DNA of 64,000 bases from Pseudodesulfovibrio sp. S3 (GTDB taxonomy: Bacteria; Desulfobacterota; Desulfovibrionia; Desulfovibrionales; Desulfovibrionaceae), in assembly GCF_004025585.1 (NCBI RefSeq), contig NZ_QTZO01000011.1, positions 1 to 64,000 of the forward strand. Direction: 5' to 3'. Within the stretch, counting starts at the first letter, position 1. Each line of letters begins with the position of its first letter. The position numbers were made by a program, and so were the translations under genes. Shown here piece by piece: positions 1 through 64,000 of the stretch. The notes under the pieces are model-generated. The model did no database searches. It was not told the DNA's origin and worked only from the letters and a program-made list of their open reading frames with translations.

Positions 1-407
1 GCCACCCCGAATCGATCAGCTTCTTGCCGCCGATCACCGGGCGGCCAAAATCCAATGCCGCATTTTTTTGGTTCTTTTTTGGGGCGGCTCAGCCAAAAAA
101 GAACCCCGCCGGGAGGGCAGAAAAAAAACATGGAGGAGCGATGAGCGACGGCTCTTCTTCAGACTTGCTGAAAGGGGAACACGCACACATCCGCGAAGAA
201 GGACATGGAATGCCTTTGGGGCGGCAAGCCCCAAACAATGCCTCCCGCGCCAAAGGCGCACATCCCAAAAGAAGAAGCCGCCCCCCTGGGCGGCCTTCCT
301 TATTTCTTCAGGCCCGCTGCCCAAAGCGAAAGCCAGTGCAACGTCAGCCCGCTGCCCGAAGCGAACCACCCTTTGACACACCGACGGCGGTGTGGGAAAT
401 TGCCCCC
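1..407. other. Non-coding, hairpin-rich stretch
   Basis: No convincing gene is visible here. One forward frame stays open from base 2 to 376, but its product is Arg/Lys/Pro-rich low-complexity sequence with no family features. The stretch holds several perfect inverted repeats: 70-82 with 93-105, 215-222 with 228-235, and 277-283 with 288-294. It also has a near-identical 19-bp direct repeat (GCCCGCTGCCC followed by A/G and AAGCGAA) around 311-330 and 348-367. The first 60 bases could be the edge of a gene lying outside the window on either strand, which cannot be decided from here. Confidence 0.5.
70..105. repeat. Perfect 13-bp inverted repeat with A/T tracts
   Basis: The arms 70-82 (GGTTCTTTTTTGG) and 93-105 are exact reverse complements around a 10-base GC-rich loop. 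Each arm carries a run of six T or A. This could be a bidirectional terminator for a gene left of the window, or a member of a dispersed intergenic hairpin family. It does not end in a clean U-tract after a GC stem, so a repeat is as likely as a terminator. Confidence 0.5.
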
Positions 408-824
408 ATGTTCAACGTCACGCAATTGATTGCCGAGGAGCATATCAAACGCGCCCAGCGCGAGGGTAAATTCGACAACCTTGAGGGTAAGGGCAAACCG
501 CTGCCGCCCGACGAAGCCGAGAATCTGCCCGCTGACCTGCGCATGGCCTATCGTGTGCTGAGAAGCTCGGGCTATATCCCGGCGGATATCGCTGAAGAAA
601 AGGAAATCATACGCACCATTGACCTTTTGGCCTATATGAAGGACGAACGGGAGCGGTATCTCCAGATACAAAAACTGAACGTCATGATCATGAAGATGAA
701 TGAACAGAGGAACCGCCCGGTGAATCTGGACAGCTCGGACGAATACTACCGGCGCATCGTGGAAAAAGTCCGGATCGCCGAAGAACGATTCAATAAACCA
801 ATGCAACACGACAACAAAGAGTAA
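408..824 (+). CDS. DUF1992 (DnaJ homologue subfamily C member 28-like) protein
   Basis: This 138-residue soluble protein begins MFNVTQLIAEEHIKRA. It contains the DUF1992 signature: an acidic helical start, then the LEGKGKPLP segment at about residues 25-34 and the YIPADIAEEKEI segment in the middle. The frame is open further upstream to base 24, but that extension is low-complexity and lacks the family pattern, so the ATG at 408 is preferred. The family has no firmly assigned activity; the DnaJ link is only a domain name. The stop lies 3 bases before era, so the two genes are probably co-transcribed. Confidence 0.8.
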   Translation: MFNVTQLIAEEHIKRAQREGKFDNLEGKGKPLPPDEAENLPADLRMAYRVLRSSGYIPADIAEEKEIIRTIDLLAYMKDERERYLQIQKLNVMIMKMNEQRNRPVNLDSSDEYYRRIVEKVRIAEERFNKPMQHDNKE

Positions 825-827
825 TAT

Positions 828-1736
828 ATGCACAAATTTGGAATGATCGCCCTGATCGGACCGCCCAATGCGGGAAAATCCACCCTGATGAACACCTATC
901 TGGGGCAAAAGGTGGCCATCGTATCACCCAAACCGCAGACCACCCGCAACCGGATCAGCGGCATCCTGACCACTGACGATGCCCAACTGGTCTTTCTGGA
1001 CACACCCGGCATCCACAGGCTGCGCGGCAAGATGAACCGCTTCCTGCTGGAGTCGGCATGGAACGCCCTTGCCTCTGCCGACGCAGTGGTGGTCCTCCTC
1101 GACGCGGCGCTCTACTGCTCCAAACCTCATCTGCTGGACAAGGAAATAGCACCGCTGGTCAAGCCCGTCAGTGAGGCAAACCGGCCCGTGCTGGTGGCCG
1201 TGAACAAGATCGATCGGGTCAAGGAAAAGGACCAGCTCCTGCCCTTCATGGCCCGTATCGCCGAACTGTGGCCCGATGCCGAATACATCCCGGTATCCGC
1301 CTTGCGTGGCAAAGGAACGGACAAACTCCTGGAGCGCATCCTCGCCTTCACCCCCGAAGGACCCCAGATGTTCCCGGAAGACCAAATCTCCACGGTCCCC
1401 ATGCGCTTCATGGCCTCGGAAATCATCCGGGAAAAACTGTTCTTCTCCCTCCAGCAGGAGCTTCCATACTCAACGGCCGTGGAAATCGAGCAATGGGATG
1501 AAGAGTCGCGCAAGGACATGATCATCATCAACGCGGTCATCTACACCTCGCGCAAGAGCCACAAGGGCATGATCATCGGCAAACAGGGCGCGAACCTGAA
1601 ACAGATCGGCACCCAGGCCAGAATAGACATCGCCGAATTGACAGGCAGAAAGGTGCATTTGGAGATGTGGGTCAAGGTACGCGAAGGGTGGACCGAGGAC
1701 CCAGGCTTCCTGCGAGCGCTTGGCTTGGGCGAATAG
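828..1736 (+). CDS. era: GTPase Era
   Basis: Era is an essential GTPase that binds the 3' end of 16S rRNA and assists 30S subunit maturation. The 302 residues match the usual length. Visible motifs are G1 GPPNAGKS (residues 11-18), the switch II DTPG, NKID for guanine recognition and SAL for G5. The C-terminal KH RNA-binding domain carries [15 protein letters not shown]. The protein acts in the cytoplasm and at the inner membrane face. The gene follows the DUF1992 gene by 3 bases, so it is likely the second gene of a small operon. Confidence 0.97.
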
Positions 1737-1751
1737 CCGACTGTATATAAT
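1720..1751 (+). promoter_or_regulatory. Possible sigma70 promoter of the hybrid kinase gene
   Basis: A perfect TATAAT lies at 1746-1751, just after the era stop and about 40 bases before the kinase start. The best upstream -35-like hexamer is TTGGCT at 1720-1725, but the 20-base spacing is too long. Only the -10 element is convincing. Confidence 0.3.
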
Positions 1752-1789
1752 AACGCACTTGTAAGATTTTCACATTCTGGCATGGTGTC

Positions 1790-4294
1790 GTGGTGAGCAT
1801 AACAGCATGCATCCTCAAGTCTACGGGGCATGCGCCCCGTATGCTTGCCGGTCCGTTGGCCGCCATCGTCCTGTTTACAGCGATTCTTATCTTGCGACCC
1901 GCTTTTGCCGAACATACCGGCAACTCCCTGACCGCCGTGGTTCTGGCCGACTTCTCTCCGCTCTATGCCATGGACAAGTACGGCCTGCCCGACGGGTTCG
2001 CTCTGGATGTCTTCTCCAAGGTAACCGAGCTAGCCGGCCTTGACTACGATCTGTTGGTGGTCAAAAGTTGGGAAGAAGCCCTCGACGCCATCCGCACAGG
2101 CAAGGCCGACGTCATCCCAGGCATCGGCATTTCACCGGCCCGCCAAAAGGAATTCCAGTTCACCAGCGTCTTCGAAACCACTCCGGTTTCCTGTTTTGTC
2201 CGCAAGGACAGCAACATCCACGGCATCGACGACCTGCCCGACAACCGGACTGCCGTCTTGATGTCAAGCGCGGCCCAGTCCATGCTCAGCAAAGCGGGTT
2301 CGGTGCCTCTCACACCATATGCAACCCTGGATGAAGCCCTGCTCAGCCTGCTGTCAGGCAAGACGGACATCCTCGTGGCCCCGGCTCCGGTGGTCTGGAA
2401 AATGGCCCAGGCCGTCTCCCTGGACGACAGGATCGCACAGGTAGGGCAGCCGCTCATGGAACTCAAGCGCGGATACCTGCTGCGAAAAGAGGATGTATTG
2501 CTGGGCCAAAAGCTGGACTCCGCGCTGGACTCCTTTGTCGGTTCTCCCACCTTTCAACGCATATATCAAAAATGGTGGGTTCGGCCGCAGCCCTTCTGGA
2601 GCAGCGGCAAGATCGCCATCGGAGGACTTGCCGCCCTGATCTCGACTGCCATGGCTTTTGCCTTCTGGCGTTACCGATCATTGGACTCACTCAATCGCGA
2701 ACTCAAGGAAACGATGACCGCACGCCAGCAAGCGCTGGAGCGTCAAAAAGCCAGCGAGACGCGCCTCAACCGGGCACAGGCACTGACAACCATCGGCAGT
2801 TTCGAACGCGATCTATTAACAGGAGTGGGCCACTGGTCCGAAGGACTTCACAAGCTTCTGGGATTTCCCGTAGACAAACAGGCCCCGCCCATAGGCTCCT
2901 TCGTCAACATCATCCACCCGGATGACCGCGAGGCGTACTTGCTGGCCATCAACCTGCTCACGCCCGAGAGCCCCCACCACACCGGTGAATTCCGATTCAA
3001 GCCGCATGGCCAGGATGAATACCGCCATGCCACCTACTGCTACACCCACGAATTCTCTCCCGACGGCATCCCCATCAAGAGATTCGGTGCCATACAGGAC
3101 ATCACCGAACGCAAGCTCAGAGAAAGGGAGCTGCGCCAAGCCAAGGAGAAAGCTGAAACCGCCAGTCTGGCCAAGAGCGAATTCCTGGCCAACATGAGCC
3201 ACGAACTCAGGACGCCCCTCAACGGAGCCATGGGAATGCTGCAACTCATGGCCTTGGATGAGCTCAACCCCACCCAAAGGGATTATGTGGAGACCGCCCT
3301 GTTTTCCTGCAGGAACCTGACGCAGCTTATCTCCGATATTCTGGATCTATCCAAGGTAGAGGCCGGGAAATTGAAACTTTCGCCCGTGGTGATCCGTCCC
3401 AGGGATCTCATAAAGTCCGTGCACGACACCTTCAACAGAACGGCTGAGGACAAAGGCATCACGCTCAACATGCTGGTCGCGGAAGACATTCCCGAATACA
3501 TGATCGGCGATCCGGCCCGGCTTCGGCAGGTGCTTTTCAACCTGATTGGCAACGCCATCAAATTCACGGAAACCGGATCGGTCACCTTGGAGGTCTCCAA
3601 GGTGGCCCAAGACAAATCCGGCCTCTGCCGACTGCTTTTTTCCGTGATCGATACCGGCATCGGCGTACCTGACGATTTCGTCGACAAGGTCTTCGGCGCG
3701 TTCATCCAAGTGGACGGCGCTTACAACCGGAAATTCCAGGGAACCGGCCTCGGACTGCACATCGTAAAACGACTGGCCGACCTGATGAAGGGGCACATCA
3801 GCATCGAGAGTGAGGTGGGGCAGGGCACCACGGTCCATTTCAGCGCCGCCTTCCGCATCGCCGACAACGGCCTGCCCGACACCCATCAGGGACAACGCAT
3901 CGTCAGCACTGACGACCGCTCAAAGCGCATCCTGGTCGTGGAGGATGAACGGATCAACCAGATAGCCCTCTCAAAATTCGTGGAACGGATCGGCCATACC
4001 CCGGTTACAGCCTACAACGGAGAAATCGCCCTGAACACGCTCCTGTCGGAGGAGTTCGACCTGATTCTCATGGACATCCAAATGCCCGTCATGAACGGCA
4101 TCGAGGCCACCCACGCCATCCGCACCCTGCACAAGTTCCGTAAAGTCAGGTACATTCCCATAATCGCACTTACGGCCCATGCCATGTCCGGGGACCGGGA
4201 AGCGTTCATCAAGGCGGGAATGGACGATTACCTGTCCAAACCCATCAGCCTGGAAAAATTGAAGGCCTGTCTGGACAAACTGCTCGGAACGTGA
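1790..4294 (+). CDS. Hybrid sensor histidine kinase with periplasmic SBP_bac_3 sensor
   Basis: A signal/transmembrane segment (about residues 18-40) is followed by a family 3 solute-binding-like sensor domain (about 45-270) and a second transmembrane helix (about 272-292). A PAS_3 domain (about 325-440), HisKA, HATPase and a C-terminal receiver domain come next. The phosphoacceptor His is residue 471 in SHELRTPLN. The receiver Asp is residue 762 in LMDIQMP. The sensor probably reads an amino acid or similar small solute outside the inner membrane. The receiver would need an HPt partner, and two stand-alone HPt genes occur later in the window. The start is a GTG; an ATG at 1841 is the alternative. 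No cognate response regulator gene is adjacent. Confidence 0.9.
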
Positions 4295-4308
4295 TCACCC
4301 GTGCCGAT

Positions 4309-4360
4309 AGACAGGAAAAGGCCGCTGTTCCGGCATTGGAACAGCGGCCTTTTCCTGTCT
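4309..4360. terminator. Bidirectional terminator, perfect 23-bp stem
   Basis: Arms 4309-4331 and 4338-4360 are exact reverse complements around the loop GGCATT. The stem is GC-rich at the top (GGCCGCTGTTCC) and has A- and T-containing flanks on both sides. It lies between the convergent kinase gene and the EF-hand gene and can serve both. Confidence 0.9.
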
Positions 4361-4370
4361 GCCATCGGGA

Positions 4371-4628
4371 CTAATGGCCTTCGTCGAATCCCTGCCCTGC
4401 CTTATAGGCTTCCCATTCCTCATGGGTCACATCGCCATTCTTGTCGGCATCGGCCTGTTCAAAGACAGAAGTGTCTCCATCGGAAAAGGCCACCAGGAAT
4501 TCACTCTTGGACATGCAGCCATCCACGTCGGCATCCAGGGAGAAGAAACAGACATTGTAATTGGTCTGTGCCGCCACAGGCTGACACATGAAGCAGACCA
4601 GGATCAGGACAAAAAACAGTTTTTTCAT
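4371..4628 (-). CDS. Small exported EF-hand calcium-binding protein
   Basis: This 85-residue protein has a Sec signal peptide (MKKLFFVLILVCFMCQPVAA) and two EF-hand loops: DADVDGCMSKSEF, then DADKNGDVTHEEW. Both keep the acidic positions needed for calcium. It is probably periplasmic. It starts 24 bases after the CsoR-family gene on the same strand, so it is probably co-transcribed with that regulator. Two extra Cys residues near the first loop could form a disulfide. Its role in the neighbouring sulfur operon is unknown. Confidence 0.75.
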   Translation of the reverse strand: MKKLFFVLILVCFMCQPVAAQTNYNVCFFSLDADVDGCMSKSEFLVAFSDGDTSVFEQADADKNGDVTHEEWEAYKAGQGFDEGH

Positions 4629-4652
4629 TTAGACTCCATATATTTCAATCAA

Positions 4653-4949
4653 CTAACCTTCAATAAAACCGGTCACGACATTGATAAACTTATTCAGGGA
4701 TTCCTTCGCATCATGGCCCGCCTCAATGGATTCGGCATAACACCTGAGCAAATACCGTTTCAGGATCAGCTTGTTGGCCGACTGAAGTGCCGACCGGACG
4801 GCCTTGACCTGAACCAGTATGTCTTCACATTCCTTGCCCGCCTCGATCATGCCCTGTATACCACGGACCTGACCTTCAATCCGTTTCATACGGGACAGGA
4901 CGTTTTTCTTGATCGCCTCTTCTTCCATGGTTGTCGTCTCGTCCATCAT
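4653..4949 (-). CDS. CsoR/CstR-family (DUF156) transcriptional repressor
   Basis: This 98-residue all-helical protein has the DUF156 core (RMKRIEGQVRGIQGMIE). CsoR copper sensors use a Cys-His-Cys set. Here Cys41 and Cys70 keep the usual 29-residue spacing, but the position four before Cys70 is Tyr66 rather than His. Loss of that His with retention of both Cys is the pattern of CstR persulfide sensors, which control rhodanese and sulfur genes. The neighbourhood contains rhodanese and sulfur-redox genes, so a sulfane-sulfur sensor is more likely than a copper sensor. A good AAGGAG site precedes the double ATG. It is divergent from the TorD-like gene. Confidence 0.85.
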   Translation of the reverse strand: MMDETTTMEEEAIKKNVLSRMKRIEGQVRGIQGMIEAGKECEDILVQVKAVRSALQSANKLILKRYLLRCYAESIEAGHDAKESLNKFINVVTGFIEG

Positions 4950-4996
4950 GCTCTCCTTGCTATCTCACCATGTTCCCGTTGCCCTGCAACATTCTT

Positions 4997-5016
4997 TACC
5001 TTACTGTCGTAGGGTA
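4997..5016. promoter_or_regulatory. Candidate operator palindrome between csoR-like and torD-like genes
   Basis: TACCTTAC and GTAGGGTA form an 8-bp inverted repeat with one mismatch around TGTC, midway between the divergent starts at 4949 and 5046. Its TACC/GGTA ends resemble the C-tract/G-tract ends of CsoR-family operators. Autoregulation by the neighbouring repressor is a reasonable guess. Confidence 0.4.
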
Positions 5017-5045
5017 TTTCCCATTGCACCTACGGAGGTTCATCC

Positions 5046-5663
5046 ATGACTGTTTCCGACACCAAGACCTTCCTGCTCAACCTCGTGGAGCTGTGCGTCA
5101 CCGTCTTTCGCGGACCCGATGCAGACACATGGTCAAAAATGGCAGACTCTGGATTGCCTGAACTCCTCGACCGTGTCCAGGGAATTCCCGGCTTCCCGGC
5201 CGCTCCTGTCCGGGGACTCGCAAAAGCCCTGTCGGACTGTCGCCGGACCGGGGGATTCTCGCCCCTGGAGACCGAATATGTCCGCCTGTTCATTGCGTGT
5301 CCGGGCGGCGTCCCCGCCCCGCTCTACCAGTCCTGCCACCAGGACACGCAACCCCGAACCATGGGCCAAAGCGCCCTGGACATGCAGTCCCGCCTCGATG
5401 AAGCTGGCCTTGAAATTTCCCTGCCTTCCAACGAACCGCCCGACCACCTGACCATCGAACTCGAATACCTTTTCTTCCTGCTCTCCGAAGAATGGTTCCG
5501 GGACGCTTCCCGTGCCGGCCGGGGTATTGATTTCGCCTCAACGGTCATGCTGCCCTGGGTGCGCCGTTTCCGCAACGCCGTGGCCGCAGCCGATCCGCAC
5601 CCTGTTTTCCTGCACACGGCGGACATCGCCGTGGTCATGCTCGAAGCCCTGGTCAAGACCTAG
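5046..5663 (+). CDS. TorD/DmsD-family molybdoenzyme chaperone
   Basis: This 205-residue cytoplasmic helical protein has the TorD-family signature in EPPDHLTIELEYLFFLL and the upstream LETEYVRLFI and LYQSCHQ segments. These chaperones bind the Tat signal of a molybdopterin enzyme and help cofactor loading before export. The obvious client is the Tat-type molybdopterin oxidoreductase at 9364-11559. A GGAGG site lies 8 bases before the ATG. Its last 4 bases overlap the 3' end of the convergent rhodanese-thioredoxin gene. It has its own promoter region shared with the divergent csoR-like gene. Confidence 0.85.
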   Translation: MTVSDTKTFLLNLVELCVTVFRGPDADTWSKMADSGLPELLDRVQGIPGFPAAPVRGLAKALSDCRRTGGFSPLETEYVRLFIACPGGVPAPLYQSCHQDTQPRTMGQSALDMQSRLDEAGLEISLPSNEPPDHLTIELEYLFFLLSEEWFRDASRAGRGIDFASTVMLPWVRRFRNAVAAADPHPVFLHTADIAVVMLEALVKT

Positions 5664-6673
5664 TCAGTCCCCTCGGCCTTGACAACGGCTGCACGGAGCA
5701 CGCTCAGGAACCGCTCGTCCGGCTCGAAATACCCGCGCTTGATCAGTTCTATGGTCCAGGTGCCGTCGCCTTCGGCGCGCACCAGATAGGCCAACGGCAG
5801 TTCTGCCTGGCCCAGGCACTCGAAAATCTGTCCGCCCTTGTCCGAGAACAGAGGGTAGGCCACATCGTAATGTTTCCTGAAGCTGACCACGGCCCTGTTG
5901 GAATCGTAGACCCCAAGGCCGATGATCTTGAGCCGCCCGGCCAGCACCGGGTCCGCCTCCACCTGCTTGAAAAACCGCGTCAGCTTCTTGGTTTCGGCCA
6001 CGCAATCGCTGCACAGGGTGTTGTAGAGCTGGATAAGCAGGAACCGGGCCTTCAATTCCGAGAGTTGCAGGAACCTGGTCCCTTCGGGCAGGTCCAGGTA
6101 TGCCCGGTCCTCGTCCCCGTTCAACACCGCCACCCGACAGGTTGGGAACGAATCCCCCACGGTCAGGATATGCTTTTCTTCCTTCACTCCGACCACGAGA
6201 TCGGGATACCGCGCCTTCCAGCCGTGGAACCCTGCCGGATATCGGTATACCCGTGAATAACCGAGACGCACTGCCCAGCGCGCCGCAATGGAGCTGCGCA
6301 GTCACCTGAAGCTCCGGCAATAGATGACCAAGGCCCGCTTCTTGTCGCCGGTCAGGGCTTCCAGGGCCTGGCCCTTGGCCTGTGGCAGGTCCATGTTGTC
6401 GCCCAGGTCGAATTCCAGGTTGACGGCTTTCGGAATATGCCCGGCCGCGAACTCATAATCGGCCCGCGCATCGAGCAGGACCATGTCCCCGCCGCTCTCG
6501 ATGAGCGCCTTGAGCCCCGCGTCGTCCAGCAGGGCATACCCCTCACGCTCCGCCTCGGCCTTGGCAGAGGACCACCATGCCTCGTTTTCATCCGCCCATG
6601 CGGGCCGGAAGCCCACAAAGCACAAGGCGAGGAGCAGACATGCAACATAGGAATATGTTCTTGGCATATGCAC
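5660..6673 (-). CDS. Exported rhodanese-thioredoxin fusion with in-frame TGA (candidate selenocysteine)
   Basis: The reading frame runs from 6673 to 5660 and is interrupted only by TGA at 6302-6304 (codon 124). Before the TGA are a signal peptide and a rhodanese domain ending YCRSFR. After it the same frame continues LRSSIAARWAVRLGY and YRYPAGFHGW, the normal end of a rhodanese domain. A thioredoxin/TlpA-like domain with Cys221-x2-Cys224 (CSDC) follows. The two clean C-x4-C rhodanese domains of the adjacent gene show that the TGA replaces the second Cys, giving Cys119-x4-Sec124. Selenocysteine insertion explains this better than a random nonsense mutation, though a pseudogene cannot be excluded. 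It is the last gene of the sulfur operon and probably reduces or relays sulfane sulfur in the periplasm. Confidence 0.75.
6271..6301 (-). other. Stem-loop directly downstream of the TGA, candidate SECIS
   Basis: Immediately after the TGA, in the mRNA sense, CUGCGCAGC (6293-6301) can pair with GCUGGGCAG (6271-6279). This gives 8 pairs with one G-G mismatch around a 13-base loop containing GCGG. Bacterial SECIS elements are stem-loops just 3' of the UGA. This one starts closer to the UGA than classical examples and lacks an obvious G in the first loop positions, so the assignment is tentative. Confidence 0.4.
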
Positions 6674-6735
6674 TCCCCGCCTTTGTAGTATCGTGACGGC
6701 CTGCCGGAACGGGTTCCGGCTATTTCGATCATCCC

Positions 6736-7833
6736 CTACTTGTTGGGATGAACCTCGTAGCTGTTGTCTTCGCCGAAGGCGTTGGTGGCTTCGAGATAGA
6801 AGACATCCTTGACGTCGGGACGAAGATCCTTGAACAGGTAGAACGCCTCGCCGGCCCTGGCTCCGGTGGCACAGGAAAAGACGATGGGCCTGTCGGTCGG
6901 AATTTCGCCGGCCTTCTTCTCAACCATGTTGACCGGCATGTTGATGGCGGACGGAAAGTGCCCTGCGGCGTACTCCTCGGGGTCGCGCACGTCGATGAGC
7001 AGGATGGCCTCCGGGTTTTCCTTGATGGTCTTCAGGAACCACTCGGTGTCCACCGCGCCTTCAGCTTCCCCGGCCTTGACCGCGGTGTCGGCGCCGCCGA
7101 ACATCTCCTTCCAGCCGGGGTATCCGGATTCGGCGACCACGACATTCTTGTAGCCGAGGTAACGGGCCTTGATTGCAGACTTGTGGGACAGGGCACAGGC
7201 ATATCCGCCGCAGTAGTAGACCAGGGTGGTCTCCACCTTGTCGATGGGCAGCAGGCCGCGCTTGTCCGCAAAATCCTTCTCGGGAATACCGATGGCGGAC
7301 GGGATGGCCCCGTCCAGGAACTTCTTGTACGGACGGGCGTCGATGAGCATGTACTTTTCACCGGCGGAAATCCTGGCGTTCAGGTTCTCGAGACCGATGG
7401 AATAGTAAGGTGCGTTCTTCTTGAAATCCGGGAAACCGGCGGCATAGACCTTGACGTTGGTATACCCCAGGGCCTCGGCCGCATACGCGGACTTGTGAGA
7501 CAGGGGGCAATCGAATCCGCCGCAATAGAAGATCAGCAGATCGTCCTTCTTGGCAGGCAGCTGGTCGACCATCTTGTCGAACTGGCTGGTCGGAATGGAC
7601 ACTGCTGTAGGAATGTACCCATCGACATACTTGGGCTTGTAGGGCCTGGAGTCGACGATCATCACGCCCTTGGGCTGGGGCATCTTGGCATACTTGGCCA
7701 CGAACTTGTAATCAACAATGGAGTGGAACTCCTTGAACACGGGCTTCTTGGCCTCTTCGGCCACGGCCACGCCGCCCATCGCCACCACGGCGAAGACCAG
7801 CATCATGGCAACGGCAAACATTCTCTTGTACAT
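6736..7833 (-). CDS. Periplasmic triple-rhodanese sulfurtransferase
   Basis: This 365-residue protein has a Sec signal peptide and three rhodanese domains. Domains 1 and 2 (about residues 40-140 and 150-250) carry paired cysteines: YCGGFDCPLSHKSA and YCGGYACALSHKSA. Domain 3 (about 265-360) carries a single active-site Cys in SCATGARAG. Rhodaneses carry sulfane sulfur on the active-site Cys, so the protein probably accepts or delivers sulfur for the molybdoenzyme complex encoded upstream in the same operon. It lies between the cytochrome b gene and the rhodanese-thioredoxin gene, with short gaps of 62-66 bases. Confidence 0.9.
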   Translation of the reverse strand: MYKRMFAVAMMLVFAVVAMGGVAVAEEAKKPVFKEFHSIVDYKFVAKYAKMPQPKGVMIVDSRPYKPKYVDGYIPTAVSIPTSQFDKMVDQLPAKKDDLLIFYCGGFDCPLSHKSAYAAEALGYTNVKVYAAGFPDFKKNAPYYSIGLENLNARISAGEKYMLIDARPYKKFLDGAIPSAIGIPEKDFADKRGLLPIDKVETTLVYYCGGYACALSHKSAIKARYLGYKNVVVAESGYPGWKEMFGGADTAVKAGEAEGAVDTEWFLKTIKENPEAILLIDVRDPEEYAAGHFPSAINMPVNMVEKKAGEIPTDRPIVFSCATGARAGEAFYLFKDLRPDVKDVFYLEATNAFGEDNSYEVHPNK

Positions 7834-7899
7834 AACACACTCCCTACCTAAAGGATTTTTTCCCTTCCTGCCGGTTGAGACAGGACCCTCTTTTCTATC

Positions 7900-8631
7900 C
7901 TATTCCGAGACTTGCTCACCCTCGGACTTGACCTTGTTCCACCACAGACGATGATGATGCTTGGCGTAATTCCCGGGGACCACGCCGGTGAACATGGACT
8001 TGAAGCCGGGCCGTTCCTCCGGCGAAATGGCCGCCATGTAGATATGCACCAGCAGGCCCGCAAAAACCAGGCCCACGCTGATGAAGTGCAGGGCCACGGA
8101 CCAGCCGACCATGCCGGTGGCCTCGGCCCCGAAAGTGCGGTCGGACAGGTACATGATCACGCCGGTGACGGCAATGACGACACCGCCCACCACGGATGCC
8201 TGGGCAAATGCCTTCTGACCCATGTTGTAGTATCCCTGGTCAGGCAACTCCGGGTCCATGCCGACCATTTTCAAGGCCTTGGGACCCAGGGTCATCAGGA
8301 CCATCTTCTTGAGCAGCCAGGCCATGTCGCGGGCCGGACTGACTGCAAAGACCTCGGCCAGGAAGAACCTCGCTCCCCTGAAGTTGACCAGCAAATAGAA
8401 CAGGAACCCCAATATCCAGACGATCCCGATGCCCTCATGGATGGTCAGCAGGTTTCCGCCGCCGCCCACCAGGGAACGCATGGCCTCGGGATACCCCGAA
8501 CCGAACGGATCGATGGCAGGATTCCGGATCAAGCCCACGCCGGTGAGCAGGAGCAGCAGCCAGCAGGCCGCATTGAACCAGTGAATGAAGATATCGGACT
8601 TGTCATGCCGTTTGAAGAGCGTGTTAGGCAT
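7900..8631 (-). CDS. Cytochrome b subunit of molybdopterin oxidoreductase (FdnI-like)
   Basis: This 243-residue membrane protein has about four to five transmembrane helices. Candidate heme-ligating His residues are visible near FIHWFNAACW, LTIHEGIGI, VALHF and LVHIYM. This arrangement matches the diheme cytochrome b subunits of formate dehydrogenase and related complexes, which link periplasmic enzymes to the quinone pool. The ATG at 8631 is chosen because it gives the conserved start MPNTLFKRHDKSDIFIHW and overlaps the end of the ferredoxin subunit gene by 8 bases. Confidence 0.9.
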   Translation of the reverse strand: MPNTLFKRHDKSDIFIHWFNAACWLLLLLTGVGLIRNPAIDPFGSGYPEAMRSLVGGGGNLLTIHEGIGIVWILGFLFYLLVNFRGARFFLAEVFAVSPARDMAWLLKKMVLMTLGPKALKMVGMDPELPDQGYYNMGQKAFAQASVVGGVVIAVTGVIMYLSDRTFGAEATGMVGWSVALHFISVGLVFAGLLVHIYMAAISPEERPGFKSMFTGVVPGNYAKHHHRLWWNKVKSEGEQVSE

Positions 8632-9364
8632 CTGTGTCCTCCTTGTGATCATCGCTCGAACCGACCAGCAACTGACGACCGAGCATGGCGAGTACGCCCA
8701 GGCCGGACAGGGCCACAATGCCCTTGATGAACGGAGCGGACTCCTTCATGGCCACCATGGACGCGGGCACCACGGCCTCGCGGCCCCACTCGCCCGGTCC
8801 GGGGTCGCCGATATAATACATGTTGGGCTTGGTGTCTGTCCTGGCGGCCACGCGGGTCAGCCGCGCCTTGTTCGCATTATACAGGATACCCGCCGCACTC
8901 GCAGGGTCGTTGATGTCTCCGAACACGCGCGCCTTGGTCGGACAGGTGTCCACGCACGCGGGCTGAAGGCCTGCTGCCCGGCGTTCGGGACAGTAATTGC
9001 ACTTGTCCGCCTTGCGCGAAACCGTGTTGCGAAAACGGGCATCGTAGGGACAGGCCGGAATACAGTTGCCGCAGCCGATGCACAGGGTTTCGTCAATGAC
9101 CACGATACCGGTCTCCGGGTCCTTGTAGGTGGCACCTGTGGGACAGGCCTCCACGCAGGTGGGCCGTTCGCAATGCATACAGGCTCCGGGCTGGAACCTG
9201 GCCCTGCCGTCGGATTTTCCGGGAACCGCCGGTTCGCCGGTCTGTTTGATCCAGTTGCGGAACTGGCCTTCGGGCACATCATTGGCCACCTTGCAGGAAG
9301 CCACGCACCCCTTGCAGTCGATGCACTTGGCCGCATCGATGACCATGGCGAATTGTTGAGCCAT
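8624..9364 (-). CDS. Four-cluster [4Fe-4S] ferredoxin subunit with C-terminal anchor
   Basis: This 246-residue electron-transfer subunit has four cysteine motifs, starting with CIDCKGCVASC, CMHCERPTCVEAC and CIGCGNCIPAC and ending with a CNYC/ACVDTC set. It would conduct electrons between the molybdopterin subunit and the cytochrome b. A hydrophobic helix near the end (FIKGIVALSGLGVLAML) probably anchors it to the membrane, as in FdnH-type subunits. Its start codon shares a base with the stop of the catalytic subunit gene. Confidence 0.93.
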   Translation of the reverse strand: MAQQFAMVIDAAKCIDCKGCVASCKVANDVPEGQFRNWIKQTGEPAVPGKSDGRARFQPGACMHCERPTCVEACPTGATYKDPETGIVVIDETLCIGCGNCIPACPYDARFRNTVSRKADKCNYCPERRAAGLQPACVDTCPTKARVFGDINDPASAAGILYNANKARLTRVAARTDTKPNMYYIGDPGPGEWGREAVVPASMVAMKESAPFIKGIVALSGLGVLAMLGRQLLVGSSDDHKEDTDA

Positions 9365-11559
9365 TACGCCACCTTCCTTGTTACCGTAACAAATGTCGTA
9401 TGCATGGACGCATTGCCGGTGACAACGTCGTAATCATCGTCCAGTAGTTCGTTGATGGACGCGCCGTTGCCATGGGACAGATGCTGCATGGTGGACAGGG
9501 TGTTGAAACCCGAGAGCATGAACACCGTGTCGCTGCGAATCTTGTCCGTGACCTCGGCCTTGAGTTCCTGCCTGCCCACAGGGCTGGTCACCTCGACCAG
9601 CTCGCCGTCGGCGATGCCCAGCTCCCGTGCGGACTCGGTGTTGAGCCACAGGGTGTTGGTGGGCACCATCTCGTGCAGGAGCGCATTGTTGTTCGTGGAG
9701 GTCTGGGTGACCATGGCGTTGCGGCCGATGACCATACGGAACTGATTCTTCGGCGGATTGACGGGCGGCGTATAGACCGGCATCGGGTCAAGACCCATCT
9801 GCTCGTACCGCTGGTTATACAGTTCCACCTTCTTGGACAAAGTCTTGTAGATTCGGCCATCGTAGATGCCGTAGACCTTGGACGGATTGTAATAGACGCC
9901 GTCGCGGTCCATGACCCCCAGGGCCTCGGGGATATCGCGGGTCTGCTTCTCGCGATATTCCTCGATGGTGAAGTCGAAGTATTCGCCCAGATCCATCTTC
10001 CCGGCTATGCCCTTCATGATCTCGAAGAGCGGCTTGGATTCATACAGCGGCTCAATGACCGGATCGCGCTTGACCACGCAGGCGCAGGCCACGGAACCCT
10101 GCAAGCCGGAGCACGGGTCCGTGCGTTCCAGATAGCTCTGGGAGGGCAGGACCAGGTCGGCCATCCAGGCGGTGTCGGACATGGCGATGTCCACCACGGT
10201 GACGAAGTCCATCTTGTTCATCATCTCCATGGTCTTCTTGCGGTTGGGCGCCGTGCCCATGGGGTTGGTCTTGTAAATAAACCAGCCCCGGATGGGGTAG
10301 GGGTCGTCGGCCAAGACCGAGTCGCGGGTGACCAGGAAGGAGCCTTCGTGCTCGAACATCATGGGCACCTTTTCGGCGTCGATACGATCCTCCTGGTTCT
10401 CGTCGTACCAGGGAGCATCATAGGAAACACCCTTGAGACCCACCTGACGGGCCGCCAGCAAACCGCCGGGCTTGTCCCAGTTGCCGAGCAGGCCGTTGAC
10501 TATGGCAAAACTGCGGCGAATCTGGGTGGAGTCCTCGTAGTCGGAGGTGCGGCGGCCGGGATAGACCATGGCCGCCGGAGCAGCGGCTGCCAGTTCACGG
10601 GCCATGCGGGTGATATCCTCGGCCGGAATGCCGCACTGCTCGCTGGCAAAGCCGGGGGTGTACTGCTGAACATGCTCGGTGAGCTGTTCCATGCCGTAGG
10701 TCTTTTCCTCGATCCACCGGGGGTCGAAAAGTTGTTCGTTGATGATGACGTGAGCCAGGGCGAGCATGAAGGCCATGTCCGTGCCCGGACGCACCGGATA
10801 CCACTCGTGGGACAGGGCCGCGGTCTTGGTGTAACGGGGATCGAGCGTCACCAGCTTGCAGCCGTTCTCGCGAATGGCGGTCATCAGGTCTATGGAATCC
10901 GGGGTGACCAGGGCCTCGAAGCGGTTGGCCCCGACCATCATTACATATTTGGAATTGAGCACGTCCGCAAAGGGAACCTCCCCGAACGTGTCCAGGAAGG
11001 CACGACTGCCGGACACCAGACACAGGGACTCGTGCGAAGTGACGTTGAACGAACCGTAGACCTCGGCAAACCGGCCCACGAACTGTGAATGCAGGTCGGT
11101 TCCGGCAGAGAAAAGCTGGCCGCAGGAGGTGTATTTCCTGCGGGTCTCCTCCATCTTCTGCGCGGCCATGTCAATGGCCTCGTCCCAGGGAATGCGCTGC
11201 CACTTGCCTTCGCCGCGCGCACCCTTTCTCAGCAGGGGATGCTTGAGGCGATCCGGGTCATAGACCTGGGCAATGCCCGCATTGCCGCGGGCGCAGAGCA
11301 TACCGCGCGACTTCAGAAATTTGGGGTTGGGATCGAGCTTCCTGACGACTCCGTCTTCAACATGGGCAATGAGACCGCACTTGTTGAAGCAAATGTCGCA
11401 GACAGAAAACCTGGAATCCCAGGCAGGCTCGACCACAGCGGCGGCATGGGCCTTCTTCAAACCGCCGAGCAGGACAGGACCGCCCAAAGCCCCCGCGGCT
11501 ACAAGGCCGGAAGCCCGGAAAAAATCTCGACGGGACATGGTTTGCTTTGAATTCGACAC
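9364..11559 (-). CDS. Tat-exported molybdopterin oxidoreductase, PhsA/PsrA-like catalytic subunit
   Basis: This 731-residue member of the DMSO reductase family opens with a twin-arginine signal (SRRDFFRASG). A [4Fe-4S] site follows at Cys54, Cys57, Cys61 and Cys89. The likely molybdenum ligand is Cys180 in SHESLC. The length and Cys ligand suit thiosulfate, polysulfide or tetrathionate-type enzymes, and the rhodanese partners point to a sulfane-sulfur substrate. The exact substrate cannot be read from sequence. The GTG at 11559 is preferred because GGAGG lies 6 bases before it; an upstream ATG at 11580 overlaps that site. Confidence 0.88.
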   Translation of the reverse strand: MSNSKQTMSRRDFFRASGLVAAGALGGPVLLGGLKKAHAAAVVEPAWDSRFSVCDICFNKCGLIAHVEDGVVRKLDPNPKFLKSRGMLCARGNAGIAQVYDPDRLKHPLLRKGARGEGKWQRIPWDEAIDMAAQKMEETRRKYTSCGQLFSAGTDLHSQFVGRFAEVYGSFNVTSHESLCLVSGSRAFLDTFGEVPFADVLNSKYVMMVGANRFEALVTPDSIDLMTAIRENGCKLVTLDPRYTKTAALSHEWYPVRPGTDMAFMLALAHVIINEQLFDPRWIEEKTYGMEQLTEHVQQYTPGFASEQCGIPAEDITRMARELAAAAPAAMVYPGRRTSDYEDSTQIRRSFAIVNGLLGNWDKPGGLLAARQVGLKGVSYDAPWYDENQEDRIDAEKVPMMFEHEGSFLVTRDSVLADDPYPIRGWFIYKTNPMGTAPNRKKTMEMMNKMDFVTVVDIAMSDTAWMADLVLPSQSYLERTDPCSGLQGSVACACVVKRDPVIEPLYESKPLFEIMKGIAGKMDLGEYFDFTIEEYREKQTRDIPEALGVMDRDGVYYNPSKVYGIYDGRIYKTLSKKVELYNQRYEQMGLDPMPVYTPPVNPPKNQFRMVIGRNAMVTQTSTNNNALLHEMVPTNTLWLNTESARELGIADGELVEVTSPVGRQELKAEVTDKIRSDTVFMLSGFNTLSTMQHLSHGNGASINELLDDDYDVVTGNASMHTTFVTVTRKVA

Positions 11560-11730
11560 TGAATACCTCCGGATATCCATTGGTCAGTCGTACGTCAGCG
11601 CTTCTCCACCGCCCTATTTCCCTCGGCTCGAAGCGTTGGGAGAAGCCACTTGATGGTCTTTGCCTCCCACTTCCCACGCAGGAGGCGAAGGACCGCGCCG
11701 ACGTGGCCGGCGCGGCCCCATTGCATCATG

Positions 11731-12051
11731 CTAACTGCACTTTGCCGGGGACGGCGAGTCCTTGGCGTAATCATGCAGGTAGGTAAAAATGTCGTTCAGA
11801 TCCTCTTCGGAAATGGTCCACTCGGGGCTGCACTTGATCTTGCCGGTATCGGAGAACAGAGCCGTCCATTCGGCCTGGGTCTTGTCCGCCGGGCTTATGT
11901 CGCTGGCGGAACTGCCATGACAGGAACGGCAGTTCTTGCGATAAAGGAACTTGCCCTTGCGGGCATTGCCACCACCCATGGCAAAGGCCATGGAAACAGC
12001 GAAAATGGTAATCAGGGCCGTTGCCACGGCCAGGACGAGCTTGCTTTTCAT
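11731..12051 (-). CDS. Periplasmic monoheme class I cytochrome c
   Basis: This 106-residue protein has a signal peptide followed by the heme site CRSCH at about residues 41-45. A distal region with possible Met or His ligands is not clearly seen. It is the first gene of the leftward sulfur operon and probably exchanges electrons with the molybdopterin complex in the periplasm. The GGAGGGA ribosome site is strong. A 171-base gap separates it from the catalytic subunit gene. Nothing recognisable was found in that gap. Confidence 0.85.
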   Translation of the reverse strand: MKSKLVLAVATALITIFAVSMAFAMGGGNARKGKFLYRKNCRSCHGSSASDISPADKTQAEWTALFSDTGKIKCSPEWTISEEDLNDIFTYLHDYAKDSPSPAKCS

Positions 12052-12132
12052 GCTCCCTCCAACTTTGATATGTTACGTGTTAAACACAATTTATCCACTC
12101 TTGAACCATATCGACCATGCGCAATCAGGCAT

Positions 12133-12186
12133 ATTATAACCTGAACCCGGTATGGGTTGTTCGTTTCATATATACCCATACCGGGT
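12133..12186 (-). promoter_or_regulatory. Leftward promoter with two mirrored CsoR/CstR-like operator sites
   Basis: Reading leftward, a perfect TATAAT lies at 12138-12133. ACCCGGTATGGGT (12145-12157) sits just upstream, within the -35/-10 spacer. Its exact reverse complement ACCCATACCGGGT is at 12174-12186. Each is itself a CCC-N5-GGG dyad flanked by A/T, the general form of CsoR-family operators. Binding of the repressor at 4653-4949 would block the sulfur operon promoter. No good -35 hexamer is visible. Confidence 0.55.
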
Positions 12187-12202
12187 ATAGGTGTCAAGCC
12201 CC

Positions 12203-12230
12203 TTGCCCCAAATAATAACAGACATACTAT
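12203..12230 (+). promoter_or_regulatory. Possible sigma70 promoter for the FecR-OmpA pair
   Basis: TTGCCC at 12203-12208 and TACTAT at 12225-12230 are separated by 16 bases and lie about 55 bases before the FecR gene start. The second mirrored operator ends 17 bases upstream of this -35 element. Confidence 0.35.
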
Positions 12231-12284
12231 CAATAAATGCTATTTCAATGCATACTCATACCTAAACATCACACGGAGGTTCCC

Positions 12285-12794
12285 ATGTCATATTGCTGGT
12301 CTTCGCATCTTCGCCCTGACTTCAGTTCATCCCCTGGGAAAAAGTTTACCGCGGCAGTCCTTGCCGTTGTTCTGCTCATGACCTTGACCATGGTCACCGA
12401 AGCCCGGTCGGCAGAACGAGCCCAGACCATCGGCTCGGTCAAAACCGTATCCGGCACGGCCTGCCTCGGCCGCAACGGAGAGCAGTTGCCCGCCAAGGTC
12501 GGCGACTACCTGCTTGAGGGCGACACGCTGATAACGGGTGCGGATTCCTCCATGGGGGTCATTTTCCGGGACGACACGCTCCTTTCACTGGGTTCGCGTT
12601 CACAGGTCCGCATCGACGCCTTCGTCTTTGATCCGGCCCAGGACAACATGAACTTTCTGACCAACGTCACCAAGGGCACGGCCCAATACATTTCCGGGCA
12701 GATCGCCAAGCTCTCGCCTGAAAAAATGAGCGTTGAAACGCCGCTCTCCACCATCGGAATCCGGGGCACCCGTTTTCTCGTCAAGGTCGATTAG
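12285..12794 (+). CDS. FecR-domain exported protein
   Basis: This 169-residue protein has an N-terminal hydrophobic export segment (about residues 22-44). A FecR domain follows, with the typical VGDYLLEGDTLITGADSSMGVIF core and the ending VETPLSTIGIRGTRFLV. FecR domains occur in periplasmic surface-sensing or scaffold proteins. The ATG at 12285 is chosen because CGGAGG precedes it. The OmpA-like lipoprotein gene follows after 9 bases, so the two likely form an envelope unit. Confidence 0.85.
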   Translation: MSYCWSSHLRPDFSSSPGKKFTAAVLAVVLLMTLTMVTEARSAERAQTIGSVKTVSGTACLGRNGEQLPAKVGDYLLEGDTLITGADSSMGVIFRDDTLLSLGSRSQVRIDAFVFDPAQDNMNFLTNVTKGTAQYISGQIAKLSPEKMSVETPLSTIGIRGTRFLVKVD

Positions 12795-12803
12795 GAGCAT
12801 ATC

Positions 12804-13376
12804 ATGAAGAAACTCATACTCACCGCCCTGTGTCTCATGCTGTTGGCCGGATGCGGCCAGACCGTCGTACTCATGCCCGATCTGGACGGCCATGTCGGCG
12901 AAGTCACCGTGACCGCCAAGAGCGGTGAAACCGTGACCCTGAACCAGGCCAACCAGGCTGTACGCGGAAAGGACGACGTGTATACCGTGTCCGACCAAGA
13001 GCTGCAGTCCACCTTTGGCGAGGCCCTGGCCGCACAGCCCGAACCCACGGCCAGGTTCCTGCTGCACTTTTTCAGCGATTCGGCAAAACTCAAGCCCGAA
13101 TCCGAGGCACTGATCCCCGAAATCATGGAAAGCTATCGCACCCGCGCCTCCACCGATGTTTCCGTCATTGGACACACCGATACGGTCGGAGAAAAGCAGT
13201 ACAATTATGACCTTTCGGTCCGACGGGCCACGGCGGTCAAGGAGCTGCTCGAAGCCGCAGGCATACCCGCAGAAATCATCGAAACCACTTCCCACGGCGA
13301 AGAGAACCCGCTTGTTCCCACACCGGACGGCAAGGCGGAACCGAGAAACAGAAGAGTGGAAGTGCTGGTCAGATAA
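12804..13376 (+). CDS. OmpA-family peptidoglycan-associated lipoprotein
   Basis: This 190-residue protein has a lipoprotein signal ending LLAGC, a short variable region and a C-terminal OmpA/Pal domain. The domain shows FFSDSAKLKPES, VIGHTDTVGEKQYN and LSVRRATAVKELL, and it ends NRRVEVLV. It should be lipid-anchored and bind peptidoglycan. It is the second gene of the FecR pair and converges on the phosphoesterase gene with only a 4-base gap. Confidence 0.9.
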   Translation: MKKLILTALCLMLLAGCGQTVVLMPDLDGHVGEVTVTAKSGETVTLNQANQAVRGKDDVYTVSDQELQSTFGEALAAQPEPTARFLLHFFSDSAKLKPESEALIPEIMESYRTRASTDVSVIGHTDTVGEKQYNYDLSVRRATAVKELLEAAGIPAEIIETTSHGEENPLVPTPDGKAEPRNRRVEVLVR

Positions 13377-13380
13377 TCCG

Positions 13381-14106
13381 CTACCAGAGACGGTCGGCAA
13401 AACCCCGATTGAAGCCGTGCTCAGTAATGAGATCGGCGGTCTTCCGGATGTCGTAGGGGATGAAGCGCATGGTCAGGATGCGGGTCTTCGGATCGAACAG
13501 CCCGTACTTGGCCCGGTTGTCGCCGTCACGCGGCTGGCCCACCGAACCTATATTCACCAGATGGCGCATACCGGGCGCAAGCCCGGTGTCGCCCTGGGGC
13601 AGGGGCCGCTTTTCGCATACCCCCCCCCGGCAGGTGAAGCGCACGAGGGCGTGGGTGTGCCCCACAAAACAGATTTCTTCACTGTACCGGGCGAACACCC
13701 CGGCCATGTCATCCTTGTACTTCCATAGATACTCGCTGACCGAATCCGGGGGCAGGCCGTGCACCATCCGGCAACCATGGGCCTTTATCGCCTTGGGCCG
13801 GGAGACGAGCCATTGGTAGGTCTCCTCGGTGATCATCTCGCGGGTCTTGCGCAGGGCATCCGCTGCCGGCTGGTTGAACTGGCGCAGATAATGGATGTTG
13901 ATCAGCCCCTGCTCATGGTTGCCCATGGTGCAGTTCACCCCGCGCTCGCGCAACAGGTCCACGCACTCCTGGGGCTGCGGCCCGTACCCGATCATGTCGC
14001 CCAGGCAATAGGCCGCCTCCACTTCATGGGATTGGAGGTCGTCGAGCACCTGCTTCAGGGCTTCCAGGTTGCCATGGACATCGGACATGATGGCGATGAG
14101 AGTCAT
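13381..14106 (-). CDS. Calcineurin-like metallophosphoesterase
   Basis: This 241-residue cytoplasmic phosphoesterase shows the metal-binding blocks in order: SDVHGN near residue 9, GDMIGYGP, GNHEQG, and GHTHALV before the end. These suit the MJ0936/YfcE-type superfamily, which hydrolyses phosphodiesters. The substrate is unknown. The ATG at 14106 gives MTLIAIMSDVHGN; the frame is open further upstream without conserved residues. Confidence 0.88.
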   Translation of the reverse strand: MTLIAIMSDVHGNLEALKQVLDDLQSHEVEAAYCLGDMIGYGPQPQECVDLLRERGVNCTMGNHEQGLINIHYLRQFNQPAADALRKTREMITEETYQWLVSRPKAIKAHGCRMVHGLPPDSVSEYLWKYKDDMAGVFARYSEEICFVGHTHALVRFTCRGGVCEKRPLPQGDTGLAPGMRHLVNIGSVGQPRDGDNRAKYGLFDPKTRILTMRFIPYDIRKTADLITEHGFNRGFADRLW

Positions 14107-14217
14107 GGATAAAAGCCTATCCTTTCGAGGACTCCACCGCAAGACACCGGCTGAAAATGCTTGCAATTTGCCGGTCCTTGCGGTGCAGTTCAGCATCAAA
14201 AATCAAGCGAGACCCTC

Positions 14218-14850
14218 ATGCACATGCCCGACATCGAACAGACCGTCTCTGCCCTGACGGCCAACGGCTTCACCGTGTACCGAACCCCGAACCCGGACGG
14301 GGCGCGGGATATCATCCTCAATGAAATCCTTCCTGGGATCATGCCCAGGGTCGTGTCCTTCGGAGACTCCCTGACCCTGATGGAGACAGGGGTGCTGGAC
14401 GCCTTCCGCGCCGACCCCGAAATCGAATTCATCGACACCTTCGAACAAGGCGTGGACCGACCGGAGATTCTCCAGCGCCGCCGCCAGGCCCTGCTTTCCG
14501 ACCTCTTCCTGACAGGAAGCAACGCGGTCACCACAAACGGCAAGCTGGTCAACCTGGACATGGTCGGCAACCGGGTGGGCGGCATTGTGTTCGGCCCGGA
14601 ACACGTCGTCATCACGGTGGGCGTGAACAAGATCGTGCCGGACGCCAATGCGGCCATCCAGCGCATCCGCACGGTCGCGGCCCCGCAAAACGCCAGGCGC
14701 CACAACGCAAAAACCCCGTGCGCCAAGACCGGCCGCTGCATGGAATGCAAGAGCCCTGAACGCATATGCAACGTCTGGACGATCACGGAAAAGAGCTGGC
14801 CCAAGGGCCGCATCAGAGTGGTGTTGATAGATCAGGAACTGGGCCTGTAA
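14218..14850 (+). CDS. LUD-domain (DUF162, YkgG/LutC-like) protein
   Basis: This 210-residue single-domain LUD protein has the family features VSFGDSLTLMETG, the GSNAVTTNGKLVNLD block and a C-terminal Cys cluster, CAKTGRCMECKSPERIC. LUD proteins such as LutB and LutC take part in lactate and related oxidation, but stand-alone members of this size have no proven activity. It starts at one of two close ATG codons and diverges from the phosphoesterase gene. A strong terminator follows. Confidence 0.85.
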   Translation: MHMPDIEQTVSALTANGFTVYRTPNPDGARDIILNEILPGIMPRVVSFGDSLTLMETGVLDAFRADPEIEFIDTFEQGVDRPEILQRRRQALLSDLFLTGSNAVTTNGKLVNLDMVGNRVGGIVFGPEHVVITVGVNKIVPDANAAIQRIRTVAAPQNARRHNAKTPCAKTGRCMECKSPERICNVWTITEKSWPKGRIRVVLIDQELGL

Positions 14851-14864
14851 CCAAAACAGCCACA

Positions 14865-14893
14865 CCCCGCGAAGCGGCACCAGAAAGTTTTGG
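14865..14893 (-). repeat. Dispersed intergenic element, copy 1
   Basis: Read on the reverse strand, this 29-base segment contains CCAAAACTTTCTGGTGCC followed by a CCGC-TTC-GCGG mini-hairpin and GGGG. Closely related segments occur at 47011-47039 and 48642-48671. All are in intergenic DNA next to gene ends. Confidence 0.55.
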
Positions 14894-14912
14894 AAAAGGA
14901 GGGGATGAGGGT

Positions 14913-14968
14913 CCGGGGAAAGGGGAGGAAAAACCTTTCTCAAAAAGTTTTTCCTCCCCTTTCCCCGG
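14913..14968. terminator. Bidirectional terminator, perfect 22-bp stem
   Basis: Arms 14913-14934 and 14947-14968 are exact reverse complements (CCGGGGAAAGGGGAGGAAAAAC) around a 12-base loop. The hairpin separates the convergent LUD and acs genes. The purine/pyrimidine-biased arms resemble the other long intergenic hairpin at 46963-47000. Confidence 0.8.
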
Positions 14969-14972
14969 GATT

Positions 14973-16889
14973 CTAATCGTCGTCAAGCCCGGTCAGGTCG
15001 CCTATCTCGAAACCGCATTCCTCTGCCTTGAGCACGCGGCGCATGAGCTTGCCCGAGCGGGTCTTGGGCAGTTTGTCGCGGAATTCGATGGACTTGATCA
15101 CGGCCACGGGACCGAGTTCGTTGCGGATGGTCTTCTTCAGTTCCTTGATCAGGTCGTCGTTGGGCGTGAAATCGTTGTTGAGCAGGACGAATGCCTTGGC
15201 GGCCTCGCCCTTGATCTGGTCCGGCACGCCGATTACCGCGCATTCGCAGACCGCCGGGTGCATGCCGAAGGCGGCCTCAAGCTCGGCGGACCCGATGCGG
15301 TGCCCGGCGATGTTGATGACATCGTCGGCCCGGCCCTGAATCCAGATGTAACCGTCCTCGTCCTTCTTGGCCACGTCGCCCGCATAGTACAGACCGGGAA
15401 TCTGTTCCCAGTACTTCTTGTAGCGATCGTCGTCATTCCACAACCCGGTCATCATGGACGGCCATGGCGCAGTGACCACGAGCAATCCCCCCTTGCCGGG
15501 CGGCACGGGCTTCCCGTCCTTGTCCACCACGTCCACCTCCACGCCGGGCAGGGCCTTGGTCACCGAACCGGGTTTGAGCAGGGAGATGGGCAGGGGCGAG
15601 ATCATGAACATGCCGGTCTCGGTCTGCCACCAGGTGTCGAGCACCGGGCATTCCGAGCGGCCGATTACTTTGTAGAGCCATATCCATGCCTCGGGCGAAA
15701 TGGGTTCGCCCACGGTGCCCAGCAGACGGAGGCTGGAAAGGTCGTGCTGCTTGGGATACTGGGTGCCGAACCGCATAAGCATGCGGATCATGGTCGGCGC
15801 GGTATAGAAGATGGTCACCCCGTATTTGGCCACAATGGACCAGAGCCGGTCTGCCTGGGGATAATTGGGATGACCTTCGTACATGACCGAGGTGGTGCCT
15901 GCCATGAGCGGGCCGTACACTCCGGCGCTGTGGCCGGTGACCCAGCCGGAATCGGCGGTGCACCAAAAAATATCCGTGGGCTTGATGTCGAACACGGTGG
16001 TCAGGGTGCGGTTCACGCCGACCATGTATCCGGCGTGGGAATGCACGATGCCCTTGGGCTTGCCCGTGGTGCCGGAGGTATAGAGCAGAAACAGGGGGTC
16101 ATCCGCGTCCATGACCTCGGTGGGAGCCTCGTTGCGTTCCTGACGCACCAGGTCCTCGTAATGAAAATCGCGGCCGTCGACCATGTCCACGCCGATGTTG
16201 CAGCGGCGCACCACCACCATGGACTCCACGCAGTCGGCGCAGGCCCCGATCAGGGCCTCGTCCGCGGTCTCCTTGATGCTGATGATCTTGCCGTTGCGGT
16301 AGAACCCGTCCGCCGTGATGAGCAGCTTGGCCTGGGCATCGTTGATGCGCTGCCTCAGCGCCTTGGCCGAAAACCCGGCGAACACCACCGAATGGACGGC
16401 CCCGATCTTGGCCGAGGCCAGCATGGCGATGAGGGTCTCGGGAATCTGCGGCATGTAGATGACCACCCGATCGCCCTTGCGGATGCCGAGCGACCGGAGC
16501 GCGTTGGCGAAACGGTTCACCTCGCGATAGAGTTCGAAATAGGTGAACTTGCGCTGATCGCCGGGTTCGCCCTCCCATATCAGGGCGAGCTTGTTCTTGT
16601 TGGCGGTCTCGATGTGGCGGTCCAGGGCGTTGTACACGATGTTGCAACGCGCACCGGGGAACCAGCGGTAAAACGGCGCGTCCTTGTCGTCCAGAACCTG
16701 GTCCCACTTCTTGAACCAGTCCAGTTCGTCGGCGGCCTCTTCCCAGTACCCCACAGGGTCCATGCGGGCGAACTTGCGCGCCGCATCAAGCTCCTGGGGA
16801 TTGACATTGGCTTCAATGACCAACTGCGGAAGCGGACGAAAAACCCGTTCTTCCATGAGCAAACTATCTATCGCACCTGAGTGGTCCAT
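14973..16889 (-). CDS. acs: Acetyl-coenzyme A synthetase
   Basis: This 638-residue AMP-forming ligase converts acetate, ATP and CoA to acetyl-CoA. It shows the family N-terminus, the AMP-binding P-loop [19 protein letters not shown], the DTWWQTETG block and the C-terminal [10 protein letters not shown] containing the acetylation-regulated Lys. AGGAGG lies 5 bases before the ATG at 16889, which fixes the start. The LytTR regulator gene ends 113 bases upstream on the same strand and may be co-transcribed or control acs. Confidence 0.96.
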
Positions 16890-17002
16890 ATATCCTCCTC
16901 GCCGACAACCGGAAAAACCGGTTTTGCGAGTCTCATTCATACCAACTCCGTCACGCAACTCCCGCCTTATTCGGTCAGCGGTAGCAGCGGCGAGTTGAAC
17001 GG

Positions 17003-17875
17003 TTACAAGCCGATGATCTTTTTCAATTCAGCTATACGCCTCCGGCTGATGGGCAGCTCGATACGCGTACGCCCGGCGGTTCGCAGCATGAAGTTGGAAC
17101 CGGGCATGCTCGCTATTTCGGTAACCATGTCCAGGTTCACCAGATACTTGCGGTGCACACGGAAAAAGCGGTGAGGCCCGAGCCTGTCCTCCAGGTTCTT
17201 GAGCCGATAGGACGAAAGAAATTTCTGGTTGGCCGTATGCACGTAGGAATAGTCCTCAAAGGCCTCGACGAAAATAATCTGGTCGTAGGGAATGAGAATG
17301 GTGCGCCCGTCCTGGGTCACGGCCAGCTTCTCGATCTCGGGCCTGCGCCCGGTGCTCTGCCCCCAGGCCGCCTGCAATGCGGCCAGGAAGGAATCCTGTT
17401 CCTCTTCGGGCAAAGGCAATTTCACGGTCTGCTCGTCGGAATCCTCGACCTCATCCTCGAAGGCGTCAGCAGCCGGAGCCGGATGCGGCACTTCGCGGAA
17501 CCGGGTCTTGAAGGTCTGAAGCCGGTCCATGGTTCGGGCCATGCGGCCGGGCGCGGGCGGCCAAAGCAGGTAATCGGTGGCCCCCAGCTCAAATGCGGCA
17601 TAGGCCTGGTTCTCCGAATCCGAGATGAAAACCAGCGCGGGCTTGTTCTTGCGTCCAGCCAGCATCTGGGCCATCTCGATGCCCGAAACATCGCAGGGCA
17701 GATCCACACCCACGAAAAACACGCCGTAGTGGATGCATTCAAGCATTTCCATGGCCTCGAACGCGGAGACCGCTTCGCCCATCACCTGGATAAAGGGGAC
17801 CTCGGACAGCACGTCGCGCAACGCGGTGCGAACCTCGGAGTCTGGATGGATGAGCAGGGCTTTCAGCTTGGGCAT
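17003..17875 (-). CDS. LytTR-family response regulator with atypical receiver domain
   Basis: This 290-residue protein has an N-terminal receiver-like domain (1-120), an acidic linker (about 135-165) and a C-terminal LytTR DNA-binding domain. The LytTR domain shows [32 protein letters not shown] and [12 protein letters not shown]. In the receiver a putative phosphoacceptor Asp remains in VGVDLP. The usual N-terminal acidic pair is reduced (LIHPDSE) and the conserved Lys before Pro is replaced by Trp in YLLWPP. Phosphorylation may therefore be weak or absent. Acs lies downstream. Confidence 0.88.
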
Positions 17876-18073
17876 ATTTCTGGTCTGTCCGTGTTTGGTG
17901 AAGACGAAATCTCCAATGCACCTTTATCCCTACGCATATTCGTGCGGGTTCGCAAGACTGGGAGACACACCAAACAATCCGGCTCTAATTTGCCCCCCTC
18001 CGATGCATGCTTTAGAAAAAAACCGGCTGCTGCATCTTGCCCCAGCCCCGTGAATTCTCTACATTCAACCATT

Positions 18074-19426
18074 ATGAAGAATCCCTACCTGAACAGCCTG
18101 ATCAGATTCCTGCGGTCTCACGTCCTCATGTCGTTCATCATTTACGGCGCTGCCGTCAGCGTGCTGGGCGGCGCCCTGTGGGTGACCTTCCAATTCGTGC
18201 AGCCGCTGCCTCCGAAAAAAGTCACCATGGTCTCCGGTGGTGAAGGCGGGGCTTACTACGCCTTTGCCAAACAGTACGCACAGTTCTTCAAGAAACACGG
18301 ATATGAGCTTGAAGTCCTCACCTCCAAAGGCTCCATGGACAACCTGAACCGGATAAACGACCCGGAAGCCGACGTGCAGGCCGCGCTCATGCAGGGCGGC
18401 ATCACCACAGCCGAACAACACCCCGACCTTGAAAGCCTGGGCAGCCTCTTTTACGAACCGATCTGGGTCTTCCACTCCAAACGGCTGCGGCTCAAGACCC
18501 TGGCCGACCTCAAGGGCCACAAGGTCGCCATAGGCGCAGAGGGCAGCGGTACCCATCATCTGGTCAGCACGCTGCTTGCGGAAAACGACATCACCGCCGA
18601 GACCGCGACCCTGATACCGGAAGGGATCAGCGAAGCGGCTCCCCAACTCCAGGACCGGAAGATCGACGCGCTCTTCGCCATCTCCGGGATCAACTCCCAA
18701 GCCGTGGAAGACCTAAGCCTGGCGCACAAGACCGTCAAACTGTATTCCTTTGACCGGGCCGAAACCTACGTCCGTACACACCATTATCTCAAGAAGCTGA
18801 CACTGCCCCCGGGCGGCATCGACCTGATCAACAACCTGCCCGACAGCGATGTGACCCTGCTCGCGCCCACGGCCAACCTGGTGGTCAGGGAGGATTTGCA
18901 CCCGGCCCTCAAATACCTCTTCCTGCTGGCCGCGGATCACGTGCACAAGGACGGCGACATGTTCGCCCCCTCCGGCCATTTCCCCAACAAGGAGGCCCTG
19001 CTCTTCCCCTTGAGCGACGAGGCCCGGAACTTCTACAAATCCGGCCCGCCCTTTCTCATGCGCTACCTTCCCTTCCAGTTGGCCATCACGGCGGAGCGGC
19101 TCAAGATCCTGCTCATCCCCCTGCTGACCCTGCTCTTCCCGCTGTTCAAGATCACACCGCCCGCCTACCGCTGGCAGATCCGGCGGCGTATTTTCAAGTG
19201 GTACAAGCACCTGAAAGAACTCGACATGAAAGCCTATGAGCTGACCGACCCCGCAGAAGCGCGGAAGATGCTGGAACAACTGGAACACATGGACCGCATG
19301 GTCCTGGAGACCTCGGTTCCCCTTTCCTACACCGACTACATATACTCCCTGCGGCTGCATATCCGCATGATCGAACAACGGCTGAAAGTGATCGCCGGCG
19401 AAATCAAGGAGCAGGACACGGTCTGA
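18074..19426 (+). CDS. TAXI-family solute-binding protein with membrane-anchored C-terminal region
   Basis: This 450-residue protein begins with a transmembrane/signal segment. A TAXI (TRAP-associated extracytoplasmic immunogenic) binding domain follows (about residues 45-330), with SGGEGGAYYAFAKQYA and the GAEGSGTHHLVSTLL core. A second hydrophobic helix near residues 340-365 is followed by a basic, helical cytoplasmic tail of about 85 residues. Ordinary TAXI proteins lack this extension. No TRAP permease gene is adjacent, so a sensing rather than transport role is possible. The ATG at 18074 is chosen by domain fit; no strong ribosome site is seen. Confidence 0.8.
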   Translation: MKNPYLNSLIRFLRSHVLMSFIIYGAAVSVLGGALWVTFQFVQPLPPKKVTMVSGGEGGAYYAFAKQYAQFFKKHGYELEVLTSKGSMDNLNRINDPEADVQAALMQGGITTAEQHPDLESLGSLFYEPIWVFHSKRLRLKTLADLKGHKVAIGAEGSGTHHLVSTLLAENDITAETATLIPEGISEAAPQLQDRKIDALFAISGINSQAVEDLSLAHKTVKLYSFDRAETYVRTHHYLKKLTLPPGGIDLINNLPDSDVTLLAPTANLVVREDLHPALKYLFLLAADHVHKDGDMFAPSGHFPNKEALLFPLSDEARNFYKSGPPFLMRYLPFQLAITAERLKILLIPLLTLLFPLFKITPPAYRWQIRRRIFKWYKHLKELDMKAYELTDPAEARKMLEQLEHMDRMVLETSVPLSYTDYIYSLRLHIRMIEQRLKVIAGEIKEQDTV

Positions 19427-19449
19427 TCCCCTGCCGACCCCAAAACAAG

Positions 19450-19481
19450 AACCGCCGGAAGTCTGACGACATCCGGCGGTT
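19450..19481. terminator. Bidirectional terminator
   Basis: AACCGCCGGA (19450-19459) pairs perfectly with 19472-19481. A T-rich run follows on the right and the complement of a T-rich run lies on the left. It separates the convergent TAXI and DUF1566 genes. Confidence 0.85.
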
Positions 19482-19497
19482 TTGTTTTGTCCAAGGG

Positions 19498-20940
19498 TTA
19501 CTGCGTGGGCGGCGGCCCGCCCCGCACACCTTCGGGGGCGCAAACCGTTCCTTCGGGCGTGTCGCGGCAGACCCCTTTGAGCGGGCCGTGCGGGGTCTGC
19601 ACGGTGCAACCATCCCCAACCGCCACTCCTTTGCAGGCAGTGAACGCTTCGGGCGGCGGTCCACGACGCTGCCCCCGCTGTCCCACACCCTGACCTTGCC
19701 CGCCCTGCCGCATATTCGGGCTATCGCCCATGGATTGGCGCCTGCCCTTCCATGCCGGAATGCGATGATTGGACGGCTCATAATAGGCCACCCCGCCCCC
19801 GGCCACGCAACGCACGAAGTTGAAAATGCGGATGTCGTCTCCCTGAGGGCCATGGCCCTGCGGATACCGACCCGGATCACCGGACTTGGGGTCGCTGCGT
19901 TGCGCCCCTGCACCGTGCACGTCGATAAAGGCCTTGGACTGACCGGAATTCGGAGGCGAAAAATACCCCATGGCCCGGCCAAAGGCTATATAGACCGCAT
20001 GGCTCGGCTTGGGGCCATCCATATGCGTGGTAGAGGTCCAGAAATAGGATTCCACTTCCGAGACCGAAAAGATCGGGTCGATGGCCGCCGAATCCGAGGT
20101 CTTCGGGCTGCGCGAATACTCCACTATGGAATGCAGCTCCTTGGCCGAAGGCAGCCGCCAATCCGGGCGCCCGCCAAGATTCAGGTTCTCGCAATAGGCC
20201 AGGGCCTCCCCCCAGTTTCTGGTCTTGCCGTCATCCGCCTGCTGCCAGAGCAGCCCGGTGGCGCGGTCGGCCACTGTCCCATCCCCGTCCGTGTGAAAAT
20301 CGTTTTTGCCGTAGTCGGGGTTGCCGCGCACGTACCGCATGTACCGGCTCTTTTGCTGACGGGAACGGACGGGATATCCCTTGATGCGCCCGTCCGCGAA
20401 ATTCACGCCGAACGCGGTCTTCGCCCCGCCCATGGTGGTCCCGGCATACTCGGTCGACGACCAGTCCTGACAATCGATGATCCGGGCGCCCGCTTTCGTA
20501 TCCCCCCACTTGAAATCAAAGTACCGGGTGTCGATGAAAGCGGTGGAACTGGCCTCGTCCGCCTGCACCCAGCCGTTGAAATCCATGAGCGAATACAATT
20601 CCTTGATGGTGGGAGCGCGCCAATCAGCATGGCCGCCCGCCCGGCAATCTTCAGCGCCGTCCATGCCCTCCTGCCAGCTCACCGGATTGCCTCTGGCCTT
20701 GACCCACATAAGCCCGGTGACCAGATCGGAAACCGTGCCGTCGCCGTTGTCTCTATAGTGTGGAAGATTCCCCTGATACTGAGAATCCTGACCGTTGAAT
20801 TCCTCCCCCGGCCGGGGGCAGGATATCTGGCGAGAATCATCGAAACAGGCGTTCTGTCCGGTGTCCACGACCGGATACGAGGCAGGCCAGGCCTGACCGG
20901 CCATCAGGACCAACCCCAACCAACAAACAAGGATGCGCAT
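19498..20940 (-). CDS. Exported protein with two DUF1566 (Lcl C-terminal-like) domains
   Basis: This roughly 480-residue protein has a signal peptide. Two DUF1566 domains follow at about 60-200 and 215-400, each with a DNGDGTV or TDGDGTV lead, a TGL[ML]W motif, [AL]DWR[AL]P and a SST or TST block. A Gly/Gln/Arg/Pro-rich stretch and a Cys-containing tail end the protein. Such domains occur in surface-exposed bacterial proteins, including an adhesin in Legionella. The function here is unknown. The second of two close ATG codons (20940) has the better ribosome-site spacing; 20946 is the alternative. Confidence 0.82.
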   Translation of the reverse strand: MRILVCWLGLVLMAGQAWPASYPVVDTGQNACFDDSRQISCPRPGEEFNGQDSQYQGNLPHYRDNGDGTVSDLVTGLMWVKARGNPVSWQEGMDGAEDCRAGGHADWRAPTIKELYSLMDFNGWVQADEASSTAFIDTRYFDFKWGDTKAGARIIDCQDWSSTEYAGTTMGGAKTAFGVNFADGRIKGYPVRSRQQKSRYMRYVRGNPDYGKNDFHTDGDGTVADRATGLLWQQADDGKTRNWGEALAYCENLNLGGRPDWRLPSAKELHSIVEYSRSPKTSDSAAIDPIFSVSEVESYFWTSTTHMDGPKPSHAVYIAFGRAMGYFSPPNSGQSKAFIDVHGAGAQRSDPKSGDPGRYPQGHGPQGDDIRIFNFVRCVAGGGVAYYEPSNHRIPAWKGRRQSMGDSPNMRQGGQGQGVGQRGQRRGPPPEAFTACKGVAVGDGCTVQTPHGPLKGVCRDTPEGTVCAPEGVRGGPPPTQ

Positions 20941-21024
20941 TTTCATATCTCCTATCCAGTTTTAATCGCCGAACTCGGCCTGATGGTTACGAACCAATCA
21001 CCGGCAACGCCTTTATGCAAGCCC

Positions 21025-21060
21025 AAAAAAACCGCCAGCCCGATTGATTCGGACTGGCGG
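21025..21060 (-). terminator. Rho-independent terminator of the nfn operon
   Basis: On the reverse strand a stem of CCGCCAG with CTGGCGG (21054-21060 with 21032-21038) is followed by seven T (complement of 21025-21031). It lies 28 bases after the stop of the NfnB-like gene. Confidence 0.85.
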
Positions 21061-21087
21061 AGAGTGATCGGTAAGTTTCCGGATTTG

Positions 21088-22503
21088 CTACAGCAACCTG
21101 TCGGCTATCTCCTTGGCGGCACGGCGCCCGGCGCCCATGGCCGAGATGACCGTGGCCGCGCCGGTGACTATGTCGCCGCCGGCGAACACGTTGGGTATGC
21201 TCGTCTCGCCGGTTTCGGGGTCGGCTTCGATGTAGCCCCATTTGTTCAGGGCCAGATCGGGCGTGGCCTCCAACAGGATCGGGTTGGGCCGGGTGCCGAC
21301 CGCAATGATCGCCATGTCGCAGGGGAACTGTTCGGTTTCGCCCTCGATACAGACCGGAGCGCAGCGGCCGGACGCGTCCGGGTCGCCCAGCGTCATCTTC
21401 TGCACGGTGAGGGCCTTCAAACGGCCCTGGTTGTCGCCATGAAAAGAGACCGGACCGCACAGGCAGCGGATCTTGATGCCCTCTTCGATGGCGTGATCGA
21501 TCTCCTCGCGACGGGCGGGCATTTCGTCCTCGGAGCGACGATAGACAATGGACACCTCTTCGGCCCCCATGCGCAGGGCGGTCCGGGCCGCATCCATGGC
21601 CACGTTGCCCGCGCCCAGCACGGCCACGCGACGGGCCTTGTAGGCCGGGGTGTCGTAGTTGGGGAATTCGTAGGCGCGGCCCAGGTTGACGCGGGTCAGA
21701 TATTCGTTGGCGGAAAAAACACCCACCAGGTTTTCGCCGGGAACGCCCAGGAAACGGGGCAGGCCTGCGCCCACACCGATGAAGATGGCGTTGTATCCCT
21801 GGCTGAGCAGATCCTGAATGGTCACGGTCTTGCCGCCCACCCAATTGGTATGGAAGGTCACGCCCAGCTCCCGGAGGCCGTCCAGTTCACGGGCAACGAC
21901 CTTCTTGGGCAGACGAAATTCCGGGATGCCGTAGATGAGCACGCCGCCCGGCTCGTGCAGGGCCTCGAACACGTCCACCTTGATGCCCCGTCCGGCCAGA
22001 TATCCGGCCACGGTCAGGGAGGAGGGACCGGAGCCGATGCAGGCGACCTTCACATGTACATGTTCCAGCGCACAGACAGACAGGTCCGTCACCTCTTCGC
22101 AGGCGCTCTGCGCGGCGTAGTTGTCGGCCACATAGCGCTCCAGGCGACCGATGGCCACGGGCTCATGCTTCTTGCCGAGGATGCACCTGCCTTCACACTG
22201 GGTCTCCTGGGGGCAGACACGCCCGCAAACCGCAGGCAAAGAGTTGGTCCTGCGGATGGTGTTGAAGGCGCCCTCCAGGTCGTCGTCCACCAGACAGGCG
22301 ATGAACCACCTGATGTCGATGTTGACAGGACAGCCCTGCTGACACAGGGGCCTCTTGCACTGCAAACAGCGTTCAGCCTCGACAATGGCCTGTTCTCGGC
22401 TGTAGCCCAGGGCCACCTCTTCAAAATTCCGGGCCCGCTCCTCGGGGTCCTGATGGGGCATCGGCGTCCTGGCCCGAACTTTCTTCTGTTTTTTATCGGC
22501 CAT
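21088..22503 (-). CDS. nfnB: NfnB / GltA-like NADPH-binding flavoprotein subunit
   Basis: This 471-residue protein resembles the small subunit of glutamate synthase. It has an N-terminal double [4Fe-4S] region (CLQCKRPLCQQGC and CGRVCPQETQCEGRC). An FAD site follows at GSGPSSLTVAGYLAGRG, and an NADP site at VLGAGNVAMDAARTALRMG. With the partner gene upstream it forms NfnAB, an electron-bifurcating NADH-dependent ferredoxin:NADP oxidoreductase common in anaerobes. The start overlaps the end of nfnA by 11 bases, which indicates translational coupling. Confidence 0.93.
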   Translation of the reverse strand: MADKKQKKVRARTPMPHQDPEERARNFEEVALGYSREQAIVEAERCLQCKRPLCQQGCPVNIDIRWFIACLVDDDLEGAFNTIRRTNSLPAVCGRVCPQETQCEGRCILGKKHEPVAIGRLERYVADNYAAQSACEEVTDLSVCALEHVHVKVACIGSGPSSLTVAGYLAGRGIKVDVFEALHEPGGVLIYGIPEFRLPKKVVARELDGLRELGVTFHTNWVGGKTVTIQDLLSQGYNAIFIGVGAGLPRFLGVPGENLVGVFSANEYLTRVNLGRAYEFPNYDTPAYKARRVAVLGAGNVAMDAARTALRMGAEEVSIVYRRSEDEMPARREEIDHAIEEGIKIRCLCGPVSFHGDNQGRLKALTVQKMTLGDPDASGRCAPVCIEGETEQFPCDMAIIAVGTRPNPILLEATPDLALNKWGYIEADPETGETSIPNVFAGGDIVTGAATVISAMGAGRRAAKEIADRLL

Positions 22504-23341
22504 GACACTGACACTCCTTGCTGAACAATTCCATGGATTCCTCTTCCTGCTCCTTGAACTGCCACAGCCGGGTCTTCAGTTCCGCGAAATCCACCTGATG
22601 GCCGTCAAATTCCGGGCCGTCAACGCAGGCGAACAATGTTTTTCCACCCACGGTGCAGCGACAGGCACCGCACATGCCGATACCGTCCACCATGATGGAA
22701 TTGAGCGACACCGTGGTCCTGGTCCCGAACGGAAGGGTCACCCGGCAGACCGCCTCCATCATGGGAACCGGACCGATGGCCACCACTTCGGCCACCTCGT
22801 CCTCGGTCTCCAGAATATCCTTGAGCACTTCGGTGACGAACCCCTTATGGCCCTCGCTCCCGTCATCCGTGGCAATGCGGACCTCGGGACAGAACGAAGA
22901 AAGTTCGGAGCAGAAAAGCAGCAGGCTCTTGGAGCGCGCGCCGATGATGGCGATGACGCGATTGCCCGCCGCCACATGGCCCTTGGCGATGTGGTGCATG
23001 GCCGCGATGCCGGTGCCGCCGCCGACACAGACCACGGTGCCCGACTTCTCGATGTGGGTGGCCTTGCCGAGCGGACCGCACACATCCATGAACTCGCCGC
23101 CTTCCTTCAGGGTATTCATCTCGGCGGAGGTCTTTCCCACCACCAGATAGACGATGGTAATGGTTCCCCTGACGGCATCGCAATCGGCAATGGTCAGGGG
23201 AATGCGCTCGCCGTGCTCGGTGGTGCGGAGCATGACGAAGTTGCCGGGTTTGGCTTTTTTTGCAATCTGAGGCGCGTCGATGACCATCATGGTGGTCTGC
23301 CCCGGAATCAACTCTACTTTTTTCAGGATCTTGTAACCCAT
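22493..23341 (-). CDS. nfnA: NfnA / ferredoxin-NADP reductase-type subunit
   Basis: This 282-residue subunit has an FNR-like FAD domain (about 1-100, with ERIPLTIAD) and an NAD-binding domain (CVGGGTGIAAMHHIAKG). A C-terminal [2Fe-2S] site is seen in GIGMCGACRCTVGGKTLFAC. It is the small partner of the GltA-like protein in NfnAB. The ATG at 23341 begins MGYKILKKVELIPG, which matches the family. The frame stays open upstream but without conserved residues. Confidence 0.93.
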   Translation of the reverse strand: MGYKILKKVELIPGQTTMMVIDAPQIAKKAKPGNFVMLRTTEHGERIPLTIADCDAVRGTITIVYLVVGKTSAEMNTLKEGGEFMDVCGPLGKATHIEKSGTVVCVGGGTGIAAMHHIAKGHVAAGNRVIAIIGARSKSLLLFCSELSSFCPEVRIATDDGSEGHKGFVTEVLKDILETEDEVAEVVAIGPVPMMEAVCRVTLPFGTRTTVSLNSIMVDGIGMCGACRCTVGGKTLFACVDGPEFDGHQVDFAELKTRLWQFKEQEEESMELFSKECQCHGR

Positions 23342-23480
23342 GCGGACTCTCTCACTGGTTGAAATCTCACCCTTCCCTCGCAAAGCACCGAAAGATGTTC
23401 GGCAACAAGGACATTGCTAGTAGCTCCAAACAGGTCGGGTTGTCAAAAGTTGCGCAAATGCTTATAGTACCCACAGCGAC

Positions 23481-23580
23481 TGATAGATTTGGATTTGCCA
23501 ATTCCCACGGACGGGAAGCGGAAAACCACGGGTCCCTCTGGACAGAGCGTGACGAAAGTCACAGGGACGGCCGGGCTGCG
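23481..23580 (+). ncRNA. GEMM-class cyclic-dinucleotide riboswitch (candidate)
   Basis: A short hairpin (TTCCC 23502-23506 with GGGAA 23513-23517) leads into GCGGAAAACCACGGGTC. A second arm capped by a perfect GTGAC-GAAA-GTCAC hairpin (23549-23562) follows, then GGGACGGCCGGGCTGCGA. The blocks GCGGAAARCC, GGGUC and GCCGGGCUGC match the conserved core of GEMM-I RNAs, including the cGAMP-preferring type known from Geobacter. The 5' junction is less typical and the first loop is not a GNRA tetraloop. The ligand, c-di-GMP or cGAMP, cannot be decided here. Confidence 0.7.
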
Positions 23581-23605
23581 ATGTGCAATGCCACGGCCTT
23601 TTTTT
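23569..23605 (+). terminator. Terminator overlapping the riboswitch 3' arm
   Basis: GGCCGGGC (23569-23576) pairs with GCC-A-CGGCC (23590-23598, one bulged A), and seven T follow (23599-23605). The left arm is the same GGCCGGGC that the aptamer core needs. Ligand-bound aptamer and terminator are therefore mutually exclusive, which predicts that ligand turns the downstream gene on. Confidence 0.75.
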
Positions 23606-23649
23606 GTGCGCAGGAAAAGGCTTAGGCACCGAGATCGTAGGAGAACCCC

Positions 23650-24066
23650 GTGAGGATATCCTCCCAGGCGAACGAACAGTACCGCAAGACTTCTGCGCTG
23701 GTTGAAAAGCCCAGCGAGAAGAAATCGGTACAGCCCCAGGCCAGAACGACCACCACATCGTTCGGTTTTCGGTTGGGCAAGTTCGGCCTGGATTACCGCG
23801 AGGAAACGACCGTCCTCGACCCCTCCCTTTCCCGCGACGTCCGCGAAAAGAAGGAAAAGGCCCGCGCCTTCGAGACCGAAGCCGAAGTGGAGGGCCTGCG
23901 CGCCCAGGTCGGTGCCGACGGCGCACGATATCGAGAGACCCAAACCACCGGGACCGCCTCCGGCCTACCCGCTCAAAGCCGAATCAAGACAGCCATGAAC
24001 GCCTACGCCCAGGCAACGGCCCAGATCCTTCCCCCGCCCGGAAACATGCTGGCGAGCGTGGTCTAG
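23650..24066 (+). CDS. Hypothetical protein under candidate riboswitch control
   Basis: This 138-residue protein starts with GTG behind a TAGGAG site. I do not recognise a family. It is hydrophilic, with no signal peptide or membrane segment. A Ser/Thr-rich start is followed by a FGFRLGKFGLDYREET segment, a charged helical or coiled-coil-like middle (about 60-95) and a Pro-containing end. It is the only gene between the riboswitch and the terminator at 24074, so it is the likely sole target. A link to motility or surface behaviour would fit a cyclic dinucleotide signal but is only inferred. Confidence 0.65.
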   Translation: MRISSQANEQYRKTSALVEKPSEKKSVQPQARTTTTSFGFRLGKFGLDYREETTVLDPSLSRDVREKKEKARAFETEAEVEGLRAQVGADGARYRETQTTGTASGLPAQSRIKTAMNAYAQATAQILPPPGNMLASVV

Positions 24067-24073
24067 GGGAACA

Positions 24074-24099
24074 AAGGACCGCCATTCCCGGCGGCCCTT
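24074..24099. terminator. Bidirectional terminator
   Basis: AAGG-A-CCGCC (24074-24083) pairs with GGCGG-C-CCTT (24090-24099) with one mismatch around ATTCCC, followed by a T-rich stretch. It separates the riboswitch-controlled gene from the convergent MFS gene. Confidence 0.7.
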
Positions 24100-24108
24100 C
24101 TTCATTTC

Positions 24109-25521
24109 TTATTCGTGCTCCGCGTCCGCATCTTCTGCCGATGCCTTTTTGCGCAAACGCATCCGCGCGCGGGCCGACATGCCCACCCCGATAAAACTGA
24201 ACGCGGTCAGCACCACAAAGGCGATGTGCATGGCGACCACGAAAGCCGGAGCAGTGTCCTGATTCAGGGCTTTCGGGCCAACGACAAGGGCCAGGACCCC
24301 GCTGATGAACACGAGACTGACGGTCATGCCCGTGGTCCGCATCCCGGCCACCACGGCTGAGGCCACGCCGTAATATTCCTTTGTCACGGCACCCATGATG
24401 ACCGCCATGTTGGCGGTGGCAAAAATGGCGCTGCCCGCACCGCACAGGGCCAGTATGCAGGCGACGTACGGCAACGAGGCGCTGTCTCCGAGGAACATGG
24501 CCCCCCCAAGGGCCAGGGTGGCCAGGCACATGCCCAGCGTGGCCACGTGATGGGCCGGCCAGCGCTCGCACCATTTGCCGCTGATCAGGGAAAAAACCAC
24601 CTGCATGACCGGCTGGGCCATGAGGATGAAACCGGCCTCGCTCGCGGTCATGCCCCTGGCGACCTGCAAATAGAGCGAGAGCAGAAACGTGATGCCGAAT
24701 GTCGCGGCATAGCTGATGAACTGCACCGCGCTGCCCAGGGAAAACGACGGATTGTCAGAGAACAGCACCATATCCAGCAACGGGGCCTTGGCATGTTTTT
24801 CCCAGAGGACGAAGCTCGCCAGCGACAGCAGGCCGCCTGCCAGCATCAGCTTGCCGCTCAGGTCATGCAGGTGCGAACCGCCCTGCGAAAGCAGGATCAT
24901 GCCTATGGCGACGAAAATGGCCCCGCCCCAATCGAACTTCACGCCCCGGGTGAAAACGGGCCGGACCGACAGCGTCTTGAGGGCGAGCAGCAAGGCCAGG
25001 GCGCACGGAATGGCTCCGGCATAGAAAATCCAGCGCCATCCCCAATGGGTGACGATCATCCCGCCCAGCCATGGCCCGGCCGACAGGCCCAGATACACCC
25101 CTGCCGAGGCTATGCCCAGTGCCCTGGCCCGTCCCGGCCCCGGATACAGGTCTGCAAGGATGGCCAGGCCGGTGGTGACCATCATGGCTCCGCCTCCGCC
25201 CTGGAAGACGCGCAAGGCAATGAACTGGGTAATGCTCTGGCACAGGGGAAGCACGGAACTGACCGCCGTGAACAGGGCCATGCCAAGGGCGAACGTGGTG
25301 CCGCGCCCTATCATGTCCGCCAGCCGCGTCACCGGGAAAAGCAGCATGGCCACTGCTGAAATATACCCTGATTCCACCAGTCCGAGTTGGGAAGCGCTGG
25401 CTCCGAACTCCTGTCCAAGGGCAGGAACCGCCACGGCCACGGCGGAAAGCATGAAGACCAGTGCGAACTGGGATATGGTGATGGTCCACAGACCGGTCGT
25501 GCGTTCGTCAAAAGCAGCCAA
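24109..25521 (-). CDS. MFS transporter, EmrB/QacA (DHA2-like) drug-efflux type
   Basis: This roughly 470-residue membrane protein has about 12-14 helices. MFS motifs include [15 protein letters not shown] (the motif A region) and [25 protein letters not shown], followed by an [19 protein letters not shown] segment typical of EmrB/QacA antiporters. It ends in a short charged cytoplasmic tail. The start is uncertain. A TTG at 25521 has AGAGG five bases upstream, a GTG at 25527 is possible, and longer upstream extensions lack transporter features. The long leader is unusually structured. Confidence 0.85.
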
Positions 25522-25540
25522 AAACACCTCTCGTTTTTCC

Positions 25541-25712
25541 AATGCCGTCCGGCATTGCCCGTATCCCCATCCATAACAACAAACTCGGGGAATTCGAATT
25601 ATTACCAGCCTCCAACACCTGCTGGTCCCGCAGAGGACCGAGGTTCGGGCCACGGAATCTCGGGCAGTCGTCAAACGTCACCGCCCTCCGCACTAATAAT
25701 GCGGACTGCCCG
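25541..25712 (-). other. Highly structured leader or operator region of the MFS gene
   Basis: Several inverted repeats are packed upstream of the MFS start. They are AATGCC-GTCC-GGCATT (25541-25556), the perfect palindrome AATTCGAATT (25591-25600), ACCAGC/GCTGGT (25604-25626), GGTCC/GGACC (25624-25639), and a 9-bp outer stem (25661-25669 with 25704-25712) enclosing CCGCA/TGCGG. The third and fourth share bases 25624-25626 and cannot form together. I do not recognise a known riboswitch class here. Confidence 0.45.
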
Positions 25713-25968
25713 AAAACCAACCCCCCAGCCCTGTTTTTTTACGAAAAAAACACATTCTTTTGTTTTTGTTCGAGGCGGCACCGTCATGGAATTACGAGGG
25801 AAGCAACGGTCAGCCGGATGCAAGCAGCGGAGGGTCGGCACCCTGACGGCATCCGCATGGAGCCGCCATAGCTTTCCCTGTCCATGGAACATGGACAGGC
25901 CCCTCCCCGAAAAATCAGGGAATCATGTTCATTGCCTTCCCACGCCCTTTCCCCTACCCTCACTCCCC
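25713..25968. other. Gene-free stretch upstream of recQ
   Basis: No gene is supported here. A GTTTTTTT-ACG-AAAAAAAC inverted repeat lies at 25733-25751. A perfect 10-bp hairpin (CCTGTCCATG with its complement, loop GAA) lies at 25877-25899. The forward frame in phase with recQ is open through this stretch but lacks helicase features. The recQ promoter is probably here, although no clear hexamers were found. Confidence 0.5.
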
Positions 25969-28176
25969 ATGTCAGGCCCCATCACCTCACCACGCGAAAT
26001 CCTCTCCTCTGTCTTCGGCTTCACCGAGTTCATCGGGTTGCAGGAACCGATCATCGACAACACCATGAGCGGCGGCGACTCGCTGGTGCTCATGCCCACG
26101 GGCGGGGGCAAATCGCTCTGCTACCAGATTCCTGCCATGCTCAGGAACGGGGTGGGAATCTGCGTGTCCCCGCTGATCGCGCTCATGCAGGACCAGGTGC
26201 AGGGGCTGACCCAGATGGGCGTCCGCGCCGCCTGCCTCAATTCCTCGCTGGACCCGGATACGGCCTACGACATCGAACAGATGCTGGTAAACGGCCAGCT
26301 CGACCTGCTCTACGTGGCCCCGGAACGGCTGTGCAAACCCGGCTTTCTCGATCTGCTCTCCCAAAGCAGCCCGGCCCTGTTCGCCATTGACGAGGCGCAC
26401 TGCGTGTCCCAGTGGGGGCACGATTTCCGACCCGAGTACATGCAGCTTTCCATCATCAAGGAACGTTTCCCCCATGTGCCGCGCCTGGCCCTGACCGCCA
26501 CCGCTGACAAGCCCACCCAGGCGGACATCATCCGCAACCTGCAACTGGAGCAGGCAAAGGTCTTCGCCACCGGATTCGACCGGCCCAACATCACCTATTC
26601 GGTGCTGCCCAAGAAGAACGCCACCACCATGCTCAAGCGGTTCATCACCGACAACCACCCCGGAGACGCGGGCATAGTCTACCGCTTGAGCCGCAAGAAG
26701 GTGGATTCGACCGCCGAATTCCTGCAAAAGAACGGATTCACCGCCCTGCCCTACCACGCGGGGCTGTCCTCGCAGGTCCGCTATGAAAACCAGGACCGGT
26801 TCATGCGCGAGGAAGGCGTGATCATGGTGGCCACGGTCGCCTTCGGCATGGGCGTGGACAAGCCCAACGTACGCTTCGTCTGCCACCTGGAACCGCCAAA
26901 ATCCCTGGAAGCCTACCATCAGGAAACAGGCCGCGCCGGACGTGACGGCCTGCCCGCCTCGGCCTGGATGTGTTACGGCATGCAGGATATCGCGGTGCTG
27001 CGCTCCATGATCGAATCGGGCGAGGCCAATGAGACGCGAAAACGGGTGGAGCACGCCAAGCTCGGATCGCTGTTCGCCTTTCTGGAAACCGCCGGTTGCC
27101 GCCGCCAGTCCCTGCTGGGGTATTTCGGGGAACACATACAGCCGTGCGGCAACTGCGACAACTGCCTCAGTCCGGTGGACACATGGAACGGCACCGAGGC
27201 CGCGCAAAAGGCCCTGTCCAATATTTTCCGCACCGAACAGCGGTTCGGCGTCAACCATCTGGTTCAGGTGCTGACCGGGGCCGAGACCGACGCCATCAAG
27301 CGGTTCGGGCACCAGCGGGTGTCCACCTACGGCATCGGCAAGGACCTGAGCCAGGATGAATGGAAATCGGTCTACCGCCAGCTGCTGGCCTCGGGCCTGG
27401 TCTCTGTCGACATGGAACGGTTCAACGCCCTGACCCTGAACGAGCGGTCCTGGCCCGTGCTCAAGGGCGAGCAGGAAGTCAGGCTGCGCACCGACCCGGT
27501 CATGCCCAGGCAGACCAAAAAGAAGACGCGGCGCACTGCGGCCCTGGCCGAGGATATCCTGACCTCATGGGAGGCCGAAGCCCTGTTCGACCGGCTGCGC
27601 GACCTGCGCCTGAAGGTCGCCGAAGCGCAGTCCGTACCGCCCTATGCCATTTTCGCGGACAAGACCCTGCTGGAATTCGTCCGTTACCGCCCGAAAGACC
27701 TCAGAGACCTGGGATGCATGTCCGGGGTGGGCACGAACAAGCTCAACCATTATGGCGAAGCCTTTCTGACCTGCATGAAGGAACATGAGGCGGAACACGG
27801 ACGCCCCGCGACCATCCCCGAGATTCCCGACGAGTTGCGCGAAAGACACGAGAAAAGCATGATCAGGGATCAGGAGCTTTCCGCCACGGCCCAGACCTCT
27901 CTGGATCTGTTTATCGAGCTGGGAGACTTGGACCGGGTGGCCGAGAAGCGCGGCCTCAAACCGGCTTCGATCTGGAACCATCTGGGTCAGGCCGCGCGGC
28001 TGGGCAGGGTCGATTATCTGGACGTGGTCAGCCTGCCCGATGATGAACTGAAGACCGTGGTCAACACCCTCAAGGATTTCCAGGCCCGGGGCATCGTTTC
28101 CATGACCCCGGTGTTCGAGGCCCTGGACAAACACTATTCCTTTGATTTGCTCCGGTTCCTCAGGGCAAGCCTGTAA
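25969..28176 (+). CDS. recQ: ATP-dependent DNA helicase RecQ
   Basis: This 735-residue helicase unwinds DNA 3' to 5' in recombination and repair. Motif I is seen in [15 protein letters not shown] and motif II as DEAH in [19 protein letters not shown]. Motif VI is [14 protein letters not shown]. The RQC zinc site shows C-x2-C in CGNCDNC. An HRDC-like domain (about residues 530-610) and a C-terminal helical HTH_40-type extension (about 640-735) follow. It is longer than E. coli RecQ (about 610) because of this tail. The ATG at 25969 matches the family N-terminus. The 3' end overlaps the convergent GNAT gene by 17 bases. Confidence 0.95.
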
Positions 28177-28660
28177 GGGGCAAAACGAATTTCTGTTCCA
28201 TGATCCTGGCACCCCAGCCGTCGCCTTCCACCTCTGCAGTCAAACGGAACCCGTTGCGCTCATAGAGCGTCCGGGCCGCGTCCAGACCGGCAAAAGTCCA
28301 AAGATGGACTGCCTCGAATTCCCGGCTGCGGCAAAAATCCATGGCCCGGCCCAATAACCGGGAGCCGATGCCGTGTCCCTGACATGCTTCGGACACGATG
28401 AACCAGCGCACACGGGCCTGTCCCGCCCCGTGCCGGCTGCCGTCCACGGCCACGGCACCCGCGAAGTCGTCGCCCAGCCCCGCCCACCAGAAACCGTCAC
28501 ACTGCGGATTGAATCCGGTGATGAATTCCGACAACTCGCGGGATACCTGGGCCTCGAAACGGTGGTCGAACCCCCAGTTACTACTGTAATAGGCCGCGTG
28601 ATGCCGCACCACGTCTTCCGTGATGCCGGGACTGTACGGATGAATGACACACTCTTTCAT
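28160..28660 (-). CDS. GNAT-family N-acetyltransferase
   Basis: This 166-residue GNAT protein has the acetyl-CoA-binding motif A in [19 protein letters not shown] (Q-x2-G-x-G), followed by [20 protein letters not shown] of motif B. The substrate is unknown. It is divergent from the MarR gene, and their starts flank one long palindrome. Related organisms often carry MarR and GNAT as a fused protein, and here they are separate but adjacent. Confidence 0.88.
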
Positions 28661-28670
28661 GTCCTGTTCA

Positions 28671-28707
28671 TGGGCAAATAGGTTGACTTTGTCAACCTAT
28701 TTGCCCA
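28671..28707. promoter_or_regulatory. 17-bp-arm palindrome, candidate MarR operator
   Basis: Arms 28671-28687 and 28691-28707 are exact reverse complements around TTT, with GGTTGAC/GTCAACC at the centre. The palindrome lies 11 bases before each of the divergent start codons. A MarR dimer bound here would block both genes. Confidence 0.7.
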
Positions 28708-28717
28708 AAATACGCTC

Positions 28718-29146
28718 ATGACGACCCCATCCCAGATCGACCGATTCCGGCATTTCAACCGGTTCTATACGAACTATCTCGGCCTGCTGGCGGATACCAT
28801 GTACAATAGCCCGGTCAGCCTGACGGAGGCCCGCGTCCTGTTCGAGATGGACAAGGTCCCGGGTTCGTCAGCCAGAGACCTGCGCAGCCGCCTCGGCCTG
28901 GACAAGGGATATGTCAGCCGGATTATCAAAGGTTTCATCAGGCAGGGATGGGTGGAGACGACACCGTCAAAAAAGGATGCCCGGATCAAGAAAATGACCC
29001 TGACTGACAAGGGGGCCCGACTCATGGCCTCGCTGCACCGACAGGCCGCTGGCCAGGCGCAAGGAGTCCTCGCCCGCCTGGACGAACGCACCCGAGACAG
29101 ACTGCTCGCCGCCATGGCGGACATAGAAGGAATTCTCGTCGGTTAG
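28718..29146 (+). CDS. MarR-family transcriptional regulator
   Basis: This 142-residue winged-helix regulator has the MarR core: [40 protein letters not shown] (helix-turn-helix), then the wing [21 protein letters not shown]. It probably represses itself and the divergent GNAT gene through the palindrome at 28671-28707. The ligand is unknown. The copper ATPase gene follows on the same strand after 70 bases. Confidence 0.9.
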
Positions 29147-29216
29147 TCCCTTGCCAAAGGGCGGTTCCATGCGCATTATATGCCGCGAGGGTAACACGAA
29201 ACGGGACAATTTATAC

Positions 29217-31703
29217 ATGAAAAGAACAACGGCACAGATCAAGGGCATGCATTGCGCAGCCTGCTCAGGACGCATCGAGCGCGTGGTCGGAACCATGAAC
29301 GGCGTGGACACGGTCAGCGTGAACCTGGCCGCTGAGACCATGGACCTCTCCTTTGACCCGGACGCCATAACCGAACAGGCCGTGGGTGAACGCATCAAGG
29401 AACTCGGCTTCGAGGCCGAGTTCGCCAATGACAGCGGCCTCGCGAACCTGGACCTCGACCTGGGCGGCATGCACTGCGCCTCCTGCTCGGCCCGCATCGA
29501 ACGCGTGGTCGGGAACCTGGACGGCGTGGACTCGGCCACGGTCAATCTGGCCGCGGAGACCGGCCACTTCTCCTTCGACCCGTCCCAGGTCTCCCGCAGG
29601 GTCATCCGCCAGGCCATTGCCGACGCCGGGTTCACCTCCGAAGTGCGGGTCGACGGTGCCAATATCTTCGAACAGCGCCGCCGCGAGGCAGAGGATCGTC
29701 TGACCGCACAACGCCGGGCGTTGATCCCCGCCTTCCTGTTCGCCCTGCCCCTGCTCATCCTGTCCATGGGCCACATGTGGGGCATGCCCCTGCCCTCCTT
29801 CCTCGACCCCATGCATTCGCCCCTGACCTTTGCCCTGGTCCAGCTGGGACTGACCCTGCCCGTGGTCCTGACCGGGCGGAACTTCTATCTCCAGGGCATC
29901 CCGGCCCTGCTCCGGGGCGGCCCGAACATGGACTCCCTGGTGGCCATGGGCACGGGCGCGGCCTTTCTCTATTCCCTGTGGAACACCATTGCCCTGGCCC
30001 TGAACCTGGGCGACCCGCACATGCTGGCCATGGACCTCTATTATGAATCCGCAGCCGTGCTCATCGCCATGATCTCCCTGGGCAAATATTTCGAGGCCCA
30101 CAGCAAGCTCAAGACCTCGGACGCCATCCGGGCCCTGATGAAGCTCGCCCCGGACACGGCCACCCTGCTCAAGGGGTCTGAACAGACGACCATCCCGGTG
30201 GATGAGGTGGAGCCGGGCGACCTGCTCCTGATCAAACCCGGCGAGCGCATCCCGGTGGACGGCACGGTCACCGACGGTCGGTCATCCGTGGACGAGTCCA
30301 TGCTCACCGGCGAACCCATGCCCGTGGGCAAGACCGCAGGCGACACCGTGGCGGGCGGCACGTTCAATGCCTCGGGTGCGCTGACCATCAAGGCCGAGCG
30401 CGTGGGGGGCGACACCATGCTGGCCCGGATCATCAAACTGGTGCAGGAAGCCCAGGGGTCCAAGGCACCCATCGCCAACCTGGCAGACACCATCAGCTAC
30501 TATTTTGTGCCCTCGGTCATGGCCGTTGCCCTGATCTCCGGCCTGGCCTGGTATTTCATCGGCGATGCAGGCTTCCCGTTCAGCCTACGCATCTTCGTGG
30601 CGGTCATGGTCATTGCCTGCCCATGCGCCATGGGGCTGGCCACGCCGGTCTCCATCATGGTCTCCGCCGGACGGGGCGCGCAGCTCGGCGTGCTCATCAA
30701 GTCGGGCCGGGCCCTGCAGGAAGCGGGCGGACTGGACACCGTGGTCTTTGACAAGACCGGCACCCTGACCCACGGTCGGCCCGAAGTGGCGGCCATCACC
30801 ATGGTCCGGGGCACCATGGCCCAGACCGAAGCGATCTATCTGGCCGCAGCCGCCGAGAGCCAGAGCGAGCACCCCCTGGCCCAGGCCATGGTCCGACACG
30901 CAAAGGAAAAGAACCTCGACCCGCCTGCACCGGACAGCTTCGAGGCCATCCCCGGCAAAGGCATCAAGGCGACCATCGATTACCGCGAGGTCATGATCGG
31001 CAACTGGGCCTTCATGCAGGAGCACGGGCTTGATTTCGGCGAGGACGGCTTTGCCGAAGAGGCCGTGGGACACTATGAGAACCAGGGCGCGACCGTGGTC
31101 TATTTCGCCTCCGAGAACAAGCTCAACGCCCTGTTCGCCATTGCCGACGAGATGCGCGACGAGACCCCTGAGGTGGTGGCCGCGCTGAAGAAAGAGGGTC
31201 TGACCCCGATCATGCTGACCGGCGACAACGAAGTGAACGCGCGCGTGGTGGCGGACCGGGCCGGTATCGACACGGTGATCGCAGGGGTCATGCCCGACCG
31301 CAAGGCCGAAGAGGTGACCCGGCTCCAGAACGAGGGACGCAAGGTGGCCATGGTGGGCGACGGCATCAACGACGCGCCTGCGCTGGCCAAGGCGGACATC
31401 GGCATTGCCATGGGTTCCGGCATCGACGTGGCCGTGGAATCCGGCGACGTGGTGCTCATGCAGTCGAACCTGCGCGGCCTGCTCACGGCCCTGCGCCTGT
31501 CGCGGGCGACCATGAGCAACATCAAGCAGAACCTGTTCTGGGCGTTCGCCTTCAACGTCATCGGCATCCCGGTGGCGGCAGGGGTGCTGCACCTGTTCGG
31601 CGGCCCCACCCTCAACCCCATGATCGCGGGCACGGCCATGGCCATGAGCTCGGTGACCGTGGTGTCCAACGCACTCAGGCTGCGGTTCTTCAAGGGGGAC
31701 TAG
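29217..31703 (+). CDS. copA: Copper-translocating P1B-type ATPase
   Basis: This 828-residue inner-membrane ATPase exports Cu(I). Two N-terminal heavy-metal domains carry GMHCAAC and GMHCASC. The transmembrane metal site is Cys468-Pro-Cys470 in [11 protein letters not shown], and the phosphorylated Asp is residue 512 in DKTGT. TGE (LTGEPMPVG) and [10 protein letters not shown] are present. The ATG at 29217 starts [14 protein letters not shown] CopZ-like chaperone gene follows two genes later, supporting a copper detoxification cluster. Confidence 0.96.
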
Positions 31704-31792
31704 GGAAGGACTTTTTTGTCTTGCAACTTCCCCGGCCTTCTGTATGAACAAGGCTTTGTCCGTTCACCATGTAATTTCATACCGGAGTTGAA

Positions 31793-32221
31793 ATGAAGAA
31801 AATAGCCCTCCCGCTGGTATTCCTGGCCCTTCTCGGACTCTGCGCCCCGGCACTGGCACAGTCCTGGAATCTGTCCGCCCTCAAGGCCCAAGCCGCCAAG
31901 GCCGTGCCCGACGGGCAGATGACCAACGCCTCGGCGGACGATGCAGGAGCCTTCGTAAGCATACAGGCCGGCGACCTCAACTACCAGTTCACCCTGGCCT
32001 CCGATCAGGACCCGCAAATGGCGGATGCCGAGCAACTGGACTACCAGGGCCGCACAGCCTATTTCTTCGAAGCCATGCCCGGTTCCGGCGGACTGATGAT
32101 CCTGCTCGACACGGAAAAGAGCCTGACCATCCTGCTGATGCCCGGCATGGAATCGGAAACCGACCTGACCGCCGCCGACATGACCGCCATTGTGGACAAC
32201 ATGGACCTTGAAGCGCTGTAG
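31793..32221 (+). CDS. Exported hypothetical protein in the copper cluster
   Basis: This 142-residue protein has a signal peptide (MKKIALPLVFLALLGLCAPALA). I do not recognise a domain. The mature part is acidic and rich in Ala and Met (about nine Met), with no Cys or His clusters. A Met-rich periplasmic protein between copA and a copper chaperone gene could bind copper, but this rests on position and composition only. A GGAG site precedes the ATG. Confidence 0.7.
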   Translation: MKKIALPLVFLALLGLCAPALAQSWNLSALKAQAAKAVPDGQMTNASADDAGAFVSIQAGDLNYQFTLASDQDPQMADAEQLDYQGRTAYFFEAMPGSGGLMILLDTEKSLTILLMPGMESETDLTAADMTAIVDNMDLEAL

Positions 32222-32274
32222 CCTCGGAGCCCGAAGCCAAAACCGGCACCAACTCAGAAACAAGGAGCGACCCT

Positions 32275-32472
32275 ATGCCCGTCATCAAAGTCAAAGGCAT
32301 GAGCTGCCAGCATTGCGTGAAATCCGTGACCGAAACCATGGAGAAAATCGGGGCAACCGACGTGTCCGTCGACCTCCTGTCCGGCGACGTGACCTATGCG
32401 GAAAACACGCCCATCGACATGAACGTCATCAAGGATGCCATCACCAAGATCGGCTTCGAGTACGTAGGCTAA
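32275..32472 (+). CDS. copZ: CopZ-like heavy-metal-associated (HMA) chaperone
   Basis: This 65-residue single HMA domain has the metal site GMSCQHC and the usual ferredoxin-like fold pattern (VKSVTETMEKI, VSVDLLSGDVTY). Such proteins carry Cu(I) to the P1B ATPase in the cytoplasm. AAGGAG lies just before the ATG. Its position after copA supports the role. Confidence 0.88.
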   Translation: MPVIKVKGMSCQHCVKSVTETMEKIGATDVSVDLLSGDVTYAENTPIDMNVIKDAITKIGFEYVG

Positions 32473-32476
32473 ACGC

Positions 32477-33394
32477 TTGAACCCCTCCCTGATCGGCGCT
32501 GCCTGCGCCCTGCTCGCAACCCTGATCTGGTCCGGGAATTTCATCGTGGCCAGGGGGCTGGGGGACATGGTCCCGCCCGTCACCCTGGCCGCATTGCGCT
32601 GGGCCACCGCGACCTGCTTCATCCTGCCGTTTTCCCTGCCCGTCATGTGGCGGGAGCGGCAACGCATTGTCCGGCACCGGCGTCACCTGTTCGCCTCCGC
32701 CCTGATCGGCGTGACGGTATTCAACACCGTCATCTACACGGCAGCCCACACCACCGAGGCATTGAACATGTCGCTCATTGCCACCACCACGCCGGTCTTC
32801 GCCATAATTCTGTCCCGAATATTTCTGGGAGAGCCGCTGACAATGCCGCGCATGGCAGGTATGTCCGTGGCCGTGGCGGGCATTGTCGCCCTGGTCACCC
32901 GCGGCGATTTCGGGGCGCTGCTGGAACTGGAATTTCGGATCGGCGACCTGTGGATGCTCCTGGCCGGACTCCTCTGGGCAGTATACTCCATCATTCTCAG
33001 GAAAAAACCGACCGACATGACCCAGGCCGCCTACCTCGGCTCCACCTTCCTCATCGGTGTGCTCCCGCTCATTCCGGCCGCCCTCCTGGAACAGACACTG
33101 GCCCCCCAGTGGAACATGACGCTGCCGGTTCTGGGGTCCATACTCTACATCGGCCTCGGGGCTTCACTCATATCGTACATGCTCTGGACCCGGGCCGTGA
33201 CCGCCATCGGGCCGGTGAATGCATCGCTGATATATTACTCGCTGCCGCTCTTTTCCGGCATCGAGGCGTACCTTTTTCTGGGAGAACCCATTACCTGGAT
33301 TCACCTGACCTCATTCCTGCTCATCGTGGGCGGCATCGTCCTGGCGACACATCCCAGGTTCAATCGGCAAGCAAGGGCAACTCGCCCTGAATAG
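32477..33394 (+). CDS. EamA/DMT-superfamily exporter
   Basis: This 305-residue membrane protein has ten predicted helices and two EamA repeats. The first repeat begins LLATLIWSGNFIVARGL and the second begins GDLWMLLAGLLWAVYSIILRK. Members export amino acids or metabolites; the substrate is unknown. The start is TTG, 5 bases after the copZ stop, with a TAGG site inside the preceding coding end. The 3' end overlaps the convergent methyltransferase gene by 35 bases. Confidence 0.87.
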   Translation: MNPSLIGAACALLATLIWSGNFIVARGLGDMVPPVTLAALRWATATCFILPFSLPVMWRERQRIVRHRRHLFASALIGVTVFNTVIYTAAHTTEALNMSLIATTTPVFAIILSRIFLGEPLTMPRMAGMSVAVAGIVALVTRGDFGALLELEFRIGDLWMLLAGLLWAVYSIILRKKPTDMTQAAYLGSTFLIGVLPLIPAALLEQTLAPQWNMTLPVLGSILYIGLGASLISYMLWTRAVTAIGPVNASLIYYSLPLFSGIEAYLFLGEPITWIHLTSFLLIVGGIVLATHPRFNRQARATRPE

Positions 33395-33875
33395 CCCCTT
33401 CGAGACGCAGCAACCACTTTTTCATTTCAATGCCGCCCCCGGCGGAAAAACCGGTCATGGCACCGTTCGCGCCCACCACACGGTGGCAGGGATAGATGAC
33501 GGGAAAGGGGTTGGCCGCCATGGCCCGGCCCACTGCCTGCGCCCCGCCGGGCCTGCCCAGACGCGCGGCAAGTTCCCCATAGGTCCGGGTGGTACCGGGC
33601 GCTATCAGCCGGAGTTCCTCAAGGGTGGCCCGCTGAAATTCGCTCACCCCGGAGAAATCCAGGGGGAGTTCCGGCCAGTCCGGCGGTCCGCCCGCCTCGT
33701 ATCTGGCCAGGGCCTCTGCCAGGAGCCGGGCATGTTCTGAAGGATTTTCGGACATGGACACCTCACCGGGACGGTGCAGCTGAATCCCGCGAATCAAGGT
33801 CCCCGCCCAGTGCAGACAGAGGACAAGCTGCCCGGTTCCGACACATTCCATACGCTGATCATTTCCATCCATCAT
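33360..33875 (-). CDS. Methylated-DNA--protein-cysteine methyltransferase (Ogt/MGMT type)
   Basis: This 171-residue suicide repair enzyme transfers the alkyl group from O6-alkylguanine to its own Cys130 in the PCHRVVG motif. The recognition helix segment TTRTYGELAARLG and AVGRAMAANPFPVIYPCHR are present. The N-terminal domain (LVLCLHWAGTLIRGIQL) is included by starting at 33875. The start codons overlap the stop of the upstream radical SAM gene (ATGA), so translation is coupled. Confidence 0.92.
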   Translation of the reverse strand: MMDGNDQRMECVGTGQLVLCLHWAGTLIRGIQLHRPGEVSMSENPSEHARLLAEALARYEAGGPPDWPELPLDFSGVSEFQRATLEELRLIAPGTTRTYGELAARLGRPGGAQAVGRAMAANPFPVIYPCHRVVGANGAMTGFSAGGGIEMKKWLLRLEGAIQGELPLLAD

Positions 33876-34858
33876 ACGTCCTCCCCCGGTCCGAATCCGG
33901 CCTCGAACCACGCAGGCGGACCGAGTTCGGCCCGGTTCCGCTTGCCCTGCCATAGGTTGTTTTGCTCGAAATGGTCCCGCACAGCATTGTGCAGCCGACG
34001 CATGTTGCCCGCCCACTCCGGCGCGACCAGTTCCCCCTGCGCCGGGTTCCCGTTGAGACGGTGGATGACGGTCTTCGGGTCAAGGCGCATGACCGCCTCC
34101 CCAAGCCAGGACAGATATTCGTCTTGGGTGGGCGGGGTGTACCGCCCCTCCTCGAACCACCTGGACAGTTGGGTTCCCCGGCAGACGAACAGGTTATGAA
34201 ACTTGATGCCGCGCACGGGCAACGCATTGACGAAATCCACGGTGGTCAGCAGCTCCTCCAACCCCTCGCGGCCATCCGGGGCGGGCAGTCCGGCCATGAC
34301 GTGCGCCACCACAGTCAGCCCCCGTTCCGCAGCGGCCCCGGCGGCCTCGGCAAAGGCGGCACTGTCGTGACCCCTATTTATATGTATCAGGGTGGCGTCG
34401 TTCGAAGACTGCAACCCCAGCTCCAGGAATATCTCGCCCAGGCCGAGCCGTTCCTTTTGCGCGGCCAGAAGATCGAGCTTGGCCGCATCCAAACAGTCGG
34501 GCCGGGTGCCCAGCGCAAGGCAGGTGAGACCGGGCAGCCCGTCAAGTCCGGCCAGGGCATCGGCCAGCTTCTCGACGGGACCGAACGTGTTGGAGTAGGA
34601 TTGCAAATAGGCGGTGAAAAGCGAAAGACCGTGCTTTTTCACGTGGATGTCCCGCCAAAAATCCCATTGCTCCGCAATGGAAAGCCCTTTTTCGAGAAAA
34701 CCGGACCCGGACCCCATGGGGTTGCAGAACACACAGCCGTGCCGAGAAAGAGTTCCGTCCCGATTGGGGCAGGAAAACCCGGCGTCCAGAGGGATTTTCT
34801 GAACCCTGCGGCCGAACCGCTGACGCATATAAGTGGACAGTCCGAAGGTGCGCTGCAT
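33872..34858 (-). CDS. TIGR01212-family radical SAM protein (YhcC-like)
   Basis: This 328-residue radical SAM enzyme shows the family signature STYMRQRFGRRVQKIPLDAG and then a cluster motif in CPNRDGTLSRHGCVFC, a wide-spaced form typical of TIGR01212. Later conserved blocks are LELGLQSSNDATLIHINRGH and HVMAGLPAPDG. Its reaction is unproven. The ATG at 34858 aligns with the family start, although no good ribosome site is visible; 34927 is an alternative. Confidence 0.88.
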   Translation of the reverse strand: MQRTFGLSTYMRQRFGRRVQKIPLDAGFSCPNRDGTLSRHGCVFCNPMGSGSGFLEKGLSIAEQWDFWRDIHVKKHGLSLFTAYLQSYSNTFGPVEKLADALAGLDGLPGLTCLALGTRPDCLDAAKLDLLAAQKERLGLGEIFLELGLQSSNDATLIHINRGHDSAAFAEAAGAAAERGLTVVAHVMAGLPAPDGREGLEELLTTVDFVNALPVRGIKFHNLFVCRGTQLSRWFEEGRYTPPTQDEYLSWLGEAVMRLDPKTVIHRLNGNPAQGELVAPEWAGNMRRLHNAVRDHFEQNNLWQGKRNRAELGPPAWFEAGFGPGEDV

Positions 34859-35000
34859 CTGTTTTTTAGAAAAAGTTGAGAAAAAGTACCCAAACCGACA
34901 ATGGCGTATTGCTAGACCGGGTTTCATTTGGTACGAATCATCAGTTGATAATGTACGCTAGCGCAGAAGTTCCCCCAAGGGAAGCGCGTTTCACGCATAG

Positions 35001-36083
<1,083 letters not shown>

Positions 36084-36114
36084 CCGGCTCGATATGACCA
36101 AACAACGGGTATCC

Positions 36115-36155
36115 GAAAGCGCACGATTGCCAGAATTCCGCAATTGTGCGCTTTC
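36115..36155 (+). terminator. Hairpin between mreB and mreC, possible attenuator
   Basis: GAAAGCGCACGATTGC (36115-36130) pairs with 36140-36155, with a single G-T pair, around a 9-base loop. No T-run follows. It may therefore be a processing or attenuation site that lets mreB outrun the downstream genes rather than a full terminator. Confidence 0.55.
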
Positions 36156-36177
36156 ATAAGTTGGCAGGGGAAACAAC

Positions 36178-37062
36178 ATGAGAGGACAAAAAAGACTCGC
36201 CATCCTCATCGTGGCCTGCCTGTTCGTGTACCTGTCGCTGTACACCTGGAACCTGCGCACCGGCCACCTGGATGCCCTGTCCAGCTACACCGGCCTGGAC
36301 ATCTCCGGGGTCGTGCTGCGCCCCGGCATATGGGTCTCGGACAAGGTGTCGGACTTCTGGAACCGCTATATCTATCTGGTGGGACTCAAGCAGGAGAACG
36401 ACGCCCTGAAGGAAGAGGCCTCGAACCTGCGGCGCACCAACATGCTCATGAATGCCCAGGCCAGCTCTGCCAAACGACTGGAGGCCCTTCTGGGTTTCAC
36501 CCCCCCCGACCAATGGACCTTCTCCGGGGCACGCGTCATCGGGCACCGCATGGGTCCGGTGGGTGTTCTGGACACGCTGACCGTGGACAAGGGCCGTGCG
36601 GAAGGCGTGGTCGACGACATGCCCGTGGTCTCTCTGAGCGGCGTGGTCGGCCGCATCCTGCGCACCGGAGCCGCCACCTCCACGGTCCTGCTCCTGACCG
36701 ATCCCAACAGCCGCATCGCGGTCATCGGAGAAAAGAACCGGTCGCCGGGCATGCTCTCGGGTCAAGGGTATGGAAAGCAGCTTCTGCTGCGCTACATCAA
36801 CCTGAACGCAATCATTGATCCGGACGAACTGCTGCTTTCTTCCGGCCTGTCCGGCATCTATCCCAAGGGACTGCCCGTAGCCCGTGTGACAAAGATCCAG
36901 CGGTCGGACATATCCCTGTTCCTGACGGTCCTGGCCGAGCCGCTGGTGGACATGTCCGGCCTTGAAGAGGTGCTCCTCCTCAATCGGGAACCGGATTCTC
37001 CGGCAGAAGAAAACGGCCCCCCTGCCCAGAAGGAGGATGTTGACGGTGCGTCCGACCAATAG
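36178..37062 (+). CDS. mreC: Rod shape-determining protein MreC
   Basis: This 294-residue protein has one N-terminal transmembrane helix (about 7-25), a short coiled coil (about 65-105) and the periplasmic MreC beta domain. It shows ARVIGH, LTVDKGRAEGVVDDMPVV and LLLTDPNSRIAVI. It scaffolds PBP2 and RodA. The last 17 bases overlap mreD. Confidence 0.95.
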   Translation: MRGQKRLAILIVACLFVYLSLYTWNLRTGHLDALSSYTGLDISGVVLRPGIWVSDKVSDFWNRYIYLVGLKQENDALKEEASNLRRTNMLMNAQASSAKRLEALLGFTPPDQWTFSGARVIGHRMGPVGVLDTLTVDKGRAEGVVDDMPVVSLSGVVGRILRTGAATSTVLLLTDPNSRIAVIGEKNRSPGMLSGQGYGKQLLLRYINLNAIIDPDELLLSSGLSGIYPKGLPVARVTKIQRSDISLFLTVLAEPLVDMSGLEEVLLLNREPDSPAEENGPPAQKEDVDGASDQ

Positions 37063-37534
37063 CGTCCTGACCATCCTGTGGTGGTCCATCTACACAGTTC
37101 TCGGCATATGGGCACAGCGAACCCTGCCCGGCATAGATTTTTTTGCCCCCGGCATCATCCTCTCCCTGCAGGAGGAGGAGAGCGGGCAACGCACCGCATT
37201 GCTGGGCCTGATCTGGATTCTGCTCGTTGAAGGAACGGGCAGTCTGCCTTTCGGCTATGGGCTGGCATGGTATGGACTGCTGATCGCCTTCTATTTCATG
37301 GGCCGCTGGTTGTTCGAAGCCCGATCCTTCCTGTTCATGGGCCTGATAGGCATTGGGTTGGGCCTCCTTCATCCCGCACTGGTCTATGGCCTCTCCTCGC
37401 TGGTAAACCTGCAGGTGAACCTGAAGCCCATCTTCATTCAGGGGGCCATGCAGGCCGTGGCCTTTCCGCTGATCTGGACCATTGCAGACTATTTCTACCC
37501 CAAAAGACTGAGGCAGGATGTCAAACCTCTATAA
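37046..37534 (+). CDS. mreD: Rod shape-determining protein MreD
   Basis: This 162-residue integral membrane protein has about five helices, the usual size for MreD. Sequence conservation in this family is weak and the call rests partly on its place between mreC and mrdA. The GTG at 37046 has AAGGAGG nine bases upstream; an ATG at 37037 abuts that site and is less likely. The end overlaps mrdA by 17 bases. Confidence 0.88.
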   Translation: MRPTNSVLTILWWSIYTVLGIWAQRTLPGIDFFAPGIILSLQEEESGQRTALLGLIWILLVEGTGSLPFGYGLAWYGLLIAFYFMGRWLFEARSFLFMGLIGIGLGLLHPALVYGLSSLVNLQVNLKPIFIQGAMQAVAFPLIWTIADYFYPKRLRQDVKPL

Positions 37535-39392
37535 CGAATCCGACCAGCAGCCGCCGCGCGCGGGCCTGCTCCTGCTTCAGACGCTCATCCTGGGGGTCTT
37601 CTGTCTTTTTGCCGTCCGGCTTTGGTATCTCCAGATTCACCGGGGCGAGGAGTATGCCCTCAAGGCACGGGATAATCAGCTCCGCCAGGAAGCGGTCTTT
37701 TCTCCGCGCGGATTGATCCGCGACCGCAACGGAGACCTCCTGGCCGTGAACGAGCCGGCCTACGCCCTGGGCATCGTCCGGGAAGACTGCCCGGACATAG
37801 ACAAACTGGTTCAGCAAATCGCGGATTGGACCGGCAAGGACTTCCTGGAGCTCAAGACCCTCTACAACAAGAACCGCAAGCGGGTGAAGCCGTTCGAGCC
37901 GCTCATCGTCATCCCGGACCTGGACTTCGAGCAACTCGCGCTCATTGAGACCAACAAACTCCGCTGGCCCGGCCTGGAAATCCAGTTCCGACCCCGCCGC
38001 CTCTACCGATACGGCACCCTGTTCGCCCACGTGCTCGGGTATGTGGCCGAGGCCAACGAGGAAGACATGGGGAAAAAACCCGAGCTGGCCCTGGGCGATT
38101 ACGTGGGCAAGCAGGGCATCGAGTTCATGCTGGAAGACCGCATGCGCGGCATCAAGGGGCTGACCCAGTTCGAAGTGGACGTCAACGGCCGGCGGCTCAA
38201 GGAACGCGTCCTCAAGCACCCGCAGGCCGGACACGAAATATCCCTATCCCTGGACCTGGGTTTGCAGAAGCTGGCCATGGATTGGCTGGAAGAGGAAGCG
38301 GGCGGCGTGGCGGTCATGGACGCCGATACCGGCCAACTCTGGGCATTGGCAACGGCACCGTCATACAATTCCAACGATTTTTCCTCGGGCCTGACCCCGG
38401 ATCAATGGGCCAAACTCCGGGACAACCCGCTCCACCCCATGCAGAATCGAGTCATCCAATCCGTGTACCCGCCCGGCTCCATTTTCAAGCACGTGGTGGC
38501 CGGCGCCGGACTGCACTACGGGATGCTCGACCCCAAGGAGACCGTGTTCTGCTCCGGGTCCACCAAACTCGGCCGCAGAGTTTTCCGTTGCTGGCGCAAG
38601 GGCGGACACGGAAACGTCAATCTCGATCGCGCCCTGGTGGAGTCCTGCGACGTCTATTTCTATAAGATGGGCAAAAAGCTGACCGTGGACCGCATGAGCG
38701 AATTCGCCCAGGCCGTCGGCTTCGGCCACAAGACCGGCATCCGCCTGCCCCACGAAAAGGCGGGCATCATGCCCACCAAGGAGTGGAAACAGAAACGGTT
38801 CGGCGAAAGCTGGCAGGGAGGCGACAACCTGAACATGGCAATCGGCCAGGGATACACCCTGGTCACACCGCTCCAGGTAGTCCGTTTCTTTGCCGGAATT
38901 CTCAACGGCGGCAAACTGCTCAAACCGCTGTTGCTCAAGGATGAAAAAACTGTAGTTCAAGCCGAAATCCCTCTGGATCAGGGCCAGATCGAGCGCCTCA
39001 GGCGCGCCCTGGTGGAGACCGTGAACGATGCCCACGGCACCTGTAGACGGATACGCACAAAGGATGTTGTCGTGGGCGGCAAGACCGGCACGGCCCAGGT
39101 GGTTCGGTTGACCGACGAACTCAAGGAACTGAAGGATGACCAAATCCCGTACAAGTTCCGCGACCACGCCTGGATGGCCGCCATCGCGGAAAAGGACGGA
39201 CGCCGGTTCGCCATCGCCGTGCTGGTGGAACACGGACTGCACGGCGGCTCCGGGGCCGGCCCCATAGTCAAGGCCGTCATTGACTACCTGTTCCTGGACA
39301 AGGTCACCCCCAACCCCGAAGAGAGAAAAAGCAAGGCCAAGGCTGTCCGCGCCCTCTCCCTCAAGAAAAAGGAGAAGCCCCGTGCCAATTGA
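37518..39392 (+). CDS. mrdA: Penicillin-binding protein 2
   Basis: This 624-residue transpeptidase cross-links sidewall peptidoglycan. A transmembrane helix (about 17-38) is followed by the PBP dimer domain and the transpeptidase domain. The catalytic Ser321 lies in YPPGSIFKH (SxxK), the second motif is Ser376-Cys-Asp378 (the SxD form usual for PBP2), and KTGT starts at Lys522. It works with RodA, whose gene overlaps by 11 bases. Confidence 0.96.
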   Translation: MSNLYNESDQQPPRAGLLLLQTLILGVFCLFAVRLWYLQIHRGEEYALKARDNQLRQEAVFSPRGLIRDRNGDLLAVNEPAYALGIVREDCPDIDKLVQQIADWTGKDFLELKTLYNKNRKRVKPFEPLIVIPDLDFEQLALIETNKLRWPGLEIQFRPRRLYRYGTLFAHVLGYVAEANEEDMGKKPELALGDYVGKQGIEFMLEDRMRGIKGLTQFEVDVNGRRLKERVLKHPQAGHEISLSLDLGLQKLAMDWLEEEAGGVAVMDADTGQLWALATAPSYNSNDFSSGLTPDQWAKLRDNPLHPMQNRVIQSVYPPGSIFKHVVAGAGLHYGMLDPKETVFCSGSTKLGRRVFRCWRKGGHGNVNLDRALVESCDVYFYKMGKKLTVDRMSEFAQAVGFGHKTGIRLPHEKAGIMPTKEWKQKRFGESWQGGDNLNMAIGQGYTLVTPLQVVRFFAGILNGGKLLKPLLLKDEKTVVQAEIPLDQGQIERLRRALVETVNDAHGTCRRIRTKDVVVGGKTGTAQVVRLTDELKELKDDQIPYKFRDHAWMAAIAEKDGRRFAIAVLVEHGLHGGSGAGPIVKAVIDYLFLDKVTPNPEERKSKAKAVRALSLKKKEKPRAN

Positions 39393-40494
39393 CCGCAGAC
39401 TGCTGCTCTACATCAACTGGCCGCTCCTCGGCCTGGCCGTCATCCTCTTCCTGATCGGCGTGCTCAACCTTTACTCGGCCAGCGGATTCCGGCTGGAAGA
39501 AGGCATGAACGTCGCCGCATACTACCACCGGCAACTGCTGTGGGGGCTCGTGGGCCTCATGGGCATGGTGGCCTTCATGTTTTTCGACTACCGCCACCTG
39601 AAAACCCTGGCCTGGCCGCTCTTCTGGGCCACGGTGATCCTGCTTATCGCCGTGTTCTTCGCCGGCAAAACCATCTACGGGGCTCGGCGCTGGCTCGACC
39701 TCGGATTCATGAATTTCCAACCGTCGGAACTGGCCAAGATCGCCATCCTCCTGGTGGGCGCGCGCATCTTGTCCAAGGAACGCGAGCCGCTGGACTTCCT
39801 GCGGCTGGGCTACGTGTTCGGCGTGGGCCTGATCCTGGCCGCGCTGATCATCAAGCAGCCCGACCTCGGTTCCGGCCTGTCCATACTGATGATCCTGGGC
39901 GGCATGATCCTGTTCAGGGGGGTCACTCCACGCGTGTTCAAGACATGCCTGGTGGCCATCCCGTCACTGCTTCCGCTGTCCTGGTTTTTCATGCACGACT
40001 ATCAGAAACAGCGCATAATGACCTTTCTGGACCCCACAACAGACCCGCTGGGGGCAGGCTATCACATCATCCAATCTGAAATCGCCATCGGCTCCGGCGG
40101 CTTCTGGGGCAAGGGTTTCCTGGAAGGCACCCAGTCACAGCTCCGTTTTTTGCCCGAGCGCCACACGGACTTTGCCGTGGCTGTTTTCGGCGAGGAATGG
40201 GGATTCGTGGGGACCATGGTCCTGCTGACCCTCTTTTGCGTATTTCTCTATCAGATGGTGGTCATTGCGCGCGACGCCCGAGGGCTGTTCGGATCCTATC
40301 TTGCGGCGGGCGTGTTCTTCTATTTCTTCTGGCAAATCCTGATAAATACGGGTATGGTCCTCGGGCTGATGCCGGTGGTAGGCATACCGCTTCCGTTTAT
40401 TAGTTACGGAGGCAGTGCCACGCTGGTAAATTTTTGTCTCGTCGGGCTTGTGCTTAATGTGTCAATGCGTCGGTTCCTGTTCAAGCAGGCCTGA
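39382..40494 (+). CDS. rodA: Rod shape-determining protein RodA (SEDS glycosyltransferase)
   Basis: This 370-residue SEDS protein has ten helices and polymerises glycan strands with PBP2. Characteristic blocks are ARRWLDLGFMNFQPSELAKI, KQPDLGSG, LPERHTDFAVAVFGEEWGF and MPVVGIPLPFISYGGSA. The GTG at 39382 has AAGGAG seven bases upstream, giving a start inside the end of mrdA. Confidence 0.96.
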   Translation: MPIDRRLLLYINWPLLGLAVILFLIGVLNLYSASGFRLEEGMNVAAYYHRQLLWGLVGLMGMVAFMFFDYRHLKTLAWPLFWATVILLIAVFFAGKTIYGARRWLDLGFMNFQPSELAKIAILLVGARILSKEREPLDFLRLGYVFGVGLILAALIIKQPDLGSGLSILMILGGMILFRGVTPRVFKTCLVAIPSLLPLSWFFMHDYQKQRIMTFLDPTTDPLGAGYHIIQSEIAIGSGGFWGKGFLEGTQSQLRFLPERHTDFAVAVFGEEWGFVGTMVLLTLFCVFLYQMVVIARDARGLFGSYLAAGVFFYFFWQILINTGMVLGLMPVVGIPLPFISYGGSATLVNFCLVGLVLNVSMRRFLFKQA

Positions 40495-40552
40495 TCCCGA
40501 CACGCCGAACACAGCCCGGATTTCACAACCAGGTTTTGCAGGAGCGGTTTTC

Positions 40553-40927
40553 ATGGCCAGAGATGAAATTAATGCGTTTTTGGGGGCCGGAACCAATTAT
40601 CACGGCAAGTTGCACTTTCAGGGTGCTGTCCGCATCGACGGCAACTTCCAGGGTGAAGTGGTGTCCGAAGGAACGCTGGTCATTGGTCAGGAAGCCATTG
40701 TAGAGGGGCAGATCAAGGTCGGCCAGCTCGTCCTGTCAGGAAAAATCAAGGGCGAGGTCGAGGCAAAAAACAAGGTCGTCCTGCACAAGACAGCAAATTT
40801 GCAGGGCAATATCAGGACTCCGGTCCTGGTTGTCGAGGAAGGTGCGGTACTTGAAGGCGAACTCATCATGGGCAGCCTCGGCACCGCTTCAGACACAAAG
40901 CCGGAAAAAGATTCCGATCAGTCTTAA
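40553..40927 (+). CDS. Bactofilin (polymer-forming cytoskeletal protein)
   Basis: This 124-residue protein has a central beta-helical bactofilin domain (about 15-105). Glycine-spaced repeats include VRIDGNFQGEVVSEGTLVIG, EAIVEGQIKVGQLVLSGKIKG and TPVLVVEEGAVLEGELIMG, flanked by short disordered ends. Bactofilins self-assemble without nucleotides and localise wall enzymes. Its place directly after rodA suggests a shared role in cell shape. An AGGAG site precedes the ATG. Confidence 0.92.
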   Translation: MARDEINAFLGAGTNYHGKLHFQGAVRIDGNFQGEVVSEGTLVIGQEAIVEGQIKVGQLVLSGKIKGEVEAKNKVVLHKTANLQGNIRTPVLVVEEGAVLEGELIMGSLGTASDTKPEKDSDQS

Positions 40928-40958
40928 TCGGTTTTGAGGGCGCGATTTCCAAGGAGTG

Positions 40959-41003
40959 CAAAGGCAAAAAGCCTTTGACACAACCCTTGAAATTGGGTAA
41001 TTG
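40959..41003 (+). promoter_or_regulatory. Possible ATP synthase operon promoter with upstream hairpin
   Basis: A CAAAGGC/GCCTTTG hairpin (40959-40977) overlaps a perfect TTGACA at 40975-40980. Seventeen bases further on is TAATTG, a poor -10. The region lies between the bactofilin stop and the first atpF. Co-transcription with the rod genes is equally possible. Confidence 0.35.
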
Positions 41004-41050
41004 CCAGTGACTTTGCGCCAAAATTCACAACCTCATCGGGGGCATATGGT

Positions 41051-41473
41051 ATGGTTATACCAGACAAAACAATTTTTATCCAAGGCCTGAATTTCGTTGT
41101 CATGGTCTTCTTGCTGAACGTCGTGCTTATCAAGCCGATTCGCGAAATCATCAAGAAGCGCAAGGGGTTGATGGCTGATCAACTGGGGAAAATCGAAGAC
41201 TTCAACGAGAGCGCCGGGAAAAAAGTGGCTGATTATGAAGCCCAACTTGCCGCCGCTCGCAAGGAAGCCGGAGATATTCGCAACACCGCCAAGGAAGCGG
41301 GCGTGGCCCAGGAGCAGGCCATGCTGTCCGTTGCTGGCGAAGAAGCTTCCAGCACCATCCAGACCGCACGCGCCGAAATTCAGTCTCAGGTCAAGGCCGC
41401 CATGGACCAGCTGACCAAGGACGTGGACAAATACGCTGAGCAGGCAACAGGCAAAATCCTGGGCCAGGCTTAG
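41051..41473 (+). CDS. atpF: ATP synthase b' subunit (F0 stator)
   Basis: This 140-residue protein has one N-terminal transmembrane helix (FIQGLNFVVMVFLLNVVLI) followed by a long charged helix. This is the form of b or b' stator subunits. It is one of two consecutive b-type genes, which would give a heterodimeric stator. It opens the F1 block. Confidence 0.9.
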   Translation: MVIPDKTIFIQGLNFVVMVFLLNVVLIKPIREIIKKRKGLMADQLGKIEDFNESAGKKVADYEAQLAAARKEAGDIRNTAKEAGVAQEQAMLSVAGEEASSTIQTARAEIQSQVKAAMDQLTKDVDKYAEQATGKILGQA

Positions 41474-41492
41474 ACAAGAGGAGGGTTTCATT

Positions 41493-42073
41493 TTGAAACG
41501 GAAGAATGTGTTTTTTGCGGTCCTGCTGACCGCCATGGCTGTCTCCTCTGTCGCTTTTGCCAATGAAGGCGCAGCCGCAGGTCATGCTGTTTTCACGGCC
41601 GCTAACGTGAAAGACTATGGCCTGCGCATGCTCAACTTCGCCATCTTCGCATGGGTGATCTACAAGTTCGCCGGTGCCAAGATTAAGGATTTCTTCGTGG
41701 GCCGTCGCGACGGCATCAAGCAGAATCTCGACGACTTGCAGACCCGCAAGGTCGAGGCCGAGAAGAAGCTCAAGGAAGTTGAAAGCAGCATTGCCAACAT
41801 GGCTCAGGAAAAGCAGCAGATCCTGGACGACGCCAAGGCTCAGGGCGAGGCTCTCAAGGCCGCCATCATCGAGAAGGCGCAACATGAAGCCAAGGCTCTC
41901 ACCGAACAGGCAAAGCGTACCGCTTCCAACGAAGCGCAGGCTGCCATCAAGACCATCCGCGGCGAAATGGCCGACATGGTCATCGCGGCTGCCGAAAAGA
42001 TCATTGCCGAAAAGTTGAGCGCCAATGACCACGACAAGCTCGTGGATGACTATTTAACAAAGGTGGTGCTCAA

Positions 42074-42077
<4 letters not shown>
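41493..42077 (+). CDS. atpF: ATP synthase b subunit (F0 stator)
   Basis: This 194-residue second b-type subunit starts with TTG behind AGGAGGG. An N-terminal hydrophobic segment looks like a signal peptide (VFFAVLLTAMAVSSVAFA). A second hydrophobic helix (about 45-62) and a long helical stalk follow. The extra N-terminal segment is common in this lineage. The stop overlaps the atpH start. Confidence 0.92.
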
Positions 42078-44138
<2,061 letters not shown>

Positions 44139-44153
44139 CTAAGGGGTAACTGA

Positions 44154-45032
44154 ATGGCTTCGTTAAGAGACGTCCAAAATCAGATCGTTGGCGTCAAGAA
44201 AACCAAGCAGATCACCAAGGCCATGAACATGGTGGCCTCGGCAAAACTGCGCAACGCACAGGAGCGTATCGAACGCTTCCGTCCGTATGCGGACAAGTTT
44301 TATGAGATGCTCGGAGACTTGGCAGCCGGCGCTGACGAATCGGTACATCCGCTGCTGGAGGTCCGGGACGAAGTGAAGACCGTGGGAATCATGGTAACCA
44401 CTTCAGACCGCGGACTCTGTGGCGCATTCAATGGCAATATTATCAACAAGGCCATGAAATTGGCCAACATGAAGGCTTCGGAAGGCAAGACAGTCAAGAT
44501 GTACTGCATCGGCAAGAAAGCCCGCGACGCCTTCAAGAAAACCGACTACGAAATGGTGCGCGCCGAAGGCGACGCCATGACCCATTTCGACTTCACCCTG
44601 GCAGCCAGTGTCGGCAATGAGCTGATCGACGGCTACGTCAGCGGGGATCTCGATGAGGTCCACGTGGTGTTCGGTGAATTCCAGAGCATGGCAAGGCAGC
44701 TTCCTGTCGACCTCACCATCCTGCCCATGGCAGCGGCGGAGATCGAAGACGAAGCCGCTTCTGGCGGCAGTGGAGACTATTTGTATGAACCGTCCGTCGA
44801 AGGCCTGCTGGCCGAGCTTCTGCCTCGGTTCATCAAGGTCCAGGTCTACCGTGGCCTGCTCGACACGTCCTGCTCCGAGCATGCGGCCCGTATGGCTGCC
44901 ATGGACAACGCCACCAAGGCGTGTGACGATCTGACGGATACCCTGACCTTGCTTTACAACAAGACAAGGCAGGCCGCCATCACTGGCGATCTTATGGACA
45001 TTGTCGGCGGCGTGGAAGCGCTGAAAGGATAA
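44154..45032 (+). CDS. atpG: ATP synthase gamma subunit
   Basis: This 292-residue central rotor shaft has the typical start SLRDVQNQIVGVKKTKQITKAMNMVASAKL and the C-terminal helix AARMAAMDNATKACDDL. It lies between atpA and atpD in the conserved order. Confidence 0.96.
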   Translation: MASLRDVQNQIVGVKKTKQITKAMNMVASAKLRNAQERIERFRPYADKFYEMLGDLAAGADESVHPLLEVRDEVKTVGIMVTTSDRGLCGAFNGNIINKAMKLANMKASEGKTVKMYCIGKKARDAFKKTDYEMVRAEGDAMTHFDFTLAASVGNELIDGYVSGDLDEVHVVFGEFQSMARQLPVDLTILPMAAAEIEDEAASGGSGDYLYEPSVEGLLAELLPRFIKVQVYRGLLDTSCSEHAARMAAMDNATKACDDLTDTLTLLYNKTRQAAITGDLMDIVGGVEALKG

Positions 45033-45045
45033 AAGGGGGCTATGA

Positions 45046-46446
<1,401 letters not shown>

Positions 46447-46458
46447 GCGAGGTAATTC

Positions 46459-46878
46459 ATGGCAACATTGAAACTTGAAATTGTCACTCCCGATCGGAAA
46501 GTACTTTCCGAGGACGTGGAATACGTTGGCGCACCCGGTATCCTGGGTGAATTCGGTGTACTGCCGAGCCACGTTCCCTTCCTGTCCGCACTGGGAATCG
46601 GCAATCTTCATTATAAACAAAGCGGCAAGGCGCACTACGTCTTCGTTTCCGGTGGATTCGCCGAAGTCAGCAACAACAAGGTCACCATCCTGGCCGAAGT
46701 TGCTGAAAAGGCCACCGAGATCGACGTTGCCCGCGCCCAAAAGGCCAAGGAGCGCGCCGAACAGCGCGCTACAGCCGCCAAGGAAAAGCTCGAAGCCGTC
46801 CGCAACCAGGCTGCTCTGAAGCGCGCCATATCGCGCATCAGCTGCAAGTCCAACGGACAGAACGCAGGAACCTGCTAA
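46459..46878 (+). CDS. atpC: ATP synthase epsilon subunit
   Basis: This 139-residue rotor-tip and inhibitory subunit has an N-terminal beta sandwich ([41 protein letters not shown]) and a C-terminal helical hairpin (from about residue 90). It is the last gene of the block and a terminator follows after 26 bases. Confidence 0.95.
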
Positions 46879-46904
46879 ATCGAACTGATCCTCACCCTAC
46901 AAAT

Positions 46905-46934
46905 AAAGGGCGGTTCCTCACGGAACCGCCCTTT
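46905..46934 (+). terminator. Terminator of the ATP synthase operon
   Basis: AAAGGGCGGTTCC (46905-46917) pairs perfectly with 46922-46934 around a 4-base loop and is followed by T-rich sequence. It lies directly downstream of atpC. Confidence 0.93.
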
Positions 46935-46962
46935 TTCTTTGGGGGGGGAAGGCCTCCGGCGG

Positions 46963-47000
46963 CCAGAGGGGGAACCTCTTGAAAGAGGTTCCCCCTCTGG
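46963..47000. repeat. Long intergenic hairpin
   Basis: CCAGAGGGGGAACCTCT (46963-46979) pairs perfectly with 46984-47000 around TGAA. It lies between the atpC terminator and dispersed-element copy 2. It has the same style of long purine/pyrimidine-biased stem as the hairpin at 14913-14968. Confidence 0.7.
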
Positions 47001-47010
47001 ACTCCCCCTT

Positions 47011-47039
47011 CAGAACTTTTTATCGCGCCTTCGGCGGGG
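47011..47039 (+). repeat. Dispersed intergenic element, copy 2
   Basis: CAGAACTTTTTATCGCGCC is followed by a GCC-TTC-GGC mini-hairpin and GGGG, matching the elements at 14865-14893 and 48642-48671. The rest of the gap to 47241 holds only AT- and G-rich sequence and a small CGTAG/CTACG hairpin at 47222-47235. I see no gene in it. Confidence 0.55.
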
Positions 47040-47241
47040 TAAACTAACTTGTTTTTTTGGGGGGAAAGGTGGGTTCAGCGAAACTTTCTGGAGAAACAAA
47101 AAGGGTTGTGGGTGGAAAAATATTGCAGACTGTATCGAAATAAAGAGAAAGGCTGGTTCCTTTTTTTCCGCGCCCAATCGCCAACCGGCACGAAGAACGA
47201 CAACACAAGCCCGTCTCCGAGCGTAGCGAGCTACGGGACGC

Positions 47242-48279
47242 TTACAGCCCGAGCTTTGCCTTCAACTCACCCCATACCAGATCCGGGGTTACTTCCTTCA
47301 TGCATCGGAAGTGTCCCTTGGGGCAGACCTTGGGGCCGTGCAGGCCGCAGGGGCGGCAATCCAGGTCGGTCTCCATGACGGTCGCATTCTCCCCGCGCGG
47401 AAAAAAGCCCAGAGACCTGACCGTGGGACCGAACAGGGCCACCAGCGGCGTGCCCTGGGTCCAGGCCAGATGCATGGGACCGGAATCGTTGGTCAGATAG
47501 CAGTCCAGCTTGCCGAGGTAGGCCGCCAATTCCGGCAACCGGAGCTGCCCTGCAAGGTTGGTGACATTCCGAATGTCCCCCTGCGCTTCCGCGAGCACCC
47601 GCGCCGCGACAGCTTCTTCACCCGGACCGGCAAAGACAAGGACATGCGCGCCTTCGGAAGACGCCCGGGATACAATCTCGCTGAAATATTCCACGGGCCA
47701 GCACTTGGTGGGCCAGGTGGACCCGGGATGGATACCAAGCACCGGACGGTCGAAATTCTTGGTGCGCCAAAACCAGTCCGCCGCCTCACGCGCCTCTTGG
47801 GAAAGCACCAGTCGGGCTTCGGGCGCGGGTCCATCAATACCCAACGGCCGGACCAACTCCATAAGCCGCTCGATCTCTTCCAGTTCACTGAAGCGTCTGT
47901 CCACGGTCTCGGTGTAGGCCAGACGGTTGAACCATGGTCGATTGTAGCCGATGCGCCTCTTGATGCCCGTGGCCCCGCCGATCAATGCAGAGCGCAGACT
48001 GGTGTGGGCGGAAATCCACAGGTCAAAGCCTTCCCGCCCCAGTTCCCAGCCGAACCGGACCGCTGCGTTCAGCGACTTCTGAGCGCCGCGCTTGGCAAAA
48101 GGGCGGACAGAAACGATCTCGGGCTGGCCCCGGAAAACGGATTCGACCCCGCCACGGACAAAGAAATGGATTTCGGCACCGGGAAAACGGTCCTTGAGCG
48201 CCCGCAACAGTGGAAGGGTCAGCACGGCGTCACCCAGAAACGCGGTCTGCCAGACGGCAATTTTCTTGTATTCTTGCAT
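47242..48279 (-). CDS. Glycosyltransferase family 9 (ADP-heptose:LPS heptosyltransferase-like)
   Basis: This 345-residue enzyme resembles WaaF/WaaC heptosyltransferases of LPS core synthesis. It has the N-terminal block VWQTAFLGDAVLTLPLLRAL, the donor-site block LGIHPGSTWPTKCWP and the block LTNDSGPMHLAWTQGTPLVALFGPT. A C-terminal Cys group (DCRPCGLHGPKVC) is common in the family. Which sugar is transferred cannot be told. The ATG at 48279 begins MQEYKKIAVWQ. Confidence 0.9.
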   Translation of the reverse strand: MQEYKKIAVWQTAFLGDAVLTLPLLRALKDRFPGAEIHFFVRGGVESVFRGQPEIVSVRPFAKRGAQKSLNAAVRFGWELGREGFDLWISAHTSLRSALIGGATGIKRRIGYNRPWFNRLAYTETVDRRFSELEEIERLMELVRPLGIDGPAPEARLVLSQEAREAADWFWRTKNFDRPVLGIHPGSTWPTKCWPVEYFSEIVSRASSEGAHVLVFAGPGEEAVAARVLAEAQGDIRNVTNLAGQLRLPELAAYLGKLDCYLTNDSGPMHLAWTQGTPLVALFGPTVRSLGFFPRGENATVMETDLDCRPCGLHGPKVCPKGHFRCMKEVTPDLVWGELKAKLGL

Positions 48280-48371
48280 CACGCTAGGTTTACCTTGTCC
48301 GACAATTTCAGGCAACATCTTGATCTGGGGGCGTCTTGTCAGTAGGCTGAGCCCATCAAAGGAGACGACCC

Positions 48372-48611
48372 ATGAAATATATCATGTTCGAAGATTTTTC
48401 CGGTGCTGCCGTCCCGGTCATATTCCCCAACCGCATCAACTTCGACGAAATGCGCGAACAGATGCCCTACACCACGGCTCTGTCGGCCGGATACATCTCC
48501 TTCGGCCCCGATGGATTCCGCTGCCACGGCCAGTCCAAAGGCCTGGAACTCGCTGCCCGCGACCAGGATGCGGCCATCATCCGGGAAAAATTCGAAAACG
48601 CCGAGAGTTAA
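48372..48611 (+). CDS. Small conserved-looking hypothetical protein
   Basis: This 79-residue soluble protein starts MKYIMFEDFSGAAVPVIFPN behind a GGAG site. No family is recognised. It has no signal peptide or membrane helix. The well-placed ribosome site and good codon use support a real gene. Its neighbours give no hint of function. Confidence 0.65.
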   Translation: MKYIMFEDFSGAAVPVIFPNRINFDEMREQMPYTTALSAGYISFGPDGFRCHGQSKGLELAARDQDAAIIREKFENAES

Positions 48612-48641
48612 TGCCTCCGGCCCCCCTTCCCCTCTCCTTTC

Positions 48642-48671
48642 CCAAACTTTTTGGTGCCGCCTTCAGCGGGG
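48642..48671 (+). repeat. Dispersed intergenic element, copy 3
   Basis: CCAAACTTTTTGGTGCCGCC is followed by TTCAGCGGGG. It closely matches the reverse of 14865-14893 and the element at 47011-47039. It follows a C-rich run and ends next to the stop of the convergent flavin reductase gene. Confidence 0.6.
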
Positions 48672-48673
48672 TG

Positions 48674-49324
48674 CTATTTTTGGCCGGTGATCAGGCGGGC
48701 GCCCATTTCCTTGGCCTGCTGGCATTGTTTGGCGAAGAACTCGGCGCGGTGGGCGGCCTTCTTGTTCTTGTCGAAGCCGGTCTCGTACTTGTCGTAGTCG
48801 TCGTACTGCACCGTGTTGTCGGCAATGACCAGCTCGCAGGAGCCGAAGTGGCGGGCCATGATGCTGCGGGTGCGCTCGAAGATCACGTCATAGCCCCACT
48901 CCGCGTGATGGGCGGCCGGGACGTTCATGGTGTAGATCAAGCCGGTGGGCATGTGTCGGGGAAAATGCGACTCCTCGTAGTTGGCGTAGTTCAGGTACGG
49001 GAACTGCAACCGCTCCAGGAAGGCTCGGGCGCAGGCCGTCTCGCAGCTATAGTAGACCGGGCTGCCCAGGATGATCGCGTCCGCCGTGCGGACCTGCTCC
49101 AGGATCGGCTTCAGGTCGTCCTTGAGCACGCACACGCCCGTTGCCGTGCGGTCATGCCGCTTGCAGGAAAAACAGCTCGCACACCCCTTGAAGTCCAGCG
49201 CATAGAGGTGCACCAGCTCGGTCTCCGCGCCCGCCTCGCGCGCGCCCTCCAGAGCGTGCTCCAGCATGGTGACCGTATTCCATTTCTTCTTCCTGGGACT
49301 GCCGTTGAATGCCAGCAATTTCAT
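48674..49324 (-). CDS. Flavodoxin-like NAD(P)H-dependent FMN reductase family protein
   Basis: This 216-residue flavoprotein has an FMN phosphate loop (LAFNGSPRKKKWNT). A Cys-containing segment (KGCASCFSCKRHD) is often seen in iron-sulfur flavoproteins. ADAIILGSPVYY, which contacts the flavin ring, is also present. A GGGGAG site precedes the ATG. It lies downstream of the ArsR-family gene on the same strand and is its probable target. Confidence 0.87.
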   Translation of the reverse strand: MKLLAFNGSPRKKKWNTVTMLEHALEGAREAGAETELVHLYALDFKGCASCFSCKRHDRTATGVCVLKDDLKPILEQVRTADAIILGSPVYYSCETACARAFLERLQFPYLNYANYEESHFPRHMPTGLIYTMNVPAAHHAEWGYDVIFERTRSIMARHFGSCELVIADNTVQYDDYDKYETGFDKNKKAAHRAEFFAKQCQQAKEMGARLITGQK

Positions 49325-49376
49325 GGTGACTCCCCTGTCTCTTGGGGCAGATCGAGCTGCCCTTGTTGTTTTATTA

Positions 49377-49392
49377 TTCGAAAAGCTTCGAA
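49377..49392. promoter_or_regulatory. Candidate operator between arsR-like and flavoprotein genes
   Basis: TTCGAAAAGCTTCGAA contains two TTCGAA palindromes separated by AAGC. It lies 53 bases before the flavoprotein start and after the ArsR-like stop, a suitable position for control of the downstream gene. Confidence 0.35.
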
Positions 49393-49414
49393 GGCTGACC
49401 GCAAAAAAAGAGCG

Positions 49415-49756
49415 CTATCCGTTCAGCACACAGCCGAGCTTTCTGGCTGCTTCGCGGTCAACCCATACCAGCACATTCTTTGACTCTCTTTTCATATGAA
49501 TGAGCCCGGCCTCTCGCAGTTCCTTGAAATGATGCGACACCGTGGACGGAGCCAGCCCAAACCGCTCGGCAAAACCGCATTGGCAATTCTGGAATTCCTC
49601 AGGGGACTTGCTCACGGCTCCGCTCCCATTGCCTGAGAGCTGCCGGTAGATACGCAACCGGTGCGGATTGGACAGCGCCTTGAACATGCGGGACATCTGT
49701 TCCAGTTCGCTCTCCGCAAGCGGCCCGGAACCGTTTTCGCTTTCAGTCTTCGACAT
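49415..49756 (-). CDS. ArsR-family transcriptional regulator
   Basis: This 113-residue winged-helix regulator shows FKALSNPHRLRIYRQL, the recognition helix APSTVSHHFKELREAGLI and the wing KNVLVWVDREA. A Cys pair in QNCQCGFAERFG, close to the recognition helix, may bind metal or act as a redox switch. It is probably co-transcribed with, or controls, the flavoprotein gene downstream. Confidence 0.88.
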   Translation of the reverse strand: MSKTESENGSGPLAESELEQMSRMFKALSNPHRLRIYRQLSGNGSGAVSKSPEEFQNCQCGFAERFGLAPSTVSHHFKELREAGLIHMKRESKNVLVWVDREAARKLGCVLNG

Positions 49757-49809
49757 GTTTCGAACACTGCTCTCGATTTAGCACCATGTCAACACCGAAA
49801 AAACGAAAC

Positions 49810-50520
49810 TCAGGCAAACCAGCTCGGCACGAATTTCCCGCCGCGCCTGACCTCGTCCTCCAGGCGCCGGTAGTCCGGTTGGAACCGGGCCACGCAGGCC
49901 CAATACGCATTGGAATGATTGAGATGCCGCGTGTGGCAGAGTTCATGAAGGAGCAGGTGTTCCACCAGGTCCGGGGGCAGGAACAGGAGTTTGGCGTTCA
50001 GGCTGATGGTTCCCCGGGACGAGCAACTGCCCCAGCGGGTCTTCTGTCGGCGCACGCGCAGGGCCGAATAGGCCAGGCCGGTTCGGTCACTGACTGCTTC
50101 CAGCCACGGCAGGAGCACCTGACGCGCCTTTTTGAGCGTAAAGGATTGCAGGGCCTTGAGGATCGCGGCCCGGTCCTCGACAGGTCCGCTGATTTGCAGG
50201 CGAACCGCGTTTTCCACAACCTTTGCCCTGTCCCCGCGGTCCAGGTAGTCCACCCGGACCGTCCTGCCCCACGCCCTGAAATCGATGGAATCCGGCAGAT
50301 CAGGCAGCCTGCCGGACAAGTCCGTGCCTCTCACCACCATCCTGTCACGGGTCCGCTCTATCCACCCCCGCTTTTCTTCAAGGATATCTGGCACCAGATG
50401 CGATGAAAATCCGTTGGGCGTGACCACCTCCACCCCCTGGCCAGGCACCAGCTTGACCAGCACCCTTTTCGCACGGGGGTTGGCCTTGACGGTCAGGGGC
50501 AGACCTGCAAACGTCTTCAC
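49810..50520 (-). CDS. YgjP-like (DUF45) metallopeptidase-fold protein
   Basis: This 236-residue protein has the DUF45/YgjP signature RWGSCSSRGTISLNAKLLFLP followed by the zinc motif HELCH (HExxH) and a third ligand region HSNAYW. No signal peptide is present, so it is cytoplasmic. Proteolytic activity is inferred from the motif only. The start overlaps the end of the DUF523 gene by 4 bases. Confidence 0.88.
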   Translation of the reverse strand: MKTFAGLPLTVKANPRAKRVLVKLVPGQGVEVVTPNGFSSHLVPDILEEKRGWIERTRDRMVVRGTDLSGRLPDLPDSIDFRAWGRTVRVDYLDRGDRAKVVENAVRLQISGPVEDRAAILKALQSFTLKKARQVLLPWLEAVSDRTGLAYSALRVRRQKTRWGSCSSRGTISLNAKLLFLPPDLVEHLLLHELCHTRHLNHSNAYWACVARFQPDYRRLEDEVRRGGKFVPSWFA

Positions 50521-50948
50521 CCGAACACATCCTCCTCGGAGCGGACCAGGATGCCGTTTTTCTTGAGCAGCTCGGCGAACAAACCGTCACCCGGAATGCG
50601 GGTAGAGGAAAAGGTGCCATCGTAAATGATGCCCGAGCCACAGGAAGGGGAATACGCCTTGAGAATGGCTTCGGTGCAGCCCGCGAGCCGGGCCAGTCTG
50701 AGCCCTTCCTCGGCGCCGCGCCTGAATTCGGCGGTACGGTCGATTCCATCCGAATCAACGACGCAACCGCCCTGGATTTCGCAAGGCAGACGCGGCGTGG
50801 GCAGGCCGCCGAAAACCTCGGGACAGAACGGGATGGCCCGGCCCTGTCGGATCAGGTCCACCACAGGCTCGAAGGATTGGCCCTCGCCGCTGTAACGGCA
50901 GTAGATGCCCGCCAGGCAGGCGGAAACGATGATAGGTGCATGTTTCAT
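50517..50948 (-). CDS. DUF523 / TudS-like thiouracil desulfurase family protein
   Basis: This 143-residue protein has the three Cys blocks of DUF523: VSACLAGIYCRYSG, FCPEVFGGLPTPR and KAYSPSCGSG. Members studied as TudS hold a [4Fe-4S] cluster on three Cys and remove sulfur from 2-thiouracil. The family is broad, so the exact substrate is uncertain. It is divergent from the MFS gene by 71 bases. Confidence 0.87.
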   Translation of the reverse strand: MKHAPIIVSACLAGIYCRYSGEGQSFEPVVDLIRQGRAIPFCPEVFGGLPTPRLPCEIQGGCVVDSDGIDRTAEFRRGAEEGLRLARLAGCTEAILKAYSPSCGSGIIYDGTFSSTRIPGDGLFAELLKKNGILVRSEEDVFG

Positions 50949-51019
50949 GTGAGGATTCTATACTTGATTTTTCACAAGTCAAAGCCCTATTGTCTCCTTC
51001 CCGCAAACAAGGAACCCCA

Positions 51020-52177
51020 ATGACCGACCAGCTCAAGAAACGCCGGATGTACATTTTTCTCCTCGTGCTCGTAATAGGCTCGGGGGTGGCCTTCCAGGGG
51101 TGGCGCACCCTGCTCAACAACTTTGCCGTGGACGTGGCCGGGCTGGACGGTCTGGGCATGGGCATCGTTCAATCCGTTCGTGAGATACCGGGATTCCTGG
51201 CCCTGCTGGCCATTTACGTCATCATGATCATAAGCGAGCACCGCCTGGCAGCCCTGTCCGTGGTCATTCTCGGCCTGGGCGTAGTTCTGACCGGGTTGCT
51301 GCCTTCGCTGACAGGCATCATCCTGACCACCCTGCTCATGAGCTTCGGATTCCACTACTACGAGACCATGAACCAGTCCCTCACCCTACAGTATTTCAAT
51401 CATACCGAGGCCCCTGTGGTCATGGGACGGCTGCGAAGCATGAACGCCCTGACCAACATCACCGTGGGCGGAGCCATCTACCTCCTGGCCAGCTACCTCG
51501 GCTACACGCAGATGTTCGCCATCCTCGGCGGGGTGGCCGTGGCCGCAGGCATATGGGCCCTGACCCGCGACCCGTCCAGGCAGGATCTGACGCCCCAGCT
51601 CAAGAAGATGGTCTTCAAGCGGGCGTACTGGCTCTATTATGCCCTGACCTTCATGAGCGGCGCCAGACGTCAGATATTCGTGGCCTTTGCCGTATTTCTG
51701 CTGGTGGAAAAATTCGGCTATACCATCCAGGAAGTGACCACGCTCTTTGTCCTGAACAACGTCATCAACTACTTTGCCAACCCGCTCATCGGCAAAGCCA
51801 TCAACCGATTCGGCGAACGGTCCCTGCTGACCGTGGAATACACCACCCTGACCCTGGTCTTCCTGGGCTACGCCTTCACCGAGAGCAGCCTCCTGGCGGC
51901 AGCGCTGTACGTGGCGGACAACCTGGTCTTCAACCTGGCCATAGGCATCAAGACCTTCTATCAGAAGATCGCGGACCCTCGCGACATCGCCTCGGGCATG
52001 GCCGTGGGCTTCACCATAAACCACATTTCCGCCGTGTTCATCCCGATCATGGGCGGCCTGATCTGGATAGCCGACTACCAGGTGGTCTTCATCGGGGCGG
52101 CGGTCCTGTCGCTCATTTCACTGCTCCTTTCACAACTGATTCCCGGCCAGATACGCAAGATGAAATCAGCCGGTTGA
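51020..52177 (+). CDS. Major facilitator superfamily transporter
   Basis: This 385-residue membrane protein has about 12 helices. It shows a first-half GWRTLLNNFAVDVAGLDGLGMGIVQ segment and NPLIGKAINRFGERSLLTVEY, a motif-A-like loop in the second half. The substrate is unknown. The ATG at 51020 follows AAGGAA. The cheD gene follows with a 76-base gap. Confidence 0.85.
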   Translation: MTDQLKKRRMYIFLLVLVIGSGVAFQGWRTLLNNFAVDVAGLDGLGMGIVQSVREIPGFLALLAIYVIMIISEHRLAALSVVILGLGVVLTGLLPSLTGIILTTLLMSFGFHYYETMNQSLTLQYFNHTEAPVVMGRLRSMNALTNITVGGAIYLLASYLGYTQMFAILGGVAVAAGIWALTRDPSRQDLTPQLKKMVFKRAYWLYYALTFMSGARRQIFVAFAVFLLVEKFGYTIQEVTTLFVLNNVINYFANPLIGKAINRFGERSLLTVEYTTLTLVFLGYAFTESSLLAAALYVADNLVFNLAIGIKTFYQKIADPRDIASGMAVGFTINHISAVFIPIMGGLIWIADYQVVFIGAAVLSLISLLLSQLIPGQIRKMKSAG

Positions 52178-52253
52178 CTTGAATCTACAAAATGGTAGCC
52201 TCTATTCTATATTTTCTCGACTCGACCTTTTGAACTCTCCAGCAGGTATTTGG

Positions 52254-52799
52254 ATGAAAGAACGTGAACTCCCAAAGGTTTTTCTGCAGACAGGCGACTG
52301 TTTCATCGGCGTACAGCCTACATTGGTCAACACGGTACTCGGTTCATGCCTTGCCGTGACCATGTTTGCCCCAAAGATGGGCATAGGCACCATCTGCCAC
52401 GCGTTTCTGCCCGACAGTTCGGACGGCAAGCACCGGCACGGCGGAGAGCCGCAAATATGCCGGTACGTGGACACAGCCCTGCAAAACATGCTGGAAACCA
52501 TGGACAAGATCGGGATTCCCCGGCGTGAACTGGTCATCAAGATGTTCGGCGGCGGGTCCGGCGTGGCCGTGAACTATGCAGAGCCTTCCAGTTCATACAA
52601 CATCGGCAGGCGCAACATCGAAATGGCAAAGAAACTGCTCAAATTCGCCCGACTGGACATCCAGGCCGAAGACGTGGGAGGGGCGCAGGGGCGCAAACTC
52701 ATCTTCAACACCGGCACCGGTAACATCTGGATCAAAAAACTGAACAAGAGCGCACCCTCCAATCAGGATAACAACACCCTGAAAGGCAACAAATTCTAG
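52254..52799 (+). CDS. cheD: Chemoreceptor glutamine deamidase CheD
   Basis: This 181-residue protein has the CheD core: NTVLGSCLAVTMFAPKMGIGTICHAFLP, with the catalytic Cys in GSC and the His in CHAFLP, and KMFGGGSGV. CheD deamidates receptor glutamines and can bind CheC. No other chemotaxis gene is adjacent, so its receptors are encoded elsewhere. The ATG at 52254 is chosen over upstream extensions by domain fit. Confidence 0.92.
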   Translation: MKERELPKVFLQTGDCFIGVQPTLVNTVLGSCLAVTMFAPKMGIGTICHAFLPDSSDGKHRHGGEPQICRYVDTALQNMLETMDKIGIPRRELVIKMFGGGSGVAVNYAEPSSSYNIGRRNIEMAKKLLKFARLDIQAEDVGGAQGRKLIFNTGTGNIWIKKLNKSAPSNQDNNTLKGNKF

Positions 52800-52807
52800 G
52801 AGCAATC

Positions 52808-53605
52808 ATGACACTCTCCCTTCAACGAACAGGGCGCCTGGCAGTCAGCCTTATTCTGGTCCTGTTCACCGTTGTCCAAGCTGCCGCCGGCGACACGCTG
52901 TTCCAGTACTCCACCATCGACGCACTGCTGGCAGGGGTCTATGACGGGGAAATGACCATGGAAGAGCTCAAACACAAGGGTGATTTCGGACTGGGAACAC
53001 TGAACGGCTTGGACGGCGAACTGGTGGTGCTGGACGGAACCGCCTACCACGTTTCCGCCGGAGGCGCCGCGGATATCCCGGCCGACTCGGCCAAGGCCCC
53101 GTTTGCCGCTGTCTCCTTTTTCGAGGAGGACGCCATTCTCAAATTGGAACGGACCACGAGCCTGGAAGAACTGAACAAGGCCGTGACCGCAGGACTGCCT
53201 ACACAAAATGCCTTTTACGCCATCCGCATCGACACACGGTTCAACTATGTCAAGGCGCGGGCCATTCCCAAACAGAACCCGCCCTATGCCCCTCTGGCAG
53301 AGGTGGTCAAACATCAGGTCGTGGTGCAGTTTACCGGCGAAGGCACCCTGGTGGGATTCTACTCGCCGCCGTTCGTCAAGGGCATCAATGTTCCCGGCTT
53401 CCATTGGCACTTCCTGACCAAGGACCGGACCGGCGGCGGACATGTTCTCGACTGCTCCTTTGAGCCCACCGCGGCCCGAATGGACGGACTGCGCTCCTTC
53501 ACGGTCAAACTGCCCCAATCCAAGGCCTTTGACGCCCTCGACCTGACTGGCGACAAGAAAAAGGAACTGGACGCCGTGGAAAGGGAACCTGCCAAGAAGG
53601 AATAA
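52808..53605 (+). CDS. budA: Exported alpha-acetolactate decarboxylase
   Basis: This 265-residue protein belongs to the BudA/AldC family, which converts acetolactate to acetoin. The zinc ligands are visible in GFHWHF and GGGHVLD, and the family start TLFQYSTIDALLAGVYDGEM is present. Unlike most bacterial enzymes it carries a clear Sec signal peptide (residues 1-27), so it should be periplasmic. No acetolactate synthase or butanediol dehydrogenase gene is near. Its neighbours are signalling genes. Confidence 0.9.
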   Translation: MTLSLQRTGRLAVSLILVLFTVVQAAAGDTLFQYSTIDALLAGVYDGEMTMEELKHKGDFGLGTLNGLDGELVVLDGTAYHVSAGGAADIPADSAKAPFAAVSFFEEDAILKLERTTSLEELNKAVTAGLPTQNAFYAIRIDTRFNYVKARAIPKQNPPYAPLAEVVKHQVVVQFTGEGTLVGFYSPPFVKGINVPGFHWHFLTKDRTGGGHVLDCSFEPTAARMDGLRSFTVKLPQSKAFDALDLTGDKKKELDAVEREPAKKE

Positions 53606-53614
53606 TCCACACCC

Positions 53615-53917
53615 ATGGACAGATTTCAGGTAACCGTTGCCCCGGAGCTTGAACCCATCATGACCCGGTACATGGAAATCCGGCGACAAGAGCTTAAACA
53701 GCTCGAAGCAGCCCTGGACGCCGGGGACAGCGATGCTGTCCGGGAGCTTGGCCACACACTCAAGGGAACCGGCGCCTCATACGGATTCGATTTTCTGACC
53801 GAACTGGGAGCCGCCATTGAAGGCGCAGGAAGATGCCAGGAGCTGGACTTTGCCAGGGAGCTGGGCAAATCCGTTCGCGACTATATCGAACACGTCGATA
53901 TCATATATAAAAAGTAG
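53615..53917 (+). CDS. Stand-alone HPt phosphotransfer protein
   Basis: This 100-residue four-helix HPt domain has His47 in LGHTLKGTGASYGF as the phosphoacceptor. Such proteins pass phosphate between hybrid kinases and response regulators. A possible donor is the hybrid kinase at 1790-4294. It lies 9 bases after budA and 10 bases before a glycosyltransferase gene, so it may share their transcript. Confidence 0.88.
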   Translation: MDRFQVTVAPELEPIMTRYMEIRRQELKQLEAALDAGDSDAVRELGHTLKGTGASYGFDFLTELGAAIEGAGRCQELDFARELGKSVRDYIEHVDIIYKK

Positions 53918-53927
53918 GCACTGGACC

Positions 53928-54887
53928 ATGCGCATTCTCATGTTCGCCATCAACGATCCGGCCGGCACCGCCATCCAGTTCTGCAAGGCACTGAACCGGC
54001 ACACCGACCACTCGGCCCGGCTGGTCACACTGGAGACCCGATACGCCCACTCCTGGGAAAAGGACCTGCATGTGCCCGACCTCGGCCCCGATGGCGTGGA
54101 GGAAATCAGCATTCTCATGGACGCAGCGGACGTGTTCCACTTTCACATGACCTGCGACGAACACCAGTCCTTCGGCGGTCTCAGGCCCGCGGACCGCCTC
54201 AAGGGCAAAGCCATCGTTCACCACCACCACGGACACCACGACTTCCGCTCCGACCCGAAGTCCTTTCGCGACAAATACCGCACGCTCAAACGGACCAACC
54301 TGCTCGTCTCCACCCCGGACCTAATGAAGCTCCTGCCCGAGGCGCGCTGGCAGCCCAACCTGGTACCCGTCGACGAACCGCTGTTCAAGCCCATGTGGGG
54401 CCGCTATGACGATCCGGGCCAACTCAAGGTCTGCCACTCGCCCACACGCAAGGATCTCAAGAATACCGACGAGTTTTTGGCGGCCATCCGCGAAGTGAAC
54501 AAGCGCAAGGCCCACATCTCCGTGGACCTCATCGACGATGTCCCGAACGATGTATGCCTGGCCCGCAAACGGCGAAACCATGTCCTGTTCGACCACATGC
54601 AGGGGTATTACGGCGTATCGAGCCTGGAAGGACTCTCCCAAGGATTGGTCGTCATCGCCGGACTCGACGACTGGAACCGGAAACAGGTCACGGAATTCGC
54701 AGGCACCACTGCCCTGCCGTGGATCACCGCAACCGACCAGACAGAATTGACTTCCCTCCTGAGGGAATTGTCCCTGAATCGAAAGTACTGCGAAATGACT
54801 GGTGAAAAAAGCCGCAGGTTCATGGAGAATCACTGGTCGGACACTCGGGTCATCCGCCACCTCGAAACCTTCTACGAATCCCTCTGA
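53928..54887 (+). CDS. Glycosyltransferase-like protein (GT-B fold)
   Basis: This 319-residue protein starts MRILMFAINDPAGTAIQFCKAL, a GT-B N-terminal strand-loop. It has a His-rich segment (VHHHHGHHDFR) and a C-terminal GYYGVSSLEGLSQGLVVIAGLDDWN block, the position of the nucleotide-sugar site with its Glu in family 4 enzymes. Donor and acceptor are unknown. The call is by fold pattern and moderately certain. Confidence 0.7.
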   Translation: MRILMFAINDPAGTAIQFCKALNRHTDHSARLVTLETRYAHSWEKDLHVPDLGPDGVEEISILMDAADVFHFHMTCDEHQSFGGLRPADRLKGKAIVHHHHGHHDFRSDPKSFRDKYRTLKRTNLLVSTPDLMKLLPEARWQPNLVPVDEPLFKPMWGRYDDPGQLKVCHSPTRKDLKNTDEFLAAIREVNKRKAHISVDLIDDVPNDVCLARKRRNHVLFDHMQGYYGVSSLEGLSQGLVVIAGLDDWNRKQVTEFAGTTALPWITATDQTELTSLLRELSLNRKYCEMTGEKSRRFMENHWSDTRVIRHLETFYESL

Positions 54888-54923
54888 CCCCAACGGCTTT
54901 GCTATTCGCCAAAGATTCCAGTA

Positions 54924-54955
54924 TACCCCTCAAAGGCTACTTTGAGCGAGGGGTA
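54924..54955 (+). promoter_or_regulatory. Hairpin covering the ribosome site of the AMIN gene
   Basis: TACCCC (54924-54929) pairs with GGGGTA (54950-54955), and TCAAA pairs with TTTGA inside, with a 4-base bulge. The right arm contains the GAGGGG ribosome site, 3 bases before the ATG. It could limit translation unless opened. Confidence 0.4.
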
Positions 54956-54958
54956 AAC

Positions 54959-55594
54959 ATGTCACGAACATTCAAGCAATGGGTCCTTTTCATTACGGCT
55001 TGCGTTGCGGTCGGGTTCATGGTCAGTGCCATGTCCGCGTCCCTTGGCACGACAAAGGACGAGGTGCGCAACCAACTGCGTATGACCGTGGACTTCACGG
55101 TTCTGCCCATGGTCCTGCCCGATGGGCAAACCCCTTCGGACACACCTCCCGACACCCCCGTAGTCACTGCTCCGGAACCAGCCCAAGAATCTACCGTTCC
55201 GCCGGAGGTAATCCCCCCGGAGACATCTGAAAACAAGACCGAACCTTCACCCGAGCCTGCCACAGGAGACACCGGCGGACACATCAAGTCCATCAGCCTG
55301 GAAGAAACCCCGCTCGGGTTCACCTTGAAGCTCGTGGCCGACGGAAGCATCAGCGACACGACCTACCTCAACCTCACCGATCCCAGACGGCTGGTCATCG
55401 ACCTGCGCGGAAACTGGCAGTATAGAGGCAAGAACGTGATCCGGTCCGATGGGGCGGTCAAGCATGTGGTCATCGGCGAGCATTCCGACCGGCTCAGGAT
55501 GGTTATTCACTTCCGCAGACTTCCCGCAGCAAGCGTGGAACCACAGTTCAAGGCGAACGGCAATGAACTTTTCATCTTGGTCCCTCTCTCCTGA
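54959..55594 (+). CDS. AMIN-domain envelope protein
   Basis: This 211-residue protein has an N-terminal transmembrane or signal segment (about 9-30), a Pro/Thr/Glu-rich linker (about 55-110) and a C-terminal AMIN domain. The AMIN domain shows LGFTLKLVADGSISDTTYLNLTDPRRLVIDL and the ending VEPQFKANGNELFILV. AMIN domains bind envelope or peptidoglycan components and localise enzymes such as AmiC. It is probably anchored in the inner membrane facing the periplasm. Confidence 0.87.
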   Translation: MSRTFKQWVLFITACVAVGFMVSAMSASLGTTKDEVRNQLRMTVDFTVLPMVLPDGQTPSDTPPDTPVVTAPEPAQESTVPPEVIPPETSENKTEPSPEPATGDTGGHIKSISLEETPLGFTLKLVADGSISDTTYLNLTDPRRLVIDLRGNWQYRGKNVIRSDGAVKHVVIGEHSDRLRMVIHFRRLPAASVEPQFKANGNELFILVPLS

Positions 55595-55614
55595 CAACCG
55601 ACCCTGTTGCACAA

Positions 55615-55643
55615 TTGTAACATTCAAGTCATTGTGGCGTAAC
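55615..55643 (+). promoter_or_regulatory. Pho-box-like array upstream of pstB
   Basis: TTGTAAC, AAGTCAT and GCGTAAC are 7-base units separated by 4 bases each, the 11-base period of PhoB-binding sites (consensus CTGTCAT). They lie 74 bases before the pstB start. PhoB control of pstB-phoU is predicted. Confidence 0.55.
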
Positions 55644-55716
55644 TCCATCAGGTTAGTCGTTGTTTGTTGCGTCGGTGGCGGAACATATCTTTTATTTGCC
55701 ATGGAGAACTTACTCA

Positions 55717-56478
55717 ATGACGACCACCATAAAGGTGGCTTCCACAAACCTTGATTTCCATTACGGAGACTTCAAGGCGCTGGAAGACATCAGCATCAAT
55801 TTCGAACTCAACAGAGTCACGGCTCTCATCGGACCTTCCGGTTGCGGCAAATCCACATATTTGCGGTGCATCAACCGCATGAACGACCTCATACCCGGCA
55901 CCCGCGTGACCGGTAAGATGGTCCTGGACGGCGAGGACATCTACGCACCCGGCCTTGACGTCGTCTCCCTGCGCCGCCGCATCGGCATGGTCTTCCAGAA
56001 ACCCAACCCGTTTCCAAAGACCATCTTCGAGAACGTGGCCTACGGCCTGCGCGTCAACGGCATGAAGGACAAGCAGTACCTGGAACAGAAAGTGGAGGAG
56101 AGCCTCCTGGGCGCCGCCCTTTGGGATGAGGTGAAGGACCGCCTGCAAACGTCGGCTTTGGGTCTGTCCGGCGGACAGCAGCAACGGCTGTGCATCGCCC
56201 GCGCCCTGGCAGTGGAGCCCGAGGTCCTGCTCATGGACGAACCCGCATCCGCCCTGGACCCCATCGCCACCCAAAAAATCGAGGACCTGATTCACGAGTT
56301 GAAAAAGGACTTCACCATCATCATAGTCACCCACTCCATGCAGCAGGCGGCCCGCGTTTCCGACCGCACGGCGTTCTTCTACATGGGCAAGCTCATCGAG
56401 ATGGACGATACAAAGTCGATGTTCACCAATCCGGCCAACAAACAGACAGAAGATTATATAACGGGGCGTTTCGGTTAA
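55717..56478 (+). CDS. pstB: Phosphate ABC transporter ATP-binding protein PstB
   Basis: This 253-residue ATPase of the high-affinity phosphate importer shows Walker [21 protein letters not shown], the Q-loop FQKPNPFP, the signature [16 protein letters not shown] and Walker [13 protein letters not shown]. The PstS, PstC and PstA genes are not adjacent. PhoU follows after 24 bases. Confidence 0.96.
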
Positions 56479-56502
56479 GCTGAAGCTCAGAGGACCTACT
56501 CA

Positions 56503-57168
56503 ATGGAACAACGCGCACATTTTTCAAAAAAACTCGAAGACCTCAGGGTCAAAGTCCTGCGCATGGCAGCCCTTTCCGAATCCGCCGTGCACAAGGCCAT
56601 CAAGGCATATCTTGAAAACGACTCCGACCTGGCCGAAGCCGTCATCGTGGGCGACGACGCCATCAACGAAATGGAAGACCAGATAGACAATTTCTGCCTG
56701 GAACTACTTGCACTCGACCAGCCCATGGCCGTTGACCTGCGGACCATTATCGGCGCACAGCGCATAACCGTGAATCTGGAGCGACTGGGAGACGAAGCCG
56801 TCAACCTGGCACACAGGGCCATGTTCCTCGCATCCAGGCCGCCCATGCCCCACAACCCCAAAATGGAAAATCTGGCCAACATCGTCAAACTGATGCTGTC
56901 CGAAGCCCTCAAGGCCTATGTGGACGACGACGTGACCCTGGCCGGTCAGGTCTGCCGCATGGATGACAAGGCCGATGACCTGAATATCTCCATCCTGCGC
57001 CAGATGGTGGCCGAGATGGTCTCCGAATCACGCATCGTGGAACGCGGCGTTCATGCCATCATCGGCGCACGCCACCTTGAACGCATCGGCGATCTGGCCA
57101 CCAACGTTGCCGAATCCGTTGTCTTCATCGTCGAAGGCACCAGCATGAAACACAACTGCAGAGGCTGA
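56503..57168 (+). CDS. phoU: Phosphate signalling protein PhoU
   Basis: This 221-residue protein is made of two three-helix PhoU repeats. Each carries a metal-binding D/E-rich motif region (EDQIDNFCLELLALDQPMAVDLR and the corresponding DDKADDLN). PhoU links the Pst transporter to the PhoR kinase and prevents phosphate overload. It is probably co-transcribed with pstB. Confidence 0.95.
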   Translation: MEQRAHFSKKLEDLRVKVLRMAALSESAVHKAIKAYLENDSDLAEAVIVGDDAINEMEDQIDNFCLELLALDQPMAVDLRTIIGAQRITVNLERLGDEAVNLAHRAMFLASRPPMPHNPKMENLANIVKLMLSEALKAYVDDDVTLAGQVCRMDDKADDLNISILRQMVAEMVSESRIVERGVHAIIGARHLERIGDLATNVAESVVFIVEGTSMKHNCRG

Positions 57169-57182
57169 TTCCCGCACCCGAA

Positions 57183-57220
57183 AAACCGCCCTGTCCGGCT
57201 TGATCCGGGCAGGGCGGTTT
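57183..57220. terminator. Terminator after phoU
   Basis: AAACCGCCCTGTCCGG (57183-57198) pairs with 57205-57220 with one G-T pair around CTTGAT, followed by a T-rich run. It lies between phoU and the convergent HPt gene and can serve both. Confidence 0.88.
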
Positions 57221-57246
57221 CTTGTTTGAAGAAGGCAGTCGGCGGT

Positions 57247-57633
57247 CTAGGGGCTGTCCAGCTCAACGAGCAGACCGGCTACTCTGCGCTCAAGGGAATC
57301 CAATAGCGCAGCACAGGCCTGTCCATTGCCTTCCAGGGCATTTTTTTCCAGCACTTCCGCTGCCAGGCGGACGGATTCAACACCCAGGGACGCGGCAACG
57401 CTTTTGATGGTATGGCTGTTGAGGGTCACCGCCCCAAGGGCGGAAGCAAGCAGGGCCTTCCTGGCCGCATCAATCCTGATCCTGATTTCCGTTGCGGCCT
57501 CAGGCAGAAAAAGCAGCATCTCCTCCCGGCTCAATTCCATGGCCTTGCAGGCTGCATCCAGATCGAATCCGCTTGGTAGAACCGAATCCGGTTCATCGGA
57601 CGGACCGGGCAAGTAGTCTTGAGGTTCAGACAT
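57247..57633 (-). CDS. Stand-alone HPt-like protein
   Basis: This 128-residue helical protein has the HPt-like motif NSHTIKSVAASLGV with His74 as candidate phosphoacceptor. The pattern H-x-[IL]-K-[SG] and the following helix fit the family, though it is more divergent than the HPt at 53615. A GGAG site precedes the ATG at 57633. Its kinase partner is unknown. Confidence 0.75.
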   Translation of the reverse strand: MSEPQDYLPGPSDEPDSVLPSGFDLDAACKAMELSREEMLLFLPEAATEIRIRIDAARKALLASALGAVTLNSHTIKSVAASLGVESVRLAAEVLEKNALEGNGQACAALLDSLERRVAGLLVELDSP

Positions 57634-57676
57634 TACAATCTCCAGCAACAAGGTGGGGGGGCAGGGAGACAACCTG

Positions 57677-58054
57677 TCAGACGGCCTGTGCCCGGCATTC
57701 CTGCCGTGCATGCCATTCCTCATACTTTGTCCCCCACTGGCAGAGGTTGACGAGGACCGGCATGACGCTCTGCCCCAACTCGGTCAGGGAATATTCAACC
57801 TTGGGCGGCACCTGGGCATAGACCTCGCGGCGAACCACGCCGTCCGCCTCCAGCTCTCGGAGCTGCTGGGTGAGCATCTTCTGGGTAATGCTGGGAATGG
57901 ACCGTTTCACCTCGCTGAACCGGAGCGTGCCTTCGCTGCCCAGCCTGTGGACGATGATCGGCTTCCACTTGCCGCCAATGACCTGGAGCGTCAACTCCAT
58001 GCTGCAATAATACTTCTTGTCGCCGCACATCTTCAGGGGGCACGAAATACTCAT
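57677..58054 (-). CDS. HxlR-family transcriptional regulator
   Basis: This 125-residue winged-helix regulator has the HxlR core [41 protein letters not shown] and [10 protein letters not shown]. The N-terminus holds three Cys ([13 protein letters not shown]), of which the last is at the position used for redox or electrophile sensing in related regulators. It is divergent from a nitroreductase gene, its probable target. GGAGA precedes the ATG at 58054. Confidence 0.9.
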
Positions 58055-58118
58055 TATTCTCTCCGATAATACGACCATCAACCGAACGCCCGGAATACGC
58101 CCTCCGGACAACGGCCAA

Positions 58119-58138
58119 TAGTATCCAATTGGTTACTA
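58119..58138. promoter_or_regulatory. Candidate HxlR operator
   Basis: TAGTATCCAATTGGTTACTA is a 20-bp palindrome with one mismatched pair, located between the divergent HxlR and nitroreductase genes, 65 bases from the former and about 100 from the latter. Confidence 0.5.
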
Positions 58139-58236
58139 TAGAACTATAAAGTGCGTACTTGATCTTTTCTCACCATTATCAGAGAACAGTAAAAACGTAA
58201 ACACAGCCAGCTCGAAAAACCCCGGAGGAAATGAGT

Positions 58237-58746
58237 ATGGAAATACTGGAAGCCCTGCGCACCAGGCGCAGCATCAGGAAATACGAGGACAGGATCATTC
58301 CTGACGATATGGTCAGGGAGATACTGGAAGGGGCCATGATGGCCCCCAGTGCAGGCAATGCCCAGCCCTGGCAATTTGTGGTGATCAACGACCGCGCACG
58401 CCTGGACGGCATGGCCGACCTGCATCCCCATATCAAGATGGTCACCCAGGCTCCTTTGGGCATTCTTGTCTGCGGAGATTTGAGCCTGGAGAAGTACCCC
58501 GGTTATTGGGTCCAGGACTGCGCCGCAGCCATGGAAAACCTGCTGCTGGCCGTCCACGGCCTCGGCTTGGGTGCGGTCTGGACCGGCATCTATCCCATGG
58601 AGGACCGGGTCGCCGCCTTCCGCAAGATGTTCAACCTGCCGGAGCACATCGTCCCCCTCGGGTTCGCCCCCATCGGTTGGCCCGCCCAGCAACTCTCGTC
58701 CGAAAGCCGGTTCAAAGAAGACCGGGTTCACTACAACACCTATTAG
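58237..58746 (+). CDS. Nitroreductase-family FMN oxidoreductase
   Basis: This 169-residue protein has the nitroreductase signature RRSIRKYEDRIIPDDMVREILEGAMMAPSAGNAQPW and a C-terminal GLGAVWTGIYP. It probably reduces nitro groups or quinones with NAD(P)H. GGAGG lies 8 bases before this ATG; an ATG at 58231 is closer to that site. The next flavoprotein gene starts 9 bases after the stop. Confidence 0.9.
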   Translation: MEILEALRTRRSIRKYEDRIIPDDMVREILEGAMMAPSAGNAQPWQFVVINDRARLDGMADLHPHIKMVTQAPLGILVCGDLSLEKYPGYWVQDCAAAMENLLLAVHGLGLGAVWTGIYPMEDRVAAFRKMFNLPEHIVPLGFAPIGWPAQQLSSESRFKEDRVHYNTY

Positions 58747-58755
58747 GAGACCGTC

Positions 58756-59331
58756 ATGAAAGTAGTCGGAATCAACGGTTCCGCCCGCAAGGGCGGCAAT
58801 ACCGCAGCAATGATCCAGCGCGTTTTCACCAAACTCGAGGCCGAAGGCATCGAGACCGAACTGATCGAGCTGGGCGGCAAGAAAATGCACGGCTGCCTCG
58901 CCTGCGGCAAATGCGCGGAAAACAAGGACCGCCGCTGTGCGGTCAAAAACGATTTCTTCAACGAATGTCTTGAGGCCATGGACGCGGCGGACGGGATCAT
59001 CCTCGGCTCGCCCACCTACTTTGCCACCATCACCACCGAGATGAGCGCGCTGATCGACCGGGCGGGCATGGTCGGCCTGGTCAACGGCAGCATGTTCGCC
59101 CGCAAGGTCGGGGCCTCGGTCGTGACCGCCCGGCGCGGCGGGGCCATGCAGACCTTCAACACGCTCAATTCCTTCTTCTTCATCGAACAGATGGTCGTGC
59201 CCGGATCCCGTTACTGGAACATGGGCTTCGGCAGGGAAAAAGGTGAAGTGCTCAATGACGCCGAAGGCTTGGAGACCATGGATGTGCTCGGTCAGAACAT
59301 GGCCTGGCTCATGAAAAAACTCCAGGACTAG
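58756..59331 (+). CDS. NADPH-dependent FMN reductase / iron-sulfur flavoprotein-like
   Basis: This 191-residue flavodoxin-fold protein has the FMN loop NGSARKGGNTAAM, a Cys motif (GCLACGKCAENKDRRC) that could hold an iron-sulfur cluster, and ADGIILGSPTYFATIT. It is probably co-transcribed with the nitroreductase under HxlR control. Confidence 0.9.
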   Translation: MKVVGINGSARKGGNTAAMIQRVFTKLEAEGIETELIELGGKKMHGCLACGKCAENKDRRCAVKNDFFNECLEAMDAADGIILGSPTYFATITTEMSALIDRAGMVGLVNGSMFARKVGASVVTARRGGAMQTFNTLNSFFFIEQMVVPGSRYWNMGFGREKGEVLNDAEGLETMDVLGQNMAWLMKKLQD

Positions 59332-59340
59332 AAAGGATAG

Positions 59341-59358
59341 GCCCCTGCACGCAGGGGC
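59341..59358. terminator. Terminator after the flavoprotein gene
   Basis: GCCCCTG pairs with CAGGGGC around CACG and is followed by TTTTCC. It separates the flavoprotein gene from the convergent sensor kinase gene. Confidence 0.8.
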
Positions 59359-59364
59359 TTTTCC

Positions 59365-61668
59365 TCATCCTCGGAGAGGCAGGGTAACCACCACGCAGGT
59401 CTCGCCGGTGTGACCGGCGTCCAGGGTTATGTCACCGCCGTGGGTACGGGCGATAAGCCGGGCGGAATAGGTTCCCAACCCGGAACCCCGACTCGGATTG
59501 GACGTGGAATACTTGTCGAAAAAGGTTTCCCGCACGACCCAGGGCACCTCTCCCTGATTGCGGATGCGGATGGTCACGTTCTCGCCCTTCTCCAGAAGGA
59601 TGGAAATGGAACCGGATTCGGGTGAAGCTTCCAGGGCGTTGCGGATCAGGTTCGAGAGCATCGACTTGAAAAGTTCCTTGTCCACGGTGATCGGAAAGGC
59701 TTTGGAGAATTGCCCGTTCCCTGCCTCAATGCCTACGCTGATCCCCTTTTCCCGGATATGGGACAGGGCCTCGACCTTGATACGCTCAATGACCTGGAGC
59801 ACGTCCACGGTCGTTCTCTCCAGGACATACGTGCCACATTCCATTTTATAGAGATCCAGGGACCGGTTGATCAGGTGGAGCATGGTGTCGCCGGCCTTTT
59901 CAATCGTGTCGAGCATGACCGCCTGGGGGGTCGTCAAGCCGCCCATCCTGCGGATTTCCTCGGGCAACCCCACGACTGCGCCAAGGGGCGTTTTGAGGTC
60001 ATGCCTGGCCATCCGTTCCATATCGTCACGCAGGGTCTCGGCCAACTTGCGGTCCGTAATGTCGCGGCTCACGCCCTGAAGACCGATCCTGTCCCCCTCG
60101 TCATTGAGCAGCACGCCCACTCGGGATTCAAGCCACACAGTAGAACCGTCCACGCAGAGGAACTCCATATCCTCCGTGATTGAGGCATGGAAATCGCCTT
60201 GTTCGACCTGGTCGTTGAGCACTGTCAGGACATCATTGAAACGGGTTCGGGAACCCGTTGAAAGAAAATCCTGTATGGGCCTGCCCAGCACATCATATCG
60301 CTTGAAGCCGCGAATGACCTCGTCGGAAGGGCTGACGTAGGTGAACCGGGAATCAGCGTCCACCCCCCAGATGATATCCGTGACGTTCTCAGCCAGCAGA
60401 CGGTACTGTTTCTCCCGCTGGCGCAGGGTTTCCTCCATGAGCTTGCGGTCCGTTATGTCCGTGCCCACGCACAATACCCCGACCATGGCCCCATCCCGCG
60501 ACAGGACCGAATCATTGGCCCAGGCCACCCAGACAATCTCACCATTCTTGCGCAGGCTCATGGTTTCGTCAAAGGAATGATCCAGGGGATTTTTCAGCAA
60601 CCGGTTCAGGTACCGGCGCATGGACTGCCCTTCCGCATCTTTCCGGGGAATCAGTGTACCCACGAAGGGCTTTCCCAGCAACTCGCCCGGCGCATACCCG
60701 TAGAATTCCTCGGCGTATTCATTGCAAAAATCGATTTCACCGGACATGTCGATGCGCAGGATGATGGACTTGGCATTATGGATCAATTGGTAATAGCGTT
60801 CTCGATCCTTGAGACGGCCGAGAATCATGACCATCACGGCCCAGAACGAAGCGGGAAGCAACAGTACGAGCAGGCCGCCGAAGGTCAGGATGTAGACCCC
60901 ATAGGGCGAAAAGGTCCGGCCGGTGCCGGGAGCCGCCGCCAACTGCCAATGCCCGGAGGGGAAATGGATATCCTCGACAATGGGGTCCATGTCGAACACC
61001 ACGGGGTCGCCCGCCAGCACCAGATCACGGGCTGGCGAGGATTCCGGTTTACGCAAGGCCAGCATCACTTCAGGCTCGAATGCAACAAACTCGCTGCCCA
61101 AATAAAAAGCGCCGGAGTCCAGCGTGACGCTGATCAACCCCCAGTACCGGGCAGAACCATCGGCCTCCGACAACAGGACCGGAGTCAGCACAACAACTTC
61201 ACTCCTGTCGGGAGAGCGCGGATTCGAAACCAGTATCTGGACCTGCCCGGTCCCCTTGGCACGAATGGCCGAGACCCGAAGGGCTGCGGAACCGCTCAGG
61301 GGAATCGCCCGACCAAAGGCATGTTCTCTTTCATCGGCCGGATATGCATGCGAAATAATGTCGTTTTTGGCAAGCTGCAAAGACCGGACAGCGTTCCTGC
61401 CGGCAAGAAGAATCTCGACAATCTTCTGGAACTCCGCCTGGTCCATTTCCGGATTGACCTGAAGAAACGCCTTGAGAGAATTGACCAGTTGGAAAGTTGA
61501 CTCGAACCGGATCTCCAGTTGGGACTTGACGGTCGTGAGGGCGTGAACGACCTGTGCCCGGACCTTTTGAGCGTGGTTTTCCTGGTCGGCCCTGTAGCCG
61601 ATGGTGACTACCACTACCACGACCAGACCGGCGAGCAGGGGAATCAGGTGAACTATGCGCTTGAGCAT
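59365..61668 (-). CDS. Membrane sensor histidine kinase with CHASE-type sensor and two PAS domains
   Basis: This 767-residue kinase has a first transmembrane helix (about 8-25), a periplasmic CHASE-like domain (about 30-265, with RFESTFQLVNSLKAFLQVNPEM) and a second helix (about 270-295). Two PAS domains follow (about 300-420 and 425-545), then a HisKA region and HATPase. The phosphoacceptor is His556 in RHDLKTPLG. The N box NLIRNALEASPESG and G box RGSGLGTYSARLI are present. No receiver domain or adjacent regulator is seen. Confidence 0.9.
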   Translation of the reverse strand: MLKRIVHLIPLLAGLVVVVVVTIGYRADQENHAQKVRAQVVHALTTVKSQLEIRFESTFQLVNSLKAFLQVNPEMDQAEFQKIVEILLAGRNAVRSLQLAKNDIISHAYPADEREHAFGRAIPLSGSAALRVSAIRAKGTGQVQILVSNPRSPDRSEVVVLTPVLLSEADGSARYWGLISVTLDSGAFYLGSEFVAFEPEVMLALRKPESSPARDLVLAGDPVVFDMDPIVEDIHFPSGHWQLAAAPGTGRTFSPYGVYILTFGGLLVLLLPASFWAVMVMILGRLKDRERYYQLIHNAKSIILRIDMSGEIDFCNEYAEEFYGYAPGELLGKPFVGTLIPRKDAEGQSMRRYLNRLLKNPLDHSFDETMSLRKNGEIVWVAWANDSVLSRDGAMVGVLCVGTDITDRKLMEETLRQREKQYRLLAENVTDIIWGVDADSRFTYVSPSDEVIRGFKRYDVLGRPIQDFLSTGSRTRFNDVLTVLNDQVEQGDFHASITEDMEFLCVDGSTVWLESRVGVLLNDEGDRIGLQGVSRDITDRKLAETLRDDMERMARHDLKTPLGAVVGLPEEIRRMGGLTTPQAVMLDTIEKAGDTMLHLINRSLDLYKMECGTYVLERTTVDVLQVIERIKVEALSHIREKGISVGIEAGNGQFSKAFPITVDKELFKSMLSNLIRNALEASPESGSISILLEKGENVTIRIRNQGEVPWVVRETFFDKYSTSNPSRGSGLGTYSARLIARTHGGDITLDAGHTGETCVVVTLPLRG

Positions 61669-61798
61669 GATATGGCAATCCGTGTTCTAGGCCAGTGATC
61701 CGGCCGCTTCTTGGGCAGCATAGCAAAACTGACTTCAAAGTGAAACGAATACCGTGTGAAGAAACTGCGCCGCAGCCGACTTTTTTCACGCTCGAAAA

Positions 61799-62590
61799 CT
61801 ACTCCGCCAACCCTCCGGCAAAGACGCCGGGCGTCATGCCCATGACCTTCCGGAAACAACGGGTCATGTGGCTCTGATCGGAAAAACCCGCCTCCACTGC
61901 GCTGTCAGCCAGGCTCTTCCCGTTGCGGATGCACTCCTTGACCCGCCGCACCCGCTGCATGATCTGATACTCGTGGGGCGGCATGCCCACTACCGAGGCA
62001 AAGACCCGGTTCAATCTGCATGGGCTGCACCCGGCCATCCCGGCCAAGACCTTGAGCGGCACATCATCGGCATGGCATTCCTCCAGATGACGGCGGACCG
62101 CAGCTATCCTGTCCTGTTCCGGGACCAGGGCAACCATGGACGCGCTCCCTGTGCAGAGCGGCTCCATGACCTCCAGAAGCGCTGCCTGCCGTTCCAGCCG
62201 TGAGGCCGGTTGCCGGGCCATATTCGCCAACCGGAGCACTGCCCCGAAACGGGCCGGATCGTCCGATATCAATTCCGCCGCGGCCAGATCCGCAGGGTCC
62301 AGACCCGCCTCCTCGAAACAGCTCAGGGGAATGCTGATCATGATGTATTCACTGGTGCCGCTGTCCGAACAGGCATGCGGAGCATCCGGGGGTATGACCA
62401 TGACCTGCCCTGCCGCAGTCGTATGACGGACCCCGGCAATGTCCGTATGCCTGACCCCGGCCACCACCGCGCCGACACACACGGATCGATGGGCATGACG
62501 GGCCCCGGTGGGCGGCATGCCTGCATGGCGGACCACGCTGACGCCGTCCAGTCCGGGGATTTCGGCATATTCGGTACAGCTTTCGGTCAT
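61799..62590 (-). CDS. AraC-family transcriptional regulator with cupin sensor domain
   Basis: This 263-residue regulator has an N-terminal AraC-binding cupin domain (about 10-110, with HAHRSVCVGAV and VIPPDAPHACSD). The C-terminal double helix-turn-helix shows LKVLAGMAGCSPCRLNRVFASVVGMPPHEYQ and LADSAVEAGFSDQSHMTRCFRKVMGMTPG. It lies 11 bases after the cupin gene and likely shares its transcript. The ATG at 62590 is preferred over 62638. Confidence 0.9.
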   Translation of the reverse strand: MTESCTEYAEIPGLDGVSVVRHAGMPPTGARHAHRSVCVGAVVAGVRHTDIAGVRHTTAAGQVMVIPPDAPHACSDSGTSEYIMISIPLSCFEEAGLDPADLAAAELISDDPARFGAVLRLANMARQPASRLERQAALLEVMEPLCTGSASMVALVPEQDRIAAVRRHLEECHADDVPLKVLAGMAGCSPCRLNRVFASVVGMPPHEYQIMQRVRRVKECIRNGKSLADSAVEAGFSDQSHMTRCFRKVMGMTPGVFAGGLAE

Positions 62591-62601
62591 AGTCCTCAAG
62601 A

Positions 62602-62985
62602 TCAGAGCAACGCCGGCATGAATTTGGCCAGCAGACACAGGCCGTTCTCGCCCGCCTGCACCCGATGGGACGCGCTCTCCGGCATGATGGCGACCACGCC
62701 GGGCTCATAGGGGATGCATTTGCCGTCAAGGAAACACTGTCCGCTCCCTTCGGCCACCTCATGCAGCTCCCAATTGGTTTCGTGGACATGGTCGCCTATT
62801 TCCGCGCCGGGTTCAAGGCGCACCAGATGGGCGCTGAACCGGCCTTCGGTCTCATGCCCGGTGATCAGATGCTTGAGCGACACCCCGGCAAAGGCAGGAT
62901 GGGCATTCCATTCCAGACCGGCCGCACCCCTGGGCGCATCCGGCCCGGCAATGATTCCCGTATCGAACTTGGTGAAGATATTCAT
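62602..62985 (-). CDS. Small cupin-domain protein
   Basis: This 127-residue single cupin has the metal-binding motif 1 GAEIGDHVHETNWELHEVAEG and motif 2 EPGVVAIMPESASHRV. No enzymatic assignment is possible. AAGGAGG lies 5 bases before the ATG at 62985. It forms a unit with the AraC regulator gene. Confidence 0.87.
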   Translation of the reverse strand: MNIFTKFDTGIIAGPDAPRGAAGLEWNAHPAFAGVSLKHLITGHETEGRFSAHLVRLEPGAEIGDHVHETNWELHEVAEGSGQCFLDGKCIPYEPGVVAIMPESASHRVQAGENGLCLLAKFMPALL

Positions 62986-63052
62986 GGAGCCTCCTTTGGT
63001 TTCAAGGGAGGATACGGCCAACCGGGCATACCGGTCTTGCACGATCTTGTCG

Positions 63053-63628
63053 TCAGCCCTGTTTTCGGGCCGTGTCCAATATTTCCCTGACAAAATCGGT
63101 CTTGCCTTCGGTATAGGCCACCCGGTCATCAGGGAAACGCACGGCCAGGTCACGCTTGAGCTCACCATATCGGGCAGCGGCATCGGGATGGCCGAGAAGG
63201 TAGTCGCGGAACGCGAGCCCTTCCCACAGCGTGGAGTCCCGGACGGTCATATGGATGTGGTGTGTCCGCCGCCCGTCACGGTCCCGCTTGATGGACCAGG
63301 GATAGTGCCGCGGGGTGCATCCTTCGGGCTGAGGACGCCAGAAACAGTCATACCCCTGGGCTTCCAGGATGGGTACCGCTTCGGTCCTGACCATATCCAG
63401 GTCGGTCACCTCCACCAGCATGTCGATCACGGGCTTGGCGGTCATTCCCGGCAGGGATGTGCTGCCGAAATGTTCTATACGGACCAGCAGCCCCTCCGGT
63501 AGGCAGCCCTGCAAATGACGCTTTTCCTCTTCGAAACGCTCAGGCCACGCAGGATCGTAGGGCAACAGCTCGATCCGATCCCGCAACACCCGCTCGATTT
63601 TTGCTTCCAACGTTTCCACGGGAATCAC
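63053..63628 (-). CDS. GrpB-family (UPF0157) nucleotidyltransferase-fold protein
   Basis: This 191-residue protein has the GrpB family blocks LLPYDPAWPERFEEEK, IEHFGSTSLPGMTAKPVIDMLV and HIHMTVRDSTLWEGLAFRDYL. The GST/D-x-D region resembles nucleotidyltransferases. The function is unknown. The GTG start overlaps the stop of the upstream HD-GYP gene (GTGA), so translation is coupled. Confidence 0.88.
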   Translation of the reverse strand: MIPVETLEAKIERVLRDRIELLPYDPAWPERFEEEKRHLQGCLPEGLLVRIEHFGSTSLPGMTAKPVIDMLVEVTDLDMVRTEAVPILEAQGYDCFWRPQPEGCTPRHYPWSIKRDRDGRRTHHIHMTVRDSTLWEGLAFRDYLLGHPDAAARYGELKRDLAVRFPDDRVAYTEGKTDFVREILDTARKQG

Positions 63629-64000
63629 CCGATCCGGCCGTTGGTCTCGATCTCGAGGATGAAGGTCTCCACCAATTCAGGGTCCAGGGATGATCCGGCC
63701 AGGCTGCGCAGGGTGTCAACGGCTTCGGACAGGGGCCTGCCCTTCTGGTAGGGCCGGTCCGTGGTCATGGCGTCGAAGTAATCCACCACGCACAGGATGC
63801 GCGCACCCAAGGGAATCTCGTCCCCCTTGAGACCGCGGGGATAACCCGAACCGTCCATGAGCTCGTGGTGGGCGTAGACGTACTCCAGGGCCGGCCCGAG
63901 AAAGTCGAGATTCTTGAGGATGTCCCGGCCCCATTCCGGGTGATGATGTATCTCATCGATCATATCCCGGCTGAGCGGCGTGTCCTCGCAGGTGAAGACA
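63625..64000 (-). CDS. HD-GYP domain protein, N-terminal part outside window
   Basis: The frame is open to the window edge, so only the C-terminal 124 codons are seen. They show the HD-GYP core HHPEWGRDIL, YAHHELMDGSGYPRGLKGDEIPL, ARILCVVDYFDAMTTDRPYQKG and the helical end. HD-GYP proteins usually hydrolyse cyclic di-GMP. The GYP motif (SGYPRG) is intact; the HD pair lies beyond the window. Confidence 0.9.
   Translation of the reverse strand, partial: VFTCEDTPLSRDMIDEIHHHPEWGRDILKNLDFLGPALEYVYAHHELMDGSGYPRGLKGDEIPLGARILCVVDYFDAMTTDRPYQKGRPLSEAVDTLRSLAGSSLDPELVETFILEIETNGRIG

Follow-up and report, generated by a model that had tools for sequence, protein, structure and literature searches.

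A predicted selenocysteine-containing rhodanese fused to a ResA-like thioredoxin domain, encoded with a Phs/Psr-like molybdoenzyme in Pseudodesulfovibrio sp. S3

The DNA analysed here is a 64,000-nucleotide stretch from Pseudodesulfovibrio sp. S3 (the window), which carries on its minus strand, in this order, genes for a cytochrome c, a molybdoenzyme, an FeS protein, a cytochrome b, a triple rhodanese and a candidate selenoprotein; beyond the last of these are a convergent gene for a TorD-type chaperone and then one for a CsoR-family repressor. The first gene of this conserved set (11731–12051) codes for a small c-type cytochrome, identified by eye from a single CxxCH and having no NCBIfam match at an E-value of 1e-8. 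The molybdopterin oxidoreductase (9364–11580), with an N-terminal twin-arginine motif (SRRDFF, by eye), is Phs/Psr-like; its best PDB match is the 'thiosulfate reductase' 2vpw (E 1.2e-114), and it is thus related to the catalytic subunit of the PsrABC/PhsABC systems, although at 520.9 bits it falls below the cut-off of 694 and outside PhsA as defined by that model. One passage of PMC13047784 states that the substrate of a Phs/Psr-type enzyme cannot be deduced from its sequence. The FeS subunit (8624–9364) is NrfC/TtrB/DsrO-like but below the cut-offs of those models, and the membrane subunit (7900–8631) differs from that of PsrABC/PhsABC, having no NrfD-type match at an E-value of 1e-8 and matching instead an FdnI-like cytochrome b model, at 89.1 bits and below the cut-off of 115.85. 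The triple rhodanese (6736–7833) has two domains with C-x4-C at the place where the selenoprotein has C-x4-U; the motif YC-x4-C-P/A-L-S, originally predicted to occur twice in this protein, is indeed found in domains 1 and 2 (YCGGFDCPLS and YCGGYACALS), while domain 3 differs (FSCATGARAG). Overall, the cluster looks like one for sulfur respiration.

The two flanking genes lie on opposite strands. The TorD/DmsD-type chaperone is encoded on the plus strand (5046–5663), and its stop codon overlaps that of the selenoprotein gene at 5660–5663. The repressor (4653–4949, minus strand; PF02583, 92.2 bits) has Cys41 and Cys70, and we call it CstR-like because it keeps these two cysteines and has Tyr66 at the position where CsoR presumably has a Cu-binding histidine; both cysteines are kept among the 39 aligned copies, and Tyr66 is present in 38, with an alanine in the other. 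CstR is described in the relevant part of PMC9405070 as a dithiol sensor of reactive sulfur species, and from its residues the repressor at this locus is possibly a persulfide sensor.

The candidate selenoprotein gene (6667–5660, minus strand) is a single frame whose sole interruption is the TGA at 6304–6302, as was originally predicted, to which we add the strand. When this TGA is read as selenocysteine the product is 335 residues long with Sec122, the frame ending at the TAG at 5662–5660, and the residues flanking the codon are YCRSFR-U-LRSSIAARWAVRLGY. We have placed the start at the ATG at 6667 rather than at the GTG at 6673 because a Shine-Dalgarno-like GGGGAG lies 5 nt upstream of the ATG. 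A signal peptide can be recognized by eye (6593–6667), with cleavage expected after AWA, and export to the periplasm is predicted. The rhodanese domain (6212–6514) matches PF00581 at 61.9 bits, well above the gathering cut-off of 22.2, and contains Cys117 (codon 6317–6319), which is presumed to be the catalytic rhodanese cysteine and the partner of Sec122; this position is a cysteine in all 20 proteins of our alignment A1, and in 87 of 89 distinct homologues, the remaining two having a TGA. The C-terminal part (5765–6076) is a ResA/AhpC-TSA-like thioredoxin domain by both profile and structure matches, and carries a CSDC redox motif (6002–6013; Cys219 and Cys222), of which both cysteines are present in 20 of 20 A1 members, although the motif itself varies among relatives, with CNDC and other forms. 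The ResA-like thioredoxin model NF002854 scores only 38.4 bits, under its cut-off of 170, but the fold is nonetheless alike.

An AlphaFold2 model built from alignment A1 has a mean pLDDT of 86.1 and a pTM of 0.58, such that the individual domains look well modelled and their relative placement is unsure. With Foldseek the modelled C-terminal domain matches ResA (1st9_A, TM-score 0.85 by target length, rmsd 2.4); for the modelled rhodanese domain 6mxv_A ranks first, at an rmsd of 16.8, and 3tp9_A superposes over 110 columns at an rmsd of 2.4. These matches bear out the original prediction that a Cys/Sec rhodanese and a CSDC thioredoxin are united in one protein, and it is the rhodanese fusion that distinguishes the protein from ResA/CcmG. 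The canonical rhodanese active loop is C-x-x-G-x-R, six residues in length. That of the window protein does not conform, being C-x6-R with the selenocysteine at the sixth residue, and is two residues longer than the loops of 6mxv, 8w14 and 3d1p.

We have compared the TGA codon among 134 mapped loci, corresponding to 89 distinct domains, all found with queries that bear a cysteine at the Sec122 position. The Sec122 codon is a TGA in 73 of the 89 and a cysteine codon in the other 16, and the arrangements are C-x4-TGA in 71, C-x4-C in 16 and TGA-x4-TGA in two, the last being members of the TsoB family in which it is the second TGA that sits at the Sec122 codon. Both positions of the pair are therefore Cys or Sec in 89 of 89, and the proposal that the TGA falls on a conserved cysteine codon is confirmed by an in-frame TGA recurring across homologues at a Cys-equivalent position. 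The Cys forms read YCRNFRC, YCRSISC, YCRSLQC and similar, and include two distant rhodaneses of the Opitutales (L141, L142) that lie outside the operon. Within the genus, 30 of 36 genomes have a match at an E-value of 1e-20, and six have none; in 24 of the 30 the match bears exactly one TGA, located at the Sec122 codon in every case (24/24). Because the same codon is a TGA in all of these genus genes as well as in 73 of 89 homologues, the coincidence is beyond chance.

More widely, 59 of 297 genomes of the order have matches at an E-value of 1e-25, spread over 13 of 55 genera, and a search of the phylum gives matches in 164 of 395 genomes, many of them single-domain among the matches listed and only a few fetched loci having been mapped. 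A contig profile scan started from the single protein gave 21 pattern matches with no relative confirmed among them, and the scan started from alignment A1 yielded 39 loci. A quick tree of the 89 homologues implies at least 10 changes between Sec and Cys, of which two are forced by strongly supported branches, one third of the inner branches being weak; for example, the Cys gene L034 groups with two TGA genes in a clade with support of 97.

Could the TGA really end the protein, or does it reflect a sequencing error or gene decay? The distribution of the codon just described speaks against this, as do the sequences downstream of it. Among 23 genus genes the differences at first, second and third codon positions are 0.298, 0.219 and 0.525 before the TGA and 0.207, 0.157 and 0.459 in the last domain, and since the differences in the last domain favor third positions, protein constraint persists past the TGA. 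Neither the frameshifts nor the decay in close relatives that had been named as grounds for doubt are seen; the 24 TGA-bearing genus genes align in a single frame that is free of further stops up to the end of each gene. On the conserved codon, the one-frame alignment and the codon-position differences we reject a stop codon, pseudogene or sequencing error, which we regard as barely credible. Some matches contain a second TGA or a TAG, which by its position is apparently a normal stop. We note also that codon identity among the genus genes in the stretch beginning at codon −1 is 0.686 where 0.31 is expected, which ranks fifth of 321, the four higher-ranking stretches all beginning at the alignment's N terminus, and that GCA at codon +10 is retained in 20 of the 23 genes.

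The stem-loop that was predicted to follow the TGA directly stands only in part. Over the 60 nt that follow, the minimum free energy (MFE) fold does not outperform shuffled sequences (z −0.43; 64 of 200 shuffles fold as well). There is, however, a suboptimal bSECIS-like hairpin with comparative support; the MFE structures computed for 45 or 60 nt downstream of the TGA differ from it. This putative hairpin (6265–6284, minus strand) has an 8-bp stem formed by nucleotides 21–28 and 33–40, counted from the U of the UGA, and an apical GGGC loop (nucleotides 29–32) starting 25 nt after the UGA. It conforms to the published bSECIS model, which specifies a loop of 3–9 nt with a G in the first two loop positions, a distance of 16–37 nt from the UGA, a stem of 4–16 bp and an MFE of −7.5 or lower (PMC13188914); the 30-nt hairpin including the outer 4 bp has an energy of −13.3 kcal/mol. 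Set against synonymous recodings of the gene, of which 11.5% are as good, the hairpin alone is not significant, which, together with its not being the MFE fold, is what can be said for a true stop or a decayed gene. An Rfam scan of the window at gathering thresholds gives no match.

The support for the putative SECIS hairpin is comparative. In the synonymous recoding analysis 22 of 24 genes lie below the mean energy (mean z −1.19), five of the 24 at the 5% level or better, with L027 and L062 running in the opposite direction. In the 19 genus rows 86.2% of stem cells pair, two pairs are changed on both sides, and the covariation score of 0.173, against 0.127 for shuffled alignments, is reached by 3 of 500 shuffles; we note that sliding the stem by +2 columns gives five doubly changed cells versus three for the named stem. 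The 26 rows from outside the genus can form an alternative register (18–25/29–36) that pairs in 82.2% of cells but without excess covariation (123 of 500 shuffles), and in the genus this register is paired in 77.6% of cells, also without excess covariation. A loose screen recovers a candidate hairpin at −7.5 kcal/mol or lower in 49 of 54 loci, counting L024, whose loop is 14 nt away, and finds none in L027, L056, L058, L062 and L070. The fdhA genes of the same genome that contain a TGA (L096 and L097) have hairpins of the form UUGCGGCUCU-GGC or GGG-AGAGUC, with loops at distances of 23 and 25 nt from the UGA, and that of the rhodanese gene (UUGCGGCGCGCU-GGGC-AGUGCG) resembles them. The loop motif UUGCGGC...CU-GG is common to all three.

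Absence of the selenocysteine machinery had been named as a finding that would count against the original prediction, but the genome has a complete set: selA (529.5 bits), selB (395.3 bits, lying roughly 3.3 kb away from selA), a tRNA-Sec with anticodon TCA (79.3 bits) and selD (329.8 bits), the last itself carrying one in-frame TGA. We considered an altered code with UGA read as Cys or Trp; the tRNA found is the tRNA-Sec. Three formate dehydrogenase alpha genes score over the cut-off, two of them with a TGA; the third, which has none, is at G000:C4:295756-298764 (L098). SelA occurs in 67 of 68 genomes, which leaves no contrast for correlating the TGA with the machinery; the one genome where it is not seen, G104, has a completeness of 77% and does contain a TGA gene. 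The presence of the full machinery is a further point against a true stop, and with the conserved TGA, the cysteine at the same codon in homologues and the bSECIS-like hairpin, it bears out the claim of a selenoprotein. From these sequence comparisons we regard decoding of the TGA as selenocysteine as near certain.

The genes around the selenoprotein are conserved with it. We ran tblastn with the window proteins and counted distinct loci whose upstream sequence extends for 3.6 kb or more. The CytB, FeS and Moco genes lie upstream in the same orientation at 56 of 58 C-x4-U loci, 10 of 12 C-x4-C loci and neither of two TsoB loci; those without the set are L118, L140, L141, L142, L143 and L144. 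A triple-rhodanese relative is also present within 3.5 kb in 50 of 58 C-x4-U and 10 of 12 C-x4-C loci. Where 2.3 kb or more of downstream sequence is available, 43 of 62 C-x4-U and 12 of 14 C-x4-C loci have TorD; the repressor, of which divergent members could escape tblastn, is present at 32 and 7 of these loci, respectively. In L118, L122 and L124 the triple-rhodanese relative is downstream of the selenoprotein gene rather than upstream.

A periplasmic sulfane-sulfur reductase is, judged from sequence, the most likely function, and fits with the nearby Phs/Psr-like molybdoenzyme, C-x4-C rhodanese and CstR-like repressor. In the mechanism that we propose, the UGA would be translated as selenocysteine by SelA, SelB, SelC and SelD, directed by the downstream bSECIS hairpin, to give a periplasmic product with the Cys117-x4-Sec122 pair in an enlarged rhodanese active-site loop. 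Polysulfide, thiosulfate or the neighboring triple rhodanese would donate a sulfane sulfur to Cys117, giving Cys-SSH; Sec122 would then attack Cys117, with release of HS− and formation of a Cys-S-Se-Sec bond. The pair would be re-reduced by Cys219 and Cys222 of the ResA-like domain, with electrons from a DsbD/CcdA-type importer, and the two DsbD_TM proteins in the genome could be their source. The protein would thus belong to a Phs/Psr-type operon for periplasmic sulfur respiration, as the module that releases sulfide or recycles a sulfur carrier, and we consider this reading, taken together with selenocysteine decoding, to be probable. The U-x4-U rhodanese and DsbD-like half of TsoB would follow the same logic as C-x4-U with ResA, but with another partner. 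Rhodaneses are reported to be able to supply sulfur to sulfur-energy enzymes (Aussignargues 2012).

A second possibility is that the selenoprotein is a Sud-like sulfur carrier that hands sulfane sulfur to the active site of the molybdoenzyme, with the selenocysteine speeding sulfur exchange or resisting over-oxidation and the thioredoxin domain serving only to keep the pair reduced. Sud is a periplasmic rhodanese associated with the Psr molybdoenzyme and has neither a Sec nor a thioredoxin domain. Among the PDB sequence matches of the window protein is 1qxn, labelled 'sulfide dehydrogenase', which we take to be the Sud polysulfide-sulfur transferase of Wolinella; the similarity is modest, with an E-value of 4.6e-5 using a profile and 0.1 with the single domain. 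The close linkage to the upstream Moco, FeS and CytB genes agrees with a carrier, as does the existence of homologues that have no thioredoxin domain. However, a carrier requires just one thiol, and the second chalcogen is kept as Sec or Cys in every mapped homologue (the queries having had a cysteine there), while the fusions to a ResA-like domain here and to a DsbD-like half in TsoB point to reduction. We thus consider the carrier unlikely and favor the reductase.

The repressor raises a third explanation, in which the selenoprotein is protective and not respiratory, acting as a periplasmic detoxifier of persulfide or polysulfide under the CstR-like repressor, or reducing a different oxyanion, for example selenite. 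The presence of a CstR-like repressor at about half of the C-x4-U loci, and the retention of C41, Y66 and C70 in nearly all of its copies, agree with such a role; the linkage of the selenoprotein to the Phs/Psr-like genes is the tighter of the two, though the repressor may be undercounted, and we judge protection to be quite improbable.

The fused relay of the reductase is not universal, as shown by two sorts of family members. Four from genus g13 of the same family (L050, L051, L052 and L054), all outside A1, lack the cysteine pair at the CSDC position and have no C-terminal CxxC, yet keep the rhodanese C-x4-U, so their reductant must come from elsewhere. Members L055–L071 and L138–L140 are short, rhodanese-only proteins, predominantly Sec forms, and the majority lie in the same operon; in L055–L071 the thioredoxin domain is judged absent by length, and L059 and L063 are Cys forms.

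The nearest named family is TsoB (NF045694), a rhodanese/DsbD fusion-like selenoprotein of a three-selenoprotein operon, for which the work cited is Haft and Tolstoy 2025. The rhodanese domains are homologous (E 3.3e-27 over profile positions 7–152, with 20 of 20 A1 members matching), the second Sec of TsoB aligns with Sec122 (L143 and L144), and both are fused to a redox domain. However, the window protein reaches only 94.8 bits against the TsoB cut-off of 805 and, in place of the U-x4-U and DsbD-like C-terminal half of TsoB, carries C-x4-U and a ResA-like domain; the Phs/Psr-like operon that the window gene follows was not found at either of the two TsoB loci examined. The rhodanese-related (seleno)protein model rhodanese_LYCAU (NF041203) matches weakly, at 23.4 bits versus a cut-off of 115, and its motif is given as CxU in the pertinent section of a 2026 catalogue, unlike the C-x4-U here (PMC13188914).

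Rhodanese selenoproteins as such have been catalogued before. The relevant portions of the 2026 catalogue (PMC13188914) number them as forms 1–5 and give motifs of UxxS, UxxG, CxU and UxxG for forms 1–4; these are, as here, rhodanese domains with a Sec, and no rhodanese motif listed in those portions is CxxxxU. The U-L-R-S of the window protein can be read as 'UxxS', and form 1 (WP_010941598.1, compared by motif description only) may be the same family. Earlier tables in PMC9312934, PMC1088965, PMC2398784 and PMC5029168 also include, in the parts consulted, rhodanese selenoproteins, and the 'Sulfurtransferase homologous to a rhodanese-like protein' listed in the last of these (numbers 24 and 25) may overlap with the C-x4-U family; the word rhodanese is not used in the sections of the deep-Sep paper (PMC12013277) that we saw. 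In excerpts returned by full-text literature searches we recognized no description of a C-x4-U rhodanese/thioredoxin selenoprotein or of its operon. A C-x4-U rhodanese fused to thioredoxin in a Phs/Psr-like operon thus appears to be new, unless form 1 of the catalogue is the same family.

A broader reading, to which we give rather less than even weight, is that sulfate reducers widely possess a periplasmic, Sec-dependent persulfide reductase that has gone unrecognised. The Cys/Sec pair of its lengthened active-site loop would have converted a sulfur-transferring rhodanese into a reductase that releases sulfide, connected to a thioredoxin and dedicated to a Phs/Psr-type respiratory chain. Were this so, selenium would help determine sulfane-sulfur respiration or disproportionation in the Desulfobacterota, sulfane-sulfur metabolism would be tied to selenium supply, and genes split at the TGA by ordinary gene calling would be one selenoprotein in one operon of many sulfate reducers. 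It would also be a Sec-containing rhodanese with assayable chemistry, and the natural C-x4-U, C-x4-C and U-x4-U versions in related proteins offer a clear test of why selenocysteine is used.

A plasmid search matched six records, none with 80% query coverage, and a simple promoter scan was at chance level (two found versus 2.6 expected). The minus strand at 4371–4628, near the repressor gene, encodes a small, apparently exported protein that is EF-hand-like by eye.
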